A stretch of 64,000 bases of DNA from Actinomycetota bacterium (lineage in GTDB: Bacteria > Actinomycetota > Thermoleophilia > Solirubrobacterales > 70-9): positions 1 to 64,000 of the forward strand of contig JAFDWB010000070.1 in assembly GCA_018268675.1 (NCBI GenBank), written 5' to 3'. The notes beneath the pieces are model-generated. The model was not told where the DNA came from. It did no database searches and saw nothing but the letters and a program-made list of their open reading frames with translations. This document shows, piece after piece, positions 1 through 64,000 of the stretch. Positions within the stretch are counted from its first letter, which is position 1. Each line of letters opens with the position of its first letter. A program made the position numbers and the translations under genes.

Positions 1-4
1 CCTC

Positions 5-100
5 CAGCTGTTCCTTATGCCGACCAGTCCGGCAAAAAGAACAGCTGACCGGGGTCGGCCGGGGAACGGGAGGTCCGTCACCCTTCCTCCCGTCTTCCTC
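5..100 (+). repeat. Composite repeat A, copy 1 (hairpin plus conserved tail)
   Basis: An imperfect hairpin has a left arm at 5-22 (CAGCTGTTCCTTATGCCG) and a right arm at 29-47. A spacer of 29 bases follows, then the conserved motif GTCACCCTTCCTCCCGTC at 77-94, continuing to 100. The same hairpin, spacing and tail recur at 25082-25180 (+) and 61837-61930 (-). The tail also pairs locally with an upstream ACGGGAGG (66-73 with 86-93). No T-run follows the hairpin, so it does not look like a simple intrinsic terminator. The whole 1-508 stretch holds no convincing gene. Confidence 0.75.
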
Positions 101-114
101 GGACGTCCGGGACA

Positions 115-160
115 CGCTGCAGCGACAGGTGTCGCTGGGGCGACACTTATCGCTGCAGCG
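115..160. repeat. Double-stem hairpin between repeat modules
   Basis: Outer arms CGCTGCAGCGA (115-125) and TCGCTGCAGCG (150-160) pair perfectly. Inside them GTGTCGC (129-135) pairs with GCGACAC (140-146) around a TGGG loop. It sits between composite repeat A and the next conserved flank in the non-coding region before the haemoglobin gene. No second copy was seen in the window. Confidence 0.55.
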
Positions 161-200
161 ACCGTCGGGGCCCCGATCTCGGCCTTCAGACCGCACGGAA

Positions 201-322
201 GTGTGACGTCCCCGACGTCTTCGTGACGAACCCGTGCCCTCTTCCCCACGCACCCCTCACGTCCCGGGCGCCTCATGGGGGTCACAGCCTGCCAGGACCC
301 CCATGAGGCGCCCGGGACGTGA
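201..322 (+). repeat. Module B copy 1: GTGTGACG flank plus 27-bp-arm hairpin with ACAGCC loop
   Basis: A conserved flank starts GTGTGACGTCCCC (201-213), continues with TCTTCGTGACG (218-228) and has CCCCACG at 244-250. A hairpin follows with perfectly complementary 27-base arms at 257-283 and 296-322 and the 12-base loop ACAGCCTGCCAG (284-295). A reverse-strand copy at 61473-61590 keeps the flank and loop but has different, still fully paired, arms. This supports selection on structure. Function unknown. Confidence 0.75.
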
Positions 323-508
323 CTCGGACGGCCGCCGGCGCGCCGAACCCTTGCCCGTCCCTCCCCGGCCGTCGGATCAACCATCTGGGACCGCGGAAGC
401 GCGTGGGACAATCCCGGCATGGGTGGGAGCAACGCCGGGCTTGTCCGCGGCGGCTACAAGGCCGCCCTCCGGGGCGATCTCGACGCGCCGGCCGATCCAG
501 GTGTCTGA

Positions 509-967
509 GTGCTCGCCGGCGCCGGCGATCGTCATCATGCCTGGATCGGCACCGACGCCCGCCCCGATATCGAGAGCATCGAGGACTGCGAGCGCCTGGT
601 TCGCGCCTTCTACGGGAAGGCGATGTTGGACGAGGAGATCGGCTGGATCTTCACCGACGTCGCCGAGCTCGACCTCGAGGCTCACGTGCCGGTGATCACC
701 TCGTTCTGGGCGACGATCCTGCTCGGTGCGCAGTCCTACGGGGGCGGCGCCTTCGGGGTCCACGCCGAACTGCACCGCAAGGCGGGCGGCCTGCGCCAGG
801 AGCACTTCGAGCGCTGGCTGGTGCTCTGGTGCCAGACCGTGGACGAACTCTTCGACGGCCCGCTCGCCGCCGCCGCGAAGGTGCACGCGCTGCGCGTCGC
901 CAACGCCTTCTACGGCCGCCTGCAGATGTATCCGGTCGCCGACGAGGCGGCCGGGGCCTCCGGCTGA
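509..967 (+). CDS. Group III truncated haemoglobin
   Basis: Predicted haem protein of the truncated (2-on-2) globin superfamily, group III type, presumably binding O2 or other small ligands in the cytoplasm. The family match rests on the pattern RLVRAFY at about residue 29, the FW pair near 66-67, and the proximal histidine in EHFERWL (His99), followed by the group III-like segment WCQTVDELFDGP. An in-frame TGA lies directly upstream of GTG 509, so this is the first possible start. The globin fold itself begins near residue 19. The gene runs towards the NRAMP-like gene, which ends 9 bases away on the other strand. The physiological ligand cannot be told from sequence. Confidence 0.85.
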   Translation: MLAGAGDRHHAWIGTDARPDIESIEDCERLVRAFYGKAMLDEEIGWIFTDVAELDLEAHVPVITSFWATILLGAQSYGGGAFGVHAELHRKAGGLRQEHFERWLVLWCQTVDELFDGPLAAAAKVHALRVANAFYGRLQMYPVADEAAGASG

Positions 968-975
968 GCGCGCCG

Positions 976-2640
976 TCAGCCGCCGAGCCCGAGCTCGATC
1001 AGCCGCGCGAGGAGGAGGGCGGCGGAGAGCAGGAGCTGGACGCGCAGGAGCACGAGGGTCGTGCTGCGCAGGCGCGAGCGGGCGGGCGGCGGCAGGGTCT
1101 CGAGGCGGGGGGTCGTCCAGGCGGCCCGTTCGGTGGGGGTGAGGTCGGTCTCCGGGGTGGGACGGCCGCGGCGGCGGGGCCACTGGACCGCCGCCATCGC
1201 CGCGAGGACGAGGGCGAGCAGGGCGAAGACGGTAATCGAGATCGTCGCCGCGTCGGCGCCCGGGAAGAGGGTCGTGACGGTGAGGATCGTGGAGAGGGCG
1301 ACGAGGGCCCCGACCACGGCCGCGCCGAGCGCGTTCAACCAGGTCGGGTTGGCCCACGGGCCGAGCACGTCGCGGTCGTTGCAGAGCAGGAGGAGGAAGG
1401 CCGAGGCGCTGGGGAGGAGGATCCCGGCCAGCGCCTGCACTCCGGTGGTGATCAGGCCGAGCGGGGCGCCGGGGATGAGGACCACGGCGGCGGCCAGGGC
1501 GACGAAGGCGGCGGAGGTGAGATGGAAGACCCTCGCGTCGCGCCAGCCGCGGTGCAGGGAGTGGCGGAAGCCGAAGTAGTCGCCGACCGCGTAGGAGCCG
1601 CTGAGGGCGACCGCGGCGGCGCCGAGGAGCGAGGCGTCGAGGAGGATCAGGGCGAAGAGGTCGCCGGCGAGCGGCGAGACGCTCGCCCGAAGCCCGTGGG
1701 CGACCGCGCCGGCGTCGGCGAAGGAGCCGTGGAGCGCGGTGCCATCGAAGGCCCAGGCGCAGGTCAGCATGATCGCCACCGCGCCGAGCAGGACGAGCGC
1801 CGTGCCGAGCAGGGTGTCGAGCCGCTCGTAGGCCAGCCAGCGCGGCGTGATCCGCTTGTCGACGACGTTCGACTGCTGGAAGAAGAACTGCCACGGCGCG
1901 ACCGTGGTCCCGGCGATCGCGATCACCAGGAGGACGAACGAGGTGTTCGACCCGCCCGACCCGCCGGGCGCGGGCGACGGCGCGGGCGCGCCGCCGCTCG
2001 CCCCGTGGGCCAGTACCGCGAGCGGGATCGCCGCCAGGCTGACGCCGACCATCACCAGCATCGTCCGCTCCCAGCCGCGGAAGCTGCCGCCGGCGATCAC
2101 GGCGAGCAGCAGCGCCGCGGCGAGCGGCACCGCCAGGTAGCGGCTGACGCCGAGGAAGCCGAGGGCGAGCGTGACGCCGATGAACTCGGTGACGATCGTC
2201 AGCGCGTTCAGGGCGAGGAGGTCGCCCAGCGCGAAGGCGCCCCAGCGGCGGCCGAAGCGCTCGACGATCAGCCGCGCGTGGCCGGCGCCGCTCACCGCGC
2301 CGAGCCGGGCGACCATCTCCTGGTTGATGAAGAGGACCGGCGCCAGCGCCGCCAGCACCCAGAGCAGGCCGGTGCCGTGGACCTGCCCCGCCTCCGCGTA
2401 TACCGAGACCCCGCCCGCGTCGTTGTTGGCCAGCATCACCACCAGGCCCGGCCCGAGGATCGCCAGCAGCGTGGCGAGGCGGCGTCGCCGCGAGCGGCGG
2501 GGGCCGGTGTCGGCGGCGGGGACGGTGCCGAACGCCCCTTCGATGTCGCCGACGTGGGCGCGGTCGAGCACCGACCGCCGTTCCGCGGGCGGCGCGAAGG
2601 TCGGCTCGAGCACGTTCGTCGGTCCCCCGGCGCGGCTCAC
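976..2640 (-). CDS. NRAMP-related (SLC11-type) divalent cation transporter, probable Mg2+ type
   Basis: Integral membrane protein of 554 residues with the SLC11/NRAMP fold. After a cytosolic N-terminus, TM1 reads LGPGLVVMLANNDAGG, so the canonical DPGN metal site has become DAGG (Asp kept, Asn lost). In TM6 the canonical MPH is APW (TTVAPWQFFFQQS). Loss of the methionine that favours transition metals is a known feature of NRAMP-related Mg2+ transporters (NRMT), so Mg2+ rather than Mn2+/Fe2+ transport is inferred. It overlaps the upstream ArsR gene by 4 bases and closes an operon containing a paralogue and MgtC. Substrate is not proven. Confidence 0.8.
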   Translation of the reverse strand: MSRAGGPTNVLEPTFAPPAERRSVLDRAHVGDIEGAFGTVPAADTGPRRSRRRRLATLLAILGPGLVVMLANNDAGGVSVYAEAGQVHGTGLLWVLAALAPVLFINQEMVARLGAVSGAGHARLIVERFGRRWGAFALGDLLALNALTIVTEFIGVTLALGFLGVSRYLAVPLAAALLLAVIAGGSFRGWERTMLVMVGVSLAAIPLAVLAHGASGGAPAPSPAPGGSGGSNTSFVLLVIAIAGTTVAPWQFFFQQSNVVDKRITPRWLAYERLDTLLGTALVLLGAVAIMLTCAWAFDGTALHGSFADAGAVAHGLRASVSPLAGDLFALILLDASLLGAAAVALSGSYAVGDYFGFRHSLHRGWRDARVFHLTSAAFVALAAAVVLIPGAPLGLITTGVQALAGILLPSASAFLLLLCNDRDVLGPWANPTWLNALGAAVVGALVALSTILTVTTLFPGADAATISITVFALLALVLAAMAAVQWPRRRGRPTPETDLTPTERAAWTTPRLETLPPPARSRLRSTTLVLLRVQLLLSAALLLARLIELGLGG

Positions 2641-3014
2641 GATGCGCTCCGCAGCTCGCGCTTCTTCGTCCCACCCCCGGAGAGCTCGCTGACGTGCCGG
2701 ATCGCCTCGTCGAGCAGCGAGGCGACGTGCTCGTCGTGGAGCGCGTAGAGCCGTTCCCGCCCGCGCCGGTCGGCGACCACAAGCCGGTGCTCGCGCAGCA
2801 CCCGCAGCTGGTGGGAGACGGCCGACTGCTCGATCCCGACCGCCTCGACCAGCTGCCCGACCGTGTGCGGCCTCTCCCGCAGCGCGATCAGGATGCGGAC
2901 CCGGTTCGGGCTCGAGAGCGCGAACATCACGTCGGCGATCGCCTCCGCCTCCCGCGTTGGGTCGGCGCGCGCCTCGGCGCTCTTCTTCGCCGCCTTCTTG
3001 CCCTTCTTCTTCAC
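2637..3014 (-). CDS. ArsR/SmtB-family transcriptional regulator
   Basis: Winged-helix repressor of 125 residues. A Lys-rich N-terminus (KKKGKKAAKK) precedes the typical core: ALSSPNRVRILIAL, the recognition region GIEQSAVSHQLRVLREHRL and the beta wing VVADRRGRERLYAL. There is no cysteine, so a thiolate metal site of the ArsR/CadC type is absent; the inducer may bind through His/Asp/Glu or may not be a metal. Its stop overlaps the start of the 976-2640 transporter (ATGA) and its start lies 22 bases after MgtC. It probably controls this transport operon. Confidence 0.9.
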   Translation of the reverse strand: MKKKGKKAAKKSAEARADPTREAEAIADVMFALSSPNRVRILIALRERPHTVGQLVEAVGIEQSAVSHQLRVLREHRLVVADRRGRERLYALHDEHVASLLDEAIRHVSELSGGGTKKRELRSAS

Positions 3015-3036
3015 CGGGGGATCGTAGGCCGTGCGC

Positions 3037-3762
3037 TCATCCGACCGAGGACGCCTCGAGGTCCGCCGGCTCCGGTTCCAGCGCCTCCCAGCGCACCGCG
3101 GTCACGTTCGGCTCGAGGCCCAGCCGCCCGGCCGCCGCCTCGATCTGCTCGTCGTGGCGCCCGGTCGTCGCCAGCTCCGCCCGCACCTCGACCAGGCCGG
3201 TGCCGTCGATGTCAGCGCTCTCCAGTGCACGCAGGTGGTAGCCGTCGCCGCTGATGCTCTGGAGCAGCAGCGCCCGCACGTGGGCCTCGCCGCTCCCGCG
3301 GGTGGTGGCGCGGAAGCGGTAGGTCGTCTCGACCTCGCTGTCGTGGTCGATCGAGGAGCGGTCGATCGCCCGCCCCAGCGGCCGCAGGCCGATGTTGATC
3401 ACGAGCACGGCGGCGGTCGCGATCCCGGCCTCCCAGACGAAGCCGCTGCCGGCGAGGGCGCCCGCCGCGGCCGCGCACCACAGCGTCGCCGCGGTGTTGA
3501 TCCCGCGGACGCTGACGCCGTCGCTGATGATCACCCCGGCGCCGAGGAAGCCGACTCCGCTGACCACGTAGGAGGCGATCCGGGTGGGGCTGTTGTCGTG
3601 CGGGGTCAGCGAGGAGATGAGCACGAACATCGCCGCGCCGCCGGCCACCAGCGTGTTCGTCCGCAGCCCGGCCCCGCGGCTGCGCCACTGGCGCTCAAGG
3701 CCGATCAGGGCCCCGGCCAGCACCGCCACGCCGAGCCGCAGGACGAACTCGCCGGACGACAT
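3037..3762 (-). CDS. MgtC/SapB family membrane protein
   Basis: Membrane protein of 241 residues. The N-terminal half carries the MgtC/SapB hydrophobic domain: RLGVAVLAGALIGLERQWR, then GLRTNTLVAGGAAMFVL, GVGFLGAGVI and VRGINTAATLW. The C-terminal third (from about residue 150) is a soluble ACT-like domain, as in many actinobacterial homologues. MgtC proteins are linked to growth at low Mg2+ and to phosphate/ATP homeostasis. It lies 6 bases downstream of one NRAMP-related transporter and 22 bases upstream of the ArsR gene. That context supports a Mg2+-related job for the operon. Confidence 0.92.
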   Translation of the reverse strand: MSSGEFVLRLGVAVLAGALIGLERQWRSRGAGLRTNTLVAGGAAMFVLISSLTPHDNSPTRIASYVVSGVGFLGAGVIISDGVSVRGINTAATLWCAAAAGALAGSGFVWEAGIATAAVLVINIGLRPLGRAIDRSSIDHDSEVETTYRFRATTRGSGEAHVRALLLQSISGDGYHLRALESADIDGTGLVEVRAELATTGRHDEQIEAAAGRLGLEPNVTAVRWEALEPEPADLEASSVG

Positions 3763-3768
3763 CGGAGC

Positions 3769-5412
3769 TCAGCCGATCCCGACCGTGACCAGCTTGACCA
3801 CCACGAGGCCGACCGCGAACACGAGGTAGCCGCGCAGGGTGATGAGGCCGACCTTGCGCGCCGTCGACATCACCGGCCGCTCCAGCAGTTCGAGCGGCGG
3901 CATCCGCCAGGCGGCCCGCTCGGCCTCGCTTGCCTTCGGGGCGGGGTCCCGGCGGCCCGCCTCGCGGCGGCGCTGGAGCAGCAGCACGGCGCCGAGCACA
4001 GCTCCGACCGCCGATCCGCCCACCAGCACGCCGATGATCGCGCTCCCGCCGATGTTCGGGAAGAGCACGCCGGCGGTGAGGATCACCGAGAGCAGAACCA
4101 GGACCCAGACCACGACGCCGGTGAAGATGTTCGTCTTCATCCCGTTCACCCAGGGCCCGAGGACCGCCTTGTCGTTGCAGAGGAGGAGCAGGAACACCGA
4201 GGCGCTCGGGAGGAGGACGCCGGCCAGGGTCTGGACGCCGCTGGTCAGCGTGCCGAGCGGCACCCCGGGGATCAGCACCAGCGCCGTGGCCACCGCGAGG
4301 AGGCCCGCGAAGCAGGCGTAGAACCCCTTCGCTTCGGTCACCTTGCGATGGAGCGAGTGCTTGACGTCGAGCACGTCGCTGGTCGCGTAGGCGGTGGAGA
4401 GGCCGACGGCGGCGGCGCCGATGATGCTGGCGTCGAGCAGCGCGATCGCAAACAGGGTGCCCGCGGTGTGGGACACATACTTGCCGAGCCCGGCCGCGGT
4501 GCCGCCGGCGTCGGTGAAGTGGCCGAAGGCGGAGGTGCCTTCGAAGGCGGCGGCGGAGAAGCCCATCATCGCCGCGGCGCCGACGATCACGATCGTGATG
4601 CCGATGATCAGGTCGGCTTTCTCGTAGCGCATGAACGGCGGCGTGATCCGCTTGTCGATCACGTAGGACTGCTGGAAGAAGAGCTGCCAGGGGGCGACCG
4701 TGGTGCCGACGATGGCGATGATCAGGAGCATCACCGTCGACAGTTCCGAGCCCGGGGGCATGCCGGGGACGAGGAAGTCGTGGGCCATCTGGGCGGCAGG
4801 CGGGTGGGCGAGGACGTAGATCGGGATCAACAGCAACGAGCCGACGACGAGGGCCAGGCAGAGGCGCTCGAAGCGGCGGAAGCTGCCGGTGGACGCGGCG
4901 CCGACGATGACGAGGGCGGCGACGATCACGGTCGGGACCTTGGGCAGGCCAAGGTAGGAGCAGGCGAGGCTGACGCCGATGAACTCGGTGACCAGGGTGA
5001 GCGCGTTGAGGATGAAGAGGTCGATGACGCTGAAGGCGCCCCAGAACTTGCCGAAGCGCTCGAGGATCAGGCGGGCGTGGCCGACGCCCGAGACGACGCC
5101 GAGGCGGACGACCATCTCCTGGTTGACGTAGAGGACGGGGATCAGCAGCAGCAGGGTCCAGAGCAGGTGGGTGCCGTAGTTCTGGCCCGCCTGGGTGTAG
5201 GTGCCGAAGGCGCCGGCGTCGTTGTCGCCGACCATCACGATCAGGCCCGGGCCGAGGATCGCGAGCAGGGTCTTGAAGCGGCGGGAGAGGCGCCGGCGGG
5301 GCGCCACGTCGCCGATCGACACGGTGCCGAGCGCGCCGCGGATGTCGCCGATATGGGCGTCGTCGAGGACGGCCCGCGCCGGACCCGGCGGGGCGGTGGT
5401 CTGGATGTTCAT
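3769..5412 (-). CDS. NRAMP-related (SLC11-type) divalent cation transporter, paralogue 2
   Basis: 547-residue paralogue of the 976-2640 product and first gene of the operon. The two share the N-terminal segment (AHIGDIRGALGTV here, AHVGDIEGAFGTV there) and the altered metal sites. TM1 is GPGLIVMVGDNDAGA, where DPGN has become DAGA, and TM6 is TTVAPWQLFFQQS, where MPH has become APW. Two diverged copies with the same substitutions argue that these are functional NRMT-type permeases rather than broken NRAMPs. The start is supported by an AGGAGG ribosome site 8 bases upstream (mapped from ACCTCC on the plus strand). Cation identity is inferred. Confidence 0.82.
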   Translation of the reverse strand: MNIQTTAPPGPARAVLDDAHIGDIRGALGTVSIGDVAPRRRLSRRFKTLLAILGPGLIVMVGDNDAGAFGTYTQAGQNYGTHLLWTLLLLIPVLYVNQEMVVRLGVVSGVGHARLILERFGKFWGAFSVIDLFILNALTLVTEFIGVSLACSYLGLPKVPTVIVAALVIVGAASTGSFRRFERLCLALVVGSLLLIPIYVLAHPPAAQMAHDFLVPGMPPGSELSTVMLLIIAIVGTTVAPWQLFFQQSYVIDKRITPPFMRYEKADLIIGITIVIVGAAAMMGFSAAAFEGTSAFGHFTDAGGTAAGLGKYVSHTAGTLFAIALLDASIIGAAAVGLSTAYATSDVLDVKHSLHRKVTEAKGFYACFAGLLAVATALVLIPGVPLGTLTSGVQTLAGVLLPSASVFLLLLCNDKAVLGPWVNGMKTNIFTGVVVWVLVLLSVILTAGVLFPNIGGSAIIGVLVGGSAVGAVLGAVLLLQRRREAGRRDPAPKASEAERAAWRMPPLELLERPVMSTARKVGLITLRGYLVFAVGLVVVKLVTVGIG

Positions 5413-5668
5413 CGGGTGACCTCCTGTGGTCTATGGGTGCTTGCGTCGCGCACCCAAGGCCGTGGTCACCGTTCCCGGATCAGGGCTCGATGGCGGCGAG
5501 GGCGCGCGTGGCGGGTTTGGGTATGTCGTCGCCGTCAGGCATTGCTTCCTCGCTTGTGGTCGAGCGCCGTCGGTCGGCGCCCATGCATGAAAAACCTATC
5601 ATATGAATCGCGAGTCATGGAAGGTGGGGTGGTCGGGGCCTCTGGTCGCGATCTCCTACGATCGGGGA
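5413..5668. promoter_or_regulatory. Divergent intergenic region upstream of the transporter operon
   Basis: This 256-base stretch separates the minus-strand transporter operon from the plus-strand VOC gene. It contains a strong ribosome site for the 5412 start and a short AT-rich palindrome TCATATGA (5599-5606) in an otherwise GC-rich sequence. The palindrome is a reasonable but unproven binding site for the operon's ArsR regulator. I looked for, but cannot establish, a Mg2+-sensing leader RNA. Confidence 0.35.
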
Positions 5669-6106
5669 GTGACGGTCCAACGCATGGATCACGTCGGGGT
5701 CGTGGTCGACGACCTCCCGGCGGCGATCGACTTCTTCGTCGCGCTCGGGCTCGAGCTGCAGGGGGAGGCGTCGGTCGAGGGCGACTGGGTCGACCGCGCC
5801 ATCGGCCTTGACGGCGTGCGTGCCGACATCGCGATGCTGCGGACGCCCGACGGCCACGGCCAACTCGAGCTCTCGACCTTCCGCTCGCCGCTCGACGGCG
5901 GCGACCCGCAACCCGCCCCCTCGAACGCCCCCGGCCTCCGCCACGTCTCCTTCCTGGTCGACGACCTCGACGCCGCCCTTGCCGCGGTCCGGGCACACGG
6001 CGCCGAGCTCGTCGGCGAGGTCGAGACCTACGGCGACATCTTCCGGCTGTGTTATGTCCGCGGGCCGGCGGGGATCATCGTCGAGCTGGCCGAGCGGCTC
6101 GGCTGA
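5669..6106 (+). CDS. VOC superfamily (glyoxalase/bleomycin-resistance-like) protein
   Basis: Soluble single-polypeptide VOC protein with two beta-alpha-beta-beta-beta units: MDHVGVVVDDLPAAIDFF opens the first and LRHVSFLVDDLDAALAAV the second, ending GPAGIIVELAERL. The paired His of MDHV and LRHV and the closing Glu of VELAE are the expected metal ligands. Substrate is unknown. An in-frame ATG at 5603 would add 22 residues unlike the family, so I prefer GTG 5669 or ATG 5684. A GGGGAG stretch lies just before 5669. Confidence 0.85.
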   Translation: MTVQRMDHVGVVVDDLPAAIDFFVALGLELQGEASVEGDWVDRAIGLDGVRADIAMLRTPDGHGQLELSTFRSPLDGGDPQPAPSNAPGLRHVSFLVDDLDAALAAVRAHGAELVGEVETYGDIFRLCYVRGPAGIIVELAERLG

Positions 6107-6156
6107 CGCCCGCCACCGAGCGGCCGCGGGTTAGGTCGACCGCACCGAATCCAGCG

Positions 6157-6528
6157 TCAGCCGCGTTCTTCGATCACGCTTTTCAGCACCGCGGCCTGGC
6201 TGATGTCGATCTCTTTGGTCGCCGTGAGGAGGGTCACGACGCCGCTCTTCGCCTCCGCGGCGATCCGGGCGAGCGCCTCGGCGCGGTCTCCTTCGGCGAG
6301 CTCCGCCCGGTAGCGGGCCGAGAACTCCTCGAAGCGCTCTGGGTCATGCCCGTACCAGCGCCGCAGCTCGTCGGAGGGGGCGACCTCTTTGCACCAGTCG
6401 TCGAGGTCCGCCTTCTCCTTGGAGACGCCGCGCGGCCAGAGGCGGTCGACCAGGATCCGGCGACCGTCCTCGGGGGTCGGGTGCGCGTAGATTCGGGCGA
6501 TCCGGAGCTCGCCGTGGGACCGGGCCAT
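6157..6528 (-). CDS. DUF488 (YeaO-like) family protein
   Basis: Small soluble protein of 123 residues matching the DUF488 family: RILVDRLWPRGVSKEKADLDDW, then RRWYGHDPERFEEF and a C-terminal VVTLLTATKEIDISQAAVLK. The biochemical role of the family is not established. It is transcribed away from the following MFS gene, whose start lies 55 bases beyond its own start. No signal peptide or membrane segment is present. Confidence 0.88.
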   Translation of the reverse strand: MARSHGELRIARIYAHPTPEDGRRILVDRLWPRGVSKEKADLDDWCKEVAPSDELRRWYGHDPERFEEFSARYRAELAEGDRAEALARIAAEAKSGVVTLLTATKEIDISQAAVLKSVIEERG

Positions 6529-6582
6529 GAGCCTGGATTATGGCGGCCGCGCGATCTAGGCTCCCGCCCGGGGAGATTGTCG

Positions 6583-8202
6583 ATGACGACCGTCGAGTCC
6601 ACGAGCGGAGATGGGGCGGCGGTCGCCGGCGGCGACCTGCGGGGCAAGAGCAAACGGCTGGGACTGCTGCTGGCGGCGGCGATGTTCGTGCTCGTCGTCG
6701 ACACCTCGCTGATGAACGTGTCGATCGCCTACGTGGTGCGGGACCTCGACACGACGGTGAGCGGGGTGCAGGCGGCGATCGCGCTCGAGGCGCTGGTGTC
6801 GGCGGCCTTCATCCTGATCGGCGGCAAGGTCGGCGACCTGATCGGCCGCAAGCGCGCCTACGCACTCGGCCTGGTCGGGTACGCGATCGGCGCGGTGGCG
6901 ATGATGCTCGCCCAGGGCCTGACCGCGATCATCATCTTCTGGGCGCTGGTCGGCGGCACCGGCGCCTCGCTGCTGCTGCCCGCGATGCAGTCGCTGATCC
7001 ACGGCAACTTCGAGGGCGAGGCGCAGCGCCGCGTCTACGCGCTCGTCGGCGCCGCCGCCTCGATCGCCGCCGCGGTCGGCCCGCTGCTCGGCGGCTTCAT
7101 CACCACCTTCCTCTCCTGGCGGGTCGCATTCGGCCTCGAGGCGGCGATCATCGCGGTCGTGCTGTCCGGCCTCGGCCTCGTCCGCGACGTCCCCTACGCC
7201 GGCGCCCGCGGGGTCGACGCGGTCGGCGCGGCGCTCTCGGTCCTCGGCATGGGCGGGATCGTGCTCGGCATCCTCGTCTGGCAGGAGGGCGGGGGAGCGG
7301 TCGGCGCGCTGATCGTCCTCGGCATCGTCGCCCTGGGGACGCTGGTCTGGTGGCTGCGCAAGCGCAAGCGCGAGCGGCGCCCGGCGCTGCTCGACCCCGA
7401 CCTCTTCCGCTCGGCTGCGTTCCGGATCGGGGTGACCCAGCAGATGCTGCAGCAGATCGCCCTCGGCGGGGCGATGATCGTGCTGCCGATCTACCTCCAG
7501 ATGGTGCTCGAATACAACGCCCTGCAGGCGGGCCTCTCCCTGGCACCGCTCTCGCTCAGCATGTTCGGCGTCGCCCTGCTGGCCGGGAAAAAGGCGGGGG
7601 CCCGTCGCCCCGCCTCGATCGTCCGCATCGGCTTCCTCCTCGTCAGCGTCGGCTTCGCCCTGCTGATCCCGTTCATCCCCCGCGTCGACAGCGGCTGGTA
7701 CCTGGTCCTGCCGCTGGCGATCGCCGGCTCCGGCCTCGGCCTGTTGGTGTCCCAGCTCAACAACTTCACCCTCGGGCCGATCGCCGAAGAGCGGATCAGC
7801 GAGGCGGCCGGCGTCAACTCGGCGGCGGGCTCGTTCGGCCTCTCCTTCGGGCTCGCCTGCGCCGGGGCGATCATGCTGGCGACGCTGTCGGTGGCCTTCA
7901 CCAAGAAGGCCGAAGCGAGCACCGTCCTGCCGCCGGCCCAGCAGCAGCACGTCGCCGAAGTGCTCGACGAAGACGCCGAAGTGATGACCAACACCCAGCT
8001 GGAAGAACTGCTCGCCGAAGAGCCGCCGCAGATCCGCGCCGAGATCGTCGCCATCAACACCGACACGCGCCCGCTGGCTCTGCAGATCGCGCTGCTGGTG
8101 CCGTTGCTGGCCGGGCTCGCGGGGCTGGTCAACTCCTTCCGCATGGCGCGGCTGCCCGACACGAAGCCGCCACCCGGCGCCGAGGGCGTCGTCCTCGGCT
8201 GA
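6583..8202 (+). CDS. MFS drug:H+ antiporter, DHA2 (14-TM) type
   Basis: 539-residue efflux-type permease. Family signs are the TM1 segment FVLVVDTSLMNVSIAYV, the loop 2-3 motif GGKVGDLIGRKRAY, and the TM5 motif C-like AAVGPLLGGFI. A long extracytoplasmic loop near residues 440-500, rich in Glu and Gln, precedes the last helix. ATG 6583 follows GGGGAG at 7 bases, which decides this start over a much longer in-frame extension. The adjacent gene downstream begins 9 bases after the stop. Substrate unknown; no linked regulator. It resembles the 12581-14185 MFS in architecture. Confidence 0.88.
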   Translation: MTTVESTSGDGAAVAGGDLRGKSKRLGLLLAAAMFVLVVDTSLMNVSIAYVVRDLDTTVSGVQAAIALEALVSAAFILIGGKVGDLIGRKRAYALGLVGYAIGAVAMMLAQGLTAIIIFWALVGGTGASLLLPAMQSLIHGNFEGEAQRRVYALVGAAASIAAAVGPLLGGFITTFLSWRVAFGLEAAIIAVVLSGLGLVRDVPYAGARGVDAVGAALSVLGMGGIVLGILVWQEGGGAVGALIVLGIVALGTLVWWLRKRKRERRPALLDPDLFRSAAFRIGVTQQMLQQIALGGAMIVLPIYLQMVLEYNALQAGLSLAPLSLSMFGVALLAGKKAGARRPASIVRIGFLLVSVGFALLIPFIPRVDSGWYLVLPLAIAGSGLGLLVSQLNNFTLGPIAEERISEAAGVNSAAGSFGLSFGLACAGAIMLATLSVAFTKKAEASTVLPPAQQQHVAEVLDEDAEVMTNTQLEELLAEEPPQIRAEIVAINTDTRPLALQIALLVPLLAGLAGLVNSFRMARLPDTKPPPGAEGVVLG

Positions 8203-8211
8203 CGCGACGGT

Positions 8212-9042
8212 ATGGCCGAGGGCGTCGACCGGATCGTCTACGTCGGCCACGCGACCGTCCTGATCGAGCTCGACGGCGTGCGGCTGCTCACCGACCCGGT
8301 GCTGGGAGGGTGGCTCGGGCCGCTGCGGCGGCAGGGGCCGGCGCCGGGGCCGGAGGTGGTCGAGGGCCTCGACGCGGTGCTGATCTCCCACCTCCACCGC
8401 GACCATGTCGACCTACGCTCGCTGCGTCGCCTGCCGTTCGGGGTGCCGCTGATCGTGCCGGGCGGGACGCGGGCGTTCTTCGAGACCCGGCGACCCGGCG
8501 CCGAGGTGATCGAGCTCGCTCCCGGCGAGGCCCACCGGCTGGGCGGGGTCACGATCACCGCGACCCCGGCCGACCATGCGCTCGGCCGCCGCGGGGTCGA
8601 GGCGATCCCGGTCGGCTTCCTGGTCGAGGGCACCCGGAGCCTCTACTTCGCCGGCGACACTGACCTCTTCGACGGCATGGCGACCCTCGCCGAGGACCTC
8701 GACCTCGCCCTTCTCCCGGTCTGGGGCTGGGGCCCGACCCTCGGCCCCGGCCACCTGAACCCGGAGCGCGCCGCCCGCGCCGCAACCCTCCTCGCGCCCC
8801 GGATCGCCGTCCCGATCCACTGGGGCACCCTCTACCCCGCCGGCCTGGCGCGCCTGCGCCCCCGGCCCCTGAGCGAGCCCCCACGCGAGTTCGCGGCAAG
8901 GGTACGAGCGCTCGCCCCCGGGGTCGACGTGAGGGTTCCGGCGCCGGGCGAGGCAGTGGTGTTGGGGGGTGGGGAAGGGACCGCCGGCTGGCGGCCCCGC
9001 CAGCCGCAGCTTCGACGGCACGGCCATCCCCCTCATGCTTAG
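8212..9042 (+). CDS. Metallo-beta-lactamase-fold hydrolase (UlaG/NAPE-PLD-like)
   Basis: 276-residue cytoplasmic metallo-hydrolase. The metal motif HLHRDH is at residues 60-65; later ligands appear in ATPADHAL, YFAGDTDLF and PIHWGTLYP. The pattern VGHATVLIELDGVRLLTDPVL is typical of the UlaG/N-acyl-PE phospholipase D-like branch. It is 9 bases behind the MFS gene and may be co-transcribed. The last 20 or so residues (rich in Arg, Gln, His, Pro) are encoded by sequence that enters the large hairpin at 9022-9063, so the C-terminus may have been rewritten by insertion of that repeat. Confidence 0.88.
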   Translation: MAEGVDRIVYVGHATVLIELDGVRLLTDPVLGGWLGPLRRQGPAPGPEVVEGLDAVLISHLHRDHVDLRSLRRLPFGVPLIVPGGTRAFFETRRPGAEVIELAPGEAHRLGGVTITATPADHALGRRGVEAIPVGFLVEGTRSLYFAGDTDLFDGMATLAEDLDLALLPVWGWGPTLGPGHLNPERAARAATLLAPRIAVPIHWGTLYPAGLARLRPRPLSEPPREFAARVRALAPGVDVRVPAPGEAVVLGGGEGTAGWRPRQPQLRRHGHPPHA

Positions 9043-9063
9043 GCTGTTATGAGGGGGATGGCC
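9022..9063 (-). repeat. ACAGCC-loop hairpin at the 3' end of the hydrolase gene
   Basis: Perfect 15-base arms GGCCATCCCCCTCAT (9022-9036) and ATGAGGGGGATGGCC (9049-9063) enclose a 12-base loop. On the minus strand the loop reads AACAGCCTAAGC. Nearly the same loop is found at 34873-34884 (AACAGCCGAAGC), again between CCTCAT and ATGAGG. The left arm and loop overlap the last codons and stop of the upstream hydrolase gene. Confidence 0.75.
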
Positions 9064-9130
9064 GCGCCTTGGCCTGCGCCAGGCCGGGCACGTCCCGCTA
9101 CAGCGGTCGACCTAGGTCCGGCCAGGGCGG

Positions 9131-9175
9131 CGCGGTCGTCCTTTGGTCCGGATACCGGACTTAAGGACGACCGCG
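9131..9175. repeat. Long nested hairpin
   Basis: Outer arms CGCGGTCGTCCTT (9131-9143) and AAGGACGACCGCG (9163-9175) are perfect. Nested inside, GTCCGG (9146-9151) pairs with CCGGAC (9155-9160) around ATA, making an almost continuous stem. It lies between the ACAGCC-loop hairpin and the GTTCGCAG module. No T-run follows. Confidence 0.6.
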
Positions 9176-9225
9176 ATCGGGGGGCCGGACGAAAGGGCGA
9201 CCGCGCCCGGCACCGGACCCGGTGC

Positions 9226-9325
9226 GTTCGCAGCTTGCGGCGCATACCGTGGGTTTCTGCGAACTCACCGGGGCTGGCGTCTCCGGTGTTCCTTACTTGC
9301 CATATGCGCAAGAAAGGAACACCGG
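9226..9325 (+). repeat. Module C copy 1: GTTCGCAG/CTGCGAAC stem, CTCACCGG, then variable hairpin
   Basis: GTTCGCAG (9226-9233) pairs with CTGCGAAC (9257-9264), followed by TCACCGG. A second hairpin follows with 18-base arms at 9283-9300 and 9308-9325 (one mismatch) and loop CATATGC. The same order, with TCGCAG/CTGCGA stem, ACTCACCGG and a different downstream hairpin, occurs at 34949-35071. The remainder up to the next start (9326-9443) shows no gene and only the ribosome site near 9432. Confidence 0.65.
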
Positions 9326-9443
9326 AAGGCCGGGGCATTCTGGTCCCGGCGCAGGCCGAGGCGCGCCCCCGTCCCGCCGCGGTTGCGTTCGCCTTGGCAC
9401 CATAGGAAACTTCCGCGAAATCGCTCAGGGGGGAGGAGTGCAG

Positions 9444-11522
9444 TTGCGCGGGTCGCGCGTCGGTAGGGCCATCTTCGTCACCGTTCTGGACGCCGCCGTG
9501 CTGGTGGTGTTCTCGCAGTTGCTCGCCGGCTTCACGCTCGAGGGGGTCGGGAGCGCGCTCCTGGCGGCGGCGCTCGTCGGGGTCCTGAACGCGCTCGTCT
9601 GGCCGGTGCTGGCGCGGCTGGCGCTGCCGCTCAACGTGGTCACGCTGGGGCTCGGGGGGCTGGTGCTGAACGCGCTCCTGGTCGGGCTCGTGATCGACGC
9701 GCTGCCGGGGGCCGAGGTCGGCGGAGTCGGCAACGCCATCGTCATCACGATCGTGCTGGCGGCGACCACCGCCGTCGTCAACTCCCTCCTCGCGATCGAC
9801 GACGACGAATGGTGGTACCGGAGCGTCGTCCGCCGCCAGGCGCGGCGGCGCGGCGACGTCACCCGGAGCGAGGTCCCCGGCCTGCTGCTGCTGGAGATCG
9901 ACGGCCTCGCCCACGACGTCCTCTGGCGGGCGATCCGCGACGGCACCGCGCCGACCCTGGCGCGCTGGCTGCGCTCCGGCACCCACCGCCTGCGGCGCTG
10001 GGAAACCGACTGGTCCTCGCAGACCGGTGCCTGCCAGGCGGGCATCCTCCACGGCGACAACGACGACATGCCCGCCTTCCGCTGGTGGGAGAAGGAGCGG
10101 GGGAAGGCGATCGTCACCAACCATCCGCGCGACGCCGAAGAGCTCGAGCGCCGCCACTCCGACGGCAACGGCCTCCTCCACGCCGACGGCGCCAGCCGCG
10201 CCAACATCCTCTCCGGCGACGCCCCGCACTCGATGCTGACGATGAGCACCGCGCTCAGCCGCCGCCGTCCGCTCGGCCGTGACTACAGCGCCTACTTCGC
10301 CCGCCCCTATGCCGTCGCCCGCACCATCGTCCTGGCCGTCGCCGAGATCGCCCGCGAGCGCCGCGCCGCCCGCGCCCAGGTCCGCGACGACGTCCGCCCC
10401 CGCATCCCGCGCAGCCGCACCTACGCGCTGATGCGCGCCTGGGCGACGGTCGTCCAGCGCGACCTCCAGGTGGCGACCGTGATCGGCGACGTGCTCGCCG
10501 GCCGCCCCAGCATCTACACCACCTTCCTCGCCTACGACGAGGTCGCCCACCACTCCGGCATCGAACGTCCCGACACCCTCGCCGTCCTCCATGACCTCGA
10601 CCGCCAGATCGCCCGCATCGCCGCCGCCTGCGAGGAGGCGCCGCGCCCCTACCGGCTCGTCGTCCTCTCCGACCACGGCCAGTCGCAGGGGGAAACCTTC
10701 CGCGACCGCTTCGGCCACTCGCTCGAGGAGCTGGTGCGCGAGAGCTGCGACGGGAGCCAGGTGCTCGCCGCGCTCGGCGGCGACGACAACGCGCTCTCCT
10801 ACCTCAGCGCCGGCCTCACCGAGGTCGCCCGCGACGACACCGTTGCCGGCCGCACCGTGCGCGCCGCGACCCGCGGCCGGGTCGCCGACGGCGCCGTGAT
10901 GCTCGAGGAGCAGGGGCGCCGGGAGGCGGGCTCCGGCGACGGCGACGACGGCGCGACCGAGACGCCGGAGCTCTCGGTCATGGCATCCGGCTGCCTCGGC
11001 CTGGTCAGCTTCCCCCGCCTGCCGGGCCGCGTCCCGCTGGAGCGGATCGAGGAGCTCTACCCGGCGCTGATCCCGGCCCTCCGCGACCACCCCGGGATCG
11101 GCTTCGTCATGGTCCGCTCCGAGGCCGACGGCGCCCTCGCGATCGGCCCGGCCGGCGTCCACCACCTCGACGACAAACGCGTGGTGGGGGAGGACCCGCT
11201 CGCCCCCTTCGGCCCCAACGCCGCCCGCCACCTGCGCCGCACCGACTCCTTCCCCCACTGCGCCGACCTGATGATCAACAGCGCCTACTGGCCCGAATTC
11301 GGCGAAGTCGCCGCCTTCGAGGAGCTGGTCGGCTCCCACGGCGGCCTCGGCGGCACCCAGAGCTTCCCCTTCGCGCTCCACCCGGCCGACCTCGACTGGC
11401 CCGCCGAGGAGGTCGTCGGCGCCGAGAGCGTCCACCGCGTCCTGCGCGGCTGGCTTGCCGACCTCGGTCACCCCGGCCACGGCCCGGCACCGATCGCCGC
11501 CGAGACCGACGGCGTCGCCTGA
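9444..11522 (+). CDS. Phage-holin-IV-like membrane domain fused to type I phosphodiesterase/alkaline-phosphatase-fold domain
   Basis: About 692 residues. Residues 1-115 are four membrane helices resembling the superfamily IV holin-like domain (GVLNALVWPVLARLALPLNVVTLG). A basic linker (RSVVRRQARRRG) leads to an alkaline-phosphatase-fold domain. Metal-site motifs are LLLLEIDGLAHDVLWRA, DWSSQTGACQAGILHG (likely Thr nucleophile), FLAYDEVAHHSGI and VVLSDHGQSQGE. The sequence suggests a membrane-anchored phosphodiesterase or phosphotransferase, perhaps acting on a lipid- or envelope-linked substrate; side of the membrane is uncertain. GGAGG at 9432-9436 is 7 bases from TTG 9444 and only 1 base from GTG 9438, so TTG is preferred. 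Confidence 0.8.
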   Translation: MRGSRVGRAIFVTVLDAAVLVVFSQLLAGFTLEGVGSALLAAALVGVLNALVWPVLARLALPLNVVTLGLGGLVLNALLVGLVIDALPGAEVGGVGNAIVITIVLAATTAVVNSLLAIDDDEWWYRSVVRRQARRRGDVTRSEVPGLLLLEIDGLAHDVLWRAIRDGTAPTLARWLRSGTHRLRRWETDWSSQTGACQAGILHGDNDDMPAFRWWEKERGKAIVTNHPRDAEELERRHSDGNGLLHADGASRANILSGDAPHSMLTMSTALSRRRPLGRDYSAYFARPYAVARTIVLAVAEIARERRAARAQVRDDVRPRIPRSRTYALMRAWATVVQRDLQVATVIGDVLAGRPSIYTTFLAYDEVAHHSGIERPDTLAVLHDLDRQIARIAAACEEAPRPYRLVVLSDHGQSQGETFRDRFGHSLEELVRESCDGSQVLAALGGDDNALSYLSAGLTEVARDDTVAGRTVRAATRGRVADGAVMLEEQGRREAGSGDGDDGATETPELSVMASGCLGLVSFPRLPGRVPLERIEELYPALIPALRDHPGIGFVMVRSEADGALAIGPAGVHHLDDKRVVGEDPLAPFGPNAARHLRRTDSFPHCADLMINSAYWPEFGEVAAFEELVGSHGGLGGTQSFPFALHPADLDWPAEEVVGAESVHRVLRGWLADLGHPGHGPAPIAAETDGVA

Positions 11523-12584
11523 TCAGGCCGTCGCGCGCCCGCGCCTCCGCCGCTGCCTGCGTTTCTCCCGCATCTCCTCGCTTTTCGCCTTGGCGTCGAC
11601 GTAGGAGGACTCGACCAGCTCCTTGCCGCCGCTCCAGCCGAAGACCCAGGAGACCAGGATCAGGGCGAGGACCACGTTCCAGGCCGAGGTCACCAGCTGC
11701 TGGCTGATCGAGTAGGCGGTCGCGGTGGCCGCGTCGGTCGAACCGGAGAGCGCCACCGAGTTCATCGCCTGGGTGACGCCGACCCCGCCCGGCGTGGCCG
11801 AGAACGTGTTCGAGATCGAGTTCGACGCGGTGACCGTGGCGACGTTGTGGAACGTCGCCGGGATCCCGTACGCGGCGAGGAAGACGGCGACGGTCCCGAG
11901 CCGCGCCAGGTAGCTGCCGAGCGACGGCGCGAAGACGTCGAACAGGAAGCGGCGCGGCGTCCGCAGCACGGCGCCGCCGTCGGCCACCTGCTCCCGCAGC
12001 CCGGCGAGCCGCTTGCGGAAGACCCGGATCAGGATCGCGATCAGGACGCCGCCGCCGATCAAGATGGCGACGACGAGGCCGGTGTGTTCGGCAAGAAAGC
12101 CGAACTTGACCGAGAACGAGCCCGCCACCGAGAGGAACAGGTAGAGGTAGAGCGCGGCGCTGAAGACCGCGAAGGGGATCTTCTGGACGACGATCCCCGA
12201 GACCATCATCGGGAAGGTCGCGCCGGCGAAGAGGGCGGTGAACATCAGCAGCATCACCCAGGTGCCGATGTTCGCCGGCAGGAAGCCGTTCAGCGCCACC
12301 GCGGTGGCGTAGGCCGCGAGCACGATCCGGTATCGCACCCCGCCCAGCGGCGAGGCGCGCAGGATGCCGTGCCAGGCGAGCGCCGCCAGCGCCGTGTTCG
12401 CCGTCGCCAGGACGACGCCCGCGACGATCGCCCAGGTCGGGATCTCCCCGAGCTTGTCGAAGAGTTCGTCGATCCACTCGCGGACCGGGATGCCGAGCAG
12501 GTCGAGGACGAAGATCGCCAGCGCCGTGCCGCCGACCCAGAGGGCGATTCGGGCGAGGCGGCGGGACGGCGGCTCGGGCGTCAC
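11523..12584 (-). CDS. LPG-synthase transmembrane-domain-like (UPF0104/flippase-like) protein
   Basis: 353 residues with about eight hydrophobic helices and the family segment LNGFLPANIGTWVMLL, later SISNTFSATPGGVGVTQAMNSVAL. This is the flippase-like domain of lysylphosphatidylglycerol synthase without the soluble aminoacyltransferase part. Related proteins move or handle lipids; the substrate here is unknown. The C-terminal tail is strongly basic (REKRRQRRRRGR). Its start overlaps the stop of the MFS gene by 4 bases, so it is the last gene of a four-gene operon. Its stop abuts the stop of the convergent phosphodiesterase fusion with no intervening base. Confidence 0.85.
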   Translation of the reverse strand: MTPEPPSRRLARIALWVGGTALAIFVLDLLGIPVREWIDELFDKLGEIPTWAIVAGVVLATANTALAALAWHGILRASPLGGVRYRIVLAAYATAVALNGFLPANIGTWVMLLMFTALFAGATFPMMVSGIVVQKIPFAVFSAALYLYLFLSVAGSFSVKFGFLAEHTGLVVAILIGGGVLIAILIRVFRKRLAGLREQVADGGAVLRTPRRFLFDVFAPSLGSYLARLGTVAVFLAAYGIPATFHNVATVTASNSISNTFSATPGGVGVTQAMNSVALSGSTDAATATAYSISQQLVTSAWNVVLALILVSWVFGWSGGKELVESSYVDAKAKSEEMREKRRQRRRRGRATA

Positions 12585-14185
12585 GGGGGCAGCGTGGCCG
12601 CGGCCTGCATCTCGTCGAAGCGCTGCGTCGGCAGGCCCCGGGTGGCGAAGAACGACGCCAGCACCAGCAGCGCGGCGACCAGGATGGCGGTCTTCAGCGC
12701 CGCGATCTGCGCGTCTTCGTAGTCGGAGACCACCGCGGTGACGGTCGCCGGGGGCAGGCCGGCTTCCTTCGCCGTCGCTTCCACCTGCGCGGACTCGACG
12801 AAGCTGCCGCCGGCGGCGAGGTGGACTTCGACCTGACCGCGCACGTCCGCCGAGATCTGCGGATTCGAGGCGATGTTGTTGGTGAAGGCGAGGAGCAGCC
12901 CGCTGATCACGATCGCGCCGAGCAGCGCCGTGCCGAGCGAGGAGCCGAGCTGCTGGGCGGTGTTCTGCAGCCCGCCCGCCTCGCTGCGGTCGTCGTCGCC
13001 GACCGCCGACTGGACGACGTTGCCGAGCTGGGACACGATCAGCCCCATGCCGACGCCGAGCACGCCCATCGCGATCAGGAAGGCGCTGTTGTCGAGTTCC
13101 GGTTCGACCGTATCGAGGAGCAGCAGGGTTGAGACGAACGCGATTGCGAGGCCGACCCGCACCAGGATGCGCGCCGGGAAGCGTTTGGCGAGCACCGAGC
13201 CGAGCAGGGCGCTGGCGAAGAGCCCGACCGAGGCGGGCAGCATCCGCACCCCGGTTTCGAGCGCGTCGAGGCCCTGCACGATCTGGAGATAGAGCGGCAC
13301 GGTGAAGAAGACTCCCATCAGGATCAGGTTCTGGGAGAGCAGCATCGCCACGCCGCTCCGCATCCGCGGCAGCTTCAGCAGGGCGAGGTGGACGAGCGGA
13401 TCCTCGCCGCGCTCCTCGCGCCGCCGCTCCCAGGCGACGAAGCCGGCCAGGATCAGGGCGCCGGCGGCGATCACGAACGGCGTGAGCGAGAAGCCGAACG
13501 GTTCGATCGGCGAGCTGCGCGGCCGCAGCCAGCCCCAGTTGCTCGCCTCCAGGACGCCGAGCACGAGGATCCCCAGCCCCGCCGCGGAGAGCACCGAGCC
13601 GACCCAGTCGAGGGTCGGGATGTGGGCCGGGCGCGGCGGCTCCTCGATCAGCCGGATGCTGAGCAGGATCGCGATCGCGACCACGACCTCGCCGGCGAAG
13701 ACGACCCGCCAGCTGAGCTCGGTGGTCGCCCAGCCGCCGAGGATCGGGCCGACCGCGATGCCCGCCCCGGCGACGCCGCCGAGCACGCCGTAGGCGACGG
13801 CGCGGTCCTGCCCGCGGAAGTTCCCGGCGACCAGCGCCACCATCGCCGGCAGCACCAGCGCCGCGCCGATCCCCTCGAGGACCGACCAGCCGATCGCCAG
13901 CGAGGGGACGCTCCAGGAGGCGGCGGTCAGCCCCGAGCCGGTGGCGTAGATGACGAGCCCGACGGCGAAGGCGCGCCGCCGCCCCATCAGGTCGCCGAGC
14001 TTGCCGCCGGTCAGCATCAGGCCCGCCATCACCAGCGCGTAGAGCGCGATCACCGCCTGGATCGCGGTCACCGTGGTGTCGAAGTCGGCGACCAGCTGCG
14101 AGATCGAGACGTTCATCACCGCCTGGTCGAGGACCATCAGGAACTGCGCCGCGGCGAGTACGACGAGGACCGACCAGCGCTTCAC
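12581..14185 (-). CDS. MFS drug:H+ antiporter, DHA2 (14-TM) type
   Basis: 534-residue permease. The N-terminal helix FLMVLDQAVMNVSISQLV, motif A-like GGKLGDLMGRRRAF and motif C-like GIAVGPILGGWA mark the DHA2 family. A hydrophilic extracytoplasmic stretch at about 440-490 precedes the final helix. It sits 4 bases after the membrane protein at 14190-15344 and overlaps the flippase-like gene by 4 bases. The operon partners suggest export of an envelope-related compound rather than classical drug efflux, but this is inference. Confidence 0.88.
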   Translation of the reverse strand: MKRWSVLVVLAAAQFLMVLDQAVMNVSISQLVADFDTTVTAIQAVIALYALVMAGLMLTGGKLGDLMGRRRAFAVGLVIYATGSGLTAASWSVPSLAIGWSVLEGIGAALVLPAMVALVAGNFRGQDRAVAYGVLGGVAGAGIAVGPILGGWATTELSWRVVFAGEVVVAIAILLSIRLIEEPPRPAHIPTLDWVGSVLSAAGLGILVLGVLEASNWGWLRPRSSPIEPFGFSLTPFVIAAGALILAGFVAWERRREERGEDPLVHLALLKLPRMRSGVAMLLSQNLILMGVFFTVPLYLQIVQGLDALETGVRMLPASVGLFASALLGSVLAKRFPARILVRVGLAIAFVSTLLLLDTVEPELDNSAFLIAMGVLGVGMGLIVSQLGNVVQSAVGDDDRSEAGGLQNTAQQLGSSLGTALLGAIVISGLLLAFTNNIASNPQISADVRGQVEVHLAAGGSFVESAQVEATAKEAGLPPATVTAVVSDYEDAQIAALKTAILVAALLVLASFFATRGLPTQRFDEMQAAATLPP

Positions 14186-14189
14186 GGTG

Positions 14190-15344
14190 CTAGGGGCGCG
14201 GCGGGACGGGTTCCGGCGCGGCCTCCGGTTCGGCCAGCACCTGGCGGCGCCAGAGCTCGGTGCCCGCGGCGAACAGCAGGGCGAAGATCAGGATCCCGAG
14301 CGGTTTGCGGAAGGCGGCGATCGGCGCCCAGACGATCAGGACCAGGAAGATGACCAGGGCGGCGCCGTAGATCCCCGCCGGCCCGCGGCGCGCATAGGGC
14401 TGGGCGAACTGGCGCAGGGCGACGGCGGGGCGCGTGTTCCCGGCCGCCCAGGCGGCGGCGACGAGGATCACGCCGAAGGCGATCGCCGAGGTCGCGACCG
14501 TGACCAGCAGCGAGGTGGCGATGCTCCACACCGCTTCGATCGCCGGTTCGGAGGTCGAGGCTTTGCTCAGCGCGTGCACCACCTCCGCCCCGGCGAAGGA
14601 GCGCAGCGCCAGCGCCAGCAGGCCGGCGGCGACGAAGGCGAAGCCGACCGCCCGCAGGCTCTCGCGCCGGCGTGGGCCGGAGAGGTAGATCGCGCCCGCG
14701 AAGCAGACGATCACCAGCAGCGTCAGCACGATCGGCAGCTCGCGCACCGCCGAGGCGATTTCCTGTGCCGCGGTCAGCTGGCTCGATTCGAGGATCGTGA
14801 TGTTCCCGGCGCCGGCGGGGAGCTTTTCTTCGACCCCGCTGATCCCGAAGCGTTCCGCCAGTTTGGCCACCGCCGGGCGCAGTTCGAGGATCACCTTGTT
14901 GCCCTGCGTCGCGATCGGCCCGGTTTCCCCGTTCAAGATCCGCAGCAGCGCTTCGTGGGCGGCGCGGTTGGAGGCTTCCCAGACCGTCTGGAACTGGGAG
15001 CTGGCGAGGATGCGTTCGGCGATCCGCGGCGCCGCCCCTTCGAGGGCGCCGGCCGCCGGGCCCGCCAGCGGCGCCAGTCGCGGCGGCAGCACCGATTTCA
15101 GGTCTTCGCCGAGGTTGACCTTGGTGAAGACTTCTTCGGTGAGGTATTCGGAGAGGCGGCTGCGGACGTCTTCGTTCTGCAGCAGCTTGGTGCTGGTATT
15201 GACCCAGTTGTCGGTGTTCAGCGCCTGGCGGTTGATCCAGATCGAGAAGATCGCGGCGAAGGTCAGGACCCCGCCCAGGATGACCAGGGCGAGGGCCCAT
15301 CGGGGATGTCCGCCGGGCGCCCCCTCGCCCCGCTCGTCGGCCAC
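14190..15344 (-). CDS. Uncharacterised membrane protein with large extracytoplasmic domain
   Basis: 384 residues. One N-terminal helix (WALALVILGGVLTFAAIFSIWI) is followed by a roughly 160-residue hydrophilic domain starting NRQALNTDNWVNTSTKLLQN, then three or four further helices and a short Pro-rich tail. The layout predicts the hydrophilic domain outside the membrane. Not assigned to a named family. Glutamate in the outer domain is largely encoded by GAA. The gene lies 3 bases after DUF2252 and 4 bases before the MFS gene, so the four genes are very likely one transcript. Confidence 0.75.
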   Translation of the reverse strand: MADERGEGAPGGHPRWALALVILGGVLTFAAIFSIWINRQALNTDNWVNTSTKLLQNEDVRSRLSEYLTEEVFTKVNLGEDLKSVLPPRLAPLAGPAAGALEGAAPRIAERILASSQFQTVWEASNRAAHEALLRILNGETGPIATQGNKVILELRPAVAKLAERFGISGVEEKLPAGAGNITILESSQLTAAQEIASAVRELPIVLTLLVIVCFAGAIYLSGPRRRESLRAVGFAFVAAGLLALALRSFAGAEVVHALSKASTSEPAIEAVWSIATSLLVTVATSAIAFGVILVAAAWAAGNTRPAVALRQFAQPYARRGPAGIYGAALVIFLVLIVWAPIAAFRKPLGILIFALLFAAGTELWRRQVLAEPEAAPEPVPPRP

Positions 15345-15347
15345 CCG

Positions 15348-16760
15348 CTAGACCCCGCGCTCGACCTTGATCGCGCCGTCTTTTTCCGCCTCCAGCAGCC
15401 GCGCGTAGTCGGCTTCGTTCTGGTCGGCGTAGGCGACCGAGAAGTCGGCGATCGCCCGTTCGAAGGCTTCGGATTTGCCGAGGTAGGCGGCGATCGCCTC
15501 GCGGTCGCCGGTGCGGGCGTGGGCGCGGGCGAGCGTCCAGGCGCAGATCTCCGCGTACCCTTCCATCGCCCGCGGGCTCAGCAGGTCGATTTCGGCCGAC
15601 CCCTTGCCGTCCCAGAGCTGGCGGACGTAGAAGTGGCGCTCGACCCCGTCGAGGCCAGGGCCCTGGAGCCAGCCGAGGAAGATGTCCCCGGCGGCCTGCA
15701 TCAGGCGCTGCCCGGCGACCACGCGGCGGCCGTGTTCGGGGTAGGCGCTCGGGCCCGCGAACGGCTCCAGCACCGAGGCCCCCGCCTGCTTGACCTGGAG
15801 GAAGAGCGGGTCGTCGTGGTCGCGGCCCATCATCAGCGCGATCCAGGCGCGCATCCCGACGCTGCCGACCCCCACCACTTTGTGGCCGGCGTCGACGTAG
15901 CGGAAGCGGTCGAGGAGCGGCTCGACGTAATCGTCGATCGTCTCCCGGTAGCGGCCGATGATCTCGCCCATCATCTCCAGCAGCTGAGCTGGATCGACGT
16001 CGGTGGCGAGTTCGGCGATCGGCACCAGCACCGGCGGGCGGCTGGCGATCCGCAGGCCGTCGGGCGTCTGCACCGTCAGCTTCTCGAGCGCCCGCAGGCT
16101 GTCCTTGTTGCGCGCCTTCGCGAGGTTGCGCTCGAGCCGCTTGCGGTCCTCGCGGGTGATCCGCGATTCGACCTCGGAGGCGACGTCGGCGACGTCGAGC
16201 CGCGCGTACCAGACCGCCAGCTCGCTCATCGCGGCGAATTCCCGCATCGACTCCTGGTATTTGCGCCCCACCGCGCGCACGCAGCGGCGGCGCTGGCGGT
16301 CGTCGAAGCCGCGGTCGCGGGCGCCGATCTCGAAGCTCGCGGCGAGCCGCTTGACGTCCCACTCGAACGGGCCGGGCAGCGTCTCGTCGAAGTCGTTGAT
16401 GTCGAAGACGAGGCGGCGGTCCGGGGCCTGGAAGACGCCGAAGTTGGAGAGGTGCGCGTCGCCGCAGAGCTGGGCGCGCAGGCCGGTGTCCGGCGCCGCG
16501 CCGAGGTCGGCGGCCATGATCGCGGCGGCGCCGCGGTAGAAGGTGAAGGCGGACGCCAGCATGCGGCCGTAGCGGACCGGGACCAGCTCCGGGACCCGGG
16601 CCTGGTCCTGCTCCTCGAGGATCGCCAGCGGGTCACGGCGGTCGCTCGCGGGCTTCCAGTCGCCGTGCGAGGAGCGGGGGACGGAGGTGCGCGCGGCGCG
16701 GCCCGCCGCCCGGCCACGAAGCTCCTCCAGGTTCAGTGGTGCAGCGGTCGCCGAGGCCAT
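15348..16760 (-). CDS. DUF2252 family protein
   Basis: About 470 residues, soluble, matching DUF2252, a family with a protein-kinase-like fold of unknown function. Diagnostic stretches are GDAHLSNFGVFQAPDRR, VFDINDFDETLPGPFEWDVKRLAAS, KVVGVGSVGMRAW and FLQVKQAGASVLEPF. The Asp-rich DFDE segment and the Lys of QVKQA would be the nucleotide/metal-site candidates. ATG 16760 is chosen; an in-frame ATG at 16799 would add 13 unconserved residues and neither has a clear ribosome site. First gene of the operon that continues to 11523. Confidence 0.88.
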   Translation of the reverse strand: MASATAAPLNLEELRGRAAGRAARTSVPRSSHGDWKPASDRRDPLAILEEQDQARVPELVPVRYGRMLASAFTFYRGAAAIMAADLGAAPDTGLRAQLCGDAHLSNFGVFQAPDRRLVFDINDFDETLPGPFEWDVKRLAASFEIGARDRGFDDRQRRRCVRAVGRKYQESMREFAAMSELAVWYARLDVADVASEVESRITREDRKRLERNLAKARNKDSLRALEKLTVQTPDGLRIASRPPVLVPIAELATDVDPAQLLEMMGEIIGRYRETIDDYVEPLLDRFRYVDAGHKVVGVGSVGMRAWIALMMGRDHDDPLFLQVKQAGASVLEPFAGPSAYPEHGRRVVAGQRLMQAAGDIFLGWLQGPGLDGVERHFYVRQLWDGKGSAEIDLLSPRAMEGYAEICAWTLARAHARTGDREAIAAYLGKSEAFERAIADFSVAYADQNEADYARLLEAEKDGAIKVERGV

Positions 16761-16939
16761 GGCGGCATGATATGCGCCGCCGGCGGACCGGTGCATCATT
16801 CTTTTCGGGTGATGTCGCCGGTTGTCGGACCGGCGATAAGGTCCCGATCGTGATCTGCCGGGAGACCGTCTACCGGGGGGAGGACTAGGTCCGCCAGCTC
16901 GCCGCCATCGGCTCGCTGGCGCTCGCCCTGGGCGCGACG

Positions 16940-18184
16940 GTGCTCGCCGTCGTCCTGGCGATCGAACGGTTCCCGCGCGGGATCGCCGTGCTCGTCTGCC
17001 TCTGCCTGGCGTTGGTCGCGGCCTGGCGGGCGCTGCGCACCGAGGGCGTGCGCCGGCTGCTCGCCGCGGGCCTCGCCGCGGTGGCGGTGACGGCGGCGGT
17101 CCTCCTGCTGGTCCTGCTCGGCGGGATCCTGCTCGACCTCGTGGTGCTCGTCGCCTTCGCGGCCGCAGTCGGCCTCGCGCGGACGGCCTTCGCGATCCAC
17201 GTCGACCTGCAGCCCGCCCCCGCGCCGCGGCGCGCGGTCCTCTTTTTCAACCCGCGCTCGGGCGGCGGCAAGTCGACCCGGTTCCACCTCGCCGAGGAGG
17301 CGCGGAAGCGCGGCATCGAGCCGGTCGAACTGGGGCCGGGGCAGGACCTGCGCGAGCTGGTCGAGGCCGCGGTCGCGGGCGGCGCCGACGCGCTGGCGAT
17401 GGCCGGCGGCGACGGGTCCCAGGCGATCGTCGCCGAACTGGCGGCCGCGCACGGGCTTCCGTACGCGTGCATCCCGGCCGGGACCCGCAACCACTTCGCC
17501 CTCGACCTCGGGGTCGATCGCGAGGACGTGGTCGGCGCCCTCGACGCCTTCGTCGAGGGGGGCGAGCGGCGGGTCGACCTGGCCGAGGTGAACGGGCGCG
17601 TCTTCGTCAACAACGTCTCGATCGGCCTCTACGCGGACGCGGTCCAGCAGTCCGGCTACCGCGACGCGAAGATCCGCACGCTGCTGGCGACGGCCCCGAC
17701 CGAGATGGGATCCGGCGGCGCCGGGACCAACGTGCGCTGGCGCGGCCCCGACGGGGAGGAGGAGGGCGGGACGCTCGCCCTGCTGGTCTCCAACAATGCC
17801 TACCGGCTGGGGCCGGGCATCGGCTCGGGGACCCGCCCGCGCCTCGACGAGGGTGTGCTCGGCCTCGCCAGCGCCGCGGCCGGGAGCGGTCCCGCGGGCG
17901 GGATGGGGTTGCGGCAGTGGCGGGCGCGCAGCTTCACCGTCGAGGCCGCGGGGCCGGTGCCGGCCGGGGTGGATGGCGAGGCGATGACGCTGGCGCCGCC
18001 GGTCCGGTTCGCCTCGCGGCCCGCGGCACTGACCGTGCGGATCGCGGTCGGCCATCCCGGCGCCTCGCCGTCGACCGCGGTGCCCGAGCATCTGGGGCGC
18101 GCGGTCGTCAAGCTCTTCCGCATCGCGATCGGCGGCGATCCCGCCGCGGTCGGCGAGGTCGACAACACGAGCGAAAGGAGTTGA
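16940..18184 (+). CDS. Diacylglycerol/sphingosine kinase-like lipid kinase with N-terminal membrane helices
   Basis: Predicted lipid kinase. Two or three N-terminal hydrophobic helices are followed by the DagK catalytic domain: AVLFFNPRSGGGKSTRF, the nucleotide motif MAGGDGSQAIVAELA, IPAGTRNHFALDLG and NNVSIGLYAD. About 414 residues from GTG 16940. A very strong ribosome-site sequence (GGGGGGAGGA, 16875-16884) lies upstream but an in-frame TAG (16886-16888) and no ATG/GTG/TTG at normal spacing follow it, so the true start is uncertain. The gene ends 1 base before the amphi-Trp gene and is followed by a PAP2 phosphatase. Confidence 0.85.
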   Translation: MLAVVLAIERFPRGIAVLVCLCLALVAAWRALRTEGVRRLLAAGLAAVAVTAAVLLLVLLGGILLDLVVLVAFAAAVGLARTAFAIHVDLQPAPAPRRAVLFFNPRSGGGKSTRFHLAEEARKRGIEPVELGPGQDLRELVEAAVAGGADALAMAGGDGSQAIVAELAAAHGLPYACIPAGTRNHFALDLGVDREDVVGALDAFVEGGERRVDLAEVNGRVFVNNVSIGLYADAVQQSGYRDAKIRTLLATAPTEMGSGGAGTNVRWRGPDGEEEGGTLALLVSNNAYRLGPGIGSGTRPRLDEGVLGLASAAAGSGPAGGMGLRQWRARSFTVEAAGPVPAGVDGEAMTLAPPVRFASRPAALTVRIAVGHPGASPSTAVPEHLGRAVVKLFRIAIGGDPAAVGEVDNTSERS

Positions 18185-18185
18185 G

Positions 18186-18407
18186 ATGGACAGCTTCGAG
18201 GTCGAGAACCGCGAGACCATCAGCCGCGACGAGGCGGCGACGCGCCTGCGCCGCATCGCCACCCTGCTGTCGGGGGACGAGGAAGAGGTCGAGTTCGAGC
18301 GCGGTGGGATGAAGTTCAAGGTCTCGGTCCCCGACCAGGTGCAGTGGAAGGTGGAGCTGGAGCTGGACGACGAGGAGAGCGAGCTCGAGATCGAGCTGAA
18401 GTGGTGA
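18186..18407 (+). CDS. Amphi-Trp domain protein
   Basis: A 73-residue acidic protein made entirely of one amphi-Trp domain: the N-terminal helix TISRDEAATRLRRIATLL, a central GGMKFKVSVPDQVQWKVELEL strand region and a terminal IELKW. Ligand and role are not established. ATG 18186 follows AAAGGAG at a good distance. It is sandwiched between the lipid kinase (1-base gap) and the PAP2 gene (4-base GTGA overlap), so translation is coupled. Confidence 0.88.
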   Translation: MDSFEVENRETISRDEAATRLRRIATLLSGDEEEVEFERGGMKFKVSVPDQVQWKVELELDDEESELEIELKW

Positions 18408-18961
18408 GCGGCGCGGCGGGCTGGGTCGAGGAGGTCGAGCGCCTCGACCTCGCCTGCTACGCGGCCGTCGCCTCGACCCCGACGCCGCGGCTGGACGCGG
18501 CGATGGCGCGGCTCTCCGAGGCCGCCGATTACTCGCGCCTCTCGCTCGCCGCGGCGGCGGGGCTCGCGGTCCTCGGCGGCCGGTCGGGTCGGCGCGCCGC
18601 CTTCTCCGGCCTCGCCTCGGTGGCCGTCACCGCCGCCGTCGTCAACGTCGCGGTGAAGCCGCTGGCGTGCCGCCGCCGCCCCGACCGCCTCGCCCACGAG
18701 GTGCCCGTCGACCGCCACGTCCCGATGCCCTCGTCACGCTCCTTCCCCTCTGGGCACTCCGCCGCGGCCTTCGCCTTCGCGGGCGGCGCGGGCAGCGTCC
18801 TCCCGGCCGCCTCGATCCCGCTCCACGCCCTTGCCACCCTGGTCGCCTACTCGCGCGTCCACACCGGCGTCCACTACCCCCTCGACGCGATCGTCGGCTC
18901 GGTCCTCGGCTCCGCCCTCAGCCAGGTGACGACGCACCTGCTCGGGCCGGGGGCGGGCTGA
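18404..18961 (+). CDS. PAP2-family membrane phosphatase
   Basis: 185 residues with several helices and the three phosphatase motifs: KPLACRRRPDR, PSSRSFPSGHSAA and SRVHTGVHYPLDAIVG. It likely dephosphorylates lipid phosphates such as phosphatidate or undecaprenyl pyrophosphate. GTG 18404 overlaps the amphi-Trp stop. Pairing of a lipid kinase and a lipid phosphatase in one operon suggests a phosphorylation/dephosphorylation cycle of a membrane lipid. Its 3' end overlaps the convergent aquaporin gene by 44 bases. Confidence 0.9.
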   Translation: MSGAAGWVEEVERLDLACYAAVASTPTPRLDAAMARLSEAADYSRLSLAAAAGLAVLGGRSGRRAAFSGLASVAVTAAVVNVAVKPLACRRRPDRLAHEVPVDRHVPMPSSRSFPSGHSAAAFAFAGGAGSVLPAASIPLHALATLVAYSRVHTGVHYPLDAIVGSVLGSALSQVTTHLLGPGAG

Positions 18962-19667
18962 GCTCCCGCTCGAGCGTCGCCGGTCGGCCCGGGTACAGGA
19001 CGACGATCAGGCCGAGCGCGACGATGGCGCCGGCGAGCTGGGCCAGGGCGAAGGCCGGGACCGAGGCGGGCGCGATCCCGGCGAAGGTGTCGGAGAGCAT
19101 CCGGCCGACGTCGATCGCCGGGTTGGCGAAGCTCGTGGAGCTGGTGAAGAAGTAGGCGGCGCCGATGTAGGCGCCGACCGCGGCCGGTGCCAGGTGGCCG
19201 CGGCCGGTGCGGGCGAGGGCGAAGATCAGGAAGATGAGGCCGAGGGTGGCGATCACCTCGGCGAGCAGGTGGGGGCCGGAGGCGCGGTGGTGGGTGGAGA
19301 TCGACACCGCGGCGAGGCCAAACATCGCGTTCGCGGCGATCGCGCCGGCGACGCAGCCGGCCACCTGGGCGGGGAGGTAGGCGAGCAGGTCGCGTCGGTG
19401 GCGGCCGCCGAGGGCGACGTCGACCAGTGAGACGACCGGGTTGAAGTGGGCGCCGGAGATCGGGCCGAACATGAGGATGAAGGTGGCGAGGCCGGCCGCG
19501 GTCGCCGCCGCGTTCTCGAGGAGCTCAAGGCCGAGATCGCCGGGGGAGAGGTTCGCGGCGGCGATCCCGGAGCCGATCACGGTCGCCGCCAGGAAGGCTG
19601 AGCCGAGGAACTCGGCGAGGACGCGGCGGGGAAGGGGGGCCTCGATCACGGGCGCCAGCCTACGCAT
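18918..19667 (-). CDS. Aquaporin/MIP channel, probably an arsenite channel (AqpS-like)
   Basis: About 249 residues with six helices and two pore loops. The NPA boxes read SGAHFNPVVSL (NPV) and TSFANPAID (NPA). Divergent from an arsR-arsC pair, it probably provides downhill arsenite export, as described for rhizobial AqpS that works with ArsC. ATG 19667 is selected because GGGAG lies 6 bases upstream; the earlier ATG 19673 abuts the ribosome site and TTG 19685 precedes it. No ArsB or ACR3 pump is present in the window. Confidence 0.85.
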   Translation of the reverse strand: MRRLAPVIEAPLPRRVLAEFLGSAFLAATVIGSGIAAANLSPGDLGLELLENAAATAAGLATFILMFGPISGAHFNPVVSLVDVALGGRHRRDLLAYLPAQVAGCVAGAIAANAMFGLAAVSISTHHRASGPHLLAEVIATLGLIFLIFALARTGRGHLAPAAVGAYIGAAYFFTSSTSFANPAIDVGRMLSDTFAGIAPASVPAFALAQLAGAIVALGLIVVLYPGRPATLERELSPPPARAGASSPG

Positions 19668-19702
19668 TGACATCTCCCAATTCAATAGATATATGTAGAT
19701 AG
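19668..19702. promoter_or_regulatory. Divergent aquaporin/arsR control region
   Basis: Only 35 bases separate the two starts. The stretch includes the AT-rich run ATAGATATATGTAGATAG (19685-19702), unusual in this GC-rich window. It is the natural place for an ArsR operator controlling both directions. No exact half-site consensus can be defined from one copy. Confidence 0.55.
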
Positions 19703-20056
19703 ATGGCCGTCGATCTGGAGCTCGCGCCGAAGACCAAGCGCCCGCCCGGCGAGCCGTGCTGCGAGCCGGTCGTCTACCCCGACGTCGAGCGCGACCGGGC
19801 CGAGCGGATGGCGGCGATCGCCAAGTCGCTGGGCGACCCGGTTCGCCTGCAGCTGGTCGACGTGCTGCGCAGGCACGCGGGCAAGGTCTGCGTCTGCGAG
19901 CTGGTGCCGCTCTTCGACCTCTCCCAGCCGACCGTGTCCCACCACCTCAAGGTGCTCCGCGAGGCGGGGATCGTCGGCTCCGAGCGCCAGGGCCTCTGGG
20001 CCTACTACTACGTGATCCCCGACGCGCTCGAGGAGCTGGCGGGGTGGCTGGCCTGA
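19703..20056 (+). CDS. arsR: Arsenic-responsive ArsR repressor
   Basis: 117-residue winged-helix repressor. Core motifs are AIAKSLGDPVRLQLVDVL and DLSQPTVSHHLKVLREAGI. Candidate As(III) ligands are Cys19 and Cys20 near the N-terminus (GEPCCEPVV) and Cys63/Cys65 in VCVCELV. This resembles the N-terminal Cys-Cys plus helix cysteine site of Corynebacterium-type ArsR rather than the E. coli CxC-only site. Its stop overlaps the arsC start (ATGA). It likely represses both the aquaporin and arsC from the shared 35-base region. Confidence 0.9.
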   Translation: MAVDLELAPKTKRPPGEPCCEPVVYPDVERDRAERMAAIAKSLGDPVRLQLVDVLRRHAGKVCVCELVPLFDLSQPTVSHHLKVLREAGIVGSERQGLWAYYYVIPDALEELAGWLA

Positions 20057-20451
20057 TGGCCAACGCCCTCTTCGTCTGCCTCCACAACGCGGGCCGCTCG
20101 CAGATGAGCCAGGCGCTCTTCGAACGGGCCGCCGCGGGCCGCCACGGCGCCCGCTCGGCGGGGACCACCCCGGGCGAGCGGGTCCACCCCGAGGTCGTCA
20201 CGGCGATGCGGGAGGTCGGCATCGACCTCGCCGAGCGCATCCCGCGCGGGCTGACCGAGGACGACGCCCGCTGGGCCGACGTGGTGGTGACTATGGGCTG
20301 TGGCGACAAGTGCCCCTACATCCCCGGCCGGCGCTACGTCGACTGGGATCTCGCCGATCCCGCGGGCCGCCCGCTCGCGGAGGTCCGGGCGACGCGGGAG
20401 GAGATCGAGCGGCGCGTGCGCGCGCTGGTCGCCGAGCTCGACGCCGCCTGA
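20056..20451 (+). CDS. arsC: Arsenate reductase, low-molecular-weight phosphatase type
   Basis: 131-residue cytosolic enzyme reducing arsenate to arsenite. The P-loop is CLHNAGRSQ (Cys8 to Arg14). A redox pair Cys82/Cys86 lies in GCGDKCPYIPG, and the general acid Asp is in DWDLADP. The cysteine pattern fits the thioredoxin- or mycothiol-coupled LMW-PTP class of actinobacteria. Translation is coupled to arsR, and the product arsenite could leave through the divergent aquaporin. Confidence 0.92.
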   Translation: MANALFVCLHNAGRSQMSQALFERAAAGRHGARSAGTTPGERVHPEVVTAMREVGIDLAERIPRGLTEDDARWADVVVTMGCGDKCPYIPGRRYVDWDLADPAGRPLAEVRATREEIERRVRALVAELDAA

Positions 20452-20465
20452 GCCGGCGTCGGCGC

Positions 20466-21440
20466 TCAGTTGGGGCTCAGGCTTCCGCCGACGGCGCGGC
20501 CCGCGGCGCGCTGTGCGGACTCGGTTGAGGCCTCGAGTACCTGGGCGAGGCCCATCGCCGCCGCGCCCGCGGGGTCGAGGCGGGATTCGCCGACGACGGC
20601 GAAGCAGGGGACGCCGCGGGCGCGGGCGCGCTCGGCGACGGTGCCGACCACCTTGCCGGCCATCGACTGCTCGTCGAGGCGGCCCTCGCCGGTGACGACC
20701 AGGGTCGCCTCGTCGAGCAGGCGGTCGAAGCCGAGGAAGTCGAGGACGAAGTCCGCGCCGGAGACGAGCGCGGCGCCGCGCGTCGCCCAGAGGCCGCCCG
20801 AGAGGCCACCGGCGCAGCCGGTCATCGGTACGCCGCGGGGATCGCGGGGGAGGGTGGAGGCGAGGCGGTCGAGGCGCTCGGCCAGGCGCGCGACCACGGC
20901 CGGGTCGGCGCCCTTCTGCGGGCCGAAGACGGCGGCGGCCTCCTCCCACGGGGTCTCGACGTCGCAGAGCACGGTGAGGGGTGGCAGCTCGACGCCGGCC
21001 AGCGCCTCGATCGCCCCCGCACCGCCGTCGGTGGTGGCCGAGCCGCCGACCGACACCAGGATCCGCTCGACCCCCGCCGCGGCGGCGGCCGCGATCAGCT
21101 CGCCGGTGCCCCGGGTGCTCGCGCGCCAGGCGTCGCGGCGCTCCGCCGGGACCAACACGAGGCCGCTCGCCTGCGCCATCTCGACCACCCCGACCCGGCC
21201 GCCGTCGAGGACGCCGTAGGCCCCCTCGACCGGTTCGCCCAGCGGCCCCCCCACCGTCGCCACGCGCCGCTCCCCGCCGCGGTCGAGCAGCGCCTCGAGC
21301 GTCCCTTCGCCGCCGTCCGCGAGCGGCAGCTCGACCGCCTCGAGCCCCGCGTCCCGCAGCCCCGCGCCGACCGCCGCCGCCACCTCGCGCGCGCTGAAGG
21401 TCCCCTTGAAGCCGTCCGGACAGACGATCGCCGTTGCCAT
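20466..21440 (-). CDS. glxK: Glycerate kinase, GlxK type
   Basis: About 324 residues, family 1 glycerate kinase converting glycerate to phosphoglycerate with ATP. Signature stretches are CPDGFKGTFSAREVAAAV, PLADGGEGTLEAL, VSVGGSATTDGGAGA, GAALVSGADFVLD and VVTGEGRLDEQSMAGKV. ATG 21440 is preferred; ATG 21449 and a longer extension are possible. It is divergent from the flavin monooxygenase operon, with the palindromic operator about 50 bases upstream of its start. Confidence 0.92.
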   Translation of the reverse strand: MATAIVCPDGFKGTFSAREVAAAVGAGLRDAGLEAVELPLADGGEGTLEALLDRGGERRVATVGGPLGEPVEGAYGVLDGGRVGVVEMAQASGLVLVPAERRDAWRASTRGTGELIAAAAAAGVERILVSVGGSATTDGGAGAIEALAGVELPPLTVLCDVETPWEEAAAVFGPQKGADPAVVARLAERLDRLASTLPRDPRGVPMTGCAGGLSGGLWATRGAALVSGADFVLDFLGFDRLLDEATLVVTGEGRLDEQSMAGKVVGTVAERARARGVPCFAVVGESRLDPAGAAAMGLAQVLEASTESAQRAAGRAVGGSLSPN

Positions 21441-21487
21441 GGTGGTCATTCTCGCGGTGGGAGGGTCGGGCTGCGCGCCCGGCAATA

Positions 21488-21519
21488 ACATGCATGCGCA
21501 CGCATGTATCTGCTAGGAT
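21488..21519 (+). promoter_or_regulatory. Promoter with palindromic operator for the LLM-MarR-FMN reductase operon
   Basis: Half-sites ACATGCATGC (21488-21497) and GCACGCATGT (21498-21507) form a 20-base palindrome with one mismatched pair. An extended -10-like TGCTAGGAT (21511-21519) begins 4 bases later, so a repressor bound here would cover the -35 region. The MarR gene at 22750 in the same operon is the likely binder. Confidence 0.65.
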
Positions 21520-21559
21520 CGATCCAACACAGAGAACGAGGAAGTGAGGCGAGGTCGAG

Positions 21560-22750
21560 ATGCAGTTCGGAATCTTTTCGGTCAGCGATGTGAGCAAGAA
21601 CCCGGTCACCGGTGAGACGCCGAGTGAGGCGGAGCGGATCCGGGCGAGCGTCCAGATCGCCAAGCGGGCCGACGAAGTCGGGCTCGACGTGTTCGCGATC
21701 GGGGAGCACCACAACCCGCCGTTCTTCTCGTCGTCGCCGACGACGCTGCTGGCGGCGATCGCGATGCAGACGGAGCGGATCATCCTCAGCACCTCGGTGA
21801 CGCTGATCACGACGAACGACCCGGTGAAGATCGCCGAGGACTACGCGATGCTCCAGCACCTCGCCGGCGGGCGGGTCGATCTGATGCTCGGGCGGGGGAA
21901 CACCGGCCCCGTCTACCCGTGGTTCGGCAAGGACATCCGCGAGGGGCTGCCGCTGGCGCTCGAGCACTACAACCTGCTCCACCGCCTCTGGCGCGAGGAC
22001 GTGGTCGACTGGGAGGGCCACTACCGCACGCCGCTGCAGGGCTTCACCGCGATCCCACGGCCGCTCGACGACGTGCCCCCCTTCGTCTGGCACGGCGCGA
22101 TCCGCACCCCCGAGATCGCCGAGCAGGCCGCCTACTACGGCAACGGCTACTTCGCCAACAACATCCTGGCCCCGAACTTCCATTTCAAGCCGCTGGTCAA
22201 CCTGTACCGGGAACGGTTCGCCCACTACGGGCACGGCACGCCGGAGCAGGCGATCGTCGGGCTCGGCGGCCAGGCGTTCGTCGCCAAGACCTCGCAGGAG
22301 GCGGTGGCGACCTTCCGCCCCTACTTCGAGGGCTCGCCGATCTACGGCACCAGCTACTCGCTCGAGGACTTCCGCCGGAGCACGCCGCTCAGCGTCGGCA
22401 GCCCGCAGGAGGTGATCGAGAAGACGCTGACCTTCCAGGAAGGCTTCGGCGACTACCAGCGCCAGCTGTGGGTGGTGGACGCGATGGGTCTGCCGCTGGA
22501 GATGGCGCTCGAGCAGGTCGAGCTGCTGGGGACCGAGGTGGTGCCGGTGCTGCGGCGCGAGATGGAGTCGCGGCGCTCGCCCGAGACCGTCGAGGCGCCC
22601 ACCCATGCGAGCCTCCTCGCGGCCAAGTACGGCGACGCGCCGCCTCGGCAGCCGACGCCGAACGCCAACCGCGGCGACAACCTCACCGGCGCCTCGCCCT
22701 ACCAGGACACCGATCCCGAGCTGGCCGCCGCCTACCCGGAGCTGGTCTGA
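21560..22750 (+). CDS. LLM-class flavin-dependent monooxygenase, CE1758 family
   Basis: 396-residue luciferase-like TIM-barrel oxidoreductase that uses reduced flavin. Typical stretches are RADEVGLDVFAIGEHHNPPF, TSVTLITTNDPVKIAEDYAMLQHLAGGRVDLMLGRGN and YYGNGYFANNILAPN. Its downstream partner is an NAD(P)H:FMN reductase of the CE1759 type, and the two families are known to occur as a pair. Substrate is unknown. ATG 21560 follows GAGGAAGTGAGGCGAGG. The stop overlaps the MarR start by 1 base. Confidence 0.9.
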   Translation: MQFGIFSVSDVSKNPVTGETPSEAERIRASVQIAKRADEVGLDVFAIGEHHNPPFFSSSPTTLLAAIAMQTERIILSTSVTLITTNDPVKIAEDYAMLQHLAGGRVDLMLGRGNTGPVYPWFGKDIREGLPLALEHYNLLHRLWREDVVDWEGHYRTPLQGFTAIPRPLDDVPPFVWHGAIRTPEIAEQAAYYGNGYFANNILAPNFHFKPLVNLYRERFAHYGHGTPEQAIVGLGGQAFVAKTSQEAVATFRPYFEGSPIYGTSYSLEDFRRSTPLSVGSPQEVIEKTLTFQEGFGDYQRQLWVVDAMGLPLEMALEQVELLGTEVVPVLRREMESRRSPETVEAPTHASLLAAKYGDAPPRQPTPNANRGDNLTGASPYQDTDPELAAAYPELV

Positions 22751-23190
22751 TGGCGAGCCGCACCAGGCTCGCCAACGAAGCCTGGGAGGCGCTCTTCCGC
22801 GCCCAGATGACGATCGCCGGCGAGTTCGAGCGGGGGGACGAGTGGGGCTCGTTGGCGCCGCGCGAGTACGGCGTGCTGTACGCGCTCTCGACCGCGCCCG
22901 GGCCGCTGCGGATCACCGAGCTCTGCGCCGACGTGCTCCTCAGCCAGCCCGGCATGTCGCGGCTGATCGCGCGGCTGGAGGGCAGGGGGCTGATCGAGCG
23001 GGTCGACGACCCCGCCGACGCCCGTGCCAGCCGGGTGCGGATGACCGCGGCCGGGGTGCGGACCCAGCGCCAGGTCGGCGCCGCCCACGGCCGCCACGTG
23101 GCGAAGATGATGACCCGCGGCCTCGACCGCGACGAGATGACCGAGCTGCGCGATCTCTGCCTCAAGCTGGTCGGGGGCGACGATGACTGA
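22750..23190 (+). CDS. MarR-family regulator
   Basis: 146 residues with the MarR dimerisation helices and winged helix: LAPREYGVLYALSTAPGPLR, the recognition helix SQPGMSRLIARLEGRGLI and the wing VDDPADARASRVRMT. It is nested between the monooxygenase (1-base overlap) and the FMN reductase (8-base overlap). It probably represses the operon through the palindrome at 21488-21507; the inducer is unknown. Confidence 0.92.
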   Translation: MASRTRLANEAWEALFRAQMTIAGEFERGDEWGSLAPREYGVLYALSTAPGPLRITELCADVLLSQPGMSRLIARLEGRGLIERVDDPADARASRVRMTAAGVRTQRQVGAAHGRHVAKMMTRGLDRDEMTELRDLCLKLVGGDDD

Positions 23191-23899
23191 GCCGCTCCGC
23201 CTCGTCCTGGTGAGCGCCGGGACCGGCAACCCGTCCTCGACCCGGATGCTCGGCGACCGGATCGCGCAGAAGGCGCTCGACCTCCTCGGCGAGGCCGACG
23301 CCCCGGCCACGGTGAACGCGATCGAGCTCGGTCCGCTGGCGGTGGACATCGCCCGGGCGACGGTCTCCGGCGTCCCGTCCGCGGACCTCCAGGCCGCATT
23401 CGAGCGGCTCGCCGCCGCCGACGGGGTGATCGCGGCGACCCCCGTCTACAAGGCGGGCCTCAGCGGCCTCTTCAAGTCCTTCGTCGACCTCCTCGACAAC
23501 GACCTCCTCCTCGCCCGGCCGATCCTCCTCGCGGCCACCGCCGGCAGCGCCCGCCACGCCCTCGTCGTCGACGAGCAGATGCGCCCGCTCTTCGCCTACA
23601 TGCGGGCCCTCGCCCTGCCGACCTCGGTCTTCGCCACCCCGGAGGACTGGGGCGCGACCGATCTGGGGGAGAGGATCGAGCGCGCCGCGATCGAGCTCGC
23701 GGTCCTGATGCGCTCCCGCGTCGGCCACGAGATCGCCGACCGCGCTTGGTCCGCCTACCAGCACGAGTTCGGCGGCAGCGCCGCCCGCGCCGAGCGCACC
23801 GCCGCCGACGTCGACTTCGATTCCCCCCTGATGCGCCTCGCCACCGGCGGCTCGGCCGGCGAATCGGCCGCCGCTCAGGACGGCTCCGGCTCGGCGTAG
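23183..23899 (+). CDS. NAD(P)H-dependent FMN reductase, CE1759 family
   Basis: 238-residue flavodoxin-fold reductase: LVLVSAGTGNPSSTRML at the phosphate loop, then DGVIAATPVYKAGLSGLFKSFVDLL. It would supply reduced FMN to the LLM monooxygenase encoded first in this operon. ATG 23183 overlaps the MarR stop. A roughly 60-residue low-complexity C-terminal tail rich in Ala, Ser and Gly extends beyond the core. Its 3' end overlaps the convergent gene at 23875 by 25 bases. Confidence 0.9.
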   Translation: MTEPLRLVLVSAGTGNPSSTRMLGDRIAQKALDLLGEADAPATVNAIELGPLAVDIARATVSGVPSADLQAAFERLAAADGVIAATPVYKAGLSGLFKSFVDLLDNDLLLARPILLAATAGSARHALVVDEQMRPLFAYMRALALPTSVFATPEDWGATDLGERIERAAIELAVLMRSRVGHEIADRAWSAYQHEFGGSAARAERTAADVDFDSPLMRLATGGSAGESAAAQDGSGSA

Positions 23900-24273
23900 C
23901 GCGCCACGGTGAAGGCGATCAGCATCGGCACGTGGAGCGCGTAGACGACGAGGGAGAGGGTGACGACGAGCAGCGGCCCGCCGGCGAGGCCGTTGCGCAG
24001 GAAGGCGTACTCGATCAGACCGGCGGTGATCGCGTAGGCGAGCAGGGCCCAGCGGCCGACCTGGAAGAAGCGCGCCCAGGCGAAGTCGTCGACTCGGGTC
24101 AGCGAGACGAGGTTGGCGGCGAGGAGGAGGGCCGAAAGGGCGAGCAGGACGATCGCCGGGGTCAACGGGACGGAGCGGGGGAGGTGGGCGGCGAGGTAGA
24201 TGCCGCCCGCGACGATCAGCGCCAGCGACGCCATCCCCACCTCGGTGACCGGCGGCATGCGGCGCTCTTCCAT
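23875..24273 (-). CDS. Small four-helix membrane protein
   Basis: 132 residues with four predicted membrane helices (around 14-30, 38-58, 73-92 and 100-124). No signature of a named family was recognised. ATG 24273 overlaps the stop of the upstream membrane gene (ATGA), so the two are translated together and may form one complex. Much of the DNA is also readable in other frames, but the hydrophobic periodicity supports this one. Confidence 0.65.
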   Translation of the reverse strand: MEERRMPPVTEVGMASLALIVAGGIYLAAHLPRSVPLTPAIVLLALSALLLAANLVSLTRVDDFAWARFFQVGRWALLAYAITAGLIEYAFLRNGLAGGPLLVVTLSLVVYALHVPMLIAFTVARYAEPEPS

Positions 24274-24896
24274 CAGCCGCTCGAGATCTTGGTCATGATC
24301 ACCAAGGTGGCGATCTGCAGGGCGCCGAGGATCCCCGCGGTGTAGATGAAGCGTCGCATCAGCCGTTCGATGATCGCCGGGTTCGGCCGCGGCTTCTTCA
24401 GCTCGAAGAGGACGGCGATGTTGGCCGGCTCGAGCAGGCCGAGCGCGATCACGGCCATGCAGCCGACCACGATGTAGCTGGCGACGATCCAGCCGTGGTT
24501 GTAATAGCTGCTGTCGACGGTGCCGAGCAGGTGCCCCAGCTGCCAGCCGGCGGCCAGGGTCGCGGTCACCACCGTGGGCATGATCAGGACCATCTTCGGC
24601 ATCAGCCTGGTGGTCAATTCGATCCGCGCCGGGACCGCGAGGCGGCCGAGGATCGGGCCCAGCACGAAGCCGAGGAAGAGGTCCACGATCGTCCACGCCG
24701 CCCCGAACGCCACGTGGAAGAACTCCAGCGGCCACAGTTCGTTGACCGCGATCGCGACCACCAGCCCGACGAAGACGACCGCCACCGGGATCAGGCCGAG
24801 CCGCGGCACGATCTCGAACTCGGGGATCGTGATCGCGCCGGGCGGTGGAGCCGCCGCCGACGCTCCCGAGGCGGGTGGTTCTGCCGTGGTGGCCAT
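24273..24896 (-). CDS. Membrane protein, DUF2269/CopD-like architecture
   Basis: 207 residues. A hydrophilic Pro/Ala-rich N-terminus (about 35 residues) is followed by five or so helices, with helix-borne histidines in WPLEFFHVAFGAAW and GWQLGHLLG. This layout recalls small uncharacterised CopD/DUF2269-like membrane proteins; the match is by general pattern only. ATG 24896 is preferred because the in-frame upstream extension is compositionally non-coding. Function unknown. Confidence 0.65.
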   Translation of the reverse strand: MATTAEPPASGASAAAPPPGAITIPEFEIVPRLGLIPVAVVFVGLVVAIAVNELWPLEFFHVAFGAAWTIVDLFLGFVLGPILGRLAVPARIELTTRLMPKMVLIMPTVVTATLAAGWQLGHLLGTVDSSYYNHGWIVASYIVVGCMAVIALGLLEPANIAVLFELKKPRPNPAIIERLMRRFIYTAGILGALQIATLVIMTKISSG

Positions 24897-25081
24897 GCAC
24901 GCGAGCCTACGCGCTTCGGGTGCGGCTGTGAACTGCTTCGGGCGGGGGAAGCTGTCGCCCGAAGCACAAGGGACGGGCCGGGTGTGTCGGGAGAGGGGGA
25001 AGGGTCGCGGGGGAGTCACGGGAGCGCCACGGGTCCGTCACCGAAGTGGCACCTCGCCGTCGTCGGGAGGGCACCATCCGT

Positions 25082-25180
25082 CCAGCTGTTCCTTATGCCG
25101 GTATATCGGCCATAAGGAACAGCTGGACGAGGTCGGGCTGGGGAGAGGGAAGGTTCGTCACCCTTCCTCCCGTCTTCCTC
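25082..25180 (+). repeat. Composite repeat A, copy 2
   Basis: Hairpin arms CCAGCTGTTCCTTATG (25082-25097) and CATAAGGAACAGCTGG (25111-25126) are perfect. The tail GTCACCCTTCCTCCCGTC begins at 25157, the same spacing from the hairpin as in copies 1 and 3. It lies between two divergent genes, so it cannot be a terminator for either. Confidence 0.78.
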
Positions 25181-25213
25181 AGAGCCCCTGCCTCCCGGCG
25201 CTCCTCTCCTGGG

Positions 25214-25300
25214 GGGCGGTCACGGAAGTCCGACTTCGTCATGTCCCTGTGCCCGCTCCCCCACGGACCCCTCACGTCCACCTCTGTGACTTCGTCACAG
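25214..25300 (+). promoter_or_regulatory. Degenerate module B and CTGTGAC/GTCACAG palindrome upstream of the MFS-MarR operon
   Basis: CCCCACGGACCCCTCACG at 25259-25276 is nearly identical to the flank at 244-261, in the same orientation relative to repeat A. The large hairpin is replaced by a short palindrome, CTGTGAC (25284-25290) and GTCACAG (25294-25300). This palindrome is 70 bases before the MFS start and may serve as an operator for the downstream MarR. The sequence 25301-25370 is AT-rich and probably holds the promoter. The rest of 24897-25081 shows no gene. Confidence 0.4.
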
Positions 25301-25370
25301 ACGCTTCCCTCAGCAAATATTCGGAGCTAAACTATTAGGCACCAAAACTTTTTGAGGCGAAGGAAGTGGT

Positions 25371-26876
25371 GTGCAGATGAGCGGTGCGGTGCAGAGTGCG
25401 GGGTCAAAGATCGAGGCGCAGGTGTGGCGGATCGCGGCGGTCGTGGTGTTGGGGACGATCATGTCGGTCCTCGACACGACGATCGTCAACGTCGCCCTCG
25501 ACACCCTGGGCAAGGACCTGAACGCCTCGGTCGACCAGATCCAGTGGGTCGTCACCGGCTACCTGCTCGCGCTCGCCGCGGTGATCCCGGTCAGCGGCTG
25601 GGCCTCGCGGCGGTTCTCCAGTCGCAGCGTCTACATGGTCTCGCTGGTGATGTTCACCGCCGGCTCGGTGCTCTGCGGGCTCGCCCAGTCGGTCGAGTCG
25701 CTGGTCGCCTTCCGCGTGATCCAGGGGATCGGCGGCGGCATGCTGGTGCCGACCGGCCAGATGATCCTGGTGCGGGCGGCCGGGCCGCGCAACCTCCCCA
25801 AGGTGATGAGCGCGATCGGCGTCCCGATCGTCCTCGCCCCGATCTTCGGCCCGACGCTCGGCGGCCTGCTGCTCGAGCACGTCTCCTGGCAGTCGATCTT
25901 CCTCGTCAACCTGCCGGTCGGCATCCTCACCCTCGCGGCCGCGATCAAGCTGCTGCCCAAGGACCGGCCCGAGGGCGCCGAGCGGCTCGACTTCCTCGGC
26001 CTCGGCATCCTCTCGGTCGGCCTCGTCGGCATCACCTACGGGCTCGCCGAGACCGGCTCGGCCGGGACCCTGATCGCCGCCTCGGTGCTGGTCCCGCTGG
26101 GGATCGGCCTGCTCGGCGTCGCCGCCTTCGTCCTCCGCGCGCTGAAGGTCCCGAACCCCTTGCTGAACGTCCGCCTCTACGCCGACCGCGCCTTCGCCGC
26201 GGCCTCGATCACGACCTTCTGCCTCGGCGCCGCGCTCTTCGGCGCGATGGTGCTGATGCCGCTCTACTTCCAGACCGTCCGCGGCCAGGACGCCGTCACC
26301 ACCGGCCTGCTGCTGATCCCGCAGGGGCTCGGCGCCGCGGTCGCGATGGGGCTCTCCGGCCGCGCCACGGAACGGTGGGGCGGCGGCGTCACCGCGGCGA
26401 TCGGCACCCTGATCACGTTGGTGGCGACGATCCCCTTCGTCCTCCTCGGCGCCGACACTTCGTTTGCCCTGATCGCGGCGGCGATGGTCTTCCGCGGCTT
26501 CGGCATCGGGATGTCGATCATGCCCGCGATGACCGCCGCCTACAGCGTCCTCACCCCGGACCAGGTGACGCACGCGACCCCGCAGCTGACCACCCTGCAG
26601 CGGGTCGGCGGCTCGATGGGCACCGCGATCCTCACCGTGATCCTCCAGTCTCACCTGGAAACGGCGGGCGCCTCGCAGGCGGCGATGGCCCAGGCCTTCG
26701 GCACCACCTTCCTCTGGGTGATGGGGATCAGCGCGGCGGCGCTTGTGCCGACGCTGATGCTGGCCCGGATCGAGCGGCGCGCCCGGCGCGGCCCCGCCCC
26801 GGCGCCCCAGGCGGCCCCCGCCGAGCCGCCGCTGGTCGAACTCGAAACCCGCGAGCTGGCCCTGGAGTCGGCGTGA
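25371..26876 (+). CDS. MFS drug:H+ antiporter, EmrB/QacA (DHA2) type
   Basis: 501-residue 14-helix exporter. The motifs are SVLDTTIVNVALDTLGKDL in TM1, then QIQWVVTGYLLALAAVIPVSGW, RVIQGIGGGMLVPTGQM and the motif C-like VLAPIFGPTLGGLL. GTG 25371 and ATG 25377 are both possible behind AGGAAG (25361-25366). It overlaps a MarR gene by 4 bases; such pairs usually export the compound that the regulator senses. Substrate unknown. Confidence 0.92.
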   Translation: MQMSGAVQSAGSKIEAQVWRIAAVVVLGTIMSVLDTTIVNVALDTLGKDLNASVDQIQWVVTGYLLALAAVIPVSGWASRRFSSRSVYMVSLVMFTAGSVLCGLAQSVESLVAFRVIQGIGGGMLVPTGQMILVRAAGPRNLPKVMSAIGVPIVLAPIFGPTLGGLLLEHVSWQSIFLVNLPVGILTLAAAIKLLPKDRPEGAERLDFLGLGILSVGLVGITYGLAETGSAGTLIAASVLVPLGIGLLGVAAFVLRALKVPNPLLNVRLYADRAFAAASITTFCLGAALFGAMVLMPLYFQTVRGQDAVTTGLLLIPQGLGAAVAMGLSGRATERWGGGVTAAIGTLITLVATIPFVLLGADTSFALIAAAMVFRGFGIGMSIMPAMTAAYSVLTPDQVTHATPQLTTLQRVGGSMGTAILTVILQSHLETAGASQAAMAQAFGTTFLWVMGISAAALVPTLMLARIERRARRGPAPAPQAAPAEPPLVELETRELALESA

Positions 26877-27319
26877 GCGACCGCGCCGAGGCCGTCGCCG
26901 CGGTCCGCGACGAGTTCGGCTGCCTGCTCGGCGCCGAGCGCCGCCTCCGCGGCCGCGACCAGCACCGCAAGACCGAGGATGGCCTGACCATCGCCCACGT
27001 CCGCGCCCTCTTCGCCCTCGACAAGCACGACGGCGCGACGGCGGGGGAGATCGCCGAGACCGCGCGGATCAGCCCGGCCAGCGTCACGGGCATGCTCGAC
27101 GACCTCGAGCGTGACGGCATCGTCACCCGCGCGCGCAGCGAAAGCGACCGCCGGCGTGTCCTCGTCACCCTCACCGACCAGGGCCGGGCGCTCTTGAGCA
27201 AGCGCCGCCGTCTCTGGGTGAAGCGCTGGGAGGCGGCGCTCGGCGACCTCCCCGAGCGCGACCTCGAGGTCGCCGCCGAGGTCATGCGCCGCATCGGCGG
27301 CATGCTCGACGAGTTGTGA
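26873..27319 (+). CDS. MarR-family regulator of the MFS pump
   Basis: 148 residues from GTG 26873, overlapping the MFS stop (GTGA). MarR core: LTIAHVRALFALDKHDGATAGEIAETARISPASVTGMLDDLERDGIV (helix-turn-helix), followed by the wing ESDRRRVLVTLTDQGRALL. Likely controls the pump operon from the region at about 25284-25370. Confidence 0.92.
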   Translation: MSDRAEAVAAVRDEFGCLLGAERRLRGRDQHRKTEDGLTIAHVRALFALDKHDGATAGEIAETARISPASVTGMLDDLERDGIVTRARSESDRRRVLVTLTDQGRALLSKRRRLWVKRWEAALGDLPERDLEVAAEVMRRIGGMLDEL

Positions 27320-27437
27320 GGCGAGCATCCGCGGCCACAGGATGCGCCACGGTGGCGAACGCCGCGCGAAAAGGTCGAACCTCCCCGCGCCGCGCGACGT
27401 ATGCTCGGCAGACAGTCACCGGACAGAAGGGGAAGCG

Positions 27438-27734
27438 ATGGACACTTACGTGATTCTCCGGCGTGAAGGTTGGCGGACGCCGGCCGAACTGCAGGAGGCC
27501 GCGGGACGCTCGACCCAGGTGGGCGACGAGGAGATGTCCGACGACATCCGCTGGATCCGCAGCTACGTGCTGGAGGAGGACGGCAACGCGGTCGGCACCG
27601 TCTGCATCTACCAGGCGTCGAGCCCGGAGGCGATCCGCGAGCACGCCGACCGTGCCGACCTGCCGGTCGACGAGATCGTCAGGGTCGCCGACACCGTGAT
27701 CGTGCGGCCGGACCCGGAGGCGGCGGCGGCCTGA
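27438..27734 (+). CDS. DUF4242 (SCO4226-like) small protein
   Basis: 98 residues. The compact ferredoxin-like sequence contains YVILRREGWRTPAELQEA, WIRSYVLEEDGNAVGTVCIYQA and SPEAIREHADRADLPVDEI. These match DUF4242 proteins, one of which (SCO4226) is reported to bind nickel. ATG 27438 sits behind AAGGGGAAG. Metal binding is not assured here. The gene stands alone between the MarR gene and a convergent secreted-protein gene. Confidence 0.82.
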   Translation: MDTYVILRREGWRTPAELQEAAGRSTQVGDEEMSDDIRWIRSYVLEEDGNAVGTVCIYQASSPEAIREHADRADLPVDEIVRVADTVIVRPDPEAAAA

Positions 27735-27814
27735 GGCGGCGCCGCGCTGGGCGAGCGGTCGATCGTGTCGCGGGCGCAGCAGGCGCCGGTTGGGGTCCTC
27801 GGCGACCCGCGGCA

Positions 27815-28222
27815 TCAGCAGTGGAACCGGCGGCTCGTGGCGCTCGCGCGGTGGGCCCATCCGCCCCCCGGGGAGCGCGCTTCGCCGGTCACGGTGGTGC
27901 GCCAGGTCCCCTTCACGCAGCCGGGGACGGCGACCACGGCGTCAACCTGGGTGCCCGCCGCGGTCGCGGTCGCGCAGCGGACCGGGAAGGAGCGCCCGCC
28001 GAATCGCTTCTCCAGGCAGACGGTGACGCGCAGCTTGGCCTGGGGGCGGGCGGCGGTGAAGGAGCCTTGGGCGCCGAGTTCGAGCGAGCTCGCGTCGTAG
28101 GCGGGCGCCGCCGCGCGGACGGCGAAGGTCCCGGCGGCATCGGCGCCGACCGCCGCGTAGAGTGCCATCGCGACGAGGGCGACCGTCCCCGGCAGGGCGA
28201 TCAGGCGGCAGATCTTCGTCAC
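27815..28222 (-). CDS. Secreted hypothetical protein
   Basis: 135 residues from GTG 28222. The N-terminus is a signal peptide (CRLIALPGTVALVAMALYAA, cleavage probably after the following Ala-rich VGADA). The mature part has four cysteines (in VCLEKR, FPVRC, VPGC and the C-terminal FHC), which could form two disulfides, and a beta-rich composition. No family recognised. The divergent gene starts only 17 bases away, so promoters must overlap or lie inside the genes. Confidence 0.6.
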   Translation of the reverse strand: MTKICRLIALPGTVALVAMALYAAVGADAAGTFAVRAAAPAYDASSLELGAQGSFTAARPQAKLRVTVCLEKRFGGRSFPVRCATATAAGTQVDAVVAVPGCVKGTWRTTVTGEARSPGGGWAHRASATSRRFHC

Positions 28223-28239
28223 GGTGCAATCACTTCTTT

Positions 28240-29151
28240 ATGGATGCTGACCCCCCGAGCGACGCCCGGCTGACCGACCAGCAGATCGCCATTCTGGCAG
28301 CGCTCTGCCGGCCGCTCGCATCCGGCGCCCGGGCGGCCGCCGCGGCGACGGACGGGGAGATCGCCGCCGCCGTCTCGCTCGACGCGGCCGCGGTGGAGGA
28401 GCGCCTGCGGGAGCTCTACCGCGAGTTCGGGATCGCCGACCTCCCCGCGGAGCGCCGGCGGACGCGCCTGGCCGAGCTGGCGCTCGCGCGGGGCTACGGG
28501 GGGGCGGCGGGCGAGCGTGACCGCCGCGACGGACCGCCCCGGCCCATGCCGGGTGCCCGCGCCGACGTGCCGCTCGGCTCGATCGAGGTCGTCCGCCAGG
28601 CCGAACGGGAAGCGGAGGCGGCCCGGCCGCGCACCGAGAAGCGCTCGATCGTCCCCTACATCACGATGGCGATCCTGATCCTGGTGGTGATCGGCTCGAC
28701 CCTGGCGATCTCCGGCATCTTCAACTCGAGCCCGACGGCGCCGCCCACGCCGAGCCCCGCCGCCTTCCGCACCGAGGTCGCCGCGTACTGCAAGCAGGCC
28801 CTCGCCGCTGCCCCGCCGACCGCCGGTGGCAGCCGGGCCGAACGGGCGCGCGGCTATCTCGGGGTGATCGAGGCGATGCGCGGCGACGTCGAATCGCTGG
28901 TCCAGCCGAAGCTCCCGAGCATCGCGATCGAACGCTTCCAGACCGGCCTCACCACCGCCGCCAACTACACCAGCGACGTCGCCCGGGAACCGCCCGCGGC
29001 CGGCTCGCGTGCCGAGGCCAAGGCCGTCGCCGAACTCACCTACGCGGCGGGCCAGATCGAGGCGGGCGCGACCGGCTACGAACTGGGGCACGACTGTCTC
29101 GCGATCGGCGAACTCGTCGCCGCCTCGGCCCGGAACGCGGCCGCGCCCTGA
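28240..29151 (+). CDS. Single-pass membrane protein with N-terminal helix-turn-helix-like domain
   Basis: 303 residues. The N-terminus, LTDQQIAILAALCRPLAS through AAVEERLRELYREFGIADLP, resembles an HTH-like segment of the kind placed before a membrane anchor. A single helix (IVPYITMAILILVVIGSTLAIS, about residues 140-161) leads to an outer domain with a Pro/Thr-rich stalk, Cys residues in AAYCKQAL and GHDCLAIG, and helical composition. Function unknown; a sensor-type role is possible. ATG 28240 chosen as the first in-frame ATG. Confidence 0.65.
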   Translation: MDADPPSDARLTDQQIAILAALCRPLASGARAAAAATDGEIAAAVSLDAAAVEERLRELYREFGIADLPAERRRTRLAELALARGYGGAAGERDRRDGPPRPMPGARADVPLGSIEVVRQAEREAEAARPRTEKRSIVPYITMAILILVVIGSTLAISGIFNSSPTAPPTPSPAAFRTEVAAYCKQALAAAPPTAGGSRAERARGYLGVIEAMRGDVESLVQPKLPSIAIERFQTGLTTAANYTSDVAREPPAAGSRAEAKAVAELTYAAGQIEAGATGYELGHDCLAIGELVAASARNAAAP

Positions 29152-29213
29152 GCGCGCCCCGTGCGCCTTGGACGCCCCGGCGCGCTGCCGCGGAGGGGCG
29201 TACCTTTCCGGCG

Positions 29214-29549
29214 ATGGCCTACGACGAGCAGCTTGCCGAGGAACTGCGCGAGCGCCTCGCCGGCGTCGACGGCAAGGTGACCGAGAAAAAGATGTTCGGC
29301 GGGCTCGGCTTCATGGTCGACGGCAACCTCGCGGTCGCCGCCTCGGGCCGCGGCGGCCTGCTGGTCCGCACCGACCCCGCCGACGTCGACGAGGTCCTCG
29401 CCCTGCCCGGCACCGAGGTGATGGAGATGCGCGGCCGCTCGATGCCGGGTTGGATCTTCGTCGCCCCCGAGGAGCTCGGCGGCGAGGCCGACCTCGACGC
29501 CTGGGTCGCCCGCGCCCTCGCCTTCGTCGCCACCCTGCCGGCGAAGTAG
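29214..29549 (+). CDS. TfoX/Sxy N-terminal-domain protein
   Basis: 111 residues matching the stand-alone TfoX N-terminal domain: KVTEKKMFGGLGFMVDGNLAVA, GLLVRTDPADVDEVLALPG and MPGWIFVAPEEL. In proteobacteria the domain is tied to competence regulation; in actinobacteria its role is not known. It ends 4 bases from the convergent DedA gene. Confidence 0.88.
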   Translation: MAYDEQLAEELRERLAGVDGKVTEKKMFGGLGFMVDGNLAVAASGRGGLLVRTDPADVDEVLALPGTEVMEMRGRSMPGWIFVAPEELGGEADLDAWVARALAFVATLPAK

Positions 29550-29553
29550 GCGC

Positions 29554-30213
29554 TCAGTCGGGGAGGGCGCCGCGCTCGTCGCGGTCGCGCCGCCGCCGCA
29601 GCAGCCACCAGCCGATGCCGAGGATGACCGCGGCGAGGACGACGTAGTCGAGGTAGGCGAGGTGGTGCCGCCAGCTTTCCCAGTTCGAGCCGACGCTTTC
29701 GCCGATCAGCGCGAGGGCGAGGACCCAGGGGATCGAGCCGAGCGTCGTCAGCAGGGAGAAGCGGCCGAGCGGCATCTTCGCCACGCCGGCGGGCACCGAG
29801 ACGAAGGTGCGGACCAAGGGGATCATGCGGGAGAAGAAGACGGTCGCGTTGCCGTAGCGATCGAACCAGCTTTCCACCTGGGCCAGCCGCGCCTGGCTGA
29901 TGTGGAAGACCTTGTGGCGTTCGAGCAGGTCGAGCCGCCCGTAGAACCCGATCGCGTAACCGATCAGCGACCCGCAGAGGTTCCCGAGCACCCCCGCCGC
30001 GACGACCCCGAAGAGCGTCAGTTCGCCTTTCGACACCGCGAATCCGGCGAACAGCATGATCGCCTCGCTCGGGATCGGGATGCAGGCCGACTCGAGCGTC
30101 ATCAGGATGAACACCGCGGGCAGGCCCGCCGAGCTGATGAATTCGGTCGCCGCGTTGACGATCGGGTTGAGGACGAAGTCGGTGACGGAAGCGCGGATAA
30201 GCATGGGGTGCAC
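29554..30213 (-). CDS. DedA-family (SNARE-associated) membrane protein
   Basis: 219 residues with the VTT/DedA core: LPAVFILMTLESACIPIPSEAIMLFAGF, NLCGSLIGYAIGFYGR and the helix-loop FFSRMIPLVRTFVSVPAGVAKMPLGRF. The family scrambles or flips membrane lipids. GTG 30213 lies about 10 bases after AGGAGG (seen as CCTCCT on the plus strand); ATG 30204 is further away. It is divergent from the two-component operon. Confidence 0.92.
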   Translation of the reverse strand: MHPMLIRASVTDFVLNPIVNAATEFISSAGLPAVFILMTLESACIPIPSEAIMLFAGFAVSKGELTLFGVVAAGVLGNLCGSLIGYAIGFYGRLDLLERHKVFHISQARLAQVESWFDRYGNATVFFSRMIPLVRTFVSVPAGVAKMPLGRFSLLTTLGSIPWVLALALIGESVGSNWESWRHHLAYLDYVVLAAVILGIGWWLLRRRRDRDERGALPD

Positions 30214-30238
30214 CGTTGCGAGCCCTCCTTAAATTTTC

Positions 30239-30290
30239 GTGAGAGCGACGGTCGCGGAATACTCTCATCTTTTCTTCATTTAGGTGGAGG
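30239..30290. promoter_or_regulatory. Divergent dedA/two-component promoter region with repeats
   Basis: TGAGAG (30240-30245) and CTCTCA (30262-30267) form an inverted repeat. Overlapping it, TCTCAT and TCTTCAT recur about 11 bases apart, the spacing typical of OmpR-type direct repeats. GGTGGAGG (30283-30290) is the ribosome site for the response regulator. Autoregulation by that regulator is plausible. Confidence 0.4.
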
Positions 30291-30302
30291 ATGGTCTTGA
30301 GG

Positions 30303-30983
30303 ATGAAGGTCTTGGTCGTCGAGGACGAGGTGAAGATGGCGGCGCTGCTGCGGCGCGGGCTCAGCGAGGAAGGGCTCGCCGTCGACGTGGCGGAAGAAGG
30401 AGAGCGGGCGCTGGCGATGGCCGGCACCGCCGACTACGACGCGGTGGTACTCGATGTGATGCTGCCCGGGATCGACGGGTTCGAGACCTGCCGCCGGCTG
30501 CGTCGCGACGGGGTCTGGGCGCCGGTCCTGATGCTGACCGCGCGCGGATCGCTGGACGACCGGGTCGCCGGCCTCGACGGCGGCGCCGACGACTATCTGG
30601 TCAAGCCGTTCGCCTTCGCCGAGCTGCTGGCGCGGCTGCGCGCCCTGGTCCGCCGCGGCACGGTCGAGCGCCCGCCGGTGATCGAGGTCGGCGAACTGCG
30701 GCTCGATCCCGGCACCCGCCAGGTCTGGCGCGGGGAGACCGAGATCGATCTGTCCTCCAAGGAGTTCACCCTTCTGGAGACCTTCATGCGCCACGCTGGC
30801 TACGTCTTGTCACGGACCCAACTCCTCGAGCAGGCCTGGGAGTACGACTTCGAGCACCGCTCCAACGTGGTCGAGGTGTACGTGCGCTACCTGCGCCGCA
30901 AAGTCGACGTGCCGTTCGGCAAGAAGTCGATCGAGACCGTGCGCGGGGCCGGCTACAGACTGCGGAAGGACGGAGGGCGCTGA
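30303..30983 (+). CDS. OmpR/PhoB-family response regulator
   Basis: About 226 residues. The receiver domain contains the acidic pair in VVEDEVKM, the phospho-Asp in YDAVVLDVMLPG and the Lys in DYLVKPFAF. The DNA-binding winged helix holds IDLSSKEFTLLETFMRHAG, LLEQAWEYDFEHRSNVVEVYVRYLRRK and IETVRGAGYRL. ATG 30303 gives the natural N-terminus MKVLVVEDE; TTG 30297 and ATG 30291 are alternatives closer to the GGAGG at 30286-30290. The kinase gene overlaps its stop. Confidence 0.93.
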   Translation: MKVLVVEDEVKMAALLRRGLSEEGLAVDVAEEGERALAMAGTADYDAVVLDVMLPGIDGFETCRRLRRDGVWAPVLMLTARGSLDDRVAGLDGGADDYLVKPFAFAELLARLRALVRRGTVERPPVIEVGELRLDPGTRQVWRGETEIDLSSKEFTLLETFMRHAGYVLSRTQLLEQAWEYDFEHRSNVVEVYVRYLRRKVDVPFGKKSIETVRGAGYRLRKDGGR

Positions 30984-32368
30984 GCCGCCTCTCGATCCGT
31001 CTCCGGCTCACGCTCGTCTTCGCCGCGGTGATCGCGGTGGTGCTGGCGGGAACCGGTGTCTTCATCTACCTCCAGTTCCGCAACGACGTCAACACCGCGC
31101 TCGACACCGGGCTGCGCTCGCGCGCCGACGAACTCTCGGTCGTGGTCCGCCAGGAGGCGACGAGCCTCGCCGCCCGCGAGCAGCACCTCGTCGGCCGCAC
31201 CGAGAGCTTCGCCGAGGTGCTCGAACCGAACGGCGCCGTGGTCGACTCCTCGGCCGTGATCGGCTCCACCGACCTGCTCACCGCCAAGGAGCTCCGCGAA
31301 GCCGCGGACGACCCGATCTTCATCGACCGCGGTTCGCTGCCGGGTCTGCACGGCGGCGCCCGGCTGCTGGCGGCGCCGGTGAGCACGCCCGCCGGGAAGC
31401 GGATCGTCGTCGTCGGCACCTCGACCGAGGATCGCAACGACGCCCTCGGCGACCTCGAGCAGCTGCTCCTCATCGCCCTGCCGGCGGCGCTGATCCTCGC
31501 CTCGATCGCCGGTTACTGGGTCGCCGCCGCGGCGCTGCGGCCGGTGGACGCGATGCGGGCGCGCGCCGAGGAGATCTCGAGCGCCGCCCCGGACGAGCGC
31601 CTGCCGGTCCCCGAGACCGGCGACGAGATCGCCCGCCTGGGGGTGACGCTGAACGAGATGCTGGCGCGGATCGGCGGCGCGATGGAGCGCGAGCGCGCCT
31701 TCGTCGCCGACGCCAGCCACGAGCTGCGCACGCCGCTGGCGATCCTGCGCGCCGAGCTCGACCTGGCGCTCGCCCAGGGTCGCAGCCCGGAGGAACTGCG
31801 CGCCGCGCTCGCCTCCGCCGCCGAGGAGACCGACCGCCTCACGCAGCTCTCCGAGGACCTGCTGACGATCGCCCAGACCGAGCGCGGGGAGCTGCCGCTG
31901 CGGCTCGAGCCGCTGCGGCTCGGCGAGTCCTTCGAGACGGTCGAGCGGCGCTTCGCCAGGCGGGCGGAGGAAGCGGGGCGGGCGATCGAGGTGGGGGAGG
32001 GCGCCGAGATCGAGCTGCGCGCCGACTGGCTGCGGCTCGACCAGGCGATCGGCACGCTCCTCGACAACGCGCTCCGCTACGGAGCCGGGACGATCACTCT
32101 GTCGGGGCGGCGCCACGGTGAGGCGGTCGAGATCCACGTCGCCGACGAGGGTGGCGGCTTCCCGCCCGCCTTCCTGCCCCACGCCTTCGAGCGCTTCAGC
32201 CGCGCGCCGGGCGTCCGCGAAGGGGGCAGCGGGCTCGGCCTGGCGATCGTCGCCACCGTCGCCGAAGCGCACGGCGGCACCGCCGTCGCCGCCAACCGGC
32301 CGGAGGGCGGGGCCGACGTCTCGCTGGTGATCCCGTCCTCGCCCCGCCCCCCGAAGGACGCCGCGTGA
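30980..32368 (+). CDS. Sensor histidine kinase
   Basis: About 462 residues: TM1 (LTLVFAAVIAVVLAGTGVFIYL), outer sensor domain of about 130 residues, TM2, HAMP (ALRPVDAMRARAEEIS), HisKA with phospho-His in ADASHELRTPLAIL, and HATPase motifs LLDNALRYGAG, ADEGGGFP and GGSGLGLAIVA. No ATG, GTG or TTG lies near the 5' end; CTG 30980 overlaps the regulator stop (CTGA) and gives the right N-terminus just before TM1, so a rare CTG start by translational coupling is inferred. Signal unknown. Confidence 0.88.
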   Translation: MSRLSIRLRLTLVFAAVIAVVLAGTGVFIYLQFRNDVNTALDTGLRSRADELSVVVRQEATSLAAREQHLVGRTESFAEVLEPNGAVVDSSAVIGSTDLLTAKELREAADDPIFIDRGSLPGLHGGARLLAAPVSTPAGKRIVVVGTSTEDRNDALGDLEQLLLIALPAALILASIAGYWVAAAALRPVDAMRARAEEISSAAPDERLPVPETGDEIARLGVTLNEMLARIGGAMERERAFVADASHELRTPLAILRAELDLALAQGRSPEELRAALASAAEETDRLTQLSEDLLTIAQTERGELPLRLEPLRLGESFETVERRFARRAEEAGRAIEVGEGAEIELRADWLRLDQAIGTLLDNALRYGAGTITLSGRRHGEAVEIHVADEGGGFPPAFLPHAFERFSRAPGVREGGSGLGLAIVATVAEAHGGTAVAANRPEGGADVSLVIPSSPRPPKDAA

Positions 32369-33108
32369 CCGGCGCCCAGCTCAGCCTCGCGCTTTCGGTG
32401 TTCCTCGCCTGCGCGGTCGAGGCGGTCGAGGCCTTCACGATCGTCCTCGCGGTGGGGACGACGCGGCGCTGGGGGCCGGCGTTGGCCGGCGTGGGAGCGG
32501 CGACGGTGGTCCTCGCGGTGCTGGTGGCGGCGCTCGGACCGGCGCTGACCGCGCTGCCGATCGGGGTGCTGCGGGTGGTCGTCGGCGGCCTTCTCCTCAC
32601 CTTCGGCCTGCAGTGGCTGCGCAAGGCGATCCTGCGCGCCGCCGGGGCCAAGGCCAAGCACGACGAGGAGGCGATCTTCCGCGAAGAGGAGGAGGCCGCC
32701 GCGGCGGCGGCGCCCGAGGCCGGCTTCGACGGCTACGCCTTCACGATCTCGCTGAAAGCGGTCCTGCTGGAGGGCCTCGAGGTCGCCTTCATCGTGCTCA
32801 CCTTCGGCGCCAACCAGCACGACGTCGGCCTTGCCGCCGCCGCCGCGGCGGCGGCGATCGTCGCGGTGCTCGCCGCGGGCCTCTCCCTGCGGGCGCCACT
32901 CTCCCGCGTGCCCGAGAACGGGATGAAGTTCGCGGTCGGCGTGATGCTGACCAGCTTCGGCATCTTCTGGGGCGCCGAGGGCGCCGGCGCGAGCTGGCCC
33001 GGCGGCGATGCCGCGCTGGCCCCCCTCGTCGCCGTCGTCCTCCTCGCGGCGCTCGCGATGACCGCCGACGTCCGCTCGCGGATCGCGACCGCGGAGGGGT
33101 CGCCATGA
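32365..33108 (+). CDS. COG4280-type membrane protein
   Basis: 247 residues with six or seven helices arranged as two repeats. Each repeat starts with an acidic helix motif: ACAVEAVEAFTIVLAVG and AVLLEGLEVAFIVLTFG. They recall the paired acidic motifs of GDT1/FTR1-type cation transporters, so a transport role is possible but unproven. A charged loop (KHDEEAIFREEEEAA) separates the halves. The start overlaps the kinase stop by 4 bases, making it a likely target or partner of the two-component system. Confidence 0.75.
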   Translation: MTGAQLSLALSVFLACAVEAVEAFTIVLAVGTTRRWGPALAGVGAATVVLAVLVAALGPALTALPIGVLRVVVGGLLLTFGLQWLRKAILRAAGAKAKHDEEAIFREEEEAAAAAAPEAGFDGYAFTISLKAVLLEGLEVAFIVLTFGANQHDVGLAAAAAAAAIVAVLAAGLSLRAPLSRVPENGMKFAVGVMLTSFGIFWGAEGAGASWPGGDAALAPLVAVVLLAALAMTADVRSRIATAEGSP

Positions 33109-33296
33109 GGCTCCTGCGCCGCGTCGCCCTCGGGGTCTGGGACTTCGTCGTCGGCGACGACTGGCGCCTCGCGCTCGCCGCGGTCGCCGCGATCGGCCTC
33201 ACCGCCGTCGTCTGCGCCCTCGGCCTCTCGGCGTGGTGGCTCGCCCCTGTGGTCGCGCTCCTCGCCCTGCGTTGGTCCCTGCGCAGCGTCGGTTGA
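33105..33296 (+). CDS. Small two-helix membrane protein
   Basis: 63 residues; ATG 33105 overlaps the COG4280 stop (ATGA). The basic N-terminus MRLLRRVALGVWDF is followed by two hydrophobic helices (ALAAVAAIGLTAVVCALGL and WWLAPVVALLALRW). It ends the four-gene two-component operon. Probably an accessory subunit of the upstream membrane protein; no family recognised. Confidence 0.65.
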   Translation: MRLLRRVALGVWDFVVGDDWRLALAAVAAIGLTAVVCALGLSAWWLAPVVALLALRWSLRSVG

Positions 33297-33322
33297 GCCG
33301 CTGCGGCTGAAGTCGCCCGGCG

Positions 33323-33505
33323 CTACTGGTCGTGCTGCATCAGCTGCCAGATCATCCAGAGGACGCCGCCGATCGCACCGATGCCGATCGTCGTGTTGAC
33401 GGCTTCCGCCGTCTCCGGTTCGACCGTCGCCAGCGCGGCCAGACAGATGAAGACGCCCAGCAACGCCCACGCCCACCTCCAGTCGAAGGCCTTCGGTGAG
33501 TTCAC
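33323..33505 (-). CDS. Small two-helix membrane protein
   Basis: 60 residues from GTG 33505: a short polar start, a helix (WAWALLGVFICLAALATV), an acidic connector (EPETAEAVN) and a second helix (IGIGAIGGVLWMIWQLM). The longer in-frame reading to 33646 would overlap the PadR start region and has non-coding composition. No function can be assigned. Confidence 0.5.
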   Translation of the reverse strand: MNSPKAFDWRWAWALLGVFICLAALATVEPETAEAVNTTIGIGAIGGVLWMIWQLMQHDQ

Positions 33506-33571
33506 GTCACGGATGGTACGCCGATTCCCGGGTGGCGGACGCCGCTGCGCGGGCCCTGCTACTATTACGCA

Positions 33572-33892
33572 ATGCGATACATCAGTGAGCGTTCTACCGA
33601 CCCCGGCCTTCTCGTCCTTTCGAGCCTCGCCGAGGGACCGAAGCACGGTTACGCGATCACCCAGGACGTCGAGGCGGTGGCGGGGGTGAAGCTCGGTCCC
33701 GGGACTCTTTACGGCGCGCTGTCGCGGCTCGAGGGCCGCGGCCTGATCAAGGCGCTCCCGAGCGAGGAGCGCCGCCGGCCCTACAAGATCACGGCGGCCG
33801 GCGCGGCGGCGCTGGAGGAGCAGCTGCGCCTCCTCGACCGCGTCGTCGACACCGGGATGAGGCGCCTGCGCGCCGCGGAGGTCGGCTCGTGA
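33572..33892 (+). CDS. PadR-family regulator
   Basis: 106 residues: LLVLSSLAEGPKHGYAITQDVEAVAGVKLGPGTLYGALSRLEGRGLI is the PadR winged helix, followed by the wing EERRRPYKITAAGAAAL. Its stop overlaps the GTG of a membrane protein (GTGA). In many actinobacteria a PadR gene is followed by such a membrane partner, and the pair probably forms an autoregulated unit. Confidence 0.92.
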   Translation: MRYISERSTDPGLLVLSSLAEGPKHGYAITQDVEAVAGVKLGPGTLYGALSRLEGRGLIKALPSEERRRPYKITAAGAAALEEQLRLLDRVVDTGMRRLRAAEVGS

Positions 33893-34782
33893 GTGCCCGG
33901 CTCGCGCGCCTCGCGCTGGCGCTCTACCCGCTGGCCTGGCGGCGTCGCTACGGCGCCGAGATGGCGGCGCTGGTGGAGGACACCGGCAGCTCGCCCCGGG
34001 TCCTCGCCGACCTCGCCCGCGGCGCGGTGCGCGCTCACCTGCGGCCCGAGCCCGGGCTGGAAGCCCGGCTCGAGCCGGGCGACCGCGCGCGCCTCGGTCT
34101 CAGCTCGATCCTCCTCTGCTTCGTCGTCTTCGCCGCGGCCGGCCTCGGCCTCTACAAGACGACCGAGGGCCACGCCTTCACCGCCGCGGGTGATGCCCAC
34201 GGTCTGCTCGGCGCCGCCCACACGGCGATCCAGGTGCTCGCCCTCGTCTGTGCCGCGGCCGTGGCGATCGGCGCCGTTCCGCTGGTGGTCGTCGCCCTGC
34301 GCCAGGTCCGCGACCGCCGGGCGGTCGAGCGCGCCACCGTCCTCGCCGTCGGCTGCCTGATCGTTTTCGCCCTCGCCACCGGCGCGCTCCGCGTCGTCGC
34401 CAACCTGCCATCGGCCCCGGGCCACGCGATCGACGCCGTCGTCCTCGGCGTCTGGACGGTCATCGCCCTGGCCTGTGGCCTGGGTTGCGCTCTCGCCGGC
34501 CGCCAGGGCCTGTTCGCGATCACCGTGCCCAAGGACGTCCTCCGCCTCGCCTCGGTCTGCGCGACCGTCGTCGTCCTCGGCATGCTCGGCATCAGCCTCG
34601 CCACCGCCGCCTATCTCCTCGCCCTCCTCCGGAGCGCCCCCGGCCTCGCCGCCGAAGGCAACGGCCCGCTCGAACTCCTGAGCGTCGCCGCCTCCCTCGG
34701 TATCCAGCTGGCCGTGATGGTCGCCGTCACCGTCCCCGCGACCCTGAGCGCTGCCCGCGCCCGCCGCTCCCACCGCGCCTGA
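33889..34782 (+). CDS. PadR-linked hypothetical membrane protein
   Basis: 297 residues. The N-terminus (LARLALALYPLAWRRRYGAEMAALVEDT) is the amphipathic segment often seen in membrane proteins encoded next to PadR regulators. About six helices follow. Function unknown. A large hairpin (34792-34830) begins 10 bases after the stop. Confidence 0.7.
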   Translation: MSARLARLALALYPLAWRRRYGAEMAALVEDTGSSPRVLADLARGAVRAHLRPEPGLEARLEPGDRARLGLSSILLCFVVFAAAGLGLYKTTEGHAFTAAGDAHGLLGAAHTAIQVLALVCAAAVAIGAVPLVVVALRQVRDRRAVERATVLAVGCLIVFALATGALRVVANLPSAPGHAIDAVVLGVWTVIALACGLGCALAGRQGLFAITVPKDVLRLASVCATVVVLGMLGISLATAAYLLALLRSAPGLAAEGNGPLELLSVAASLGIQLAVMVAVTVPATLSAARARRSHRA

Positions 34783-34791
34783 CCCGGCCCC

Positions 34792-34830
34792 CTCCGACGC
34801 TTGTCCTTGTATGGAGGACAAGCGTCGGAG
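34792..34830. repeat. 15-bp-arm hairpin after the PadR-linked gene
   Basis: Perfect arms CTCCGACGCTTGTCC (34792-34806) and GGACAAGCGTCGGAG (34816-34830) with loop TTGTATGGA. It follows the stop codon by 10 bases and could help terminate transcription, but there is no T-run. It is the first of four large hairpins in the gene-free stretch 34783-35243. Confidence 0.6.
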
Positions 34831-34852
34831 CTCCTGCCGGCTGCCGCCCGAC

Positions 34853-34904
34853 GGCGCGCCCGTCCCCCTCATGCTTCGGCTGTTATGAGGTGGACGGGCG
34901 CGCC
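34853..34904 (-). repeat. ACAGCC-loop hairpin with 20-base arms
   Basis: Arms 34853-34872 and 34885-34904 pair over 20 bases with one mismatch. The minus-strand loop is AACAGCCGAAGC, differing by one base from the loop at 9037-9048. The arms next to the loop (CCTCAT/ATGAGG) are shared with that copy, but the outer arms differ and stay paired. The 3' flank GCGCCTCGGCCTG matches GCGCCTTGGCCTG after the 9022-9063 copy. Confidence 0.72.
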
Positions 34905-34948
34905 TCGGCCTGGCCGGACCCTCGGGCCCGGCCCGCACCGCGATGAGC

Positions 34949-35071
34949 TCGCAGAAACCCGCGGATCACGCGGGGAACTGCGAACTCACCGGATCCTCAC
35001 GCCGCCCCCGAGCGCCCGCCACGTTGATGGGCCGAAAACCTGCCTATATGTCAAGTTTTCGGCCCATCAAC
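34949..35071 (+). repeat. Module C copy 2: TCGCAG/CTGCGA stem, ACTCACCGG, then variable hairpin
   Basis: TCGCAG (34949-34954) pairs with CTGCGA (34978-34983), with an inner CCCGCG/CGCGGG stem, followed by ACTCACCGG (34984-34992). Downstream, GTTGATGGGCCGAAAAC (35023-35039) pairs perfectly with GTTTTCGGCCCATCAAC (35055-35071). The order matches 9226-9325, but the second hairpin is unrelated in sequence. Confidence 0.65.
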
Positions 35072-35174
35072 ATCGGGGCGAGGGTAAGGCTCACAGGACC
35101 CGCGCAGTTGTCGGCGTGAGGCGCACCGTCCCTTGCCATCTCTGTGGCGGGACGCCCGGCCCGGCGCACACCAA

Positions 35175-35227
35175 GGCGCGGCCATCCCCCTCATAGCCCG
35201 CCGAAGGATGAGGGGGATGGCCGCGCC
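35175..35227 (+). repeat. 20-bp-arm hairpin of the ACAGCC-loop family
   Basis: Perfect 20-base arms at 35175-35194 and 35208-35227; the inner 15 bases equal those of the 9022-9063 hairpin. The 13-base loop AGCCCGCCGAAGG shares GCCGAAG with the 34873-34884 loop. It ends 16 bases before the stop of the minus-strand gene at 35244, so it lies at the 3' end of that operon. Confidence 0.68.
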
Positions 35228-35243
35228 GCGAGGCGGCAGCCGG

Positions 35244-35807
35244 CTACGCCCGATCCGCCACCCGCGGCGCCACCGGGGCGTTCCACCAGCGGTCGAGCCA
35301 GCGGATGCCGAGCAACAGGGCGGCGGGGACGACGGCGAGGCCGGCGGCGAGGAGGAACCAGAACTGGAGGGCGTCGGTGCCGGACCCGATCGTGTGGACG
35401 ATCGCGAGCACCCAGAAGGCGGCGACGAAGCGATGCAGGCGGCGCCAGCGGGCGGGGCCGATCCGGTCGCGCATGTAATAGGTGAGGCCGAGGGCCGCCA
35501 GCCCGTATCCGGCGACGATGCCGAAGCCGGTCCAGACCGGCCGGTAGAAGCCGACGAACGGGATCGCGATTCCGGTCAGGCCGGGGTTGAGATAGGCGTC
35601 GCCGAGCAGCGCGAGGCCGTGCAGGGCGACCATCGCCAGGGTCGTCAGCGAGAGCGCCTCGTGGATGGCCCGCAGATCGCGCTTGTTCGCGCCCTTGCGT
35701 TCCGCGCCCATCATCAGCCCGACCGCGACCCCGGCACTCGCGAGGATCAGCGCCGCGCCGCCCGCCGCGCGGCTGGTGATCCAGAAGAGGTGTTCGCCCG
35801 CGATCAT
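35244..35807 (-). CDS. Ferric-reductase/MsrQ-like haem membrane protein
   Basis: 187 residues with about five helices. Histidines placed in helices (AIHEALSLTTLAMVALHGLALL and RLHRFVAAFWVLAIVHTIG) fit the bis-His haem ligation of the ferric-reductase-like transmembrane family. It overlaps the upstream ApbE gene by 4 bases. An electron-transfer role across the membrane, to or from a covalently bound flavin domain, is a reasonable inference. Confidence 0.8.
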   Translation of the reverse strand: MIAGEHLFWITSRAAGGAALILASAGVAVGLMMGAERKGANKRDLRAIHEALSLTTLAMVALHGLALLGDAYLNPGLTGIAIPFVGFYRPVWTGFGIVAGYGLAALGLTYYMRDRIGPARWRRLHRFVAAFWVLAIVHTIGSGTDALQFWFLLAAGLAVVPAALLLGIRWLDRWWNAPVAPRVADRA

Positions 35808-36742
35808 GCCGTGAGCACCTCGGGCAGAACCGAACCCAGGGGATCGACCACGCGCACCGCGCCGTCCGTCTCGACGATCACGCCGCCGTAGGGGAGGTAC
35901 GACTCGGCGCCGTCGGGCCCGGCGAGGAGCGCCGCCTTCGCGAACGTCTCGGCGAGCAGGCCCGTGGGCGCGACCGCGGTCGCCTGGCCGACGCCGGTGA
36001 AGGCGGGCAGGCCGCTGCCCGGGTCGAGGATCTGGTGCGCGGGACGCCCGTCGGGCCCGGTCCAGGCGCGCCGCGTGATGCCGCTCGTGGCGACCGCGCC
36101 GTCGGCGATCCGCAGCTCGTGCAGCGGCTCGCCGCCGGCCGGATCCTCGACCAGGATCGTGCGCGACCGCCCGCCGCGACCGCCGACCCGCAGGTCGCCG
36201 CAGCAGTCGACCGCGAAACTGTCGAACCCGTCCAGCGACTCGGCGAGGACGTCGGCCAGCAGGCCCTTGGCGATCCCACCGGGATCGATCCGCACACCGG
36301 GTGGGCGCGAGACGGTGCGGGCGCGATCGTCGACCGCCAGGAGGCACCAGGCGGCGCGCCGGCTCGGCGCCGCCGGGTGGGGAGGGGGCGACTCCCGGTC
36401 GGCGCCGCGGGGATCGAACTCGCGCGAGTCGGCATAGCCGGCCGCCTCGATCTCGCCGACCAGGGTCGCGTCGACGAGCCCGCCGCTGCGCTGCCCGGCG
36501 GCGCGCGCGGCGGCGACCAGCCGGCGCAGGAGCGGCGAGGCGGGTGCCTCGGGGCGCGGATCGCGGTTGAGCCGGGAGAGCTCGCTCTCGGGATCGAAGC
36601 GGGAGAGCGTGCGGTGCGCCTCGAGCAGCGCCTGCCGCGCGTCGCCCACCGCCGCGGCCGCCGCCTCGCCGTCGCGGTCGCCGACCCGCACCGCGCACCG
36701 CCCGCCGAAGCACTCGAAGCTCTCGACCGCCTCCCGCCTCAT
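35804..36742 (-). CDS. apbE: FAD:protein FMN transferase, ApbE family
   Basis: 312 residues. Family motifs are LSRFDPESELSRLNR, RIDPGGIAKGLLADVLAE, DCCGDLRVGG, GAVATSG and HQILDPGSGLPA. The usual Thr of the last motif is Ser here. ApbE attaches FMN to a Thr/Ser of target proteins. No lipoprotein signal is visible in this start, unlike many secreted ApbE proteins. The neighbours (acidic single-pass protein upstream, haem membrane protein downstream) are likely parts of one extracytoplasmic electron-transfer unit. Confidence 0.9.
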   Translation of the reverse strand: MRREAVESFECFGGRCAVRVGDRDGEAAAAAVGDARQALLEAHRTLSRFDPESELSRLNRDPRPEAPASPLLRRLVAAARAAGQRSGGLVDATLVGEIEAAGYADSREFDPRGADRESPPPHPAAPSRRAAWCLLAVDDRARTVSRPPGVRIDPGGIAKGLLADVLAESLDGFDSFAVDCCGDLRVGGRGGRSRTILVEDPAGGEPLHELRIADGAVATSGITRRAWTGPDGRPAHQILDPGSGLPAFTGVGQATAVAPTGLLAETFAKAALLAGPDGAESYLPYGGVIVETDGAVRVVDPLGSVLPEVLTA

Positions 36743-37170
36743 GACTGGCTCGTCACCAGCGGTTCGGTTTCGACCGCTTCGACTTCCGGTTCGGCTTCGA
36801 CGGTTTCGACTTCTTCGACTTCCGGGCTCGCGGGGCCGACTTCGGTTCCTTCGACTTCCGCTTCCGCCGCCGCTTCTTCTTCGCGCGCCAGTTCGTTCGC
36901 GGCGCCCTGTTCGGTTTCCACTTCGCGCGGGTCGGTGGTTTCGACTTCTCGGCGCGTGCTCGCGGTGGCTTGCGTCTTCGCGACCTTCTTGCCCGACAGC
37001 GCCGGGTCGTTGCCGGTCGCCATCTGCACGAAGACGATCCCCCAGAGCAGCGCGAAGCAGGCCAGGGAGATCGCGAGGACCCGCCCCCGCAGGTGCCCCG
37101 CCCGCTGCCGCTGTTCCGCCAACCGCCGGCCGGCCTGTCGCTTCAGTTCCTGTTTCCTGATCGGGTCCAT
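36739..37170 (-). CDS. Single-pass membrane protein with acidic repeat tail
   Basis: 143 residues. A basic N-terminus (KRQAGRRLAEQRQRAGHLRGR), one helix (VLAISLACFALLWGIVFVQM), then about 90 residues rich in Glu, Ala, Thr and Val with repeated VETEP-like units (EVEEVETVEAEPEVEAVETEP). Its stop overlaps the ApbE start. The tail is low complexity; no FMN-attachment motif was recognised with confidence. Confidence 0.65.
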   Translation of the reverse strand: MDPIRKQELKRQAGRRLAEQRQRAGHLRGRVLAISLACFALLWGIVFVQMATGNDPALSGKKVAKTQATASTRREVETTDPREVETEQGAANELAREEEAAAEAEVEGTEVGPASPEVEEVETVEAEPEVEAVETEPLVTSQS

Positions 37171-37197
37171 GACTCCAGGTTGCCTCCGTCCCGATAA

Positions 37198-37213
37198 GTC
37201 CGCCTAAGCGGAC
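37198..37213 (-). terminator. Short stem-loop between two membrane-protein genes
   Basis: GTCCGC (37198-37203) and GCGGAC (37208-37213) pair around a four-base loop, 14 bases downstream of the minus-strand gene ending at 37227. On the minus strand it is followed by TTATC only, so it would be a weak terminator at best. Confidence 0.3.
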
Positions 37214-37226
37214 CCTGTGAGTTTTC

Positions 37227-37856
37227 TCAGAACCACGGCTTGCCCACCGAGAGGGCGAGGAAGCCGAGGGCGAGGCCGAGCACGAGCGCCGCCGAGATCG
37301 CGCTCACCCGCATCCCGACGCCCGCCAGGCGAGCCTCGCGGGGGCCGTTCCGACGCCAGTCGGCGCTCGCCAGCCGCGGCAGCTCGAGCAGATGGCCGAG
37401 CACGTGCAGCGACATGAACCCGATCCAGGCGATGAAGCTCACCTTGTGGGCGAGGATCAGCGTGCTGCTCGGGGGGCCGACGAAGAGCAGGGCGACGCCG
37501 GTCGCGAACACGGCGACCGTGGTGAGGACGACACCCGGCGCCAGCACCCGGAGCACGAAGGGCGGCGGCCCCTTGCGCACGTACGGCCGGTCGTGGGTGT
37601 AGTACCGGGCGAACCGATATCCGGTGCTGCCGAGCTTCAGCGCCACCGGCGGGATCAGCAGCAGCCCGATGAAGAAGTGGGCGCCGAGCATCTGGCCGAT
37701 GAAGAGGATCGTGACCCCCTCGGCGGCGAGCAGCGCGAGCAACACCACGCCGACGGCCCCGGTCAGCCGGCCATTTCCGGTGACCCCGCCGGTGCGAGGC
37801 GCGACCCGCGCTTCGCGGTCGCCAAGTGAGGCGGCGGTGGAGTCGAACACACACAC
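37227..37856 (-). CDS. Cytochrome-b-like membrane protein
   Basis: About 209 residues with four main helices and helix histidines in MLGAHFFIGLLLIPPVALK, LILAHKVSFIAWIGFMSLHVLGHLLELP and a YTHDRPYVRKG loop. The pattern resembles small di-haem cytochrome b-type membrane proteins (DUF4405-like). GTG 37856 or a GTG two codons later may be the start. A GAGACCTCTC palindrome lies about 40 bases upstream. It is followed by the ApbE/haem protein genes in the same direction. Confidence 0.65.
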   Translation of the reverse strand: MCVFDSTAASLGDREARVAPRTGGVTGNGRLTGAVGVVLLALLAAEGVTILFIGQMLGAHFFIGLLLIPPVALKLGSTGYRFARYYTHDRPYVRKGPPPFVLRVLAPGVVLTTVAVFATGVALLFVGPPSSTLILAHKVSFIAWIGFMSLHVLGHLLELPRLASADWRRNGPREARLAGVGMRVSAISAALVLGLALGFLALSVGKPWF

Positions 37857-37895
37857 TATGTTCGAGAGACCGCATGGGTTCCCCTTAAGCGCGGG

Positions 37896-37910
37896 GTGAG
37901 ACCTCTCTTA
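37896..37910 (-). promoter_or_regulatory. Operator-like site GTGAGACCTCTCTTA
   Basis: The sequence sits 40 bases upstream of the minus-strand start at 37856. It is almost the same as GTGAGACGTCTCTAA at 41212-41226, 38 bases upstream of the phosphodiester glycosidase gene. The two-component regulator encoded between them (39074-39742) is the obvious candidate binder. Confidence 0.45.
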
Positions 37911-37943
37911 CTTTCGGCGGCCGCCCCGGGAGCGGCGATCCGC

Positions 37944-39077
37944 TCACCGCAGTCCCGGCAGCTCGAAGCTGACCCGGGCGCCGCCCAGGGGCGACTCCTC
38001 GGCGCGGATCGTGCCACCGTGCGCCTCGACGATCGTGCGGGCGATCGCGAGGCCGAGGCCGGCGCCGCCGGCGGCGCGGGCGCGGGCGGCGTCGCTGCGG
38101 TGGAAGCGGTCGAAGACGCGCTCGCGCTCGGCGGGCGGGATGCCCGGTCCGTCGTCGTCGACGTCGATCCGCAGTCGGTCGCCGGCGGCGGTCGAGGACA
38201 CCTGGACGGTGCCCGCGGGCCCGGCGTGGCGGCGCCCGTTCTCGACCAGGTTGCGGACGACGCGGGCGATCATGTCGGGGTCGGCGTCGATCCGGCCCAC
38301 CGCGAGCGCGCCGAGCCGGGCGCCCCCCGGGGCGGCGGTGGAGGCCTCGCGGAGGAAGGCGGCGGCGTCGAGCTCGCGGCGCACCGGGCCGACCCCCTCG
38401 TCGAGCCGCGCCAGGGCGAGGAGTTCGTCGACCAGCCGTTCGACCCGGCCCAGCTCGGCGAGGGTCGCCGCCTCGACCCGGCGCACGGCGTCGGTGTCGG
38501 GGTTCCGTTCGCGGCCCAGCACTTCGATCTGGCCGCGGATCGCGGTGAGCGGGCTGCGCAGCTCGTGCGAGGCATCGGAGACGAAACTGCGCTGCCTCGC
38601 GAAGGCGTCCTCGAGGCGGTCGAGCATGTGGTCGAAGGAGTCGCCGAGGACCCGGAGCTCGGCCGCCGCGGTCGGGTCGACGTCGATCCGTGGGCTGAGG
38701 TCGCCGCCGTCGACCGCCGCCGCGGTGGCGGCGAAGCGCCGCAGCGGCGCCGCCGTCCGTGCCGCGAGCAGGTAGCCGGCGAGGAGTGCCGCGACCAGCG
38801 CCGCCGCGCCGACCAGCAGGAAGGTCTTCTCGACGTCGGACTGGGCGTCCTCGATCGGCGAGGCGGAGTCGGAAGCGCCGCCGTCGGGAGCGCCGCCACC
38901 CGCGGCGGCCTCGGGTGCGCGCGCCTCGCGTTCCTCCTCCTGGTGGATCACCGCCGCCTCGTGCGACATCTGTGCGCGCACGGTGACGAAGACGAGCCCG
39001 AACGCCACCACGACGATGGCGCCGAAGGAGAGCGCCAGCCGGCCGCGCAGGCCGAGGCGCTCCCACCGTCTCCTCAC
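37944..39077 (-). CDS. Sensor histidine kinase
   Basis: 377 residues: TM1 (LALSFGAIVVVAFGLVFVTVRA), an outer segment of about 60 residues with a Gly/Ala/Asp-rich low-complexity part, TM2 (TFLLVGAAALVAALLAGYLLAA), HAMP, HisKA with phospho-His in SDASHELRSPLTAI, and HATPase motifs VRNLVENGRRHAGP, DDDGPGIPPAERERVFDRF and GGAGLGLAIART. The start overlaps the stop of its response regulator by 4 bases. Confidence 0.93.
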   Translation of the reverse strand: MRRRWERLGLRGRLALSFGAIVVVAFGLVFVTVRAQMSHEAAVIHQEEEREARAPEAAAGGGAPDGGASDSASPIEDAQSDVEKTFLLVGAAALVAALLAGYLLAARTAAPLRRFAATAAAVDGGDLSPRIDVDPTAAAELRVLGDSFDHMLDRLEDAFARQRSFVSDASHELRSPLTAIRGQIEVLGRERNPDTDAVRRVEAATLAELGRVERLVDELLALARLDEGVGPVRRELDAAAFLREASTAAPGGARLGALAVGRIDADPDMIARVVRNLVENGRRHAGPAGTVQVSSTAAGDRLRIDVDDDGPGIPPAERERVFDRFHRSDAARARAAGGAGLGLAIARTIVEAHGGTIRAEESPLGGARVSFELPGLR

Positions 39078-39742
39078 CGCGGTTCCCGCAACCGGTAGCC
39101 GACCGCCCGCAGGGTCTCGATCGGCGCCGGCGATCCGGGTCGCGCCAGCCGCCGCCGCAGATACCCGACGTAGACCTGCACGATGTTGGTCCCCGGATCG
39201 TGTTCGTAGCCCCAGACCGCGGCGAGGATCTCCTCCCGCGTGCAGACCCGCCCCTCGTTCCGCATCAGGTAGGCGAGCAGGTCGGCCTCGCGCTTCGGCA
39301 GCTCGGTCTGCGTCCCGTCCCGCTCCGCGGTGCGGGTGATCAGGTCGAGGCGGATCCCCGCGGCCTCCAGCGTGGTCTCCGACGCGTCGGTGCGCAGGTG
39401 CGCCCTGATCCGCGCGAGCAGCTCCTCGAAGGCGAATGGCTTGGTGACGTAATCGGTCGCGCCCAGATCGAGCCCCTCGACCCGATCCGCGACCTCCCCG
39501 CGCGCGGTCAGCATCACCACCGGCAGCGCCGGACGCGCCCGGCGCACCCGCGCCAGCACCTCGAGCCCGTCGACGCCTGGCAGCATCCGGTCGAGCACGA
39601 CCAGGTCGACCCCCGGCGCGACCGCCAGGCGGGCGCCCTCCTCGCCGTCGCTCGCCACCCGCACCTCGTACCCCTCGGCGCGCAGCCCGCGCTCGAGGAA
39701 ATCGGCGATGCCCTCCTCGTCCTCGACGACCACGATCTCCAT
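39074..39742 (-). CDS. OmpR/PhoB-family response regulator
   Basis: 222 residues from ATG 39742. Receiver: VVEDEEGIADFLERGL, phospho-Asp in DLVVLDRMLPGVDG, Lys in DYVTKPFAFEELL. The DNA-binding domain has TELPKREADLLAYLMRNEG and EILAAVWGYEHDPGTNIVQVYVGYLRRRLA. No ribosome site precedes 39742 and the preceding gene stops 17 bases upstream, so it is translated by coupling or from a leaderless message. Probably binds the GAGACSTCTC sites at 37896 and 41212. Confidence 0.92.
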   Translation of the reverse strand: MEIVVVEDEEGIADFLERGLRAEGYEVRVASDGEEGARLAVAPGVDLVVLDRMLPGVDGLEVLARVRRARPALPVVMLTARGEVADRVEGLDLGATDYVTKPFAFEELLARIRAHLRTDASETTLEAAGIRLDLITRTAERDGTQTELPKREADLLAYLMRNEGRVCTREEILAAVWGYEHDPGTNIVQVYVGYLRRRLARPGSPAPIETLRAVGYRLREPR

Positions 39743-39759
39743 CGCGGCGATCGTAAGGG

Positions 39760-39975
39760 TCAGCGACGCGGCTGCCGGCGTTTCGCGCGCATCCCGCCTT
39801 CGATCAGGTACCACGGGATGAGGATCAGGGCGCAGATCAGCCCGAAGAAGCCGACCACCCCGATCCCGGCGGCGAGGATGATCGCGAAGAGGCCGATGAA
39901 GACCCCGATCGTGATGTCGAGGAGGAGCGAGCGGCGCGCCGCGGCAGCCGGGGAGACGTTGCGCGGAACTTTCAC
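39760..39975 (-). CDS. Small membrane protein
   Basis: 71 residues: a short basic N-terminus, two adjoining hydrophobic helices (ITIGVFIGLFAIILAAGIGV and GFFGLICALILIPWYLI) and a basic tail (RAKRRQPRR). It overlaps the phosphodiester glycosidase stop by 4 bases and precedes the two-component genes, so it belongs to that operon. Role unknown. Confidence 0.65.
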   Translation of the reverse strand: MKVPRNVSPAAAARRSLLLDITIGVFIGLFAIILAAGIGVVGFFGLICALILIPWYLIEGGMRAKRRQPRR

Positions 39976-41174
39976 CAGGGCTGCCCCGGCCTCAGGTAGA
40001 CGGCGAAGAAATCGCGTTCGTCAGGGGTCAGATAGCGTTCCGGCGAGCGGTACATTTCCGGCAGCAGGTTGCTCGGATCGCCGGCGCCGGGATGGCGGTA
40101 GCTGATGAAGCTCGTCCAGTCTTCGTTGATGTCGAGCTCGATCGCCCGCACGGCGCCCGCCCGCTTCAGCACCTTCGCCAGCGATTCGACCGTCTGGTAG
40201 TTGGCCGCCGCGTAGATCAGGTTGCCGTGGGCGTCGATGCCGAGCCCGGAGCGCCACACCCGCACCGCGTTGTTGACCGTTTCTCCCCATTCGGGGCCGT
40301 CGGTGAGGTTCGGGTTGAGTTTGCCTTCGTTGATGATCAAGGGAAGATTCTGCTTGGCGAACCAGACGTTCTTCGGCACGCGGTTGCCGTACTTCCAGTT
40401 GATGATGTTGAAGCCGCCGCCTTCGTAGCCGACCACCGTGGCGATGCCGTTGACCATCGTTTCCTTGATCTTGCCGCGGTAGATCAGGCCGGCGTTTGAG
40501 GTTTCCAGCGGGAAGCCGCCGTTGAAGGTGGCGACGAGGCGTTTGCGCATGTTCGGCGGCACTTCGCCGGAGCCGCGGTGTTCGAGCGGTTCGGGCGGCT
40601 CCGCGGTCCCCGGGACGTAGGCGAGTTCGGTGCGCGACCCGTCCATCCAGGCGACGCCGGCGACGAACTGCGGGTATTCCGGTTCGCTGCGGTAGGTGGT
40701 AAGGAGGACCGGTGGCTGCGGTCCGACGTTGGCGCCGGCCTTCTGCCAGACACCCTCGCCGGGCAGTTTCGGGTGCATCACCGGCTTGATGTTCGGCGGG
40801 GCGTAGGCCTTTTCTTCTTCGCCTCCTTCGGATTCGCCCGCGCCGACCTGCGCGACGCCGACCTTCGGCAGCGATTTCAGCCCCGGGCCGCCCTTTTCCG
40901 GTTCGTTCATCGTGTAGTACCAGTTCTCGATTTCCGAGACGATCGGGTTGCCGCCGTGGGCGCGCAGCCACTCGACGCTGGCGACGGTGACGCCGAGGTT
41001 GCGGCTCCCCATCACCGCCGGGACCCAGGAGAGCGCCGCGACGGCGAGGCAGAAGATGCAGGCGGCGGTCAGCACGCGGCGCGCGCGCCGCCACAGCGGA
41101 AGTTTCTTGGGGGGACGCTGCCGCCGGCGGGTTGGGCGGGGCGGCTCGGCGGTGACCGTGGCCATCGGTTTCAC
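39972..41174 (-). CDS. Exported/membrane-anchored phosphodiester glycosidase-family protein (NAGPA-like)
   Basis: 400 residues. A basic N-terminus and one helix (VLTAACIFCLAVAALSWVPAV) anchor an outer domain. The C-terminal half has the phosphodiester glycosidase (DUF2233) pattern: LVATFNGGFPLETSNAG, RSGLGIDAHGNLIYAAANYQTVESLAKVL and AIELDINEDWTSF. The family can release sugars from phosphodiesters. It opens an operon with a small membrane protein and a two-component system. Glu is mostly GAA, as in other exported proteins here. Substrate unknown. Confidence 0.85.
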   Translation of the reverse strand: MKPMATVTAEPPRPTRRRQRPPKKLPLWRRARRVLTAACIFCLAVAALSWVPAVMGSRNLGVTVASVEWLRAHGGNPIVSEIENWYYTMNEPEKGGPGLKSLPKVGVAQVGAGESEGGEEEKAYAPPNIKPVMHPKLPGEGVWQKAGANVGPQPPVLLTTYRSEPEYPQFVAGVAWMDGSRTELAYVPGTAEPPEPLEHRGSGEVPPNMRKRLVATFNGGFPLETSNAGLIYRGKIKETMVNGIATVVGYEGGGFNIINWKYGNRVPKNVWFAKQNLPLIINEGKLNPNLTDGPEWGETVNNAVRVWRSGLGIDAHGNLIYAAANYQTVESLAKVLKRAGAVRAIELDINEDWTSFISYRHPGAGDPSNLLPEMYRSPERYLTPDERDFFAVYLRPGQPW

Positions 41175-41211
41175 CCTTGCGTAGTCAGATGAAGATTTGC
41201 TTGGAACGGGC

Positions 41212-41226
41212 GTGAGACGTCTCTAA
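41212..41226 (-). promoter_or_regulatory. Operator-like site GTGAGACGTCTCTAA
   Basis: Contains the perfect palindrome GAGACGTCTC and lies 38 bases upstream of the 41174 start, where it would overlap the promoter. The matching site at 37896-37910 and the location of a response-regulator gene in the same operon suggest autoregulation. Confidence 0.45.
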
Positions 41227-41349
41227 TTTACGCTGCGCTTACGGACGCCGCGCTCCCAGCCGCGCCGCCCGGCCGCTCGAAACCGACGTTCTAATCGACG
41301 CTTAACCCCGCAAGGCGTAAATTGGGGGCTCGCCGCCGGGAGGCCCCTG

Positions 41350-42129
41350 GTGCTGCACCACGTCGAAGACCACCCAGAGCAAAAAGCCGATCCTGCCGAG
41401 AGCGCCGGGATCGAGCGCCGGCCGCGACCGTGGCGCCGTCGCCTCGTCCGCGTTCTCCTCGCCGTGGCCCTGATCCTCGTCGGGCTCGCCGTCGTCGCCG
41501 GCGTCTACCTGGCGACGCTGCCGGGGGTCGGCGACGCCGAAGCGCGGGTCGCGGCGATCCTCGCCCGCGAAGGCGGCACCGTCCTGCCCTCGCCGCCGCC
41601 CGCTCGTCTCGCCGCCGCGGTCGTCTCGACCGAGGACGAGAACTTCTATACCAACCCGGTCTTCGATGTGGCCGCCGGAGCCGGGCGGGCCGCGGTCGCG
41701 GCGCTGGGCACGAGCGAAGACCCGGGCGGCAGCACGATCGCCCAGCAGCTCGCCAAGCGCCTCTACCCGCACGGCGGTGGGCTGTGGGGGACGCTCGAAG
41801 AGATCGGCCTCGGGGTCAAGCTCTCGCTCGCGTACTCCCACGAACAGGTGCTGTCGATGTACCTGAACTCGGTCTACTACGGCAACGGCTACTGGGGCGA
41901 TCTCGCCGCCGCCCGGGGTTACTTCGGGGTCTCGCCGCGCCGGCTCACCTGGGGCGAGGCATCGATGTTGGCGGGGCTGCCGCAGGCACCGAGTGCCTAT
42001 GACCCGCTGGTCCACCTGAACCTCGCCCGCGCCCGCCAGCGCCACGTCCTCGACCAGCTCGTCGCCAACGGCCACCTGACGGCCGCCGCCGCCGACCGCG
42101 CCTTCGCCGAACACCTGCCGTTCCGCTGA
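41350..42129 (+). CDS. Stand-alone GT51 peptidoglycan transglycosylase
   Basis: 259 residues: a basic cytosolic start, one helix (VLLAVALILVGLAVVAGVYLA) and a GT51 domain. Catalytic motifs are STEDENFY (catalytic Glu), GGSTIAQQLAKRLYP, YLNSVYYGNGYWG and ASMLAGLPQAPSAYDPL. There is no transpeptidase domain, so it is of the monofunctional MtgA-like type. GTG 41350 lies 7 bases after GGGAGG. It polymerises lipid II outside the membrane. Confidence 0.92.
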   Translation: MLHHVEDHPEQKADPAESAGIERRPRPWRRRLVRVLLAVALILVGLAVVAGVYLATLPGVGDAEARVAAILAREGGTVLPSPPPARLAAAVVSTEDENFYTNPVFDVAAGAGRAAVAALGTSEDPGGSTIAQQLAKRLYPHGGGLWGTLEEIGLGVKLSLAYSHEQVLSMYLNSVYYGNGYWGDLAAARGYFGVSPRRLTWGEASMLAGLPQAPSAYDPLVHLNLARARQRHVLDQLVANGHLTAAAADRAFAEHLPFR

Positions 42130-42158
42130 GGCGGTCACATCTCGGCAACATCGGAGGC

Positions 42159-42179
42159 CGATATCGGCTTACGATATCG
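42159..42179 (+). promoter_or_regulatory. Tandem CGATATCG sites upstream of PadR-chrA
   Basis: Two identical palindromes CGATATCG at 42159-42166 and 42172-42179 lie 13 bases apart, ending 2 bases before the GTG of the PadR gene. They are the likely autoregulatory operator. The mRNA probably has almost no leader. Confidence 0.55.
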
Positions 42180-42181
42180 GC

Positions 42182-42478
42182 GTGCGCGAGTTCCTCCGGG
42201 GGGCGGTCGACCTCCACATCCTCCACCACGCCGCAGCCGCCGAGATCCACGGCGCCTGGATGGCCCAGGAGCTTGCCGAGCACGGCTACGAGATCAGCCC
42301 CGGGACGCTCTACCCGACCCTGCACCGCCTCGAGGAGGAAGGGCTGCTGACCTCGCGCAAGGCGGTCGAGGACGGCCACGCTCGCCGTGTCTACCGGATC
42401 ACCGCGGACGGGCGCAAGGCGCTCCGGCGGATGCGCAAGGCGCTGCGCGAACTGGCCGAGGAGGTCCTCGATGACTGA
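42182..42478 (+). CDS. PadR-family regulator of the chromate transporter
   Basis: 98 residues from GTG 42182. PadR core: ILHHAAAAEIHGAWMAQELAEHGYEISPGTLYPTLHRLEEEGLL, wing VEDGHARRVYRITADGRKAL. The stop lies inside the start of the chromate transporter gene (8-base overlap). PadR-ChrA pairs are common in bacteria and are usually autoregulated; chromate as signal is inferred from the partner. Confidence 0.92.
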   Translation: MREFLRGAVDLHILHHAAAAEIHGAWMAQELAEHGYEISPGTLYPTLHRLEEEGLLTSRKAVEDGHARRVYRITADGRKALRRMRKALRELAEEVLDD

Positions 42479-43697
42479 CCCGGGCCCGCCGCCGGCCGCC
42501 GCCACGCCGCTGCCGACGGTCGCCCGCGAGTGGACGCGGATCGGCGTCACCGGCTTCGGCGGGCCGCCCGCCCACATCGCCCTGCTGCGCAAGCTGGTCG
42601 TCGACCGGGAACGGTGGATGGACCACCACGCCTTCGAGGACGCGAACGCGGCCTGCGCGCTGCTGCCCGGGCCGTCCTCGACCCAGCTGGCGATCTTCTG
42701 CGCCTATCGCGTCGCGGGCTGGCCGGGCGCGATCGTCGGCGGGCTCGGCTTCATCGTCCCGGCCGTCGTCCTCGTCCTCGCGCTGTCGGTGGTCTTCCTC
42801 TCCGCCTCGCCGCCGGACTGGATCCGCGGCGCCGGGGCGGGGGCCGGGGCGGCGGTCGCGGCGGTCGCGGTGCGGGCGGGGCTCGACCTGCTGCGGCCGA
42901 GCTACGACCGGGCGCGGAGCGAAACCGGCTCGCTGGTGCGCTGGGCGGCCTACGGCGCGGCGGGGGGCGTCGCCGCGGCGACGATCGGCCCGTGGCTGGT
43001 CCTCGTCCTGGTCGGCTGCGGGCTGCTCGAGCTGCTCGTGCGGCGGGCCACCGGGGAGGGGGCGGCGGCGCTCCTCGCACCGCTCCTGGCCCTGCGCCCG
43101 ACTCCCGGCGCGGGCCTCCTGCGCCCGCTCGCGCCGCTTGCCGTCCTGGTCGCGACCGGCAGCGTCCTCGATCTCTGCTGGACCGCGTTCAAGGTCGGCG
43201 CCCTCTCGTTCGGCGGCGGCTTCGTGATCATCCCGCTGATGCAGGGGGACGCCGTCCACACCTACCAGTGGATGACGAACACCGAATTCCTCAACGCGGT
43301 GGCGCTCGGCCAGGTGACGCCGGGCCCGGTGGTGGCGACCGTCGCCGCGGTCGGCTACGGCGCCTACGGGATCGGCGGCGGCCTGCTCGCCGCGCTCGTC
43401 GCGTTCCTGCCCTCCTTCTCCTTCATCCTGCTTGGCGGCGGCCGCTTCGAGCGCCTCCGCGGCAACCCGCTGGCACGCGGCTTCCTCGCCGGCGCCGGCC
43501 CGGCCGCGATCGGCGCGATCCTCGGCTCCGCCGTCCCCCTCACCGGCGCCCTCTCCTGCTACTGGCAGTACCTGATCCTCGCCGCCGCCGCGATCGCCCT
43601 GCTCCTCGCCCGCCGCGGCGTCGTCCCGGTGCTGCTCGCCGCGGGCGCGGTGGGCGCCGCGGTGGCGCTGGCCGGCGGACCGCTGCCGGGCGGGTGA
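42471..43697 (+). CDS. chrA: Chromate transporter, two-domain ChrA
   Basis: 408 residues, two homologous CHR halves of about 190 residues. The first half has IGVTGFGGPPAHIALL and NAACALLPGPSSTQLAIFCAYRVAG; the second has FKVGALSFGGGFVIIPLM and NAVALGQVTPGPVVATVAAVGYGAYG. Long-chain CHR proteins export chromate by exchange or proton coupling; sulfate-related transport is possible. ATG 42471 overlaps the PadR stop. A GC-rich stem-loop follows the stop. Confidence 0.93.
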   Translation: MTDPGPPPAAATPLPTVAREWTRIGVTGFGGPPAHIALLRKLVVDRERWMDHHAFEDANAACALLPGPSSTQLAIFCAYRVAGWPGAIVGGLGFIVPAVVLVLALSVVFLSASPPDWIRGAGAGAGAAVAAVAVRAGLDLLRPSYDRARSETGSLVRWAAYGAAGGVAAATIGPWLVLVLVGCGLLELLVRRATGEGAAALLAPLLALRPTPGAGLLRPLAPLAVLVATGSVLDLCWTAFKVGALSFGGGFVIIPLMQGDAVHTYQWMTNTEFLNAVALGQVTPGPVVATVAAVGYGAYGIGGGLLAALVAFLPSFSFILLGGGRFERLRGNPLARGFLAGAGPAAIGAILGSAVPLTGALSCYWQYLILAAAAIALLLARRGVVPVLLAAGAVGAAVALAGGPLPGG

Positions 43698-43701
43698 GGG
43701 A

Positions 43702-43719
43702 CGCCACCCCGGCGGGGGT
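43702..43719 (+). terminator. Stem-loop after chrA
   Basis: CCACCCC (43702-43708) and GGGGTGG (43713-43719) form a GC-rich stem with a four-base loop, 5 bases after the chrA stop. No T-run follows, which is usual for high-GC actinobacteria. Confidence 0.45.
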
Positions 43720-43866
43720 GGTCCCGTTCCGCGGTCCGAAATCCTCGCCATCCGAGGAACCGGAACGACGGAAGGCGGGGGGCTGCAGCCGGCCGGCCCC
43801 GCCTCTCATCCGACCTTTAAATCGTTCTCATGGACGGCTAAATCGCCTTGCCTACCTTGCGCCGCC

Positions 43867-44727
43867 ATGTCGACCGACTCCTTCTCGGCCCTGAACTCCG
43901 GGGTCGTCCGTCGCGGGCGCGGCCTGCTGATCAAGGTTCCCGAGATCATCGCCTTCTTCTGGATCACGAAGGTGGCGACGACCGCGCTCGGCGAGTCCAC
44001 GTCTGACTTCCTCAACGGCTATCTGGGCCCGGCGATCGCGGTGCCGATCATGTTGGTCGCGCTGGGGTGGGCGCTGCGGCGCCAGTTCCGGGCCGACCGG
44101 TACGAGGCGTGGACGTACTGGGGGGTCGTCGTCATGGTCGCGATCTTCGGCACCTCCGCCGCCGACGCGCTGCACGTCGGGCTAGGCGTGTCCTACCTCC
44201 TGTCGACCGCCTTCTATGTGACCGTCCTGGCGATCGTCTTCCTCGCCTGGCAGCGGAGCGAGGGCACCCTCTCGATCCACTCGATCCGCACCCGCCGCCG
44301 TGAGAAGTTCTACTGGGCGACCGTCCTCGCCACCTTCGCCCTCGGCACCGCCGCCGGCGACATGACCGCGATGTCGCTCAACCTCGGGTTCTTCGGCTCG
44401 ATCTGGCTCTTCGCCGCGCTGATCGCGATCCCGTTCGTCGGCTACCGCTGGTTCGGCATGAACGAGGTGCTCGCCTTCTGGATGGCATACATCCTCACCC
44501 GCCCGCTCGGCGCCTCGGTCGCCGACTGGCTGGCCGTCGAACCGAGCCGCGGCGGCCTCGGGCTCGGCACCGGCGGCGTCAGCCTGATCCTCGCCGCTGC
44601 GGTGATCTTCCTCACCGCCCGCCTGGCGCGGACGAAGATGGACGTGCGGGTCGAGGAGGTCGGCCTCGACGGATCAGACGTGGGCGGGCTCCGGCACGAC
44701 CGCGCCCTCGGCCTCGACCTTGGGTAG
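43867..44727 (+). CDS. COG4705-type membrane protein
   Basis: 286 residues with eight or so helices in two repeats: KVPEIIAFFWITKVATTALGESTSDFL and FYWATVLATFALGTAAGDMTAM match the COG4705 family of uncharacterised membrane-anchored proteins. The repeated WITK/WATV...TALGE/TAAGD acidic motifs look like a paired ion site, but no substrate is known. The 3' end overlaps the convergent ArsR gene by 54 bases, so its last 18 codons run antisense to that gene. Confidence 0.75.
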   Translation: MSTDSFSALNSGVVRRGRGLLIKVPEIIAFFWITKVATTALGESTSDFLNGYLGPAIAVPIMLVALGWALRRQFRADRYEAWTYWGVVVMVAIFGTSAADALHVGLGVSYLLSTAFYVTVLAIVFLAWQRSEGTLSIHSIRTRRREKFYWATVLATFALGTAAGDMTAMSLNLGFFGSIWLFAALIAIPFVGYRWFGMNEVLAFWMAYILTRPLGASVADWLAVEPSRGGLGLGTGGVSLILAAAVIFLTARLARTKMDVRVEEVGLDGSDVGGLRHDRALGLDLG

Positions 44728-45072
44728 AGCCTCCGGCAGCGTGTAGAAGTGCTCGGTGGCGCCGCGCACCGCGCGCTGGCGCACCAGCACGATCAGCCCC
44801 GCCTTGGCGAGCTCGGTGACGTGGTAGTTGGTGTTGCTGAGGGGGATCTGCAGCTCGCGGCTGAGGTCGCTGGGGGAGAGGACCCGACCGCCGTCGATGC
44901 CGAGGATTTCGAGGATCGAGACGCGCAGCGGGTGGGCGGTGGCGCGGGCCAGCCGCTCCCACGCGACCGGGATCGATGCGCCGTTCCGGCGGCTTCCGTT
45001 GGTTGCTTTGCCCGTGCCGGTCATCTCGGCGACCCCGTTTCCGTTTCCGTTCGCCCTGCCCACGAATTCCAC
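44674..45072 (-). CDS. ArsR-like winged-helix regulator
   Basis: 132 residues. A Gly/Asn-rich N-terminus (GRANGNGNG) precedes the HTH domain: ERLARATAHPLRVSILEIL, LSPSDLSRELQIPLSNTNYHVTELAKAGLI and the wing RGATEHFYTL. The Gly/Asn-rich start may be an over-extension; ATG 45024 is an alternative. No metal-binding cysteines. It is divergent from the exported-protein operon, with about 50 bases to its promoter, and might regulate it. Confidence 0.82.
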   Translation of the reverse strand: MEFVGRANGNGNGVAEMTGTGKATNGSRRNGASIPVAWERLARATAHPLRVSILEILGIDGGRVLSPSDLSRELQIPLSNTNYHVTELAKAGLIVLVRQRAVRGATEHFYTLPEALPKVEAEGAVVPEPAHV

Positions 45073-45119
45073 CTACCCGTTTTCCGCTCGTTCGTGCGCA
45101 GCGACGTTACCAAAAATTA

Positions 45120-45180
45120 TTGATCCACGTCCCGAATTTCAGGTAGTCTTGCCTTGGGATGCTCTTCTGGAGGAGAGATG
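45120..45180 (+). promoter_or_regulatory. Promoter and ribosome site before the exported-protein operon
   Basis: TTGATC (45120-45125), an 18-base spacer and TAGTCT (45144-45149) make a vegetative-type promoter with predicted start near 45156. A strong GGAGGAGAG lies at 45169-45177 directly before ATG 45178. That ATG encodes MRRSA, the same first residues as the paralogue at 48128, but is not in frame with the rest of the gene (see the gene entry). Confidence 0.5.
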
Positions 45181-48086
45181 CGTCGTTCGGCGACGCGCGG
45201 ATTGCCCTTCCCGCGATCTGCCTCGCGGTCGCCTTCGCGATCGCGCTCGCGCCGGCGCCCGCTGCCGCCGACACCGCCTCGGTGATCGCCCCCAGCAACC
45301 CGCACGAACCGAAGCTCGACTCTGGCTGGCAGGCGGGCACCTGCAAGCAAGAACCGCCGCTGACCGACACTGAAGCGAGCCATTTCTGCAACGCCAACAG
45401 CGACCCGAGCAAATTCTTCTTCGAAGAAGCCGCCGCCCACCCGAACTTCGGCTTCACCCAGTTCATCGTCGCCCACGGCGCGCTCGAAAAGCCGACCGCC
45501 GAACTCGAGTACGTGCGGGTCGATCTGCCGGTCGGGCTTAGCGTCAACCCGGGGGCGACGCCGCGCTGCCCGATCGCGGTCTTCGAAGCCGGCGCGGCGG
45601 GCTGCGAAAGCTACGGCGCCAAGGTCGGCGAAAGCGGCGTCACCGCCTGGGCGGCGCTCACCTTGTTCCCGCCGATGTCCGGCCTGACCGTCGTCCCCGT
45701 CTACAACCTCGTGCCGAAGCAGGGGCAGGCGGCGCGCTTCGGCCTCGAACTGCTCGGCAACGAAGTCTTCCTCGAAGGCGACATCGAATCCGCCGGCGAC
45801 TATCACGAGGGCTTCACGATCAAAGTGCCGCGCGCGCTGCCGATCCAACTGCCGCTGGAACTGCTCGAAGGCATGGTCTACAAGGACCGCCTCGTCTTCG
45901 ACGGTCAGGCTCACGATCCGACGACCGGCAACGGCACCTTCCTGACCACTCCGAGCACCTGCCACGGCCGCGCCTTCCTCGAATCCGGGAGCGAATACTC
46001 GACCCTGCTGAAAGCCGCCTCCTACAAGGAAATCGAAGCGGGGGAGAGCTTCCCGGCCGGCGCCGGCGCAGCGCTCGAGTCGCCGATCCCGCCCGGCACC
46101 TCGCCGAAACGCTGCGACACGATCCCCTACGAACCGGCGCTCGCCGTCGCCCCCGGCACCGCGGAAACTAACGCGCCCGCCCCTGCCCAGACGACCGTCG
46201 CCGTCCCCCAGCTGCAGAACCCGCAGGGCCAGGACGACTCGACCACCCGCGAAGCGCAGGTGACGCTGCCGCCGGGGATGGGTCTCAACCCCTCCGCCGC
46301 CGCGGCGCCGAACGACCTGAAGGCCTGCGCCGACAGCCAGTTCGTCCTCCATTCGACCGCGCCGATCGCCTGCCCGGCGCAATCCGTGATCGGCACCGCG
46401 ACGATCACCGCGGCGGCACTCCCGGAAGGCAACCTCGAAGGGAACGTCTACCTCGGCAGCCAGGAGAGCGCCGACCCGACCTCCGGTGAGGAGTACCGGA
46501 TCTTCATCGACGCCGCCTCCGCCCGCTACGGGATCGACGTGCGCCTGCTCGGCCACGTCTTCGCCGACCCGCTGACCGGGCAGCTGACGACGAGGATCGC
46601 CGAAGTCCCGCAGGTGCCGTTCACCAGCTTCACGCTCGACTTCGTCGGCGGCGAGCGCGCCGTGCTCAGCAGCCCGCCGACCTGCGGCCCGAACCAGAGC
46701 CTCGCCCGGATGACCCCGTGGTCGGGCAACCCCGCCGCGACGCCAGCCGCCGATTTCGTCCTCCACGCCACCCCGGGCGGAGGGCCCTGCGCAGCCACCC
46801 TGGCCGCGCGGCCCTTCGCCCCCTCCTTCGCCGCCGCGCCGGAGAGCACCAAGGCGGGCGCCTACAGCCCGCTCCACGTCACGATCGCCCGCGGCAACGG
46901 CAGTCAGGAGCTGAAAGCCGCCTCGGTCGCCCTGGCGCCGGGGATGATCGCCAAGCTCGCCGGGGTCCCGTACTGCCCGGAAGGCGCGATCGCGGCCGCC
47001 GCGGCCGCCGCCGGCGCGACCGAGACCGCCTCGCCGAGCTGCCCGGCGCAGAGCCAGGTCGGCACCGCGACGATCCAGGCGGGCACCGGCCCGACGCCCC
47101 TCACGATCGCGGGCAAGGCCTTCCTCTCGGGCCCCTACCACGGGGCTCCTCTCTCCCTGGCGGTCGTCACTCCGGCCACGGCCGGGCCGTTCGATCTCGG
47201 CACGGTCGTGGTGCGGGTGGCGCTGTTCGTCGACCCGGAAACGGCGCGGGTGACCGCGGTCTCCGACCCGATCCCCGACGTCTTCGGCGGGGCGCAATTG
47301 AGCATCCGCTCGGTCGCGCTCGACTTCGGGCGCAAGGAATTCACGCTCAACCCGACCAGTTGCGCCGCGCTGGGCAGCGACGCGACGCTCTCCGGCGGCG
47401 GCGCCGACCCCGCCGTGTCGTCGGCGTGGAGCTCGTTCAGCGCCTCGGCCCCGTTTCAGACCTCCGCCTGCCAGGCGCTCGAATTCGCGCCGAAGCTGGT
47501 TACCCGCTTCCTCGGCGGCAGGAAGCAGACCCGGCGCGCCGGCCACCCGAAGCTGCGGGCGACGCTGACGGCGCGGCCCGGCGACGCCAACATCGCTCGC
47601 GCGACGCTGACGATGCCGCGCTCGGAGCTGATCGACCAGGGCCACATCAAGACGATCTGCACGCGGGTCCAGCTCGCCGCCCACGAGTGTCCGCCGGGCT
47701 CGGTCTACGGCTACGCCCGCGCCGAATCGCCGCTGCTGGAAAACCCGCTGGCCGGGCCGGTCTACCTCGTCTCCTCGAATCACGTCCTGCCCGATCTACT
47801 TGCCGACCTCCAGGGTCAGGTGGAGATCCGACTCCACGGCGTGGTCAGATCGGTGAAGGGCGGCCGCATCCGCACGACTTTCTCGCCGGTCCCCGACGTC
47901 CCCGTCAGCAAGTTCACGCTGACGATGCAAGGCGGCAAGAAGGGCCTGATCCAGAACTCGCGCAACCTCTGCGCTCATAAGTACTTCTCGAAGCTCAAGC
48001 TTCTCGCCCAGAACGGCAAGCGCCTGGTGAAGAAGAAGCTGCCGCTCGGCGTTGCCGGCTGTCGGGGCAACAAAGGGCGACGATAG
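45159..48086 (+). CDS. Exported four-module repeat protein, paralogue 1
   Basis: 975 residues as read from ATG 45159. A signal peptide (LPAICLAVAFAIALAPAPAAA) is followed by four copies of one module, at about 55-320, 322-550, 551-775 and 776-970. Each has a Val-x-Leu-Pro-x-Gly-type strand with a Cys (VDLPVGLSVNPGATPRC, 121-137; VALAPGMIAKLAGVPYC, 590-606), then CPxxSxxG (405, 628, 844) and a VYL-type strand. It ends in AQNGK, a Cys and a basic tail. No named domain recognised; beta-rich surface protein inferred. The ribosome site points to ATG 45178 in another frame, so a frameshift in the signal peptide (real or sequencing) is possible. Confidence 0.75.
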   Translation: MLFWRRDASFGDARIALPAICLAVAFAIALAPAPAAADTASVIAPSNPHEPKLDSGWQAGTCKQEPPLTDTEASHFCNANSDPSKFFFEEAAAHPNFGFTQFIVAHGALEKPTAELEYVRVDLPVGLSVNPGATPRCPIAVFEAGAAGCESYGAKVGESGVTAWAALTLFPPMSGLTVVPVYNLVPKQGQAARFGLELLGNEVFLEGDIESAGDYHEGFTIKVPRALPIQLPLELLEGMVYKDRLVFDGQAHDPTTGNGTFLTTPSTCHGRAFLESGSEYSTLLKAASYKEIEAGESFPAGAGAALESPIPPGTSPKRCDTIPYEPALAVAPGTAETNAPAPAQTTVAVPQLQNPQGQDDSTTREAQVTLPPGMGLNPSAAAAPNDLKACADSQFVLHSTAPIACPAQSVIGTATITAAALPEGNLEGNVYLGSQESADPTSGEEYRIFIDAASARYGIDVRLLGHVFADPLTGQLTTRIAEVPQVPFTSFTLDFVGGERAVLSSPPTCGPNQSLARMTPWSGNPAATPAADFVLHATPGGGPCAATLAARPFAPSFAAAPESTKAGAYSPLHVTIARGNGSQELKAASVALAPGMIAKLAGVPYCPEGAIAAAAAAAGATETASPSCPAQSQVGTATIQAGTGPTPLTIAGKAFLSGPYHGAPLSLAVVTPATAGPFDLGTVVVRVALFVDPETARVTAVSDPIPDVFGGAQLSIRSVALDFGRKEFTLNPTSCAALGSDATLSGGGADPAVSSAWSSFSASAPFQTSACQALEFAPKLVTRFLGGRKQTRRAGHPKLRATLTARPGDANIARATLTMPRSELIDQGHIKTICTRVQLAAHECPPGSVYGYARAESPLLENPLAGPVYLVSSNHVLPDLLADLQGQVEIRLHGVVRSVKGGRIRTTFSPVPDVPVSKFTLTMQGGKKGLIQNSRNLCAHKYFSKLKLLAQNGKRLVKKKLPLGVAGCRGNKGRR

Positions 48087-48127
48087 TTGTTTTCCGAGAA
48101 CGGATTGATGGGTAAGGAGACGCCCCG

Positions 48128-50878
48128 ATGAGGAGGAGTGCGCGGAACGCCGCAGTCATCACCACCGCGACGGCGCTGGCGGCGCTGCTGCTTGCCGCCT
48201 TCGGGGCGGCCTCGGCGTCGGCGATCGGGATCGGCACCTGGGAAGCCGGGACGTGCACGGTGCCGGAATGCACCTACAAAAGCGCCGAAAGCGCCTTCTT
48301 TTCCCAGGCCGCCGGCCACCCTCCGGATGGCGTCACGGACTTCTCGGTCAACGTCGAAGGTGGGGACCAGGTCAAGCGGGTGAAGGTGGAATTGCCGGAG
48401 GGACTGAACGTCAACCCGGTGGCCGCGCCGCAGTGCCCGCTCGAAACCTTCAAAAATGACGAAGCGCAGTGCGCGGCGCTCGGCAGTCAGGTTGGGGTCA
48501 GCGAAGTCACGTCGAGCCTTCTCCCGCTCCCACTCGAATTTCCCGTCTACGACCTCGTCCCGAACAACGGCGAACCGGCTCTCTTCGCGTTCCACGTGAC
48601 GACGCCGGTCCTCCCCCTGATCAGCGAGTACGTCTACCTCGAAACCGCGATCGAATGGGCAGGCGATTATCACGAGTCGTTCTTCATCAACAACATCGCC
48701 GCCTTCCCGCCGCTGGGGCGGAACCGCCTGGTGTTCGACGGACAGGCGGGCGGCTCGTTCCTCACCCTGCCGAGCCCCTGCAACGGCAACACGACGAGCA
48801 TCCTCGAACTCGAAAGCCAGGGTGGGGCGACGGCGGGGCCGCAGCCGACGACCCCGCCGGTGCCGATCGTCGGCTGCGGCGCGGTGCCGTTCGCGCCGAG
48901 CGTCGCCGCCGCGGCGAGCGGGCCGACCGACTCCTCGAGCACCGTCTCCGTCTCGCTGAACGTCCCCCAGCACGCGGGCGCCAAAGAGATCAACACCTCG
49001 ACGGTGAAGTCGGCGAACGTGACCCTGCCCGCCGGCACCGGCCTCAACCCGGCAACCGCGCCGGGCCTCAAGTTCTGCCCCGACACGGCCTTCCCCCTGC
49101 ACTCGAAGGCGCCGGTCGCCTGCGCGCCGGAATCGCAGATCGGCACGATCCAGATCGAAGCGCCGGAGCTGCCCGCGGGTTCGCTCACCGGGCCCGTCTA
49201 CCTCGCCGAACAGAAGAGCCGCGACCCGCTCTCGGGTCAGGAGTACCGGATCTTCTTCGACGCCGAATCGAGCCGTTACGGGGTCCAGGTCCGTGAGGAA
49301 GGCAAGGTCAGGGCGAACCCGACCACGGGCCAGTTGAGCGCCGAATTCAGCGGCCTGCCGCAGGTCGCCTTCTCCTCGGCGACGCTCACCTTCGGCCCGA
49401 CCGCCAGGCACGCGATCCCGGTGCTGAGCAGCCCGCCCCTCTGCAGTCAGACGGCGACCTCGAGCGCGGTGCCGTGGTCGACCGGCACGCCGACCTCGAC
49501 CGGGACGACGGAGCTGAAGATGGCCGCGGCGCCCGGCGGCGGGCCGTGCGCGAAGACGATGGCCGAACGGCCGTTCAGCCCTGCCGTCAGCGCCAAGCCG
49601 GTCAGCTCCGCGGCGCTCGCCTACACGCCGTTCCAGTTGCAGGTCAGCCGCAACGAAGGTCAGCAGGAGATCAAAGGCTTCCACCTGACCCTGCCGCCCG
49701 GGGCGACGGCGAACATCTCGAAGGTCCCCTACTGCGAACCGAACGAATTCAGCGCCGCGGCGGGACTCTCCGGCCTCGAGGAGCAGAAGAGCTGGAGCTG
49801 CCGCGCGCAGAGCCAAATCGGCACCGCGACGATCATGGCCGGCACCGGTCAGACGCCGTTGCAGATCGACGGCCGGGTCTACCTCTCCGGTCCATATAAG
49901 GGGGCGCCGCTCTCGGCGATCGTGATCACGCCGGCCGTGGCCGGGCCGTTCGACCTCGGCAACGTGGTCGTCCAGGCGCCGCTCAACCTAAACCCGGAAT
50001 CCGGCCAGATCGAAGCGAGCGCCGAAATCCCTGACGTCTTCGGCGGCGCCAAGCTCGACATCCGCTCGATCTTCGTGAACCTGAATCGCAAGGAATTCAC
50101 GCTCAACGGGACGAACTGCAACCACAACGCGACCACCGGCTGGATCTCCGGCGGCGGCGCCGACCCGACCAACCTGGCCGCCTGGTCCTCCAGCCCGGTC
50201 AACGTCCCCTTCCAGGGGAGCGGCTGTGAATCGCTCGCCTTCAAGCCCGGTCTCAAGATCCGCCTCTTCGGCCAGACCCGCCGCGCGAAGCACCCGAAAC
50301 TCAAGGCGACGCTGACCGCCAAGGAAGGCCAGGCCAACGTGGCGCTCGCCTCGGTGGCGCTGCCGCACTCGATCTTCCTCGATCAGTCGAGCCTGGGCAC
50401 CGTCTGCACCCGGCCGCAGTTCGCCGCCGGCCGGTGCCCGGCGAAATCGCGCTACGGCTTCGCCCGCGCGTGGACCCCGCTGCTCGCCCACCCGCTCGAA
50501 GGCCCCGTCTACCTGCGCTCCTCCGACAACACCCTGCCCGACCTGGTCGCCGACCTGAAAGGCCAGGTCACCATCGTCCTCGACGGCCGGATCGACAGTT
50601 TCAAGGGCGGCATCCGCACCACCTTCGCGAGCGTCCCCGATCTGCCGGTCAGCAAGTTCGTCCTCACCCTGCCGGGCGGCAGGCACGGCCTCCTCCAGGC
50701 CTCGACCAACCTCTGCGCGAAGCCCGTGCGCGGCATCATCCGCCTGACCGGGCAGAACGGCAAGAAGGCGAACGGTCACCCCATCATCCAGACCCCGTGC
50801 AAGAGCAGAAAGCACGGCAAGCGGCACAAGGGCAAGAAGAAGCACAAGACCGCCCACACCCAGAAGTCCAAGCGCTGA
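48128..50878 (+). CDS. Exported four-module repeat protein, paralogue 2
   Basis: 916 residues. Signal peptide 1-32 (MRRSARNAAVITTATALAAL to ASASA). Modules repeat the pattern of the previous gene: VELPEGLNVNPVAAPQC, VTLPAGTGLNPATAPG, LTLPPGATANISKVPYC and VALPHSIFLDQSSLGTVC, each followed by a C-x-x-x-S-x-x-G step and a VYL strand. The third module contains SGPYKGAPLSAIVITPAVAG, nearly the same as in both paralogues. The C-terminus is GQNGK, then Cys and about 25 mostly Lys/Arg/His residues. ATG 48128 follows AAGGAG by 9 bases; only 41 bases separate it from the preceding stop, so one operon. Confidence 0.82.
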   Translation: MRRSARNAAVITTATALAALLLAAFGAASASAIGIGTWEAGTCTVPECTYKSAESAFFSQAAGHPPDGVTDFSVNVEGGDQVKRVKVELPEGLNVNPVAAPQCPLETFKNDEAQCAALGSQVGVSEVTSSLLPLPLEFPVYDLVPNNGEPALFAFHVTTPVLPLISEYVYLETAIEWAGDYHESFFINNIAAFPPLGRNRLVFDGQAGGSFLTLPSPCNGNTTSILELESQGGATAGPQPTTPPVPIVGCGAVPFAPSVAAAASGPTDSSSTVSVSLNVPQHAGAKEINTSTVKSANVTLPAGTGLNPATAPGLKFCPDTAFPLHSKAPVACAPESQIGTIQIEAPELPAGSLTGPVYLAEQKSRDPLSGQEYRIFFDAESSRYGVQVREEGKVRANPTTGQLSAEFSGLPQVAFSSATLTFGPTARHAIPVLSSPPLCSQTATSSAVPWSTGTPTSTGTTELKMAAAPGGGPCAKTMAERPFSPAVSAKPVSSAALAYTPFQLQVSRNEGQQEIKGFHLTLPPGATANISKVPYCEPNEFSAAAGLSGLEEQKSWSCRAQSQIGTATIMAGTGQTPLQIDGRVYLSGPYKGAPLSAIVITPAVAGPFDLGNVVVQAPLNLNPESGQIEASAEIPDVFGGAKLDIRSIFVNLNRKEFTLNGTNCNHNATTGWISGGGADPTNLAAWSSSPVNVPFQGSGCESLAFKPGLKIRLFGQTRRAKHPKLKATLTAKEGQANVALASVALPHSIFLDQSSLGTVCTRPQFAAGRCPAKSRYGFARAWTPLLAHPLEGPVYLRSSDNTLPDLVADLKGQVTIVLDGRIDSFKGGIRTTFASVPDLPVSKFVLTLPGGRHGLLQASTNLCAKPVRGIIRLTGQNGKKANGHPIIQTPCKSRKHGKRHKGKKKHKTAHTQKSKR

Positions 50879-50938
50879 ACGCCCGCTTCGCCTGCCTGTC
50901 TACCCACTACTTATTCCCGATCCAAACCCGCCGACCGG

Positions 50939-50971
50939 TTGACTTGACCCCACCGCTCTGACCGCTAGTGT
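50939..50971 (+). promoter_or_regulatory. Internal promoter before the exported hydrolase
   Basis: Overlapping TTGACT/TTGACC (50939-50949) and TAGTGT (50966-50971), 16 bases after the second hexamer, form a recognisable promoter in a 176-base gap. The -10 resembles that of the first gene (TAGTCT). GGAGGAGGG at 51042-51050 is the ribosome site of the downstream gene. Confidence 0.55.
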
Positions 50972-51054
50972 CTGTGGCGGGAAAGGGATGTGGTACCGCC
51001 ACGCAGGGGCGGCGTTATCGCTTTTGGGGAATTGCGTTAACGGAGGAGGGACAG

Positions 51055-53409
51055 ATGGTGAGGGGTTCGGGGCTCACGCTTCCACGCAGGGGATTCGTCG
51101 CGGCCTTGGTGGTCGCGGTGGCATTGGTAGTCGCGCCGTCGGCGCAGGCCGCGTTCACCTCTGTCTACGGGGGGGCGGCCCACTGCACTGTGGAACCGTC
51201 TCACGGCAACATCCGTGCCTGCAGCGGCTTCACGCTCACCTGGGACCACGCCACGAAAATCGACGTCAACGTGTTCCTGCCGCCGGAAACGGGTGGCACC
51301 GAAGGCCCCTATCCGCTGATCGGCGACTTCCACGGTTGGGGCGGCTCGAAGTTGGGGCTGACCACTGTGGAACCGGCCGAAGGACTGACCTTCCAGCAGA
51401 AAGACCCCCGCATCCAGCACTGGGCCGAAGAGGGGTACGCGGTCTTCAGCATGAGCGATCGCGGCTGGGGCCTTTCGTGCGGCAAATTCGACCCTCAGAT
51501 CGCGGAACCGGTCTGTGCCCAGGGGTACAACCACCTGATGGACGATCGCTACGAAGTCCGCGACGCCCAGTACCTGATCTCTGTGCTCGCCGACGAAGGC
51601 GTTGCCCAGCCGATGAAGATCGGCGTCACCGGAGCCTCCTACGGTGGCGGCATCTCGGTCGCGCTGGCGGCACTCCGTAACCGCGAAATGCTCCCCAACG
51701 GCGAACTGGTCCCCTGGACCAGCCCCGAAGGAGAAGAAATGGAAATCGCGGCCGCGGCCCCGCAGTGGGCGTGGACCGACATCGCCTACGCGCTGGCGCC
51801 GAACGGTCGCAACCTCGACTACGTGACCGAATCCTCGTATCGCGGCCCGTCCGGAAAAGCCCCGGTCGGGGTGATGAAGCTGAGCTACACCGAAGCCCTG
51901 TACCAGAGTGGGCTGGCGCTGAGCAACTACAACGAATCGAACCCGGAAGCCGACATCCCCGGCTGGCGCCTCCGGCTTCTCGCCGGCGAGCCCTACAGCG
52001 ACCCGGGTGTCAACGCGATGATCAAACAGCTCACCGCCTATCACTCGGCCTTCTACATCAACCACGCCGAGGCGCCCTCGCCGATGCTGCTCCAGAGTGG
52101 GTGGAACGACGACCTCTTCCCGGTCGACGAAGTGCTGCGCCTCTACCAGCGGACCCGGGCGCAGTACCCGAGCGATCCGATCTCACTCTTCCTCGCCGAC
52201 TACGGTCACTCGCGCAGCCAGAACAAGGCCGCGGATGTCGGCCGGTTCAACGAACGGCTGGAAGCGTGGTTCGCCCACTACCTGAAGGGCGAAGGCGCGT
52301 CACCGAGCTCGAGCGTCGAGGCCCTCACCACCACCTGCCCGAACTCGGCAGCCTCCGAAGGGCCGTACACCGCCGGGAATTGGAGCTCGCTCGCACCGGG
52401 TGAAGTCCGCCTCCAGTCGAACCAGCCGCAGACGATCGAACACGGCACTGTCGCCGAAGAAGAAGTCCCGACCCTGTCGGGCAAATTCTTCGACCCGATC
52501 ATCGGTCCGAAAGTGGGAAAAAATGTGTGCTCTTCGGTTCCCGCTGAAGCGCAGCCCCGCGTCGCCAACTACAGCCTCGCCCCGGCTCCGGCGGGTGGCT
52601 TCACCCTGATGGGGTCGCCGACGATCGTCGCCAAGGTCCAGTCGCCGACCCCCAACTCGGAGATCGCGGCGCGCCTCGTCGACGTTGCGCCGGAAGGGAC
52701 CGAGACCCTGATCGCCCGCGGGCTCTACCGACCGACCGGGGGCAGTCAGGAAATGGTCTTCCAACTGCACCCGCAGGGCTATCACTTCGCTGCGGGACAC
52801 GTGGCGAAACTCGAACTGCTGCCCTCTGACATGCCGTACGGGCGCTTCTCCAACCTGCAGGCCAACGTCACGGTCTCGAGCCTGGAACTGCGCCTGCCGG
52901 TGATGGAGCAGCCCGGCTCACTCGGTGGTCTGGTCCAGACCCCGGCGCCGAAAGTAGTCCCCGCCGGCTACCAGCTGGCGGCGGAATACCAGGAAAAGCC
53001 GTCCGGTGGCGGTGGCGGGGGGACCCCGCCCACCACCCCGCCGCCCGCGACGATCAAGATCGGCGCCGCCGGGCTGACCGGAAAGCTCACCGCGAACAGC
53101 AAGGCCCTCATGGTGCCGTTGCGATGCACCGGCGAAGGTGCCTGCTCGGGTCAGGTCTCGGTGACCGTGAAGGCCTCGAGCGGGAAGGGCCGCACGACGC
53201 TGGCCAAGGGCAAATACTCGATCGCGTCCGGAGCGAACCTGACCGCGCGGGTCCCGTTGACCAAGGCCGGCGCGAAGATCGTCCAGGGCCGCCTCGAAAT
53301 CAAGGGGAAGCGCTCGAAGACCCTCTCCGGCGTCCTGCAGCTGAACGACGCCGGCAGGCCGACGACCCTGACGTTGAATCGCCCGGTCCACCTGACGGGA
53401 GGTAAGTGA
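51055..53409 (+). CDS. Exported S15/CocE-type alpha/beta-hydrolase
   Basis: 784 residues. Signal peptide about 1-32 (FVAALVVAVALVVAPSAQA). The alpha/beta-hydrolase domain has nucleophile Ser195 in GASYGGG, acid Asp352 or Asp353 in SGWNDDLFP and His385 in DYGHSRS, the arrangement of X-Pro dipeptidyl-peptidase/cocaine-esterase-like enzymes. A jelly-roll-like domain follows (about 450-640), then a Gly/Pro/Thr linker (SGGGGGGTPPTTPPP) and a small beta domain with a Cys pair (RCTGEGACSG). It likely cleaves an ester or peptide outside the cell. Placed between two paralogous repeat proteins; a link to their processing or anchoring is inference. Confidence 0.85.
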   Translation: MVRGSGLTLPRRGFVAALVVAVALVVAPSAQAAFTSVYGGAAHCTVEPSHGNIRACSGFTLTWDHATKIDVNVFLPPETGGTEGPYPLIGDFHGWGGSKLGLTTVEPAEGLTFQQKDPRIQHWAEEGYAVFSMSDRGWGLSCGKFDPQIAEPVCAQGYNHLMDDRYEVRDAQYLISVLADEGVAQPMKIGVTGASYGGGISVALAALRNREMLPNGELVPWTSPEGEEMEIAAAAPQWAWTDIAYALAPNGRNLDYVTESSYRGPSGKAPVGVMKLSYTEALYQSGLALSNYNESNPEADIPGWRLRLLAGEPYSDPGVNAMIKQLTAYHSAFYINHAEAPSPMLLQSGWNDDLFPVDEVLRLYQRTRAQYPSDPISLFLADYGHSRSQNKAADVGRFNERLEAWFAHYLKGEGASPSSSVEALTTTCPNSAASEGPYTAGNWSSLAPGEVRLQSNQPQTIEHGTVAEEEVPTLSGKFFDPIIGPKVGKNVCSSVPAEAQPRVANYSLAPAPAGGFTLMGSPTIVAKVQSPTPNSEIAARLVDVAPEGTETLIARGLYRPTGGSQEMVFQLHPQGYHFAAGHVAKLELLPSDMPYGRFSNLQANVTVSSLELRLPVMEQPGSLGGLVQTPAPKVVPAGYQLAAEYQEKPSGGGGGGTPPTTPPPATIKIGAAGLTGKLTANSKALMVPLRCTGEGACSGQVSVTVKASSGKGRTTLAKGKYSIASGANLTARVPLTKAGAKIVQGRLEIKGKRSKTLSGVLQLNDAGRPTTLTLNRPVHLTGGK

Positions 53410-53452
53410 CATGCGCCGGAAACCGACCGCGTCGAACGGAGGAGGACTGATT

Positions 53453-56329
53453 GTGAGGCGTCTACTGCTCGTGATCGCCGTGGGAATCCTCGGCGCCCTG
53501 TTCGTGGCGCCGGCCGCGCAGGGTGCGGTCGGGGTCCAAAAATGGGAATCGCTGACCTGTAAGGAAAACCTCGATCTCCCCTTGATCACCAAACCCGCGG
53601 ACTTCGGTGTGCCGGAAATCAAACCCGAAAGTGCACTTCCGGCGCCGGCGGGCCAGTGCAAGGGCTCGACCCCCGAAAAGCTCTACACCCAGGCGGGCGG
53701 CCACCCGAACTACGGGATCACCGACTTCAAGATCGACACCTATCCGTCGCTCTTCGGGCTCGGCGGCTTCCCGACGACGTTCCTCAAAGACATCGTCGTC
53801 GACACGCCTGAAGGATTGAGTGTGAACCCGGAAGCGCTTCCGCAGTGTGAAGTCGAACAGCTCGAGAAACAGGCATGTCCGCCGTCGTCCTTCGTCGGCA
53901 TCAACTATCTGACGGTCGCGGCTCAGACGCCGACCGGCTCGCCTCCCAAATGCACGGCCCCGGTGCCGAACGAATGCCTTCAGGCCAGGGTCGCCCTGCC
54001 GGTGTACAACCTGGTGCCGTTCCAGGGAGTGCCCTCGATGGTCGGCTTCCTGACCGAATCGGGCCCGACCTTCGTCGTCGGCTCGTTGAGTCCGGTCGAC
54101 CAACACGTCACCTTCACGATCAGTGACATCCACCCGCCGTCGTTGACCAGTCCGCCGATCATCGAGTCGCGCCTGGTCTTCTTCAGCGCGAAGGAAACGA
54201 ACGTCTTCAACCCGGCGGCGAACGGGACCTATCTGACCATGCCGAGCAACTGCGCGGGTGGACAGGTCTCGAACCTCCGCCTGGACACGCAAGGGCCGCC
54301 CTACGAAGAAGGCGAAGCGTCGAGCACCGAAGCGAGCTACACGACGCCCACCGGCGCCACCGGTTGCGAAAACGTTCCCTTCAACCCGGAAATCGCCGTC
54401 ACCGCGGATGGCCCGAAAGCGGTCGACAGCCCGGAACCGACGACCGTCGACGTCGGCATCCCGTGGGACCCGTCGGCGCCGATCGCGAACTCCTACCTGA
54501 AGGTGGCGAAGGTGACGCTGCCGGAAGGGATGGGGATCAACCCGTCGTCAGGCAACGGGCTCCAGGCCTGCACGGACGCACAGTTCCACTACCACACGAA
54601 TGCCGCGGTGGAATGCCCGGCGGCGTCGAAGATCGGTTCGGTCGACATCGAAACGCCGTCGCTGCCGAACGGCTCGATCACCGGCGAAGTGTTCGTCGGG
54701 CAGCCGCTCAAGAACGGCCTTGGTGCATTCGAAAGCGGTGAACAGTTCCGCATCTTCATCTACGCGTTCTCGAAACGCTACGGCGTGAACGTGCGGCTGG
54801 AGGGGAAGGTCTTCCCGAACGCGACGACCGGCCGGCTCACCGCGGAAGTGCCGGAAAACCCGCAGGCGACCTTCCGCCACTTCCGCCTGCACTTCTTCGG
54901 CGGCGACAACGGCGTCCTCACCTCGCCCTCGATCTGCGGTCCCAACACGACGACGACCGAATTCACCCCGTGGTCGGGCAACCCCGACCACAACACGCCG
55001 TCGACGACCACGCCGATGAGCACCGATCCGGGCGGCGGCAGCTGTCCGACCAGCCTCGGCGCCCGCAAGTTCGCGCCGAGCTACAGCGCCGCGACCGAAT
55101 CGACCGCGGCGGGCAAGTACAGCCCGTTCAAGGTCCACATCGGACGCGGTGACGGGCAGCAGGAGATCAAAGCGGTGAACGTGACCCTGCCGAAGGGCCT
55201 GGTCGCGAAGCTCGCCGGGATCCCGTACTGCGGGGAAGCCGAACTGGCCGCCGCGGCGGCAAGCGGCGGCAGCGCCCAGATGGCCCACCCGAGCTGCCCC
55301 TCGAACAGCGCGATCGGCCACGTGACGACGGCCGCCGGGACCGGCAACACGCCGCTCAGCCTGCCGGGCACGGCGTACCTCGCCGGTCCATACAAGGGGG
55401 CGCCGCTCTCGATGGCGGTGATCACCCCGGCGGTCGCCGGTCCGTTCGACCTCGGCACCGTGGTCGTCCGGGTGGCGCTGAACGTCAACCCGCTGACCGC
55501 CCAGGTCAACGCGGTCTCCAACCCGATCCCGAACGTGTTCGGCGGGGTCAAGCTCGACGTCCGCTCGATCGACATCAGCGTCGACCGCAGCAAGTTCATG
55601 CTGAATCCGACCAACTGCGCGGCGGGCGCCACGGCGGGGACGCTGAACGGCGGCGGCTCGAACCCGGCGAACGCGGCGAGCTGGAGCAGCTACGCGGTCT
55701 CGTCGCCGTTCCAGGCCACCGGCTGCAACAAGCTCGGCTTCAAGCCGACGTTCAACGCGCGGATCTCAGGCCCGACCACGCGGGCGCAGAACCCGCAGAT
55801 CCGGGTCGTCGTCAGGGCCCGCCAGGGCGACGCCAACATCGCCCGTACGGCGCTCAACCTGCCGAGCTCGCTGTTCCTCGACCAGGGTCACATCAAGACG
55901 ATCTGCACGAGAGTCCAGCTGGCGGCGCAGCAATGCCCGCAGAACTCGATCTACGGGCACGCCGAAGCGAGCAGCCCGCTGCTGCAGCAGACGTTGAAGG
56001 GGCCGGTCTACCTGGTGTCCTCGAAGCACAAGCTCCCGGACCTCCTGGCGAACCTCAGAGGCCAGATCAACATCCAGCTGGACGGCGTGATCAGCTCGAA
56101 ACACGGCGGGCTGAAGACGGTGTTCAACAACACTCCGGACGTCCCGCTGAAGTCGTTCGTCCTCACCATGAAGGGCGGCAAGAAAAGCCTCCTGCAGAAC
56201 TCGACCAATCTCTGCAAGAGCCCACAGCTGGCGATCCTCAACATGAAAGGCCAGAACGGGAAGACGGTGAAGAACAACAAGCTCCGTCTCAACATCGCGT
56301 CTTGCGGGAGCAAGAAGAACAAGAAGTAG
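53453..56329 (+). CDS. Exported four-module repeat protein, paralogue 3
   Basis: About 958 residues from GTG 53453, chosen because GGAGGAGG (53438-53445) is 7 bases upstream and a signal peptide (LLLVIAVGILGALFVAPAAQGA) follows; ATG 53411 would add 14 residues. The four modules carry VDTPEGLSVNPEALPQC, VTLPEGMGINPSSGNG, VTLPKGLVAKLAGIPYC and LNLPSSLFLDQGHIKTIC, with CPxxSxxG and VYL steps. The third module has SLPGTAYLAGPYKGAPLSMA. It ends GQNGKTVKNN, Cys and SKKNKK. The 43-base gap after the hydrolase indicates a common transcript. Confidence 0.82.
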   Translation: MRRLLLVIAVGILGALFVAPAAQGAVGVQKWESLTCKENLDLPLITKPADFGVPEIKPESALPAPAGQCKGSTPEKLYTQAGGHPNYGITDFKIDTYPSLFGLGGFPTTFLKDIVVDTPEGLSVNPEALPQCEVEQLEKQACPPSSFVGINYLTVAAQTPTGSPPKCTAPVPNECLQARVALPVYNLVPFQGVPSMVGFLTESGPTFVVGSLSPVDQHVTFTISDIHPPSLTSPPIIESRLVFFSAKETNVFNPAANGTYLTMPSNCAGGQVSNLRLDTQGPPYEEGEASSTEASYTTPTGATGCENVPFNPEIAVTADGPKAVDSPEPTTVDVGIPWDPSAPIANSYLKVAKVTLPEGMGINPSSGNGLQACTDAQFHYHTNAAVECPAASKIGSVDIETPSLPNGSITGEVFVGQPLKNGLGAFESGEQFRIFIYAFSKRYGVNVRLEGKVFPNATTGRLTAEVPENPQATFRHFRLHFFGGDNGVLTSPSICGPNTTTTEFTPWSGNPDHNTPSTTTPMSTDPGGGSCPTSLGARKFAPSYSAATESTAAGKYSPFKVHIGRGDGQQEIKAVNVTLPKGLVAKLAGIPYCGEAELAAAAASGGSAQMAHPSCPSNSAIGHVTTAAGTGNTPLSLPGTAYLAGPYKGAPLSMAVITPAVAGPFDLGTVVVRVALNVNPLTAQVNAVSNPIPNVFGGVKLDVRSIDISVDRSKFMLNPTNCAAGATAGTLNGGGSNPANAASWSSYAVSSPFQATGCNKLGFKPTFNARISGPTTRAQNPQIRVVVRARQGDANIARTALNLPSSLFLDQGHIKTICTRVQLAAQQCPQNSIYGHAEASSPLLQQTLKGPVYLVSSKHKLPDLLANLRGQINIQLDGVISSKHGGLKTVFNNTPDVPLKSFVLTMKGGKKSLLQNSTNLCKSPQLAILNMKGQNGKTVKNNKLRLNIASCGSKKNKK

Positions 56330-56341
56330 CCCTGGGGAGGG

Positions 56342-56382
56342 CGCGGAGGCGCGCCGGCGCGGTGGGCTGACTAGCCTCCGCG
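56342..56382 (+). terminator. Possible stem-loop after the exported-protein operon
   Basis: CGCGGAGGC (56342-56350) and GCCTCCGCG (56374-56382) can pair over 9 bases with a 23-base loop, just after the stop and 3 bases before the next GTG. The long loop and proximity to the next start make termination uncertain. Confidence 0.3.
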
Positions 56383-56385
56383 TCG

Positions 56386-57420
56386 GTGCGTCCTTCCGTA
56401 TCAGTCCTGATCGTCGCCTGGAACTCGGGGCCCGAGCTGCGCCGCATCGTGCCGCCACTGCTCGCCGAGCTGCAGGGCGGTGACGAGCTGATCGTGGTCG
56501 ACAACGACTCGCCCGACGACTCCGCCGCCGTGGTCGCCGAGCTGGCCCCGCGGGCGCGGGTCGTGACGATGGGGCGCAACCGCGGCTTCGCGGGCGGCGC
56601 CAACGTCGGCGCCGGCGCCGCGACCGGGGACCTGCTGGTGATCCTCAACCCGGACGCGGTGCCGCGGCCAGGCTGGGGGGAGGCGATCCGCCGGCCCTGG
56701 CTCGAGGGGCGGGGCTGGTCGGCCTGGCAGGGGCTGGTGGCCGCGGGCGACGGGACGACGATCAACTCGGCCGGCAACCCGGTCCACTTCACCGGCATCG
56801 TCTGGGCGGGGCGGCACGGGGAGCCGCTCGCGGCGGCGCCGGGGCCGGGGGAGGTGACCGCGCTCTCGGGCGCCTGTCTGGCGGTGCCGCTCGAGGTCTG
56901 GCGCCGCCACGGCGGCTTCGCCGAGCGGTTCTTCATGTACCACGAGGACGTCGACCTCTCGCTGCGCCTGCGGCTGGCGGGGGAGACGGTCGGGATCGAG
57001 CCGACCGCGGTCGTCGCCCACGACTATGAGTTCACCGCCTCGGCCGGGAACAAGTGGCGCTGGCTGGAGCGCAACCGGCTGGCGACCTTGGTGCGCCTCT
57101 GGCCGGGCCCGCTGCTCCTCCTGCTCGCCCCGGCGCTGCTGGCGACCGAGGCAGCCCTGCTGCTCGCCGCCGTCGCGGGCGACTGGGGTGGCCAGAAGCT
57201 CCGCGCGAACGCCGAAGTCCTCGCCTGGCTCCCGCGCCTCCTCGCCGAGCGCCGCGCGATCCGCCGCGAACGGAGGATCTCCGCCGCCGACTTCGCCGCC
57301 GCCCTGACCCCCGACCTCGACTCGCCCTTCATCCCGGCCATCGCCCGCTCCGCCCCGGTGCGCCTGGCGCTGCGCACCTACTGGCGCTTGGTGCTCGTCC
57401 TCCTCGGCGGCCGCGGGTAG
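56386..57420 (+). CDS. Family 2 glycosyltransferase with C-terminal membrane segment
   Basis: 344 residues. GT-A fold: VSVLIVAWNSGPELRRIVPPLL, the nucleotide Asp in LIVVDNDSPDDSA, NRGFAGGANVGA, the DxD-like ILNPDAVPRPG and the acceptor-site FMYHEDVDLSLRLRLAG. This is the WbbL/rhamnosyltransferase-like pattern. A hydrophobic segment (PLLLLLAPALLATEAALLLAAVAG) suggests membrane attachment. Donor and acceptor sugars cannot be predicted. Glu codons here are almost all GAG, unlike the adjacent exported genes. Confidence 0.88.
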   Translation: MRPSVSVLIVAWNSGPELRRIVPPLLAELQGGDELIVVDNDSPDDSAAVVAELAPRARVVTMGRNRGFAGGANVGAGAATGDLLVILNPDAVPRPGWGEAIRRPWLEGRGWSAWQGLVAAGDGTTINSAGNPVHFTGIVWAGRHGEPLAAAPGPGEVTALSGACLAVPLEVWRRHGGFAERFFMYHEDVDLSLRLRLAGETVGIEPTAVVAHDYEFTASAGNKWRWLERNRLATLVRLWPGPLLLLLAPALLATEAALLLAAVAGDWGGQKLRANAEVLAWLPRLLAERRAIRRERRISAADFAAALTPDLDSPFIPAIARSAPVRLALRTYWRLVLVLLGGRG

Positions 57421-57453
57421 TCGAGGGGATGGGAGGAGGGCTCCCTCAGCCAC

Positions 57454-58191
57454 CTACCCCCGCTGCGCCGTCGGCCGGATCACGATCTCGTTGATCTCGA
57501 CCCCGGGTGGGGCGCTCAGGGCGTGGAGGACCTCGCGGGCGATGTCCTCGTCGCGCAAGGCCCACTCGGCCGGCTTGTCGTCGAAGAACTCGGTGTCGGT
57601 GATGCCCGGCTCGATCAGGGTCACCTTGATGCGGTCGTTGTCGTCCATCTGGCGAAGCTCCTGGCGCAGCGCCTCGCCCAAGGTCGTCGCGGCGAACTTG
57701 GTCACCGAGTAGAGCGATCCGGGGAGGACGCGGCGACCGGCGACCGAGCTGGTGATCACGTAGTGGCCGTCGCCGCGCTCGAGCAGGTGGGGGAGGGTGG
57801 CGCGGATCGTCAGCGCCGGCCCGAGCACGTTGGTCAGCACCATCGCGCGCCAGTGCTCGGGCGACTCCTCGAGGAACCCGCGGGTGGCACCGAAGCCGGC
57901 GTTGGCGAAGACCGCGTCGATCCGCCCGAACTCGGCCAGCGCCCGCGCCGCCAGCGCCTCGACCTGGTCCCACTCGGTGACGTCGCACTCGACCGCGAGC
58001 GCCGCGCCCGGACCGCCGAGCTCCCCGGCCAGGTCCTCGAGCGCCTCGCGCCGACGTGCCGCCAGCACCAGCCGGTAGCGATCGGCCGCCAGGCGCGCGG
58101 TCGCGGCGCCGATGCCGCTGCTCGCGCCGGTGATCAGGAGGACGGGACGATTCGGCTCTGCGCCTTGGTTCTCTCTGTTCATCCAGGACAT
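57454..58191 (-). CDS. Short-chain dehydrogenase/reductase
   Basis: 245 residues, classical SDR. The dinucleotide motif is LLITGASSGIGAATARL, then DAVFANAGFGATRGF and the active site YSVTKFAATTLGEALRQEL (Tyr-x-x-x-Lys) with catalytic Ser in VITSSVAG. Arg at the end of the second strand (LAARRREAL) favours NADP(H). Substrate unknown. It is transcribed away from ccmE, about 40 bases start to start. Confidence 0.93.
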   Translation of the reverse strand: MSWMNRENQGAEPNRPVLLITGASSGIGAATARLAADRYRLVLAARRREALEDLAGELGGPGAALAVECDVTEWDQVEALAARALAEFGRIDAVFANAGFGATRGFLEESPEHWRAMVLTNVLGPALTIRATLPHLLERGDGHYVITSSVAGRRVLPGSLYSVTKFAATTLGEALRQELRQMDDNDRIKVTLIEPGITDTEFFDDKPAEWALRDEDIAREVLHALSAPPGVEINEIVIRPTAQRG

Positions 58192-58231
58192 TTAACAGGC
58201 CTTGATGTGGCGATCGGCCCGGCTTGCGATA

Positions 58232-58673
58232 ATGACCGCCGTCGTGGATCCGTCGCGCAAGCGCAAGATTCGGCTCGGGGTCGCCCTCTCCGTGGCGGTT
58301 CTCCTTGGCGTCGCGCTCATCTACGTCAGCTTCAACGCCTCCGACGAAGCCATGGAACCGTCGCAGATCCTTACCGCCGCGCCGGGGCAGAAGTTCGAGA
58401 TGAACGCCAAAGTCGTGCCGAGATCGGTCCATCACGAAGGCGAAACCCTCAAGTTCGAAGTCGAGGACCGCACCGGCGGCGTGACGATGCCGGTCAGCTA
58501 CCAGGGCGTCGTCCCCGACCCGTTCCGCGGCGGCCGCGAGATCGTCCTCACCGGCGCGATGCAAAACGGCACGTTCGTCGGCGAACCGGAATCGCTGATC
58601 ACCAAGTGCCCGTCGAAGTTCACGACGAACGCCAGCGAAACCGCCGGCAACAGCAGTAGCTACTCCGGCAGTA

Positions 58674-58681
<8 letters not shown>
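58232..58681 (+). CDS. ccmE: Cytochrome c maturation haem chaperone CcmE, Cys-type
   Basis: About 149 residues: one N-terminal helix (LGVALSVAVLLGVALIYVSF) and an OB-fold outer domain (FEVEDRTGGVTMPVSYQGVVPDPFRGGREIVL). The usual haem-binding His of HxxxY is replaced by Cys126 in KCPSKF. Cysteine-type CcmE (CxxxY) is known from system I* in archaea and some bacteria; here the Tyr is Phe as well. ATG 58232 and GTG 58244 are both possible; a GATAAT motif overlaps 58228-58233. It overlaps ccmF by 8 bases. Confidence 0.85.
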
Positions 58682-61154
<2,473 letters not shown>

Positions 61155-61181
61155 CCGCTCAGAACCTCTACACTCAGCCCC

Positions 61182-61406
61182 GTGTACACGATCCTCGGCG
61201 TCCTCCAGGTCATCATCTCGGTGGTCCTGATCTTCCTGATCCTGCTGCACTCGGGCAAAGATGCGGGCCTTTCCGGCGCCTTCGGCATCGGCGGTGGCGG
61301 CAGCCAGATCGGCGGCGGCTCGATGGTCGAGCGCAACCTCGACCGCGCCACCATCTTCTTCGCGATCTTGTTCGTCGTGAACACGATCGTGATCCTGAAG
61401 ATCTAG
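61182..61406 (+). CDS. secG: Protein-export translocase subunit SecG
   Basis: 74 residues from GTG 61182: VYTILGVLQVIISVVLIFLILLHSGK forms helix 1, followed by the conserved Gly-rich loop (GAFGIGGGGSQIGGG) and helix 2 (TIFFAILFVVNTIVILK). SecG assists SecYE in Sec-dependent export. A TACACT -10-like hexamer at 61168-61173 is only 8 bases from the start, which suggests a leaderless transcript. Confidence 0.95.
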   Translation: MYTILGVLQVIISVVLIFLILLHSGKDAGLSGAFGIGGGGSQIGGGSMVERNLDRATIFFAILFVVNTIVILKI

Positions 61407-61472
61407 CCGGCGGTTCCACTCGGAAGCGACGTGGGGCCGAGGTGTCCGGGCCGGGGCGCCCGTCCGAGGTGC

Positions 61473-61590
61473 GTCCTGGGCGTCTCGTGGCGGCCCGGGC
61501 AGGCTGTGGCCGCCACGAGACGCCCAGGACGTAAGGGTTCCGTGGGGAAGCGGACTCGATCCGTGACGAAGATTCCGGGCACGTCACACT
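61473..61590 (-). repeat. Module B copy 2: GTGTGACG flank plus 24-bp-arm hairpin with ACAGCC loop
   Basis: Perfect 24-base arms at 61473-61496 and 61509-61532 enclose a loop that reads ACAGCCTGCCCG on the minus strand, one base different from the loop at 284-295. Over the 24 comparable arm bases the two hairpins differ at five positions, all compensated on the other arm. The flank on the same strand reads GTGTGACGTG (61581-61590), TCTTCGTCACG and CCCCACG, in the same order as at 201-250. Confidence 0.78.
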
Positions 61591-61627
61591 CCCTCCCTCG
61601 GCCGCCTGCCGGCCCGCACCACGATCC

Positions 61628-61733
61628 CCACCGCTGAAGCATTTTGGTGATCATGGGGCCAAGATGCTTCAGCGGTGGCCCCCAGGCGTGGGGATGCCTG
61701 GGGTCGTTGACGAAGACGTTGGGAACGTCACAC
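61628..61733 (-). repeat. Module B copy 3: GTGTGACG flank plus unrelated hairpin
   Basis: The minus strand carries GTGTGACGTTCCC and TCTTCGTCAACG (within 61705-61733), then CCCCACG and a CCCCAGG/CCTGGGG stem. Next comes a hairpin with 20-base arms at 61628-61647 and 61659-61678 (one mismatch). The hairpin sequence and loop differ from those of copies 1 and 2, although the flank is conserved. Confidence 0.65.
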
Positions 61734-61836
61734 GCTCTCGCGCCCTGGGACTCGGGATCGAGAGCCTGGGACGCGCTGCGGACTTTCACCCTGTCCTGGC
61801 AGGGTCACGGTCGGTCACGTGATTCAGACCTCTGAA

Positions 61837-61930
61837 GAAGACGGGAGGAAGGGTGACGGGCCTCTCCTTTCTCCGGCCGATCCCCATCAGCTGTTCCTTA
61901 TGGCGCCCATACCGCCATAAGGAACAGCTG
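61837..61930 (-). repeat. Composite repeat A, copy 3
   Basis: On the minus strand a perfect 18-base-arm hairpin (61913-61930 with 61888-61905, loop of 7) is followed after 30 bases by GTCACCCTTCCTCCCGTC and CTTC (61837-61857). Hairpin, spacing and tail agree with the copies at 5-100 and 25082-25180. The whole 61407-62211 stretch holds only repeats and, at its end, the alkB control region. Confidence 0.78.
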
Positions 61931-62033
61931 GACGGAGGGCTCCCTTCTGGCGACGACGAGCTCTCACTTCGGTGACGGACCCCTGCGGCTCCGGTCACTT
62001 CGCCGCGACCCGTTCTCCTATCCCCGCACCCAC

Positions 62034-62083
62034 GGCCGTCTCGGCCACGGCCACAGCCCGCCAGGGTCGTGTCCGAGACGGCC
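62034..62083 (+). repeat. ACAGCC-loop hairpin upstream of alkB
   Basis: Arms 62034-62052 and 62065-62083 pair over 19 bases with two mismatches, enclosing ACAGCCCGCCAG, one base different from the loop at 284-295. The arms are unlike those of the other copies apart from a short GTCTCG-like stretch. It lies 64 bases before the alkB operator. Confidence 0.7.
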
Positions 62084-62146
62084 GGGTCCCTTGGGCTTCG
62101 GGCCAGCCGGCACACGGCGTCAAGCTTGGCATCGGTGTAACCGGTA

Positions 62147-62171
62147 TTGACAAACACGGTATCTTTGTCAA
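62147..62171 (+). promoter_or_regulatory. alkB operator: TTGACAAA/TTTGTCAA inverted repeat
   Basis: TTGACAAA (62147-62154) and TTTGTCAA (62164-62171) are a perfect 8-base inverted repeat with a 9-base spacer; TTGACA may also be the -35 element. A further TTTGACAA occurs at 62194-62201, near the ribosome site AGGAGG (62201-62206). The TetR gene after rubredoxin is the likely binder. Confidence 0.7.
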
Positions 62172-62211
62172 GCAGGCAGACTTCGAACTCGCGTTTGACA
62201 AGGAGGGCAAC

Positions 62212-63441
62212 GTGGAGGCGCATGTGGAGCACGGGCATCACCATCACCACGACGACGTGGAGCTGAACCCGGCGGCCTGGAGCGACGGGAAGCGGTATGC
62301 CTGGCTGCTGGGGATACTGGTGCCGCTGGCGCCGTTCATCGCCTGGGGGGCGGTCGAAGGGACCGGGTTCGGGGGGTTCTGGTTCCTCGGGCCGGTGCTC
62401 GTCTTCGTCATCTTCCCGCTGCTCGACCTGGCGATCGGGATGGACGCGACGAACCCGCCCGACTCGGTGCTGAAGTGGCTCGAGCAGGACCACTACTACC
62501 GCTGGTGCACCTACCTGTTCATCCCGATCCAGTACGCCGGGCTGATCTTCGCCTGCTGGATGTGGGGGGACGGCGGGCTCTCGGTCGTCGAAAGCATCGG
62601 CCTCGCGGTCACGATGGGGGTGGTCGGCGGCATCGGCATCAACACCGCCCACGAGCTCGGCCACAAGCGCGACGACCTGGAGAAGTGGCTCTCCCGGGTC
62701 GCCCTCGCGCAGACCGGCTACGGGCACTTCTTCATCGAGCACAACCGCGGCCACCACGTGCGGGTCGCCACCCCGGAGGATCCGGCGAGCTCGCGCCTGG
62801 GGGAGAGCTTCTGGGAATTCCTGCCGCGCACCGTGTCGGGGAGCCTCCGCTCGGCCTGGGGGCTCGAGGCCGCGCGGCTCGACCGCCTCGGCAAGTCGCA
62901 TTGGACGCTGCGCAACGACATCCTCGGCGCCTGGGCGATGACCGTGGTCCTGTTTGCCGCGCTCGCCATCGCCTTCGGCCCGATCGTCCTGCCCTACCTG
63001 GTCCTGCAGGCGGTGATCGGCTTCTCGCTGCTGGAGGTCGTCAACTACCTCGAGCACTACGGCCTCCTGCGCGAGCGCAAGGAGGACGGGCGGTACCAGC
63101 GCTGCCTGCCGCGGCACAGCTGGAACAGCAACAACGTCGCCTCCAACGTGCTCCTCTACCACCTGCAGCGCCACTCCGACCACCACGCCAACCCGACCCG
63201 TCGCTACCAGGCGCTCCGCCATGTCGACGAGGCGCCCCAACTGCCGACCGGGTACGCGGGGATGATCGTCCTCGCCTGGTTCCCGCCGGTCTGGCGGCGG
63301 GTGATGGACCAGCGCCTGCTCGACCACTTCGACGGCGACGTGACGCGGGCGAACATCAACCCGCGCCGGCGGCAGCAGGTGCTGGCGCGCTACGGAGGTG
63401 GCAGGACGGGCGCGGTCGCGACCCCGGGAGCGCCCTCGTGA
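62212..63441 (+). CDS. alkB: Alkane 1-monooxygenase (AlkB)
   Basis: 409-residue integral membrane di-iron hydroxylase of medium-chain n-alkanes. It has six helices and the histidine boxes HELGHK (147-152), EHNRGHH (176-182) and LQRHSDHH (318-325), plus the NYLEHYG motif (278-284). The N-terminus carries a His run (HGHHHHHDD). GTG 62212 is 5 bases after AGGAGG. Electrons come from the rubredoxin encoded next, whose start overlaps this stop (GTGA). Expression is probably controlled through the inverted repeat upstream. Confidence 0.96.
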   Translation: MEAHVEHGHHHHHDDVELNPAAWSDGKRYAWLLGILVPLAPFIAWGAVEGTGFGGFWFLGPVLVFVIFPLLDLAIGMDATNPPDSVLKWLEQDHYYRWCTYLFIPIQYAGLIFACWMWGDGGLSVVESIGLAVTMGVVGGIGINTAHELGHKRDDLEKWLSRVALAQTGYGHFFIEHNRGHHVRVATPEDPASSRLGESFWEFLPRTVSGSLRSAWGLEAARLDRLGKSHWTLRNDILGAWAMTVVLFAALAIAFGPIVLPYLVLQAVIGFSLLEVVNYLEHYGLLRERKEDGRYQRCLPRHSWNSNNVASNVLLYHLQRHSDHHANPTRRYQALRHVDEAPQLPTGYAGMIVLAWFPPVWRRVMDQRLLDHFDGDVTRANINPRRRQQVLARYGGGRTGAVATPGAPS

Positions 63442-63611
63442 GCGCCTGGCGCTGCCCCGCCTGCGGCTACGTATACGACGAGGCGGAGGGGCATCCGCGC
63501 GAGGGCTTCCCGCCCGCCACGCCCTGGGCCGACGTCCCTGACCACTGGGCCTGCCCCGACTGCGGCGTCCGCGACAAGGTCGACTTCGAGCCGGTCGAGG
63601 AGGGCTCCTGA
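63438..63611 (+). CDS. Rubredoxin, alkane-hydroxylase type
   Basis: 57 residues with the four iron ligands Cys6, Cys9, Cys39 and Cys42 in WRCPACGYVYDEAEG and DHWACPDCGVRDKVDF. It transfers electrons from a reductase (not in the window) to AlkB. GTG 63438 overlaps the alkB stop. Confidence 0.96.
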   Translation: MSAWRCPACGYVYDEAEGHPREGFPPATPWADVPDHWACPDCGVRDKVDFEPVEEGS

Positions 63612-63637
63612 CCGCCGGCGCTGCGACGATGGGGGGG

Positions 63638-64000
63638 ATGGCAAGCCGCACCCCGTACCCGGAGGCCGCCCGTGAGCTGCTCCGCCAGACCCTCTTCGAC
63701 GCAGCCCGGGACCAGCTGGAAAGCCGGCCCTGGTCGGAGGTGACGATGGGCGACATCGCCGCCGGCGCCGGGGTCAGCCGCCAGACCCTCTACAAGGAGT
63801 TCGGCAACAAAAGCGAGTTTGCGGTCGCGCTGACGATCCACGAGGGGGAGCGCTTCCTCGGCGCGGTCGAGGACGCCGTGCGCGCCCACACCGACGATCC
63901 GCGCGCCGCGATCCACGCGGCGCTCGAGCTGTTCCTGCGCACCGCCGGCGAGGACCCGCTGATCCGCATCCTGCTGAGCGACGACGGCTCCGGCGGCATG
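63638..64000 (+). CDS. TetR-family regulator, truncated by the window end
   Basis: 121 codons are present and the frame is still open at 64000. The HTH is complete: SRPWSEVTMGDIAAGAGVSRQTLYKEFGNKSEFAVAL. The rest is the start of the ligand domain. ATG 63638 or ATG 63629 (three codons earlier) may be used; a run of G precedes the former. Its place directly after alkB-rubredoxin suggests an alkane- or fatty-acid-responsive repressor acting at 62147-62171. Confidence 0.88.
   Translation, partial: MASRTPYPEAARELLRQTLFDAARDQLESRPWSEVTMGDIAAGAGVSRQTLYKEFGNKSEFAVALTIHEGERFLGAVEDAVRAHTDDPRAAIHAALELFLRTAGEDPLIRILLSDDGSGGM

What the first reader, a model, noticed from the sequence alone, without database searches (positions are those of the whole stretch)
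45159..56329. Undescribed exported protein family built of four copies of one Cys-containing module, with a partner hydrolase
Three paralogues of about 916-975 residues each contain four modules with the same order: a V-x-L-P-x-G strand ending in Cys, CPxxSxxG, then a G-x-V-Y-L strand. Modules 3 and 4 are the most conserved (GPYxGAPLS, AGPFDLG, IPDVFGGA, DQGHIKTIC). I recognise no named domain. An exported S15-type serine hydrolase is encoded between copies 2 and 3. The operon could make a surface layer or matrix with its own processing enzyme.
Basis: partly seen in the sequence, partly recalled or inferred. Interest (0 to 1): 0.75.

Follow-up and report, generated by a model that had tools for sequence, protein, structure and literature searches.

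The report
Capped, module-repeat exported proteins of Solirubrobacterales
These are exported proteins, found so far in one order of soil bacteria, built as a start cap, a repeatable pair of disulfide-clamped modules and an end cap; some genomes carry dozens of copies or versions of over 7,000 residues, and they are probably surface rods or adhesins, though nobody has tested this.

Summary
Three exported paralogues (975, 916 and 972 aa) each carry four homologous modules, and no Pfam or NCBIfam family matches them.

First, the four modules are not equivalent. Relatives follow m1-(m2-m3)n-m4 with n = 0, 1, 9, 11, 13 and 15 (up to 7,201 aa), so the m2-m3 pair is the unit of expansion and m1 and m4 behave as caps. 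Second, most modules have exactly four cysteines, with even totals (18, 18, 20) in the three mature proteins. AlphaFold2 confidently predicts beta-sandwich modules whose core resembles YcnI, BslA and MSCRAMM/pilin domains at near-background scores. Third, the family was found only in this order (124 of 232 genomes), with at least 33 copies in one 3.3-Mb genome. Most copies away from the window's locus directly follow, and usually overlap, a gene for an exported propeller/FN3-like protein.

The S15 hydrolase is not a core partner: it sits beside the trio only in one subclade, and relatives occur in genomes without detected modules. The conserved neighbours are a divergent HTH regulator and a GT2 glycosyltransferase.

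Best reading: lineage-specific surface rods or adhesins. Function, localisation and anchoring are inferred, not shown.

The parts
45159..48086 (+). M1: exported protein, 975 aa; modules m1 ~45414-46121, m2 ~46122-46808, m3 ~46809-47477, m4 ~47478-48083
   Evidence: ORF; orthologous clade, support 100; 18 Cys in the mature protein
48128..50878 (+). M2: exported protein, 916 aa; modules m1 ~48293-48883, m2 ~48884-49567, m3 ~49568-50233, m4 ~50234-50875
   Evidence: ORF; orthologous clade, support 100; 18 Cys
53411..56329 (+). M3: exported protein, 972 aa; modules m1 53678-54376, m2 54377-55066, m3 55067-55732, m4 55733-56326
   Evidence: ORF; modules homologous; AlphaFold2 pLDDT 88.3, pTM 0.78; 20 Cys
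51055..53409 (+). H: exported S15/CocE-NonD-type serine hydrolase; the listed ORF starts at 50968 but the likely start is ATG 51055. A clade-limited neighbour, not a core part
   Evidence: PF02129 46.4 bits, PepX_C 25.7 bits; present or absent across syntenic loci
56386..57420 (+). GT2 glycosyltransferase, next to M3 in 8 of 9 trio loci read past M3
   Evidence: PF00535 2.7e-18; synteny, L021 being the exception
44674..45072 (-). Divergent ArsR/HTH_20-type regulator, conserved beside M1 and beside two single-M loci
   Evidence: PF12840 9e-11; synteny
45107..45148 (.). Conserved promoter/operator-like element TTACC-AAAAAT-TTGA...GGGTAG between HTH and M1
   Evidence: Aligned in 10 loci
50990..51054 (+). 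Conserved leader (GCAGGGGCGGCGTT...GGAGGAGG) before H; it precedes M3 directly in H-less genomes
   Evidence: no Rfam match

Best explanation
The three proteins are members of a Solirubrobacterales family of exported rods with the architecture signal peptide, cap module m1, repeatable pair (m2-m3)n, cap module m4, basic tail. Shown: the architecture, the four conserved Cys per module, the confident predicted all-beta model, the restriction to this order in the genomes searched, and the two genomic settings (trio locus; coupled pairs with an exported propeller/FN3-like protein N). Inferred: two disulfides per module (C1-C2, C3-C4) make a stiff chain outside the cell. The basic C-terminal tail holds it to anionic envelope polysaccharide. 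The number of m2-m3 pairs sets the reach. Exposed module surfaces, or the N partner, bind a ligand or a neighbouring chain. In short, a structural or adhesive cell-surface protein, with the window trio being the n = 1 form at a conserved, probably regulated locus.
For: Internal repeats. Architecture over all fetched ORFs: m1-m4 in 4 proteins, m1-m2-m3-m4 in 75 complete ORFs, n = 11 and 15, n = 9 and 13 (each has one m3 slot scored m1). Cys: exactly 4 in 125/132 m2, 112/115 m3 and 89/94 m4; m1 always even; six m2 modules lack both C3 and C4; 16 Cys invariant or nearly so over 49 proteins. AlphaFold2: full length pLDDT 88.3, m2 alone pLDDT 88.4, pTM 0.86; structural neighbours include YcnI, BslA, MSCRAMM and pilin domains. 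Distribution. N-M coupling: 28 junctions, 26 overlapping, 14 by exactly 4 nt; 13 of 14 M genes sampled in G280. GT2 beside 8 of 9 trios read past M3. Giant genes inside Wzx/Wzy-type polysaccharide clusters. Last 40 residues net +4 to +18 in 65 proteins.
Against: No anchor motif or known adhesive domain was found, so surface attachment is inferred from export, tail charge and gene context. Structural scores (Z 8-9; best Foldseek E for m2 about 1e-3) are barely above what unrelated models give. The Wzx/Wzy context applies to the giant forms; the window itself has one GT2.
Confidence: 0.5

Rival explanations
1. Surface layer or matrix with its own hydrolase: the three M proteins form an array and H trims or cross-links it.
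For: H lies between M2 and M3 and its stop is one base before the M3 start; it is an intact S15-type gene under constraint, dN/dS 0.24.
Against: H is missing from syntenic trios L023, L027, L029, L030 and L031; H relatives abound in the family, also where the module search found nothing; H sits between the M3 leader and M3, as expected of an insertion. No S-layer anchor domain in Pfam.
Confidence: 0.12
2. Soluble exported binding proteins that capture nutrients or polymers for exported enzymes, with N as a second binding module.
For: No anchor found; coupling to a propeller/FN3-like protein, folds common in ligand binding; large paralogue repertoire.
Against: Capped repeat growth to 32 modules suits reach or structure better than capture; no uptake system is conserved beside the trio.
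Confidence: 0.2
3. A diversified recognition repertoire (cell contact, kin or phage receptor-like) based on coupled N-M pairs.
For: At least 33 M genes in one 3.3-Mb genome, 13 of 14 sampled with N directly upstream; N-coupled M proteins are highly divergent.
Against: Hypervariation, inversion or cassette exchange was not tested; the trio locus has no N.
Confidence: 0.13

Closest known systems
Fibrillar adhesins (PMC8286594)
   Same: Long single chains of tandem beta modules, exported
   Different: No known adhesive Pfam domain and no sortase or membrane anchor seen; alternating m2-m3 unit between dedicated caps
Periscope Proteins (PMC9704523)
   Same: Repeat number varies between homologues; rod-like stalk proposed
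   Different: Repeats are diverged (median identity 0.38-0.48), whereas Periscope repeats are highly identical
DUF1775 / YcnI (PMC8424229)
   Same: Best structural neighbour of m2 (Z 8.9, 2.6-2.7 A, 118 residues) and m3 (Z 9.1, 2.8 A, 118 residues)
   Different: No Pfam match; modules are internal, so the N-terminal His of the copper site cannot exist; about half of m2 lies outside the aligned core
BslA and YweA of Bacillus
   Same: Beta-sandwich neighbours of m2 (Z 8.2 and 8.5); BslA is a biofilm surface protein (own knowledge)
   Different: Single domain, no sequence match, no shared module layout
MSCRAMM and pilin Ig-like domains (ACE, CNA, RrgB and others)
   Same: Beta-sandwich surface modules (Z about 6-8)
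   Different: Near-background scores; no sequence match; two predicted disulfides per module here
CocE/NonD and S15 hydrolases (for H only)
   Same: PF02129 and PepX_C matches
   Different: Below the NCBIfam CocE_NonD cut-off (42.4 of 66.3 bits)

Membership tests
Fibrillar adhesin | Multiple stalk-like domains in tandem in one chain | tested here: met
   4 to 32 homologous modules per chain; stalk function not tested
Fibrillar adhesin | At least one known adhesive domain | tested here: not met
   No adhesive Pfam family at E <= 0.01 in 49 members
Fibrillar adhesin | Located at the cell surface | not testable with these tools
   Signal peptide visible; no sortase motif or hydrophobic tail seen in the C-termini
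Periscope Protein | Highly identical tandem repeats | tested here: not met
   m2 and m3 copies within giants 0.26-0.73 identical, medians 0.38-0.48
Periscope Protein | Repeat number varies within a population | not tested
   Only between-species variation was seen
DUF1775 / YcnI | Pfam DUF1775 match | tested here: not met
   No match
DUF1775 / YcnI | N-terminal His in the copper site | tested here: not met
   Modules are internal to the chain; no His among the invariant or nearly invariant residues of m2
DUF1775 / YcnI | Fold | tested here: inconclusive
   Z 8.9-9.1 over 118 residues, near background
S-layer protein | SLH, CWB2 or other S-layer anchor domain | tested here: not met
   No Pfam or NCBIfam family
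S-layer protein | Two-dimensional lattice and high abundance | not testable with these tools
   Needs microscopy and proteomics
S15/CocE hydrolase (H) | Peptidase_S15 and PepX_C profile match over cut-off | tested here: met
   46.4 bits (cut-off 23) and 25.7 bits (cut-off 22.5)
S15/CocE hydrolase (H) | Catalytic Ser/Asp/His in place | tested here: inconclusive
   GASYGG motif is in the sequence; Asp and His not mapped on a structure

The most novel reading that the evidence does not exclude
The coupled N-M pairs are a new two-protein surface system of Solirubrobacterales: an exported propeller/FN3-like protein made together with a capped, length-variable rod, amplified to dozens of diverged pairs per genome as a recognition or attachment repertoire.
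Probability: 0.2. Interest if true: 0.8.

Novelty: new variant of a known kind. Interest (0 to 1): 0.6.

Why it matters
An undescribed family occurs in more than half of the searched genomes of this order, with at least 33 genes in one 3.3-Mb genome and proteins of up to 7,201 residues. The m1-(m2-m3)n-m4 rule is simple and testable, and it gives the family a defined domain pair to name, model and solve. If the surface reading is right, it describes a main part of the envelope of a little-studied bacterial order.

Tried and rejected
Hydrolase as obligate partner: rejected from synteny and from its wide distribution. Known domain: no Pfam, NCBIfam or PDB sequence match; the phmmer hits of M1 to designed SAKe propellers did not return with the 49-row profile and are read as chance. 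Pfam M_domain of GW182 (E 0.0067, below its cut-off) rejected. Viral origin: one IMG/VR contig matched (L175), read as host sequence in a viral set, not followed. Structured RNA in the leader: no Rfam match. Literature: six searches on the lineage and on surface, giant or hypothetical proteins were read as result lists only; none showed a description of this family. Two more gave the comparison papers. An earlier count said GT2 is in 7 of 7 trio loci; the correct count, with the window and L021, is 8 of 9. The PDB fold searches do not list every family; absence there is not used as evidence. One genome search with a giant fragment added little.

Full report
Observation. The second and third proteins are 50% and 46% identical to the first, and orthologous pairs are under purifying selection, dN/dS 0.21-0.43. 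No Pfam or NCBIfam family covers them, nor does any member of a 49-sequence alignment match a Pfam family convincingly in the modules. A profile of the 49 found no PDB sequence at E <= 1.

Architecture. In relatives the modules are ordered m1-(m2-m3)n-m4. I found n = 0 (four proteins, 491-662 aa), n = 1 (75 distinct complete ORFs), n = 11 (5,601 aa) and n = 15 (7,201 aa), then n = 9 and 13 (where one m3 slot in each protein scored best as m1). G234 shows at least four pairs in an ORF cut by the contig end. The m2 copies within one giant are 26-73% identical, medians 40-45%; m3 copies 27-63%, medians 38-48%; m2 against m3 25-27%. So the pair is the unit of growth, and the repeats are old.

Cysteines. 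Over 49 proteins 16 Cys positions are invariant or nearly so, four per module. Single modules have exactly four Cys in 125 of 132 m2, 112 of 115 m3 and 89 of 94 m4; m1 has 4, 6 or 8. Six m2 modules lack C3 and C4 together. The mature window proteins have 18, 18 and 20 Cys (the one Cys in the signal region of M1 is left out). I infer C1-C2 and C3-C4 disulfides.

Fold. AlphaFold2 gave pLDDT 88.3 and pTM 0.78 for M3 and 88.4 and 0.86 for its m2 alone; strands dominate. The m2 model's best structural neighbours are YcnI (Z 8.9), YweA (8.5) and BslA (8.2), then MSCRAMM and pilin domains near 7; about 118 of 227 residues align with YcnI. Foldseek's best E for m2 is 1.2e-3. These are near-background scores, so I claim a beta-sandwich core and no family membership.

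Distribution. Within the order 124 of 232 genomes and 33 of 54 genera match. In 149 genomes of the class all 13 positives belong to the order, and in 396 of the phylum all 6 do. Few candidates per genome were scored, so these are lower bounds. The window's genome has seven paralogues. In G280 I counted 33 separate strong m2 matches in 3.3 Mb.

Two genomic settings. Setting one is the window's locus: divergent HTH, M1, M2, (H), M3, GT2, SDR, CcmE, CcmF, largely syntenic in other genomes; the two single-M versions (L032, L052) lack GT2. M1 and M2 are each a fully supported clade; M3 forms a clade together with some single-M proteins. A promoter-like element between HTH and M1 aligns in ten loci. 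Setting two is N-M pairs: M follows an exported protein with propeller- and FN3-like Pfam matches, with 26 of 28 junctions overlapping and 14 by exactly 4 nt. In G280, 13 of 14 sampled M genes have N directly upstream.

Hydrolase. H is an S15-type gene. It lies beside M3 in the window, L020, L021, L022 and L024 but not in L023, L027, L029, L030 or L031. In L023 the leader that precedes H in the window leads straight into M3. H relatives are found in 40 of 50 genomes of the family, including G059, where the module search found nothing. H is therefore an optional insertion in the trio.

Polysaccharide context. GT2 sits next to M3 in 8 of 9 trio loci read past M3; L021 is the exception. The giants of G127 and G130 have glycosyltransferases and Wzx- and Wzy-type genes around them; Pfam was run on the G130 neighbours. 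The last 40 residues carry a net charge of +4 to +18 (median +11) in 65 proteins.

Interpretation. The anatomy supports a disulfide-clamped extracellular chain whose length is set by n. That it is a stiff rod, that it attaches to anionic surface glycan through the basic tail, and that its task is adhesive or structural, are inferences. Rivals are a surface layer with a processing hydrolase, soluble binding proteins, and a recognition repertoire of N-M pairs.

Comparison. Fibrillar adhesins are defined by stalk repeats plus an adhesive domain (PMC8286594); the first is met, the second is not. Periscope Proteins need highly identical repeats (PMC9704523); not met. YcnI/DUF1775 binds copper through an N-terminal His (PMC8424229), which internal modules cannot supply. 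The family is best filed as a new variant of exported multi-domain surface-type proteins.

Noticed in passing
G130:C7 ~253700-275305 and G127:C7 8168-24973: Single ORFs of 7,201 and 5,601 aa made of 32 and 24 modules, within polysaccharide gene clusters.
   Followed up: yes
L012-L015 and L034-L054: Exported ~700-1,500 aa N proteins (NHL, PD40 and FN3-like matches), mostly overlapping the start of the M gene that follows.
   Followed up: partly
window 45107-45148: Element TTACC-AAAAAT-TTGA...GGGTAG between the HTH gene and M1, conserved in ten loci.
   Followed up: partly
window 50990-51054: Conserved GC-rich leader before H or M3, with no Rfam match.
   Followed up: partly
L027 and L030, upstream of M3: Repeated GTGTCAC/GTGACAC-like motifs that could be operators.
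   Followed up: no
window 43867-44727: DUF347 membrane protein that also matches the bacteriorhodopsin family weakly (E 8.5e-5, below its cut-off).
   Followed up: no
G127:C3 ~388574-395380: Long ORF (2,268 aa) near two multi-module proteins, with a repeated Ig-like-looking segment.
   Followed up: no
L175 (IMGVR_UViG_3300043481_000001, contig end): A four-module relative at the end of a contig in a viral collection, probably host DNA.
   Followed up: no

What the first reader, a model, noticed from the sequence alone, without database searches (positions are those of the whole stretch)
61473..62083. Family of large intergenic hairpins with a conserved 12-base loop and compensated arms
Hairpins at 257-322, 61473-61532 (minus) and 62034-62083 have loops ACAGCCTGCCAG, ACAGCCTGCCCG and ACAGCCCGCCAG. 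Those at 9022-9063 and 34853-34904 (both minus) have AACAGCCTAAGC and AACAGCCGAAGC, and 35175-35227 has a related 13-base loop. Arms are 15-27 bases and nearly perfect, yet differ between copies. Copies 257-322 and 61473-61532 differ at five arm positions, all with matching changes on the other arm. A constant loop on variable but paired arms suggests a folded RNA or single-stranded DNA recognised at its loop. No element of this kind is known to me.
Basis: seen in the sequence. Interest (0 to 1): 0.85.

Follow-up and report, generated by a model that had tools for sequence, protein, structure and literature searches.

The report
REPIN-like paired-hairpin mobile repeats
These hairpins are the two ends of a repeated, gene-free DNA element that has spread to dozens of gene-end positions in one group of uncultured actinobacteria; it looks and behaves like the known REP/REPIN repeats but has far longer stems, a fixed 12-base loop, and none of the enzyme that normally moves such repeats.

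Summary
All six hairpins exist, and the five compensated differences between 257-322 and 61473-61532 check out. They form two families. The ACAGCCYGCCMG hairpins are the two ends (A and B, loops facing outward) of a ~300-650 bp mosaic intergenic element. The genome has 145 such hairpins; five congeners have at least 138 each, and the other 226 genomes of the order searched have none. The AAC(C)AGCCGAAGC hairpins are a second family, 48 copies, in this genome only. Covariation is strong: 14 of 21 pairs change on both sides, score 0.37 against at most 0.09 in slid controls. Elements are present or absent at orthologous gene junctions, sit at gene 3' ends, and differ by species. This fits a REPIN/BIME-like mobile repeat read as a folded single strand, not a stand-alone RNA. 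RAYT (Y1) transposases are absent from the genus, and the REP tags GTAG/CGTC are lacking. Within a genome the whole hairpin is conserved, not just the loop; across species arms change and the loop stays. A sister in-gene hairpin family has arms changing in concert (54 double against 2 single changes), suggesting template-switch copying keeps arms matched. Verdict: new variant of a known kind.

The parts
61470..61533 (-). A hairpin, left end of a complete A/B element; 26-bp arms, loop ACAGCCTGCCCG
   Evidence: model and alignment
61628..61678 (.). inner palindrome CCACCGCTGAAGCATTTTGG (family F), part of the mosaic body
   Evidence: other copies
61888..61930 (.). inner palindrome CAGCTGTTCCTTATGGCG (family C), part of the mosaic body
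   Evidence: many other copies
62033..62084 (+). B hairpin, right end of the same element; 20-bp arms, loop ACAGCCCGCCAG
   Evidence: R1 match (G000:C67:62033-62084)
61470..62084 (.). complete A/B element, intergenic between ORFs ending 61406(+) and starting 62212(+)
257..322 (+). A hairpin, 27-bp perfect arms, loop ACAGCCTGCCAG; end of an A/B element cut by the contig start
   Evidence: 88% match of 3-360 to the element body at G000:C16
5..47 (.). C-family palindrome in the truncated element at the contig start
115..160 (.). D-family palindrome (CGCTGCAGCG...) in the truncated element at the contig start
34853..34904 (-). S-family hairpin, loop AACAGCCGAAGC, left end of an S element
35023..35071 (.). 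inner palindrome GTTGATGGGCCGAAAAC (family H) inside the S element
35175..35227 (+). S-family hairpin, loop AGCCCGCCGAAGG, right end of the S element; the element fills the gap between convergent ORFs 34782(+) and 35244(-)
9017..9068 (-). S-family hairpin, loop AACAGCCTAAGC, followed by palindromes 9131-9175, 9213-9277, 9282-9326; site empty in congener G009

Best explanation
The hairpins are the paired, inverted terminal units of non-coding, non-autonomous repeats that work like REPINs/BIMEs. Shown: two homologous hairpins (A and B) with outward-facing ACAGCCYGCCMG loops enclose a mosaic of other palindromes. The element exists in dozens of copies at gene 3' ends and is gained and lost at orthologous junctions. 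Each genome has its own arm variants, and stems are kept paired. Inferred: spread in trans by an enzyme that recognises each end as a folded single strand on its ACAGCC strand, reading the loop plus the genome-specific inner stem. Also inferred: arms stay matched partly because hairpin-templated copying (template switching) transfers a change from one arm to the other, so arms can change while pairing and loop persist. Any effect on 3'-end transcripts would be a by-product.
For: Paired architecture: 48 pairs with loops outward and 1 the other way within 3.5 kb, mostly 200-700 bp apart; aligned elements. Mobility or turnover: G000_C82 95403-95930 holds an element where G006 has 12 bp between convergent genes; 281291-281825 against 92 bp; 91235-91340 empty where G006 has 1424 bp with an element; 294577 empty (153 bp) against 728 bp. 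At L079, G000 is filled and G009 has about 27 bp. Placement: 19 of 35 A/B hairpins between convergent genes and 3 of 35 between divergent ones, against 23% and 24% of intergenic bases. Structure: 14 of 21 stem pairs change on both sides, 96.5% of cells paired, score 0.373 against at most 0.091 in slid controls, 0 of 500 shuffles. The whole hairpin is conserved against divergent flanks. Loop conservation survives a loop-blind search. Strand: G-T outnumbers A-C in the ACAGCC orientation, 47 to 14 (28 to 11 distinct contexts). REP enzymes are known to bind single-stranded hairpins strand-specifically, some reading the loop (PMC8266576). Concerted arms: in the related T family, 54 double against 2 single-sided changes at seven orthologous sites; template switching is known to do this (PMC8794818, abstract listed).
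Against: No mobilising enzyme found: Y1 transposase is absent from all 12 genus genomes; IS110 and reverse transcriptase do not track the element. No GTAG/CGTC tag beside the stems. No clean target-site duplication. Stems (20-27 bp) and loop (12 nt) are longer than typical for REPs (PMC3733652). The G-T excess is partly one inherited column of B, and it is absent in the T family (8 to 9). Genomes are fragmented MAGs, so a single enzyme gene could be missed in some, though less likely in all six carriers.
Confidence: 0.6

Rival explanations
1. A structured RNA at mRNA 3' ends (stabiliser, processing or bidirectional termination signal), kept by selection on RNA pairing, with the loop as a protein or RNA contact.
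For: Placement 3' of genes, convergent enrichment; strong pairing and covariation; G-T excess in the ACAGCC orientation of A/B.
Against: Transcripts entering from either flanking gene meet the first hairpin in the CUGG..., not the ACAGCC, orientation, because the loops face outward. Stems are followed by no U-run. At one site an ordinary terminator-like hairpin already stands near the stop codon in both species, before the element (G000 L005 and G003 L209). Most compared sites are empty in a sister species, so the host genes do without it. The loop-sharing T family sits inside coding genes.
Confidence: 0.2
2. Neutral relics: palindromes whose arms are kept matched only by replication template switching, with loop conservation reflecting recent common ancestry rather than recognition.
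For: T-family arms change in concert with almost no one-sided intermediates (54 against 2); many palindrome families of this genome without a shared loop also have perfect arms; within a genome the loop is no more conserved than the arms; template switching creates and maintains hairpins (PMC8794818).
Against: Does not explain about 70 dispersed copies with constant paired architecture and outward loops, nor the same loop across species whose arms differ at many positions. Template switching can also invert a loop, yet loop orientation is constant.
Confidence: 0.12
3. A classical MITE of a DDE transposon, the hairpins being subterminal structure and the flanking GGGCGCTTGCGGCYG-like stretches the terminal inverted repeats.
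For: Left and reversed right flanks share a motif; size and intergenic placement fit MITEs.
Against: No sharp ends and no target-site duplication at four filled/empty comparisons; flanks diverge while hairpins are conserved; no longer copy with a transposase among 48 pairs, the single 2-kb pair being an IS110 inserted into an inner palindrome.
Confidence: 0.08

Closest known systems
REPIN / BIME (paired REP sequences with RAYT / TnpA-REP)
   Same: Inverted pairs of homologous hairpins, mosaics with other palindromes, high copy, 3' of genes, genome-specific variants, presence/absence at orthologous sites, complementary stem variants.
   Different: Stems 20-27 bp instead of roughly 5-13, loop 12 nt and conserved across species, spacing 200-700 bp, no GTAG tag, no Y1/RAYT gene in the genus.
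CGTC-tagged REPs (PMC3733652)
   Same: Palindromic repeats, mostly inverted dimers, no dedicated transposase known.
   Different: CGTC REPs have 8-9 bp stems, 4-5 nt loops and an unpaired CGTC tag; here the tag is absent. The A stem happens to begin with CGTC, but it is paired.
Rickettsia palindromic elements (for the T family seen in passing)
   Same: Palindromes inserted in frame inside unrelated conserved genes.
   Different: Shorter (about 70 bp), shared 13-nt loop, arms changing in concert between orthologues, actinobacterial host.
IS200/IS605-derived elements
   Same: Ends would be recognised as folded single strands.
   Different: Ends are inverted relative to each other; no TnpA/Y1 found.

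Membership tests
REP / REPIN | high-copy extragenic palindromic hairpins located mainly 3' of genes | tested here: met
REP / REPIN | inverted pairing of two REP units | tested here: met
   48 outward pairs against 1
REP / REPIN | unpaired GTAG (or CGTC) tag beside the stem | tested here: not met
   GTAG in 1 of 70 and CGTC in 2 of 70 units next to the stem
REP / REPIN | 20-40 bp units with short stems and loops | tested here: not met
   52-66 nt units, 20-27 bp arms, 12-nt loop
REP / REPIN | RAYT (Y1, PF01797) gene in the genome | tested here: not met
   0 of 12 genus genomes; control genomes ring
REP / REPIN | mobility: dimorphic insertion at orthologous sites | tested here: met
Intrinsic terminator | stem followed by a U-run on the gene's transcript | tested here: not met
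   outer flanks GACCTCGG.. or CGTCCCTT..
Known structured RNA (Rfam 15) | covariance-model match above the gathering score | tested here: not met
   no gathering hit in the window; only sub-threshold eukaryotic miRNA-type hits in related loci
MITE (DDE) | precise terminal inverted repeats with target-site duplication | tested here: not met
   no duplication at compared filled/empty sites
Rickettsia palindromic element (T family only) | in-frame insertion of a palindrome in conserved genes | tested here: met
   cysS, lhr, CofH-type, MMPL and PrmA genes

The most novel reading that the evidence does not exclude
A hairpin-recognising mobilisation system unrelated to Y1/RAYT transposases spreads elements by reading a fixed 12-13-nt loop (shared core ACAGC across three families in the genus). 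Template switching lets the arms drift in concert, so each species has different arms under the same loop.
Probability: 0.22. Interest if true: 0.78.

Novelty: new variant of a known kind. Interest (0 to 1): 0.52.

Why it matters
If correct, REPIN-like repeats evolved or survive without a RAYT in a deep actinobacterial lineage, so either another enzyme family moves them or they persist by recombination alone. The long stems with a fixed loop make both recognition and arm co-evolution directly testable. The in-gene sister family shows perfect covariation arising with almost no one-sided intermediates. That warns that covariation alone does not prove a functional RNA.

Tried and rejected
Kissing of the two terminal loops: on one strand they are reverse complements, but the variable loop positions 7 and 11 are not coupled between ends, so strict kissing was rejected. 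RAYT: PF01797 absent. IS110 and RT as mobilisers: present only in genomes that do not match the distribution. Intrinsic terminator: no U-run, outward loops, and T relatives inside genes. Rfam: nothing. First impression that the loop is the only conserved part: corrected by oriented, loop-blind diversity. The G-T/A-C counts for S and C palindromes are symmetric by construction and were discarded. Alignment A1 and the T set were collected by loop sequence, so their loop invariance is partly circular; (A/B) and two flank-identified T orthologues are the unbiased checks. A tblastx run timed out. A family-wide search of the cysS site failed and used the last search. Literature for the exact element: nothing found.

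Full report
Check of the observation. A loop-blind scan of the window finds all six hairpins at the stated places. The five compensated differences between 257-322 and 61473-61532 are real, as the arms show. Eight random windows with the same dinucleotide composition gave no hairpin of score 30 or more, against 15 in the window. The six belong to two families: A/B with loop ACAGCCYGCCMG (257, 61470, 62033), and S with loop AAC(C)AGCCGAAGC or similar inside CCTCAT/ATGAGG arms (9017, 34853, 35175).

What the unit is. ACAGCCYGCC occurs 120 times in the genome against 29 for the reversed control, mostly as minus-then-plus pairs, many exactly 412 bp apart, and often at contig ends. Fetching and aligning the pairs shows one element. 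Hairpin A (about CGTCCCGGGCGCCTCATGGGGGTC-loop) and hairpin B (about CGGCCGTCTCGGCCACGGCC-loop) lie in inverted orientation around a mosaic body of other palindromes. In the window the complete element is 61470-62084; the contig start cuts another one at 1-322. Of the pairs seen within 3.5 kb, 48 have loops outward and 1 the reverse. S hairpins pair in the same way (window 34853/35175).

Distribution. In 232 genomes of the order only those six carry it. Public records with the B hairpin are MAGs named Solirubrobacterales or Actinomycetota. The S family has 48 copies here and at most 2 noise-level matches in any congener.

Conservation. In 71 distinct A/B hairpins, 14 of 21 pairs show changes on both sides, 96.5% of cells pair, and the covariation score is 0.373 against at most 0.091 when partners are slid and in 0 of 500 shuffles. 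That alignment was collected by loop. A search that ignores the loop still returns the same loop almost without exception for A, and for nearly all true B hairpins. Within one genome, however, the whole hairpin is conserved: pairwise difference in G000 is 0.03-0.13 in arms and loop alike, against 0.25-0.56 in the 30 bases on either side. Between species the arms change (GGGGGTC, GGCGCTC, GGAGGCGGCC, TAGGCGGTC and others) while the loop stays.

Turnover. Orthologous junctions differ. Two filled sites in G000 match gaps of 12 and 92 bp in G006, and two sites empty in G000 are filled in G006. One G000 site has about 27 bp in G009. At one site shared with a close relative (flanks 89-94% identical) the B hairpin is nearly the same, the A hairpin differs by several compensated pairs, and the bodies do not align, which points to mosaic replacement. 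In L005 the A hairpin is reduced to its stem base (CGTCC-T-GGGACG), as expected from palindrome deletion. No clean target-site duplication was seen.

Context. A/B hairpins lie between convergent genes in 19 of 35 cases and between divergent genes in 3 of 35, against 23% and 24% of intergenic bases (elements). The gene calls come from a home-made codon-position caller, so these are approximate.

Mechanism. The anatomy matches REPIN/BIME repeats, which are inverted REP pairs, 3' of genes, genome-specific and mobile (PMC3116915, PMC3733652). TnpA-REP enzymes bind single-stranded REP hairpins on one strand only, and in some systems the loop base is essential (PMC8266576). In A/B stems, G-T pairs outnumber A-C mismatches in the ACAGCC orientation (47 to 14; 28 to 11 distinct contexts), which suggests that this strand is the folded one at each end; one inherited column contributes much of it. 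I infer recognition of each end as a folded single strand. The enzyme is unknown: no Y1 transposase in 12 congeners, and no match of IS110 or RT to the distribution. REP tags are absent. So it works like a REPIN, but it fails defining tests of that family (tag, unit size, RAYT) and is not filed as a member.

A relevant sister family. Congeners, including those without A/B elements, carry hairpins with loop AACAGCGGGGAGG and highly variable arms. Many are in frame inside genes: cysS, lhr, a CofH-type radical SAM gene, MMPL, prmA. Several are at the same position in different species and even another genus. At seven such sites, 54 stem positions changed on both sides and stayed paired, while 2 changed on one side. 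Slow RNA compensation should leave many one-sided G-T steps; simultaneous change is what template switching produces (PMC8794818). Loops of the two orthologues found without using the loop differ at 2 and 4 of 13 positions while arms differ more. This cautions against reading covariation as proof of a functional RNA, here too.

Conclusion. Most likely a new, untagged, long-stem variant of REPIN/BIME-type mobile repeats in a Solirubrobacterales genus, with an unidentified mobiliser.

Noticed in passing
L203, L211, L222, L228, L207, L200, L208, L225, L204, L201, L223 (hairpin near position 1500 of each locus); 14 copies in the window's genome, none in the window: T family: hairpins with loop AACAGCGGGGAGG and highly variable paired arms, often in frame inside conserved genes and orthologous across species and two genera, with arms changed in concert (54 double against 2 single changes).
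   Followed up: partly
window 5-47, 115-160, 9131-9175, 9282-9326, 25079-25129, 34792-34830, 35023-35071, 61628-61678, 61888-61930: A zoo of at least eight other near-perfect palindrome families with conserved outer arms and variable centres (CAGCTGTTCCTTATG, GTTGATGGGCCGAAAAC, CGGTGTTCCTTACTTGC, GGTGAGTTCGCAG and others), shared with congeners and used as cassettes inside A/B and S elements.
   Followed up: partly
L230 733-2215 (G008:C182): An IS110-family transposase gene lies inside a C-family palindrome (CTCCGCTGTTCCT / TATG...AGGAACAGCGGAG) that is itself inside an A/B element.
   Followed up: partly
starts of contigs C25, C42, C55, C59, C60, C63, C65, C74, C78, C80, C84, C86 of G000 and of the window's contig C67: Many contigs of this MAG begin inside A/B elements, so the repeats break the assembly.
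   Followed up: no
L005 about 1180-1225 (G000:C11): An A hairpin reduced to its stem base (CGTCC T GGGACG) while the neighbouring element sequence persists, as expected from palindrome excision.
   Followed up: no
G009 contigs, e.g. L184 1663-1713, L186 1464-1516, L197 3207-3267: Further long hairpins in an A/B-free congener whose loops share another motif (TACCTGC/TACTTGC), a possible fourth loop family.
   Followed up: no
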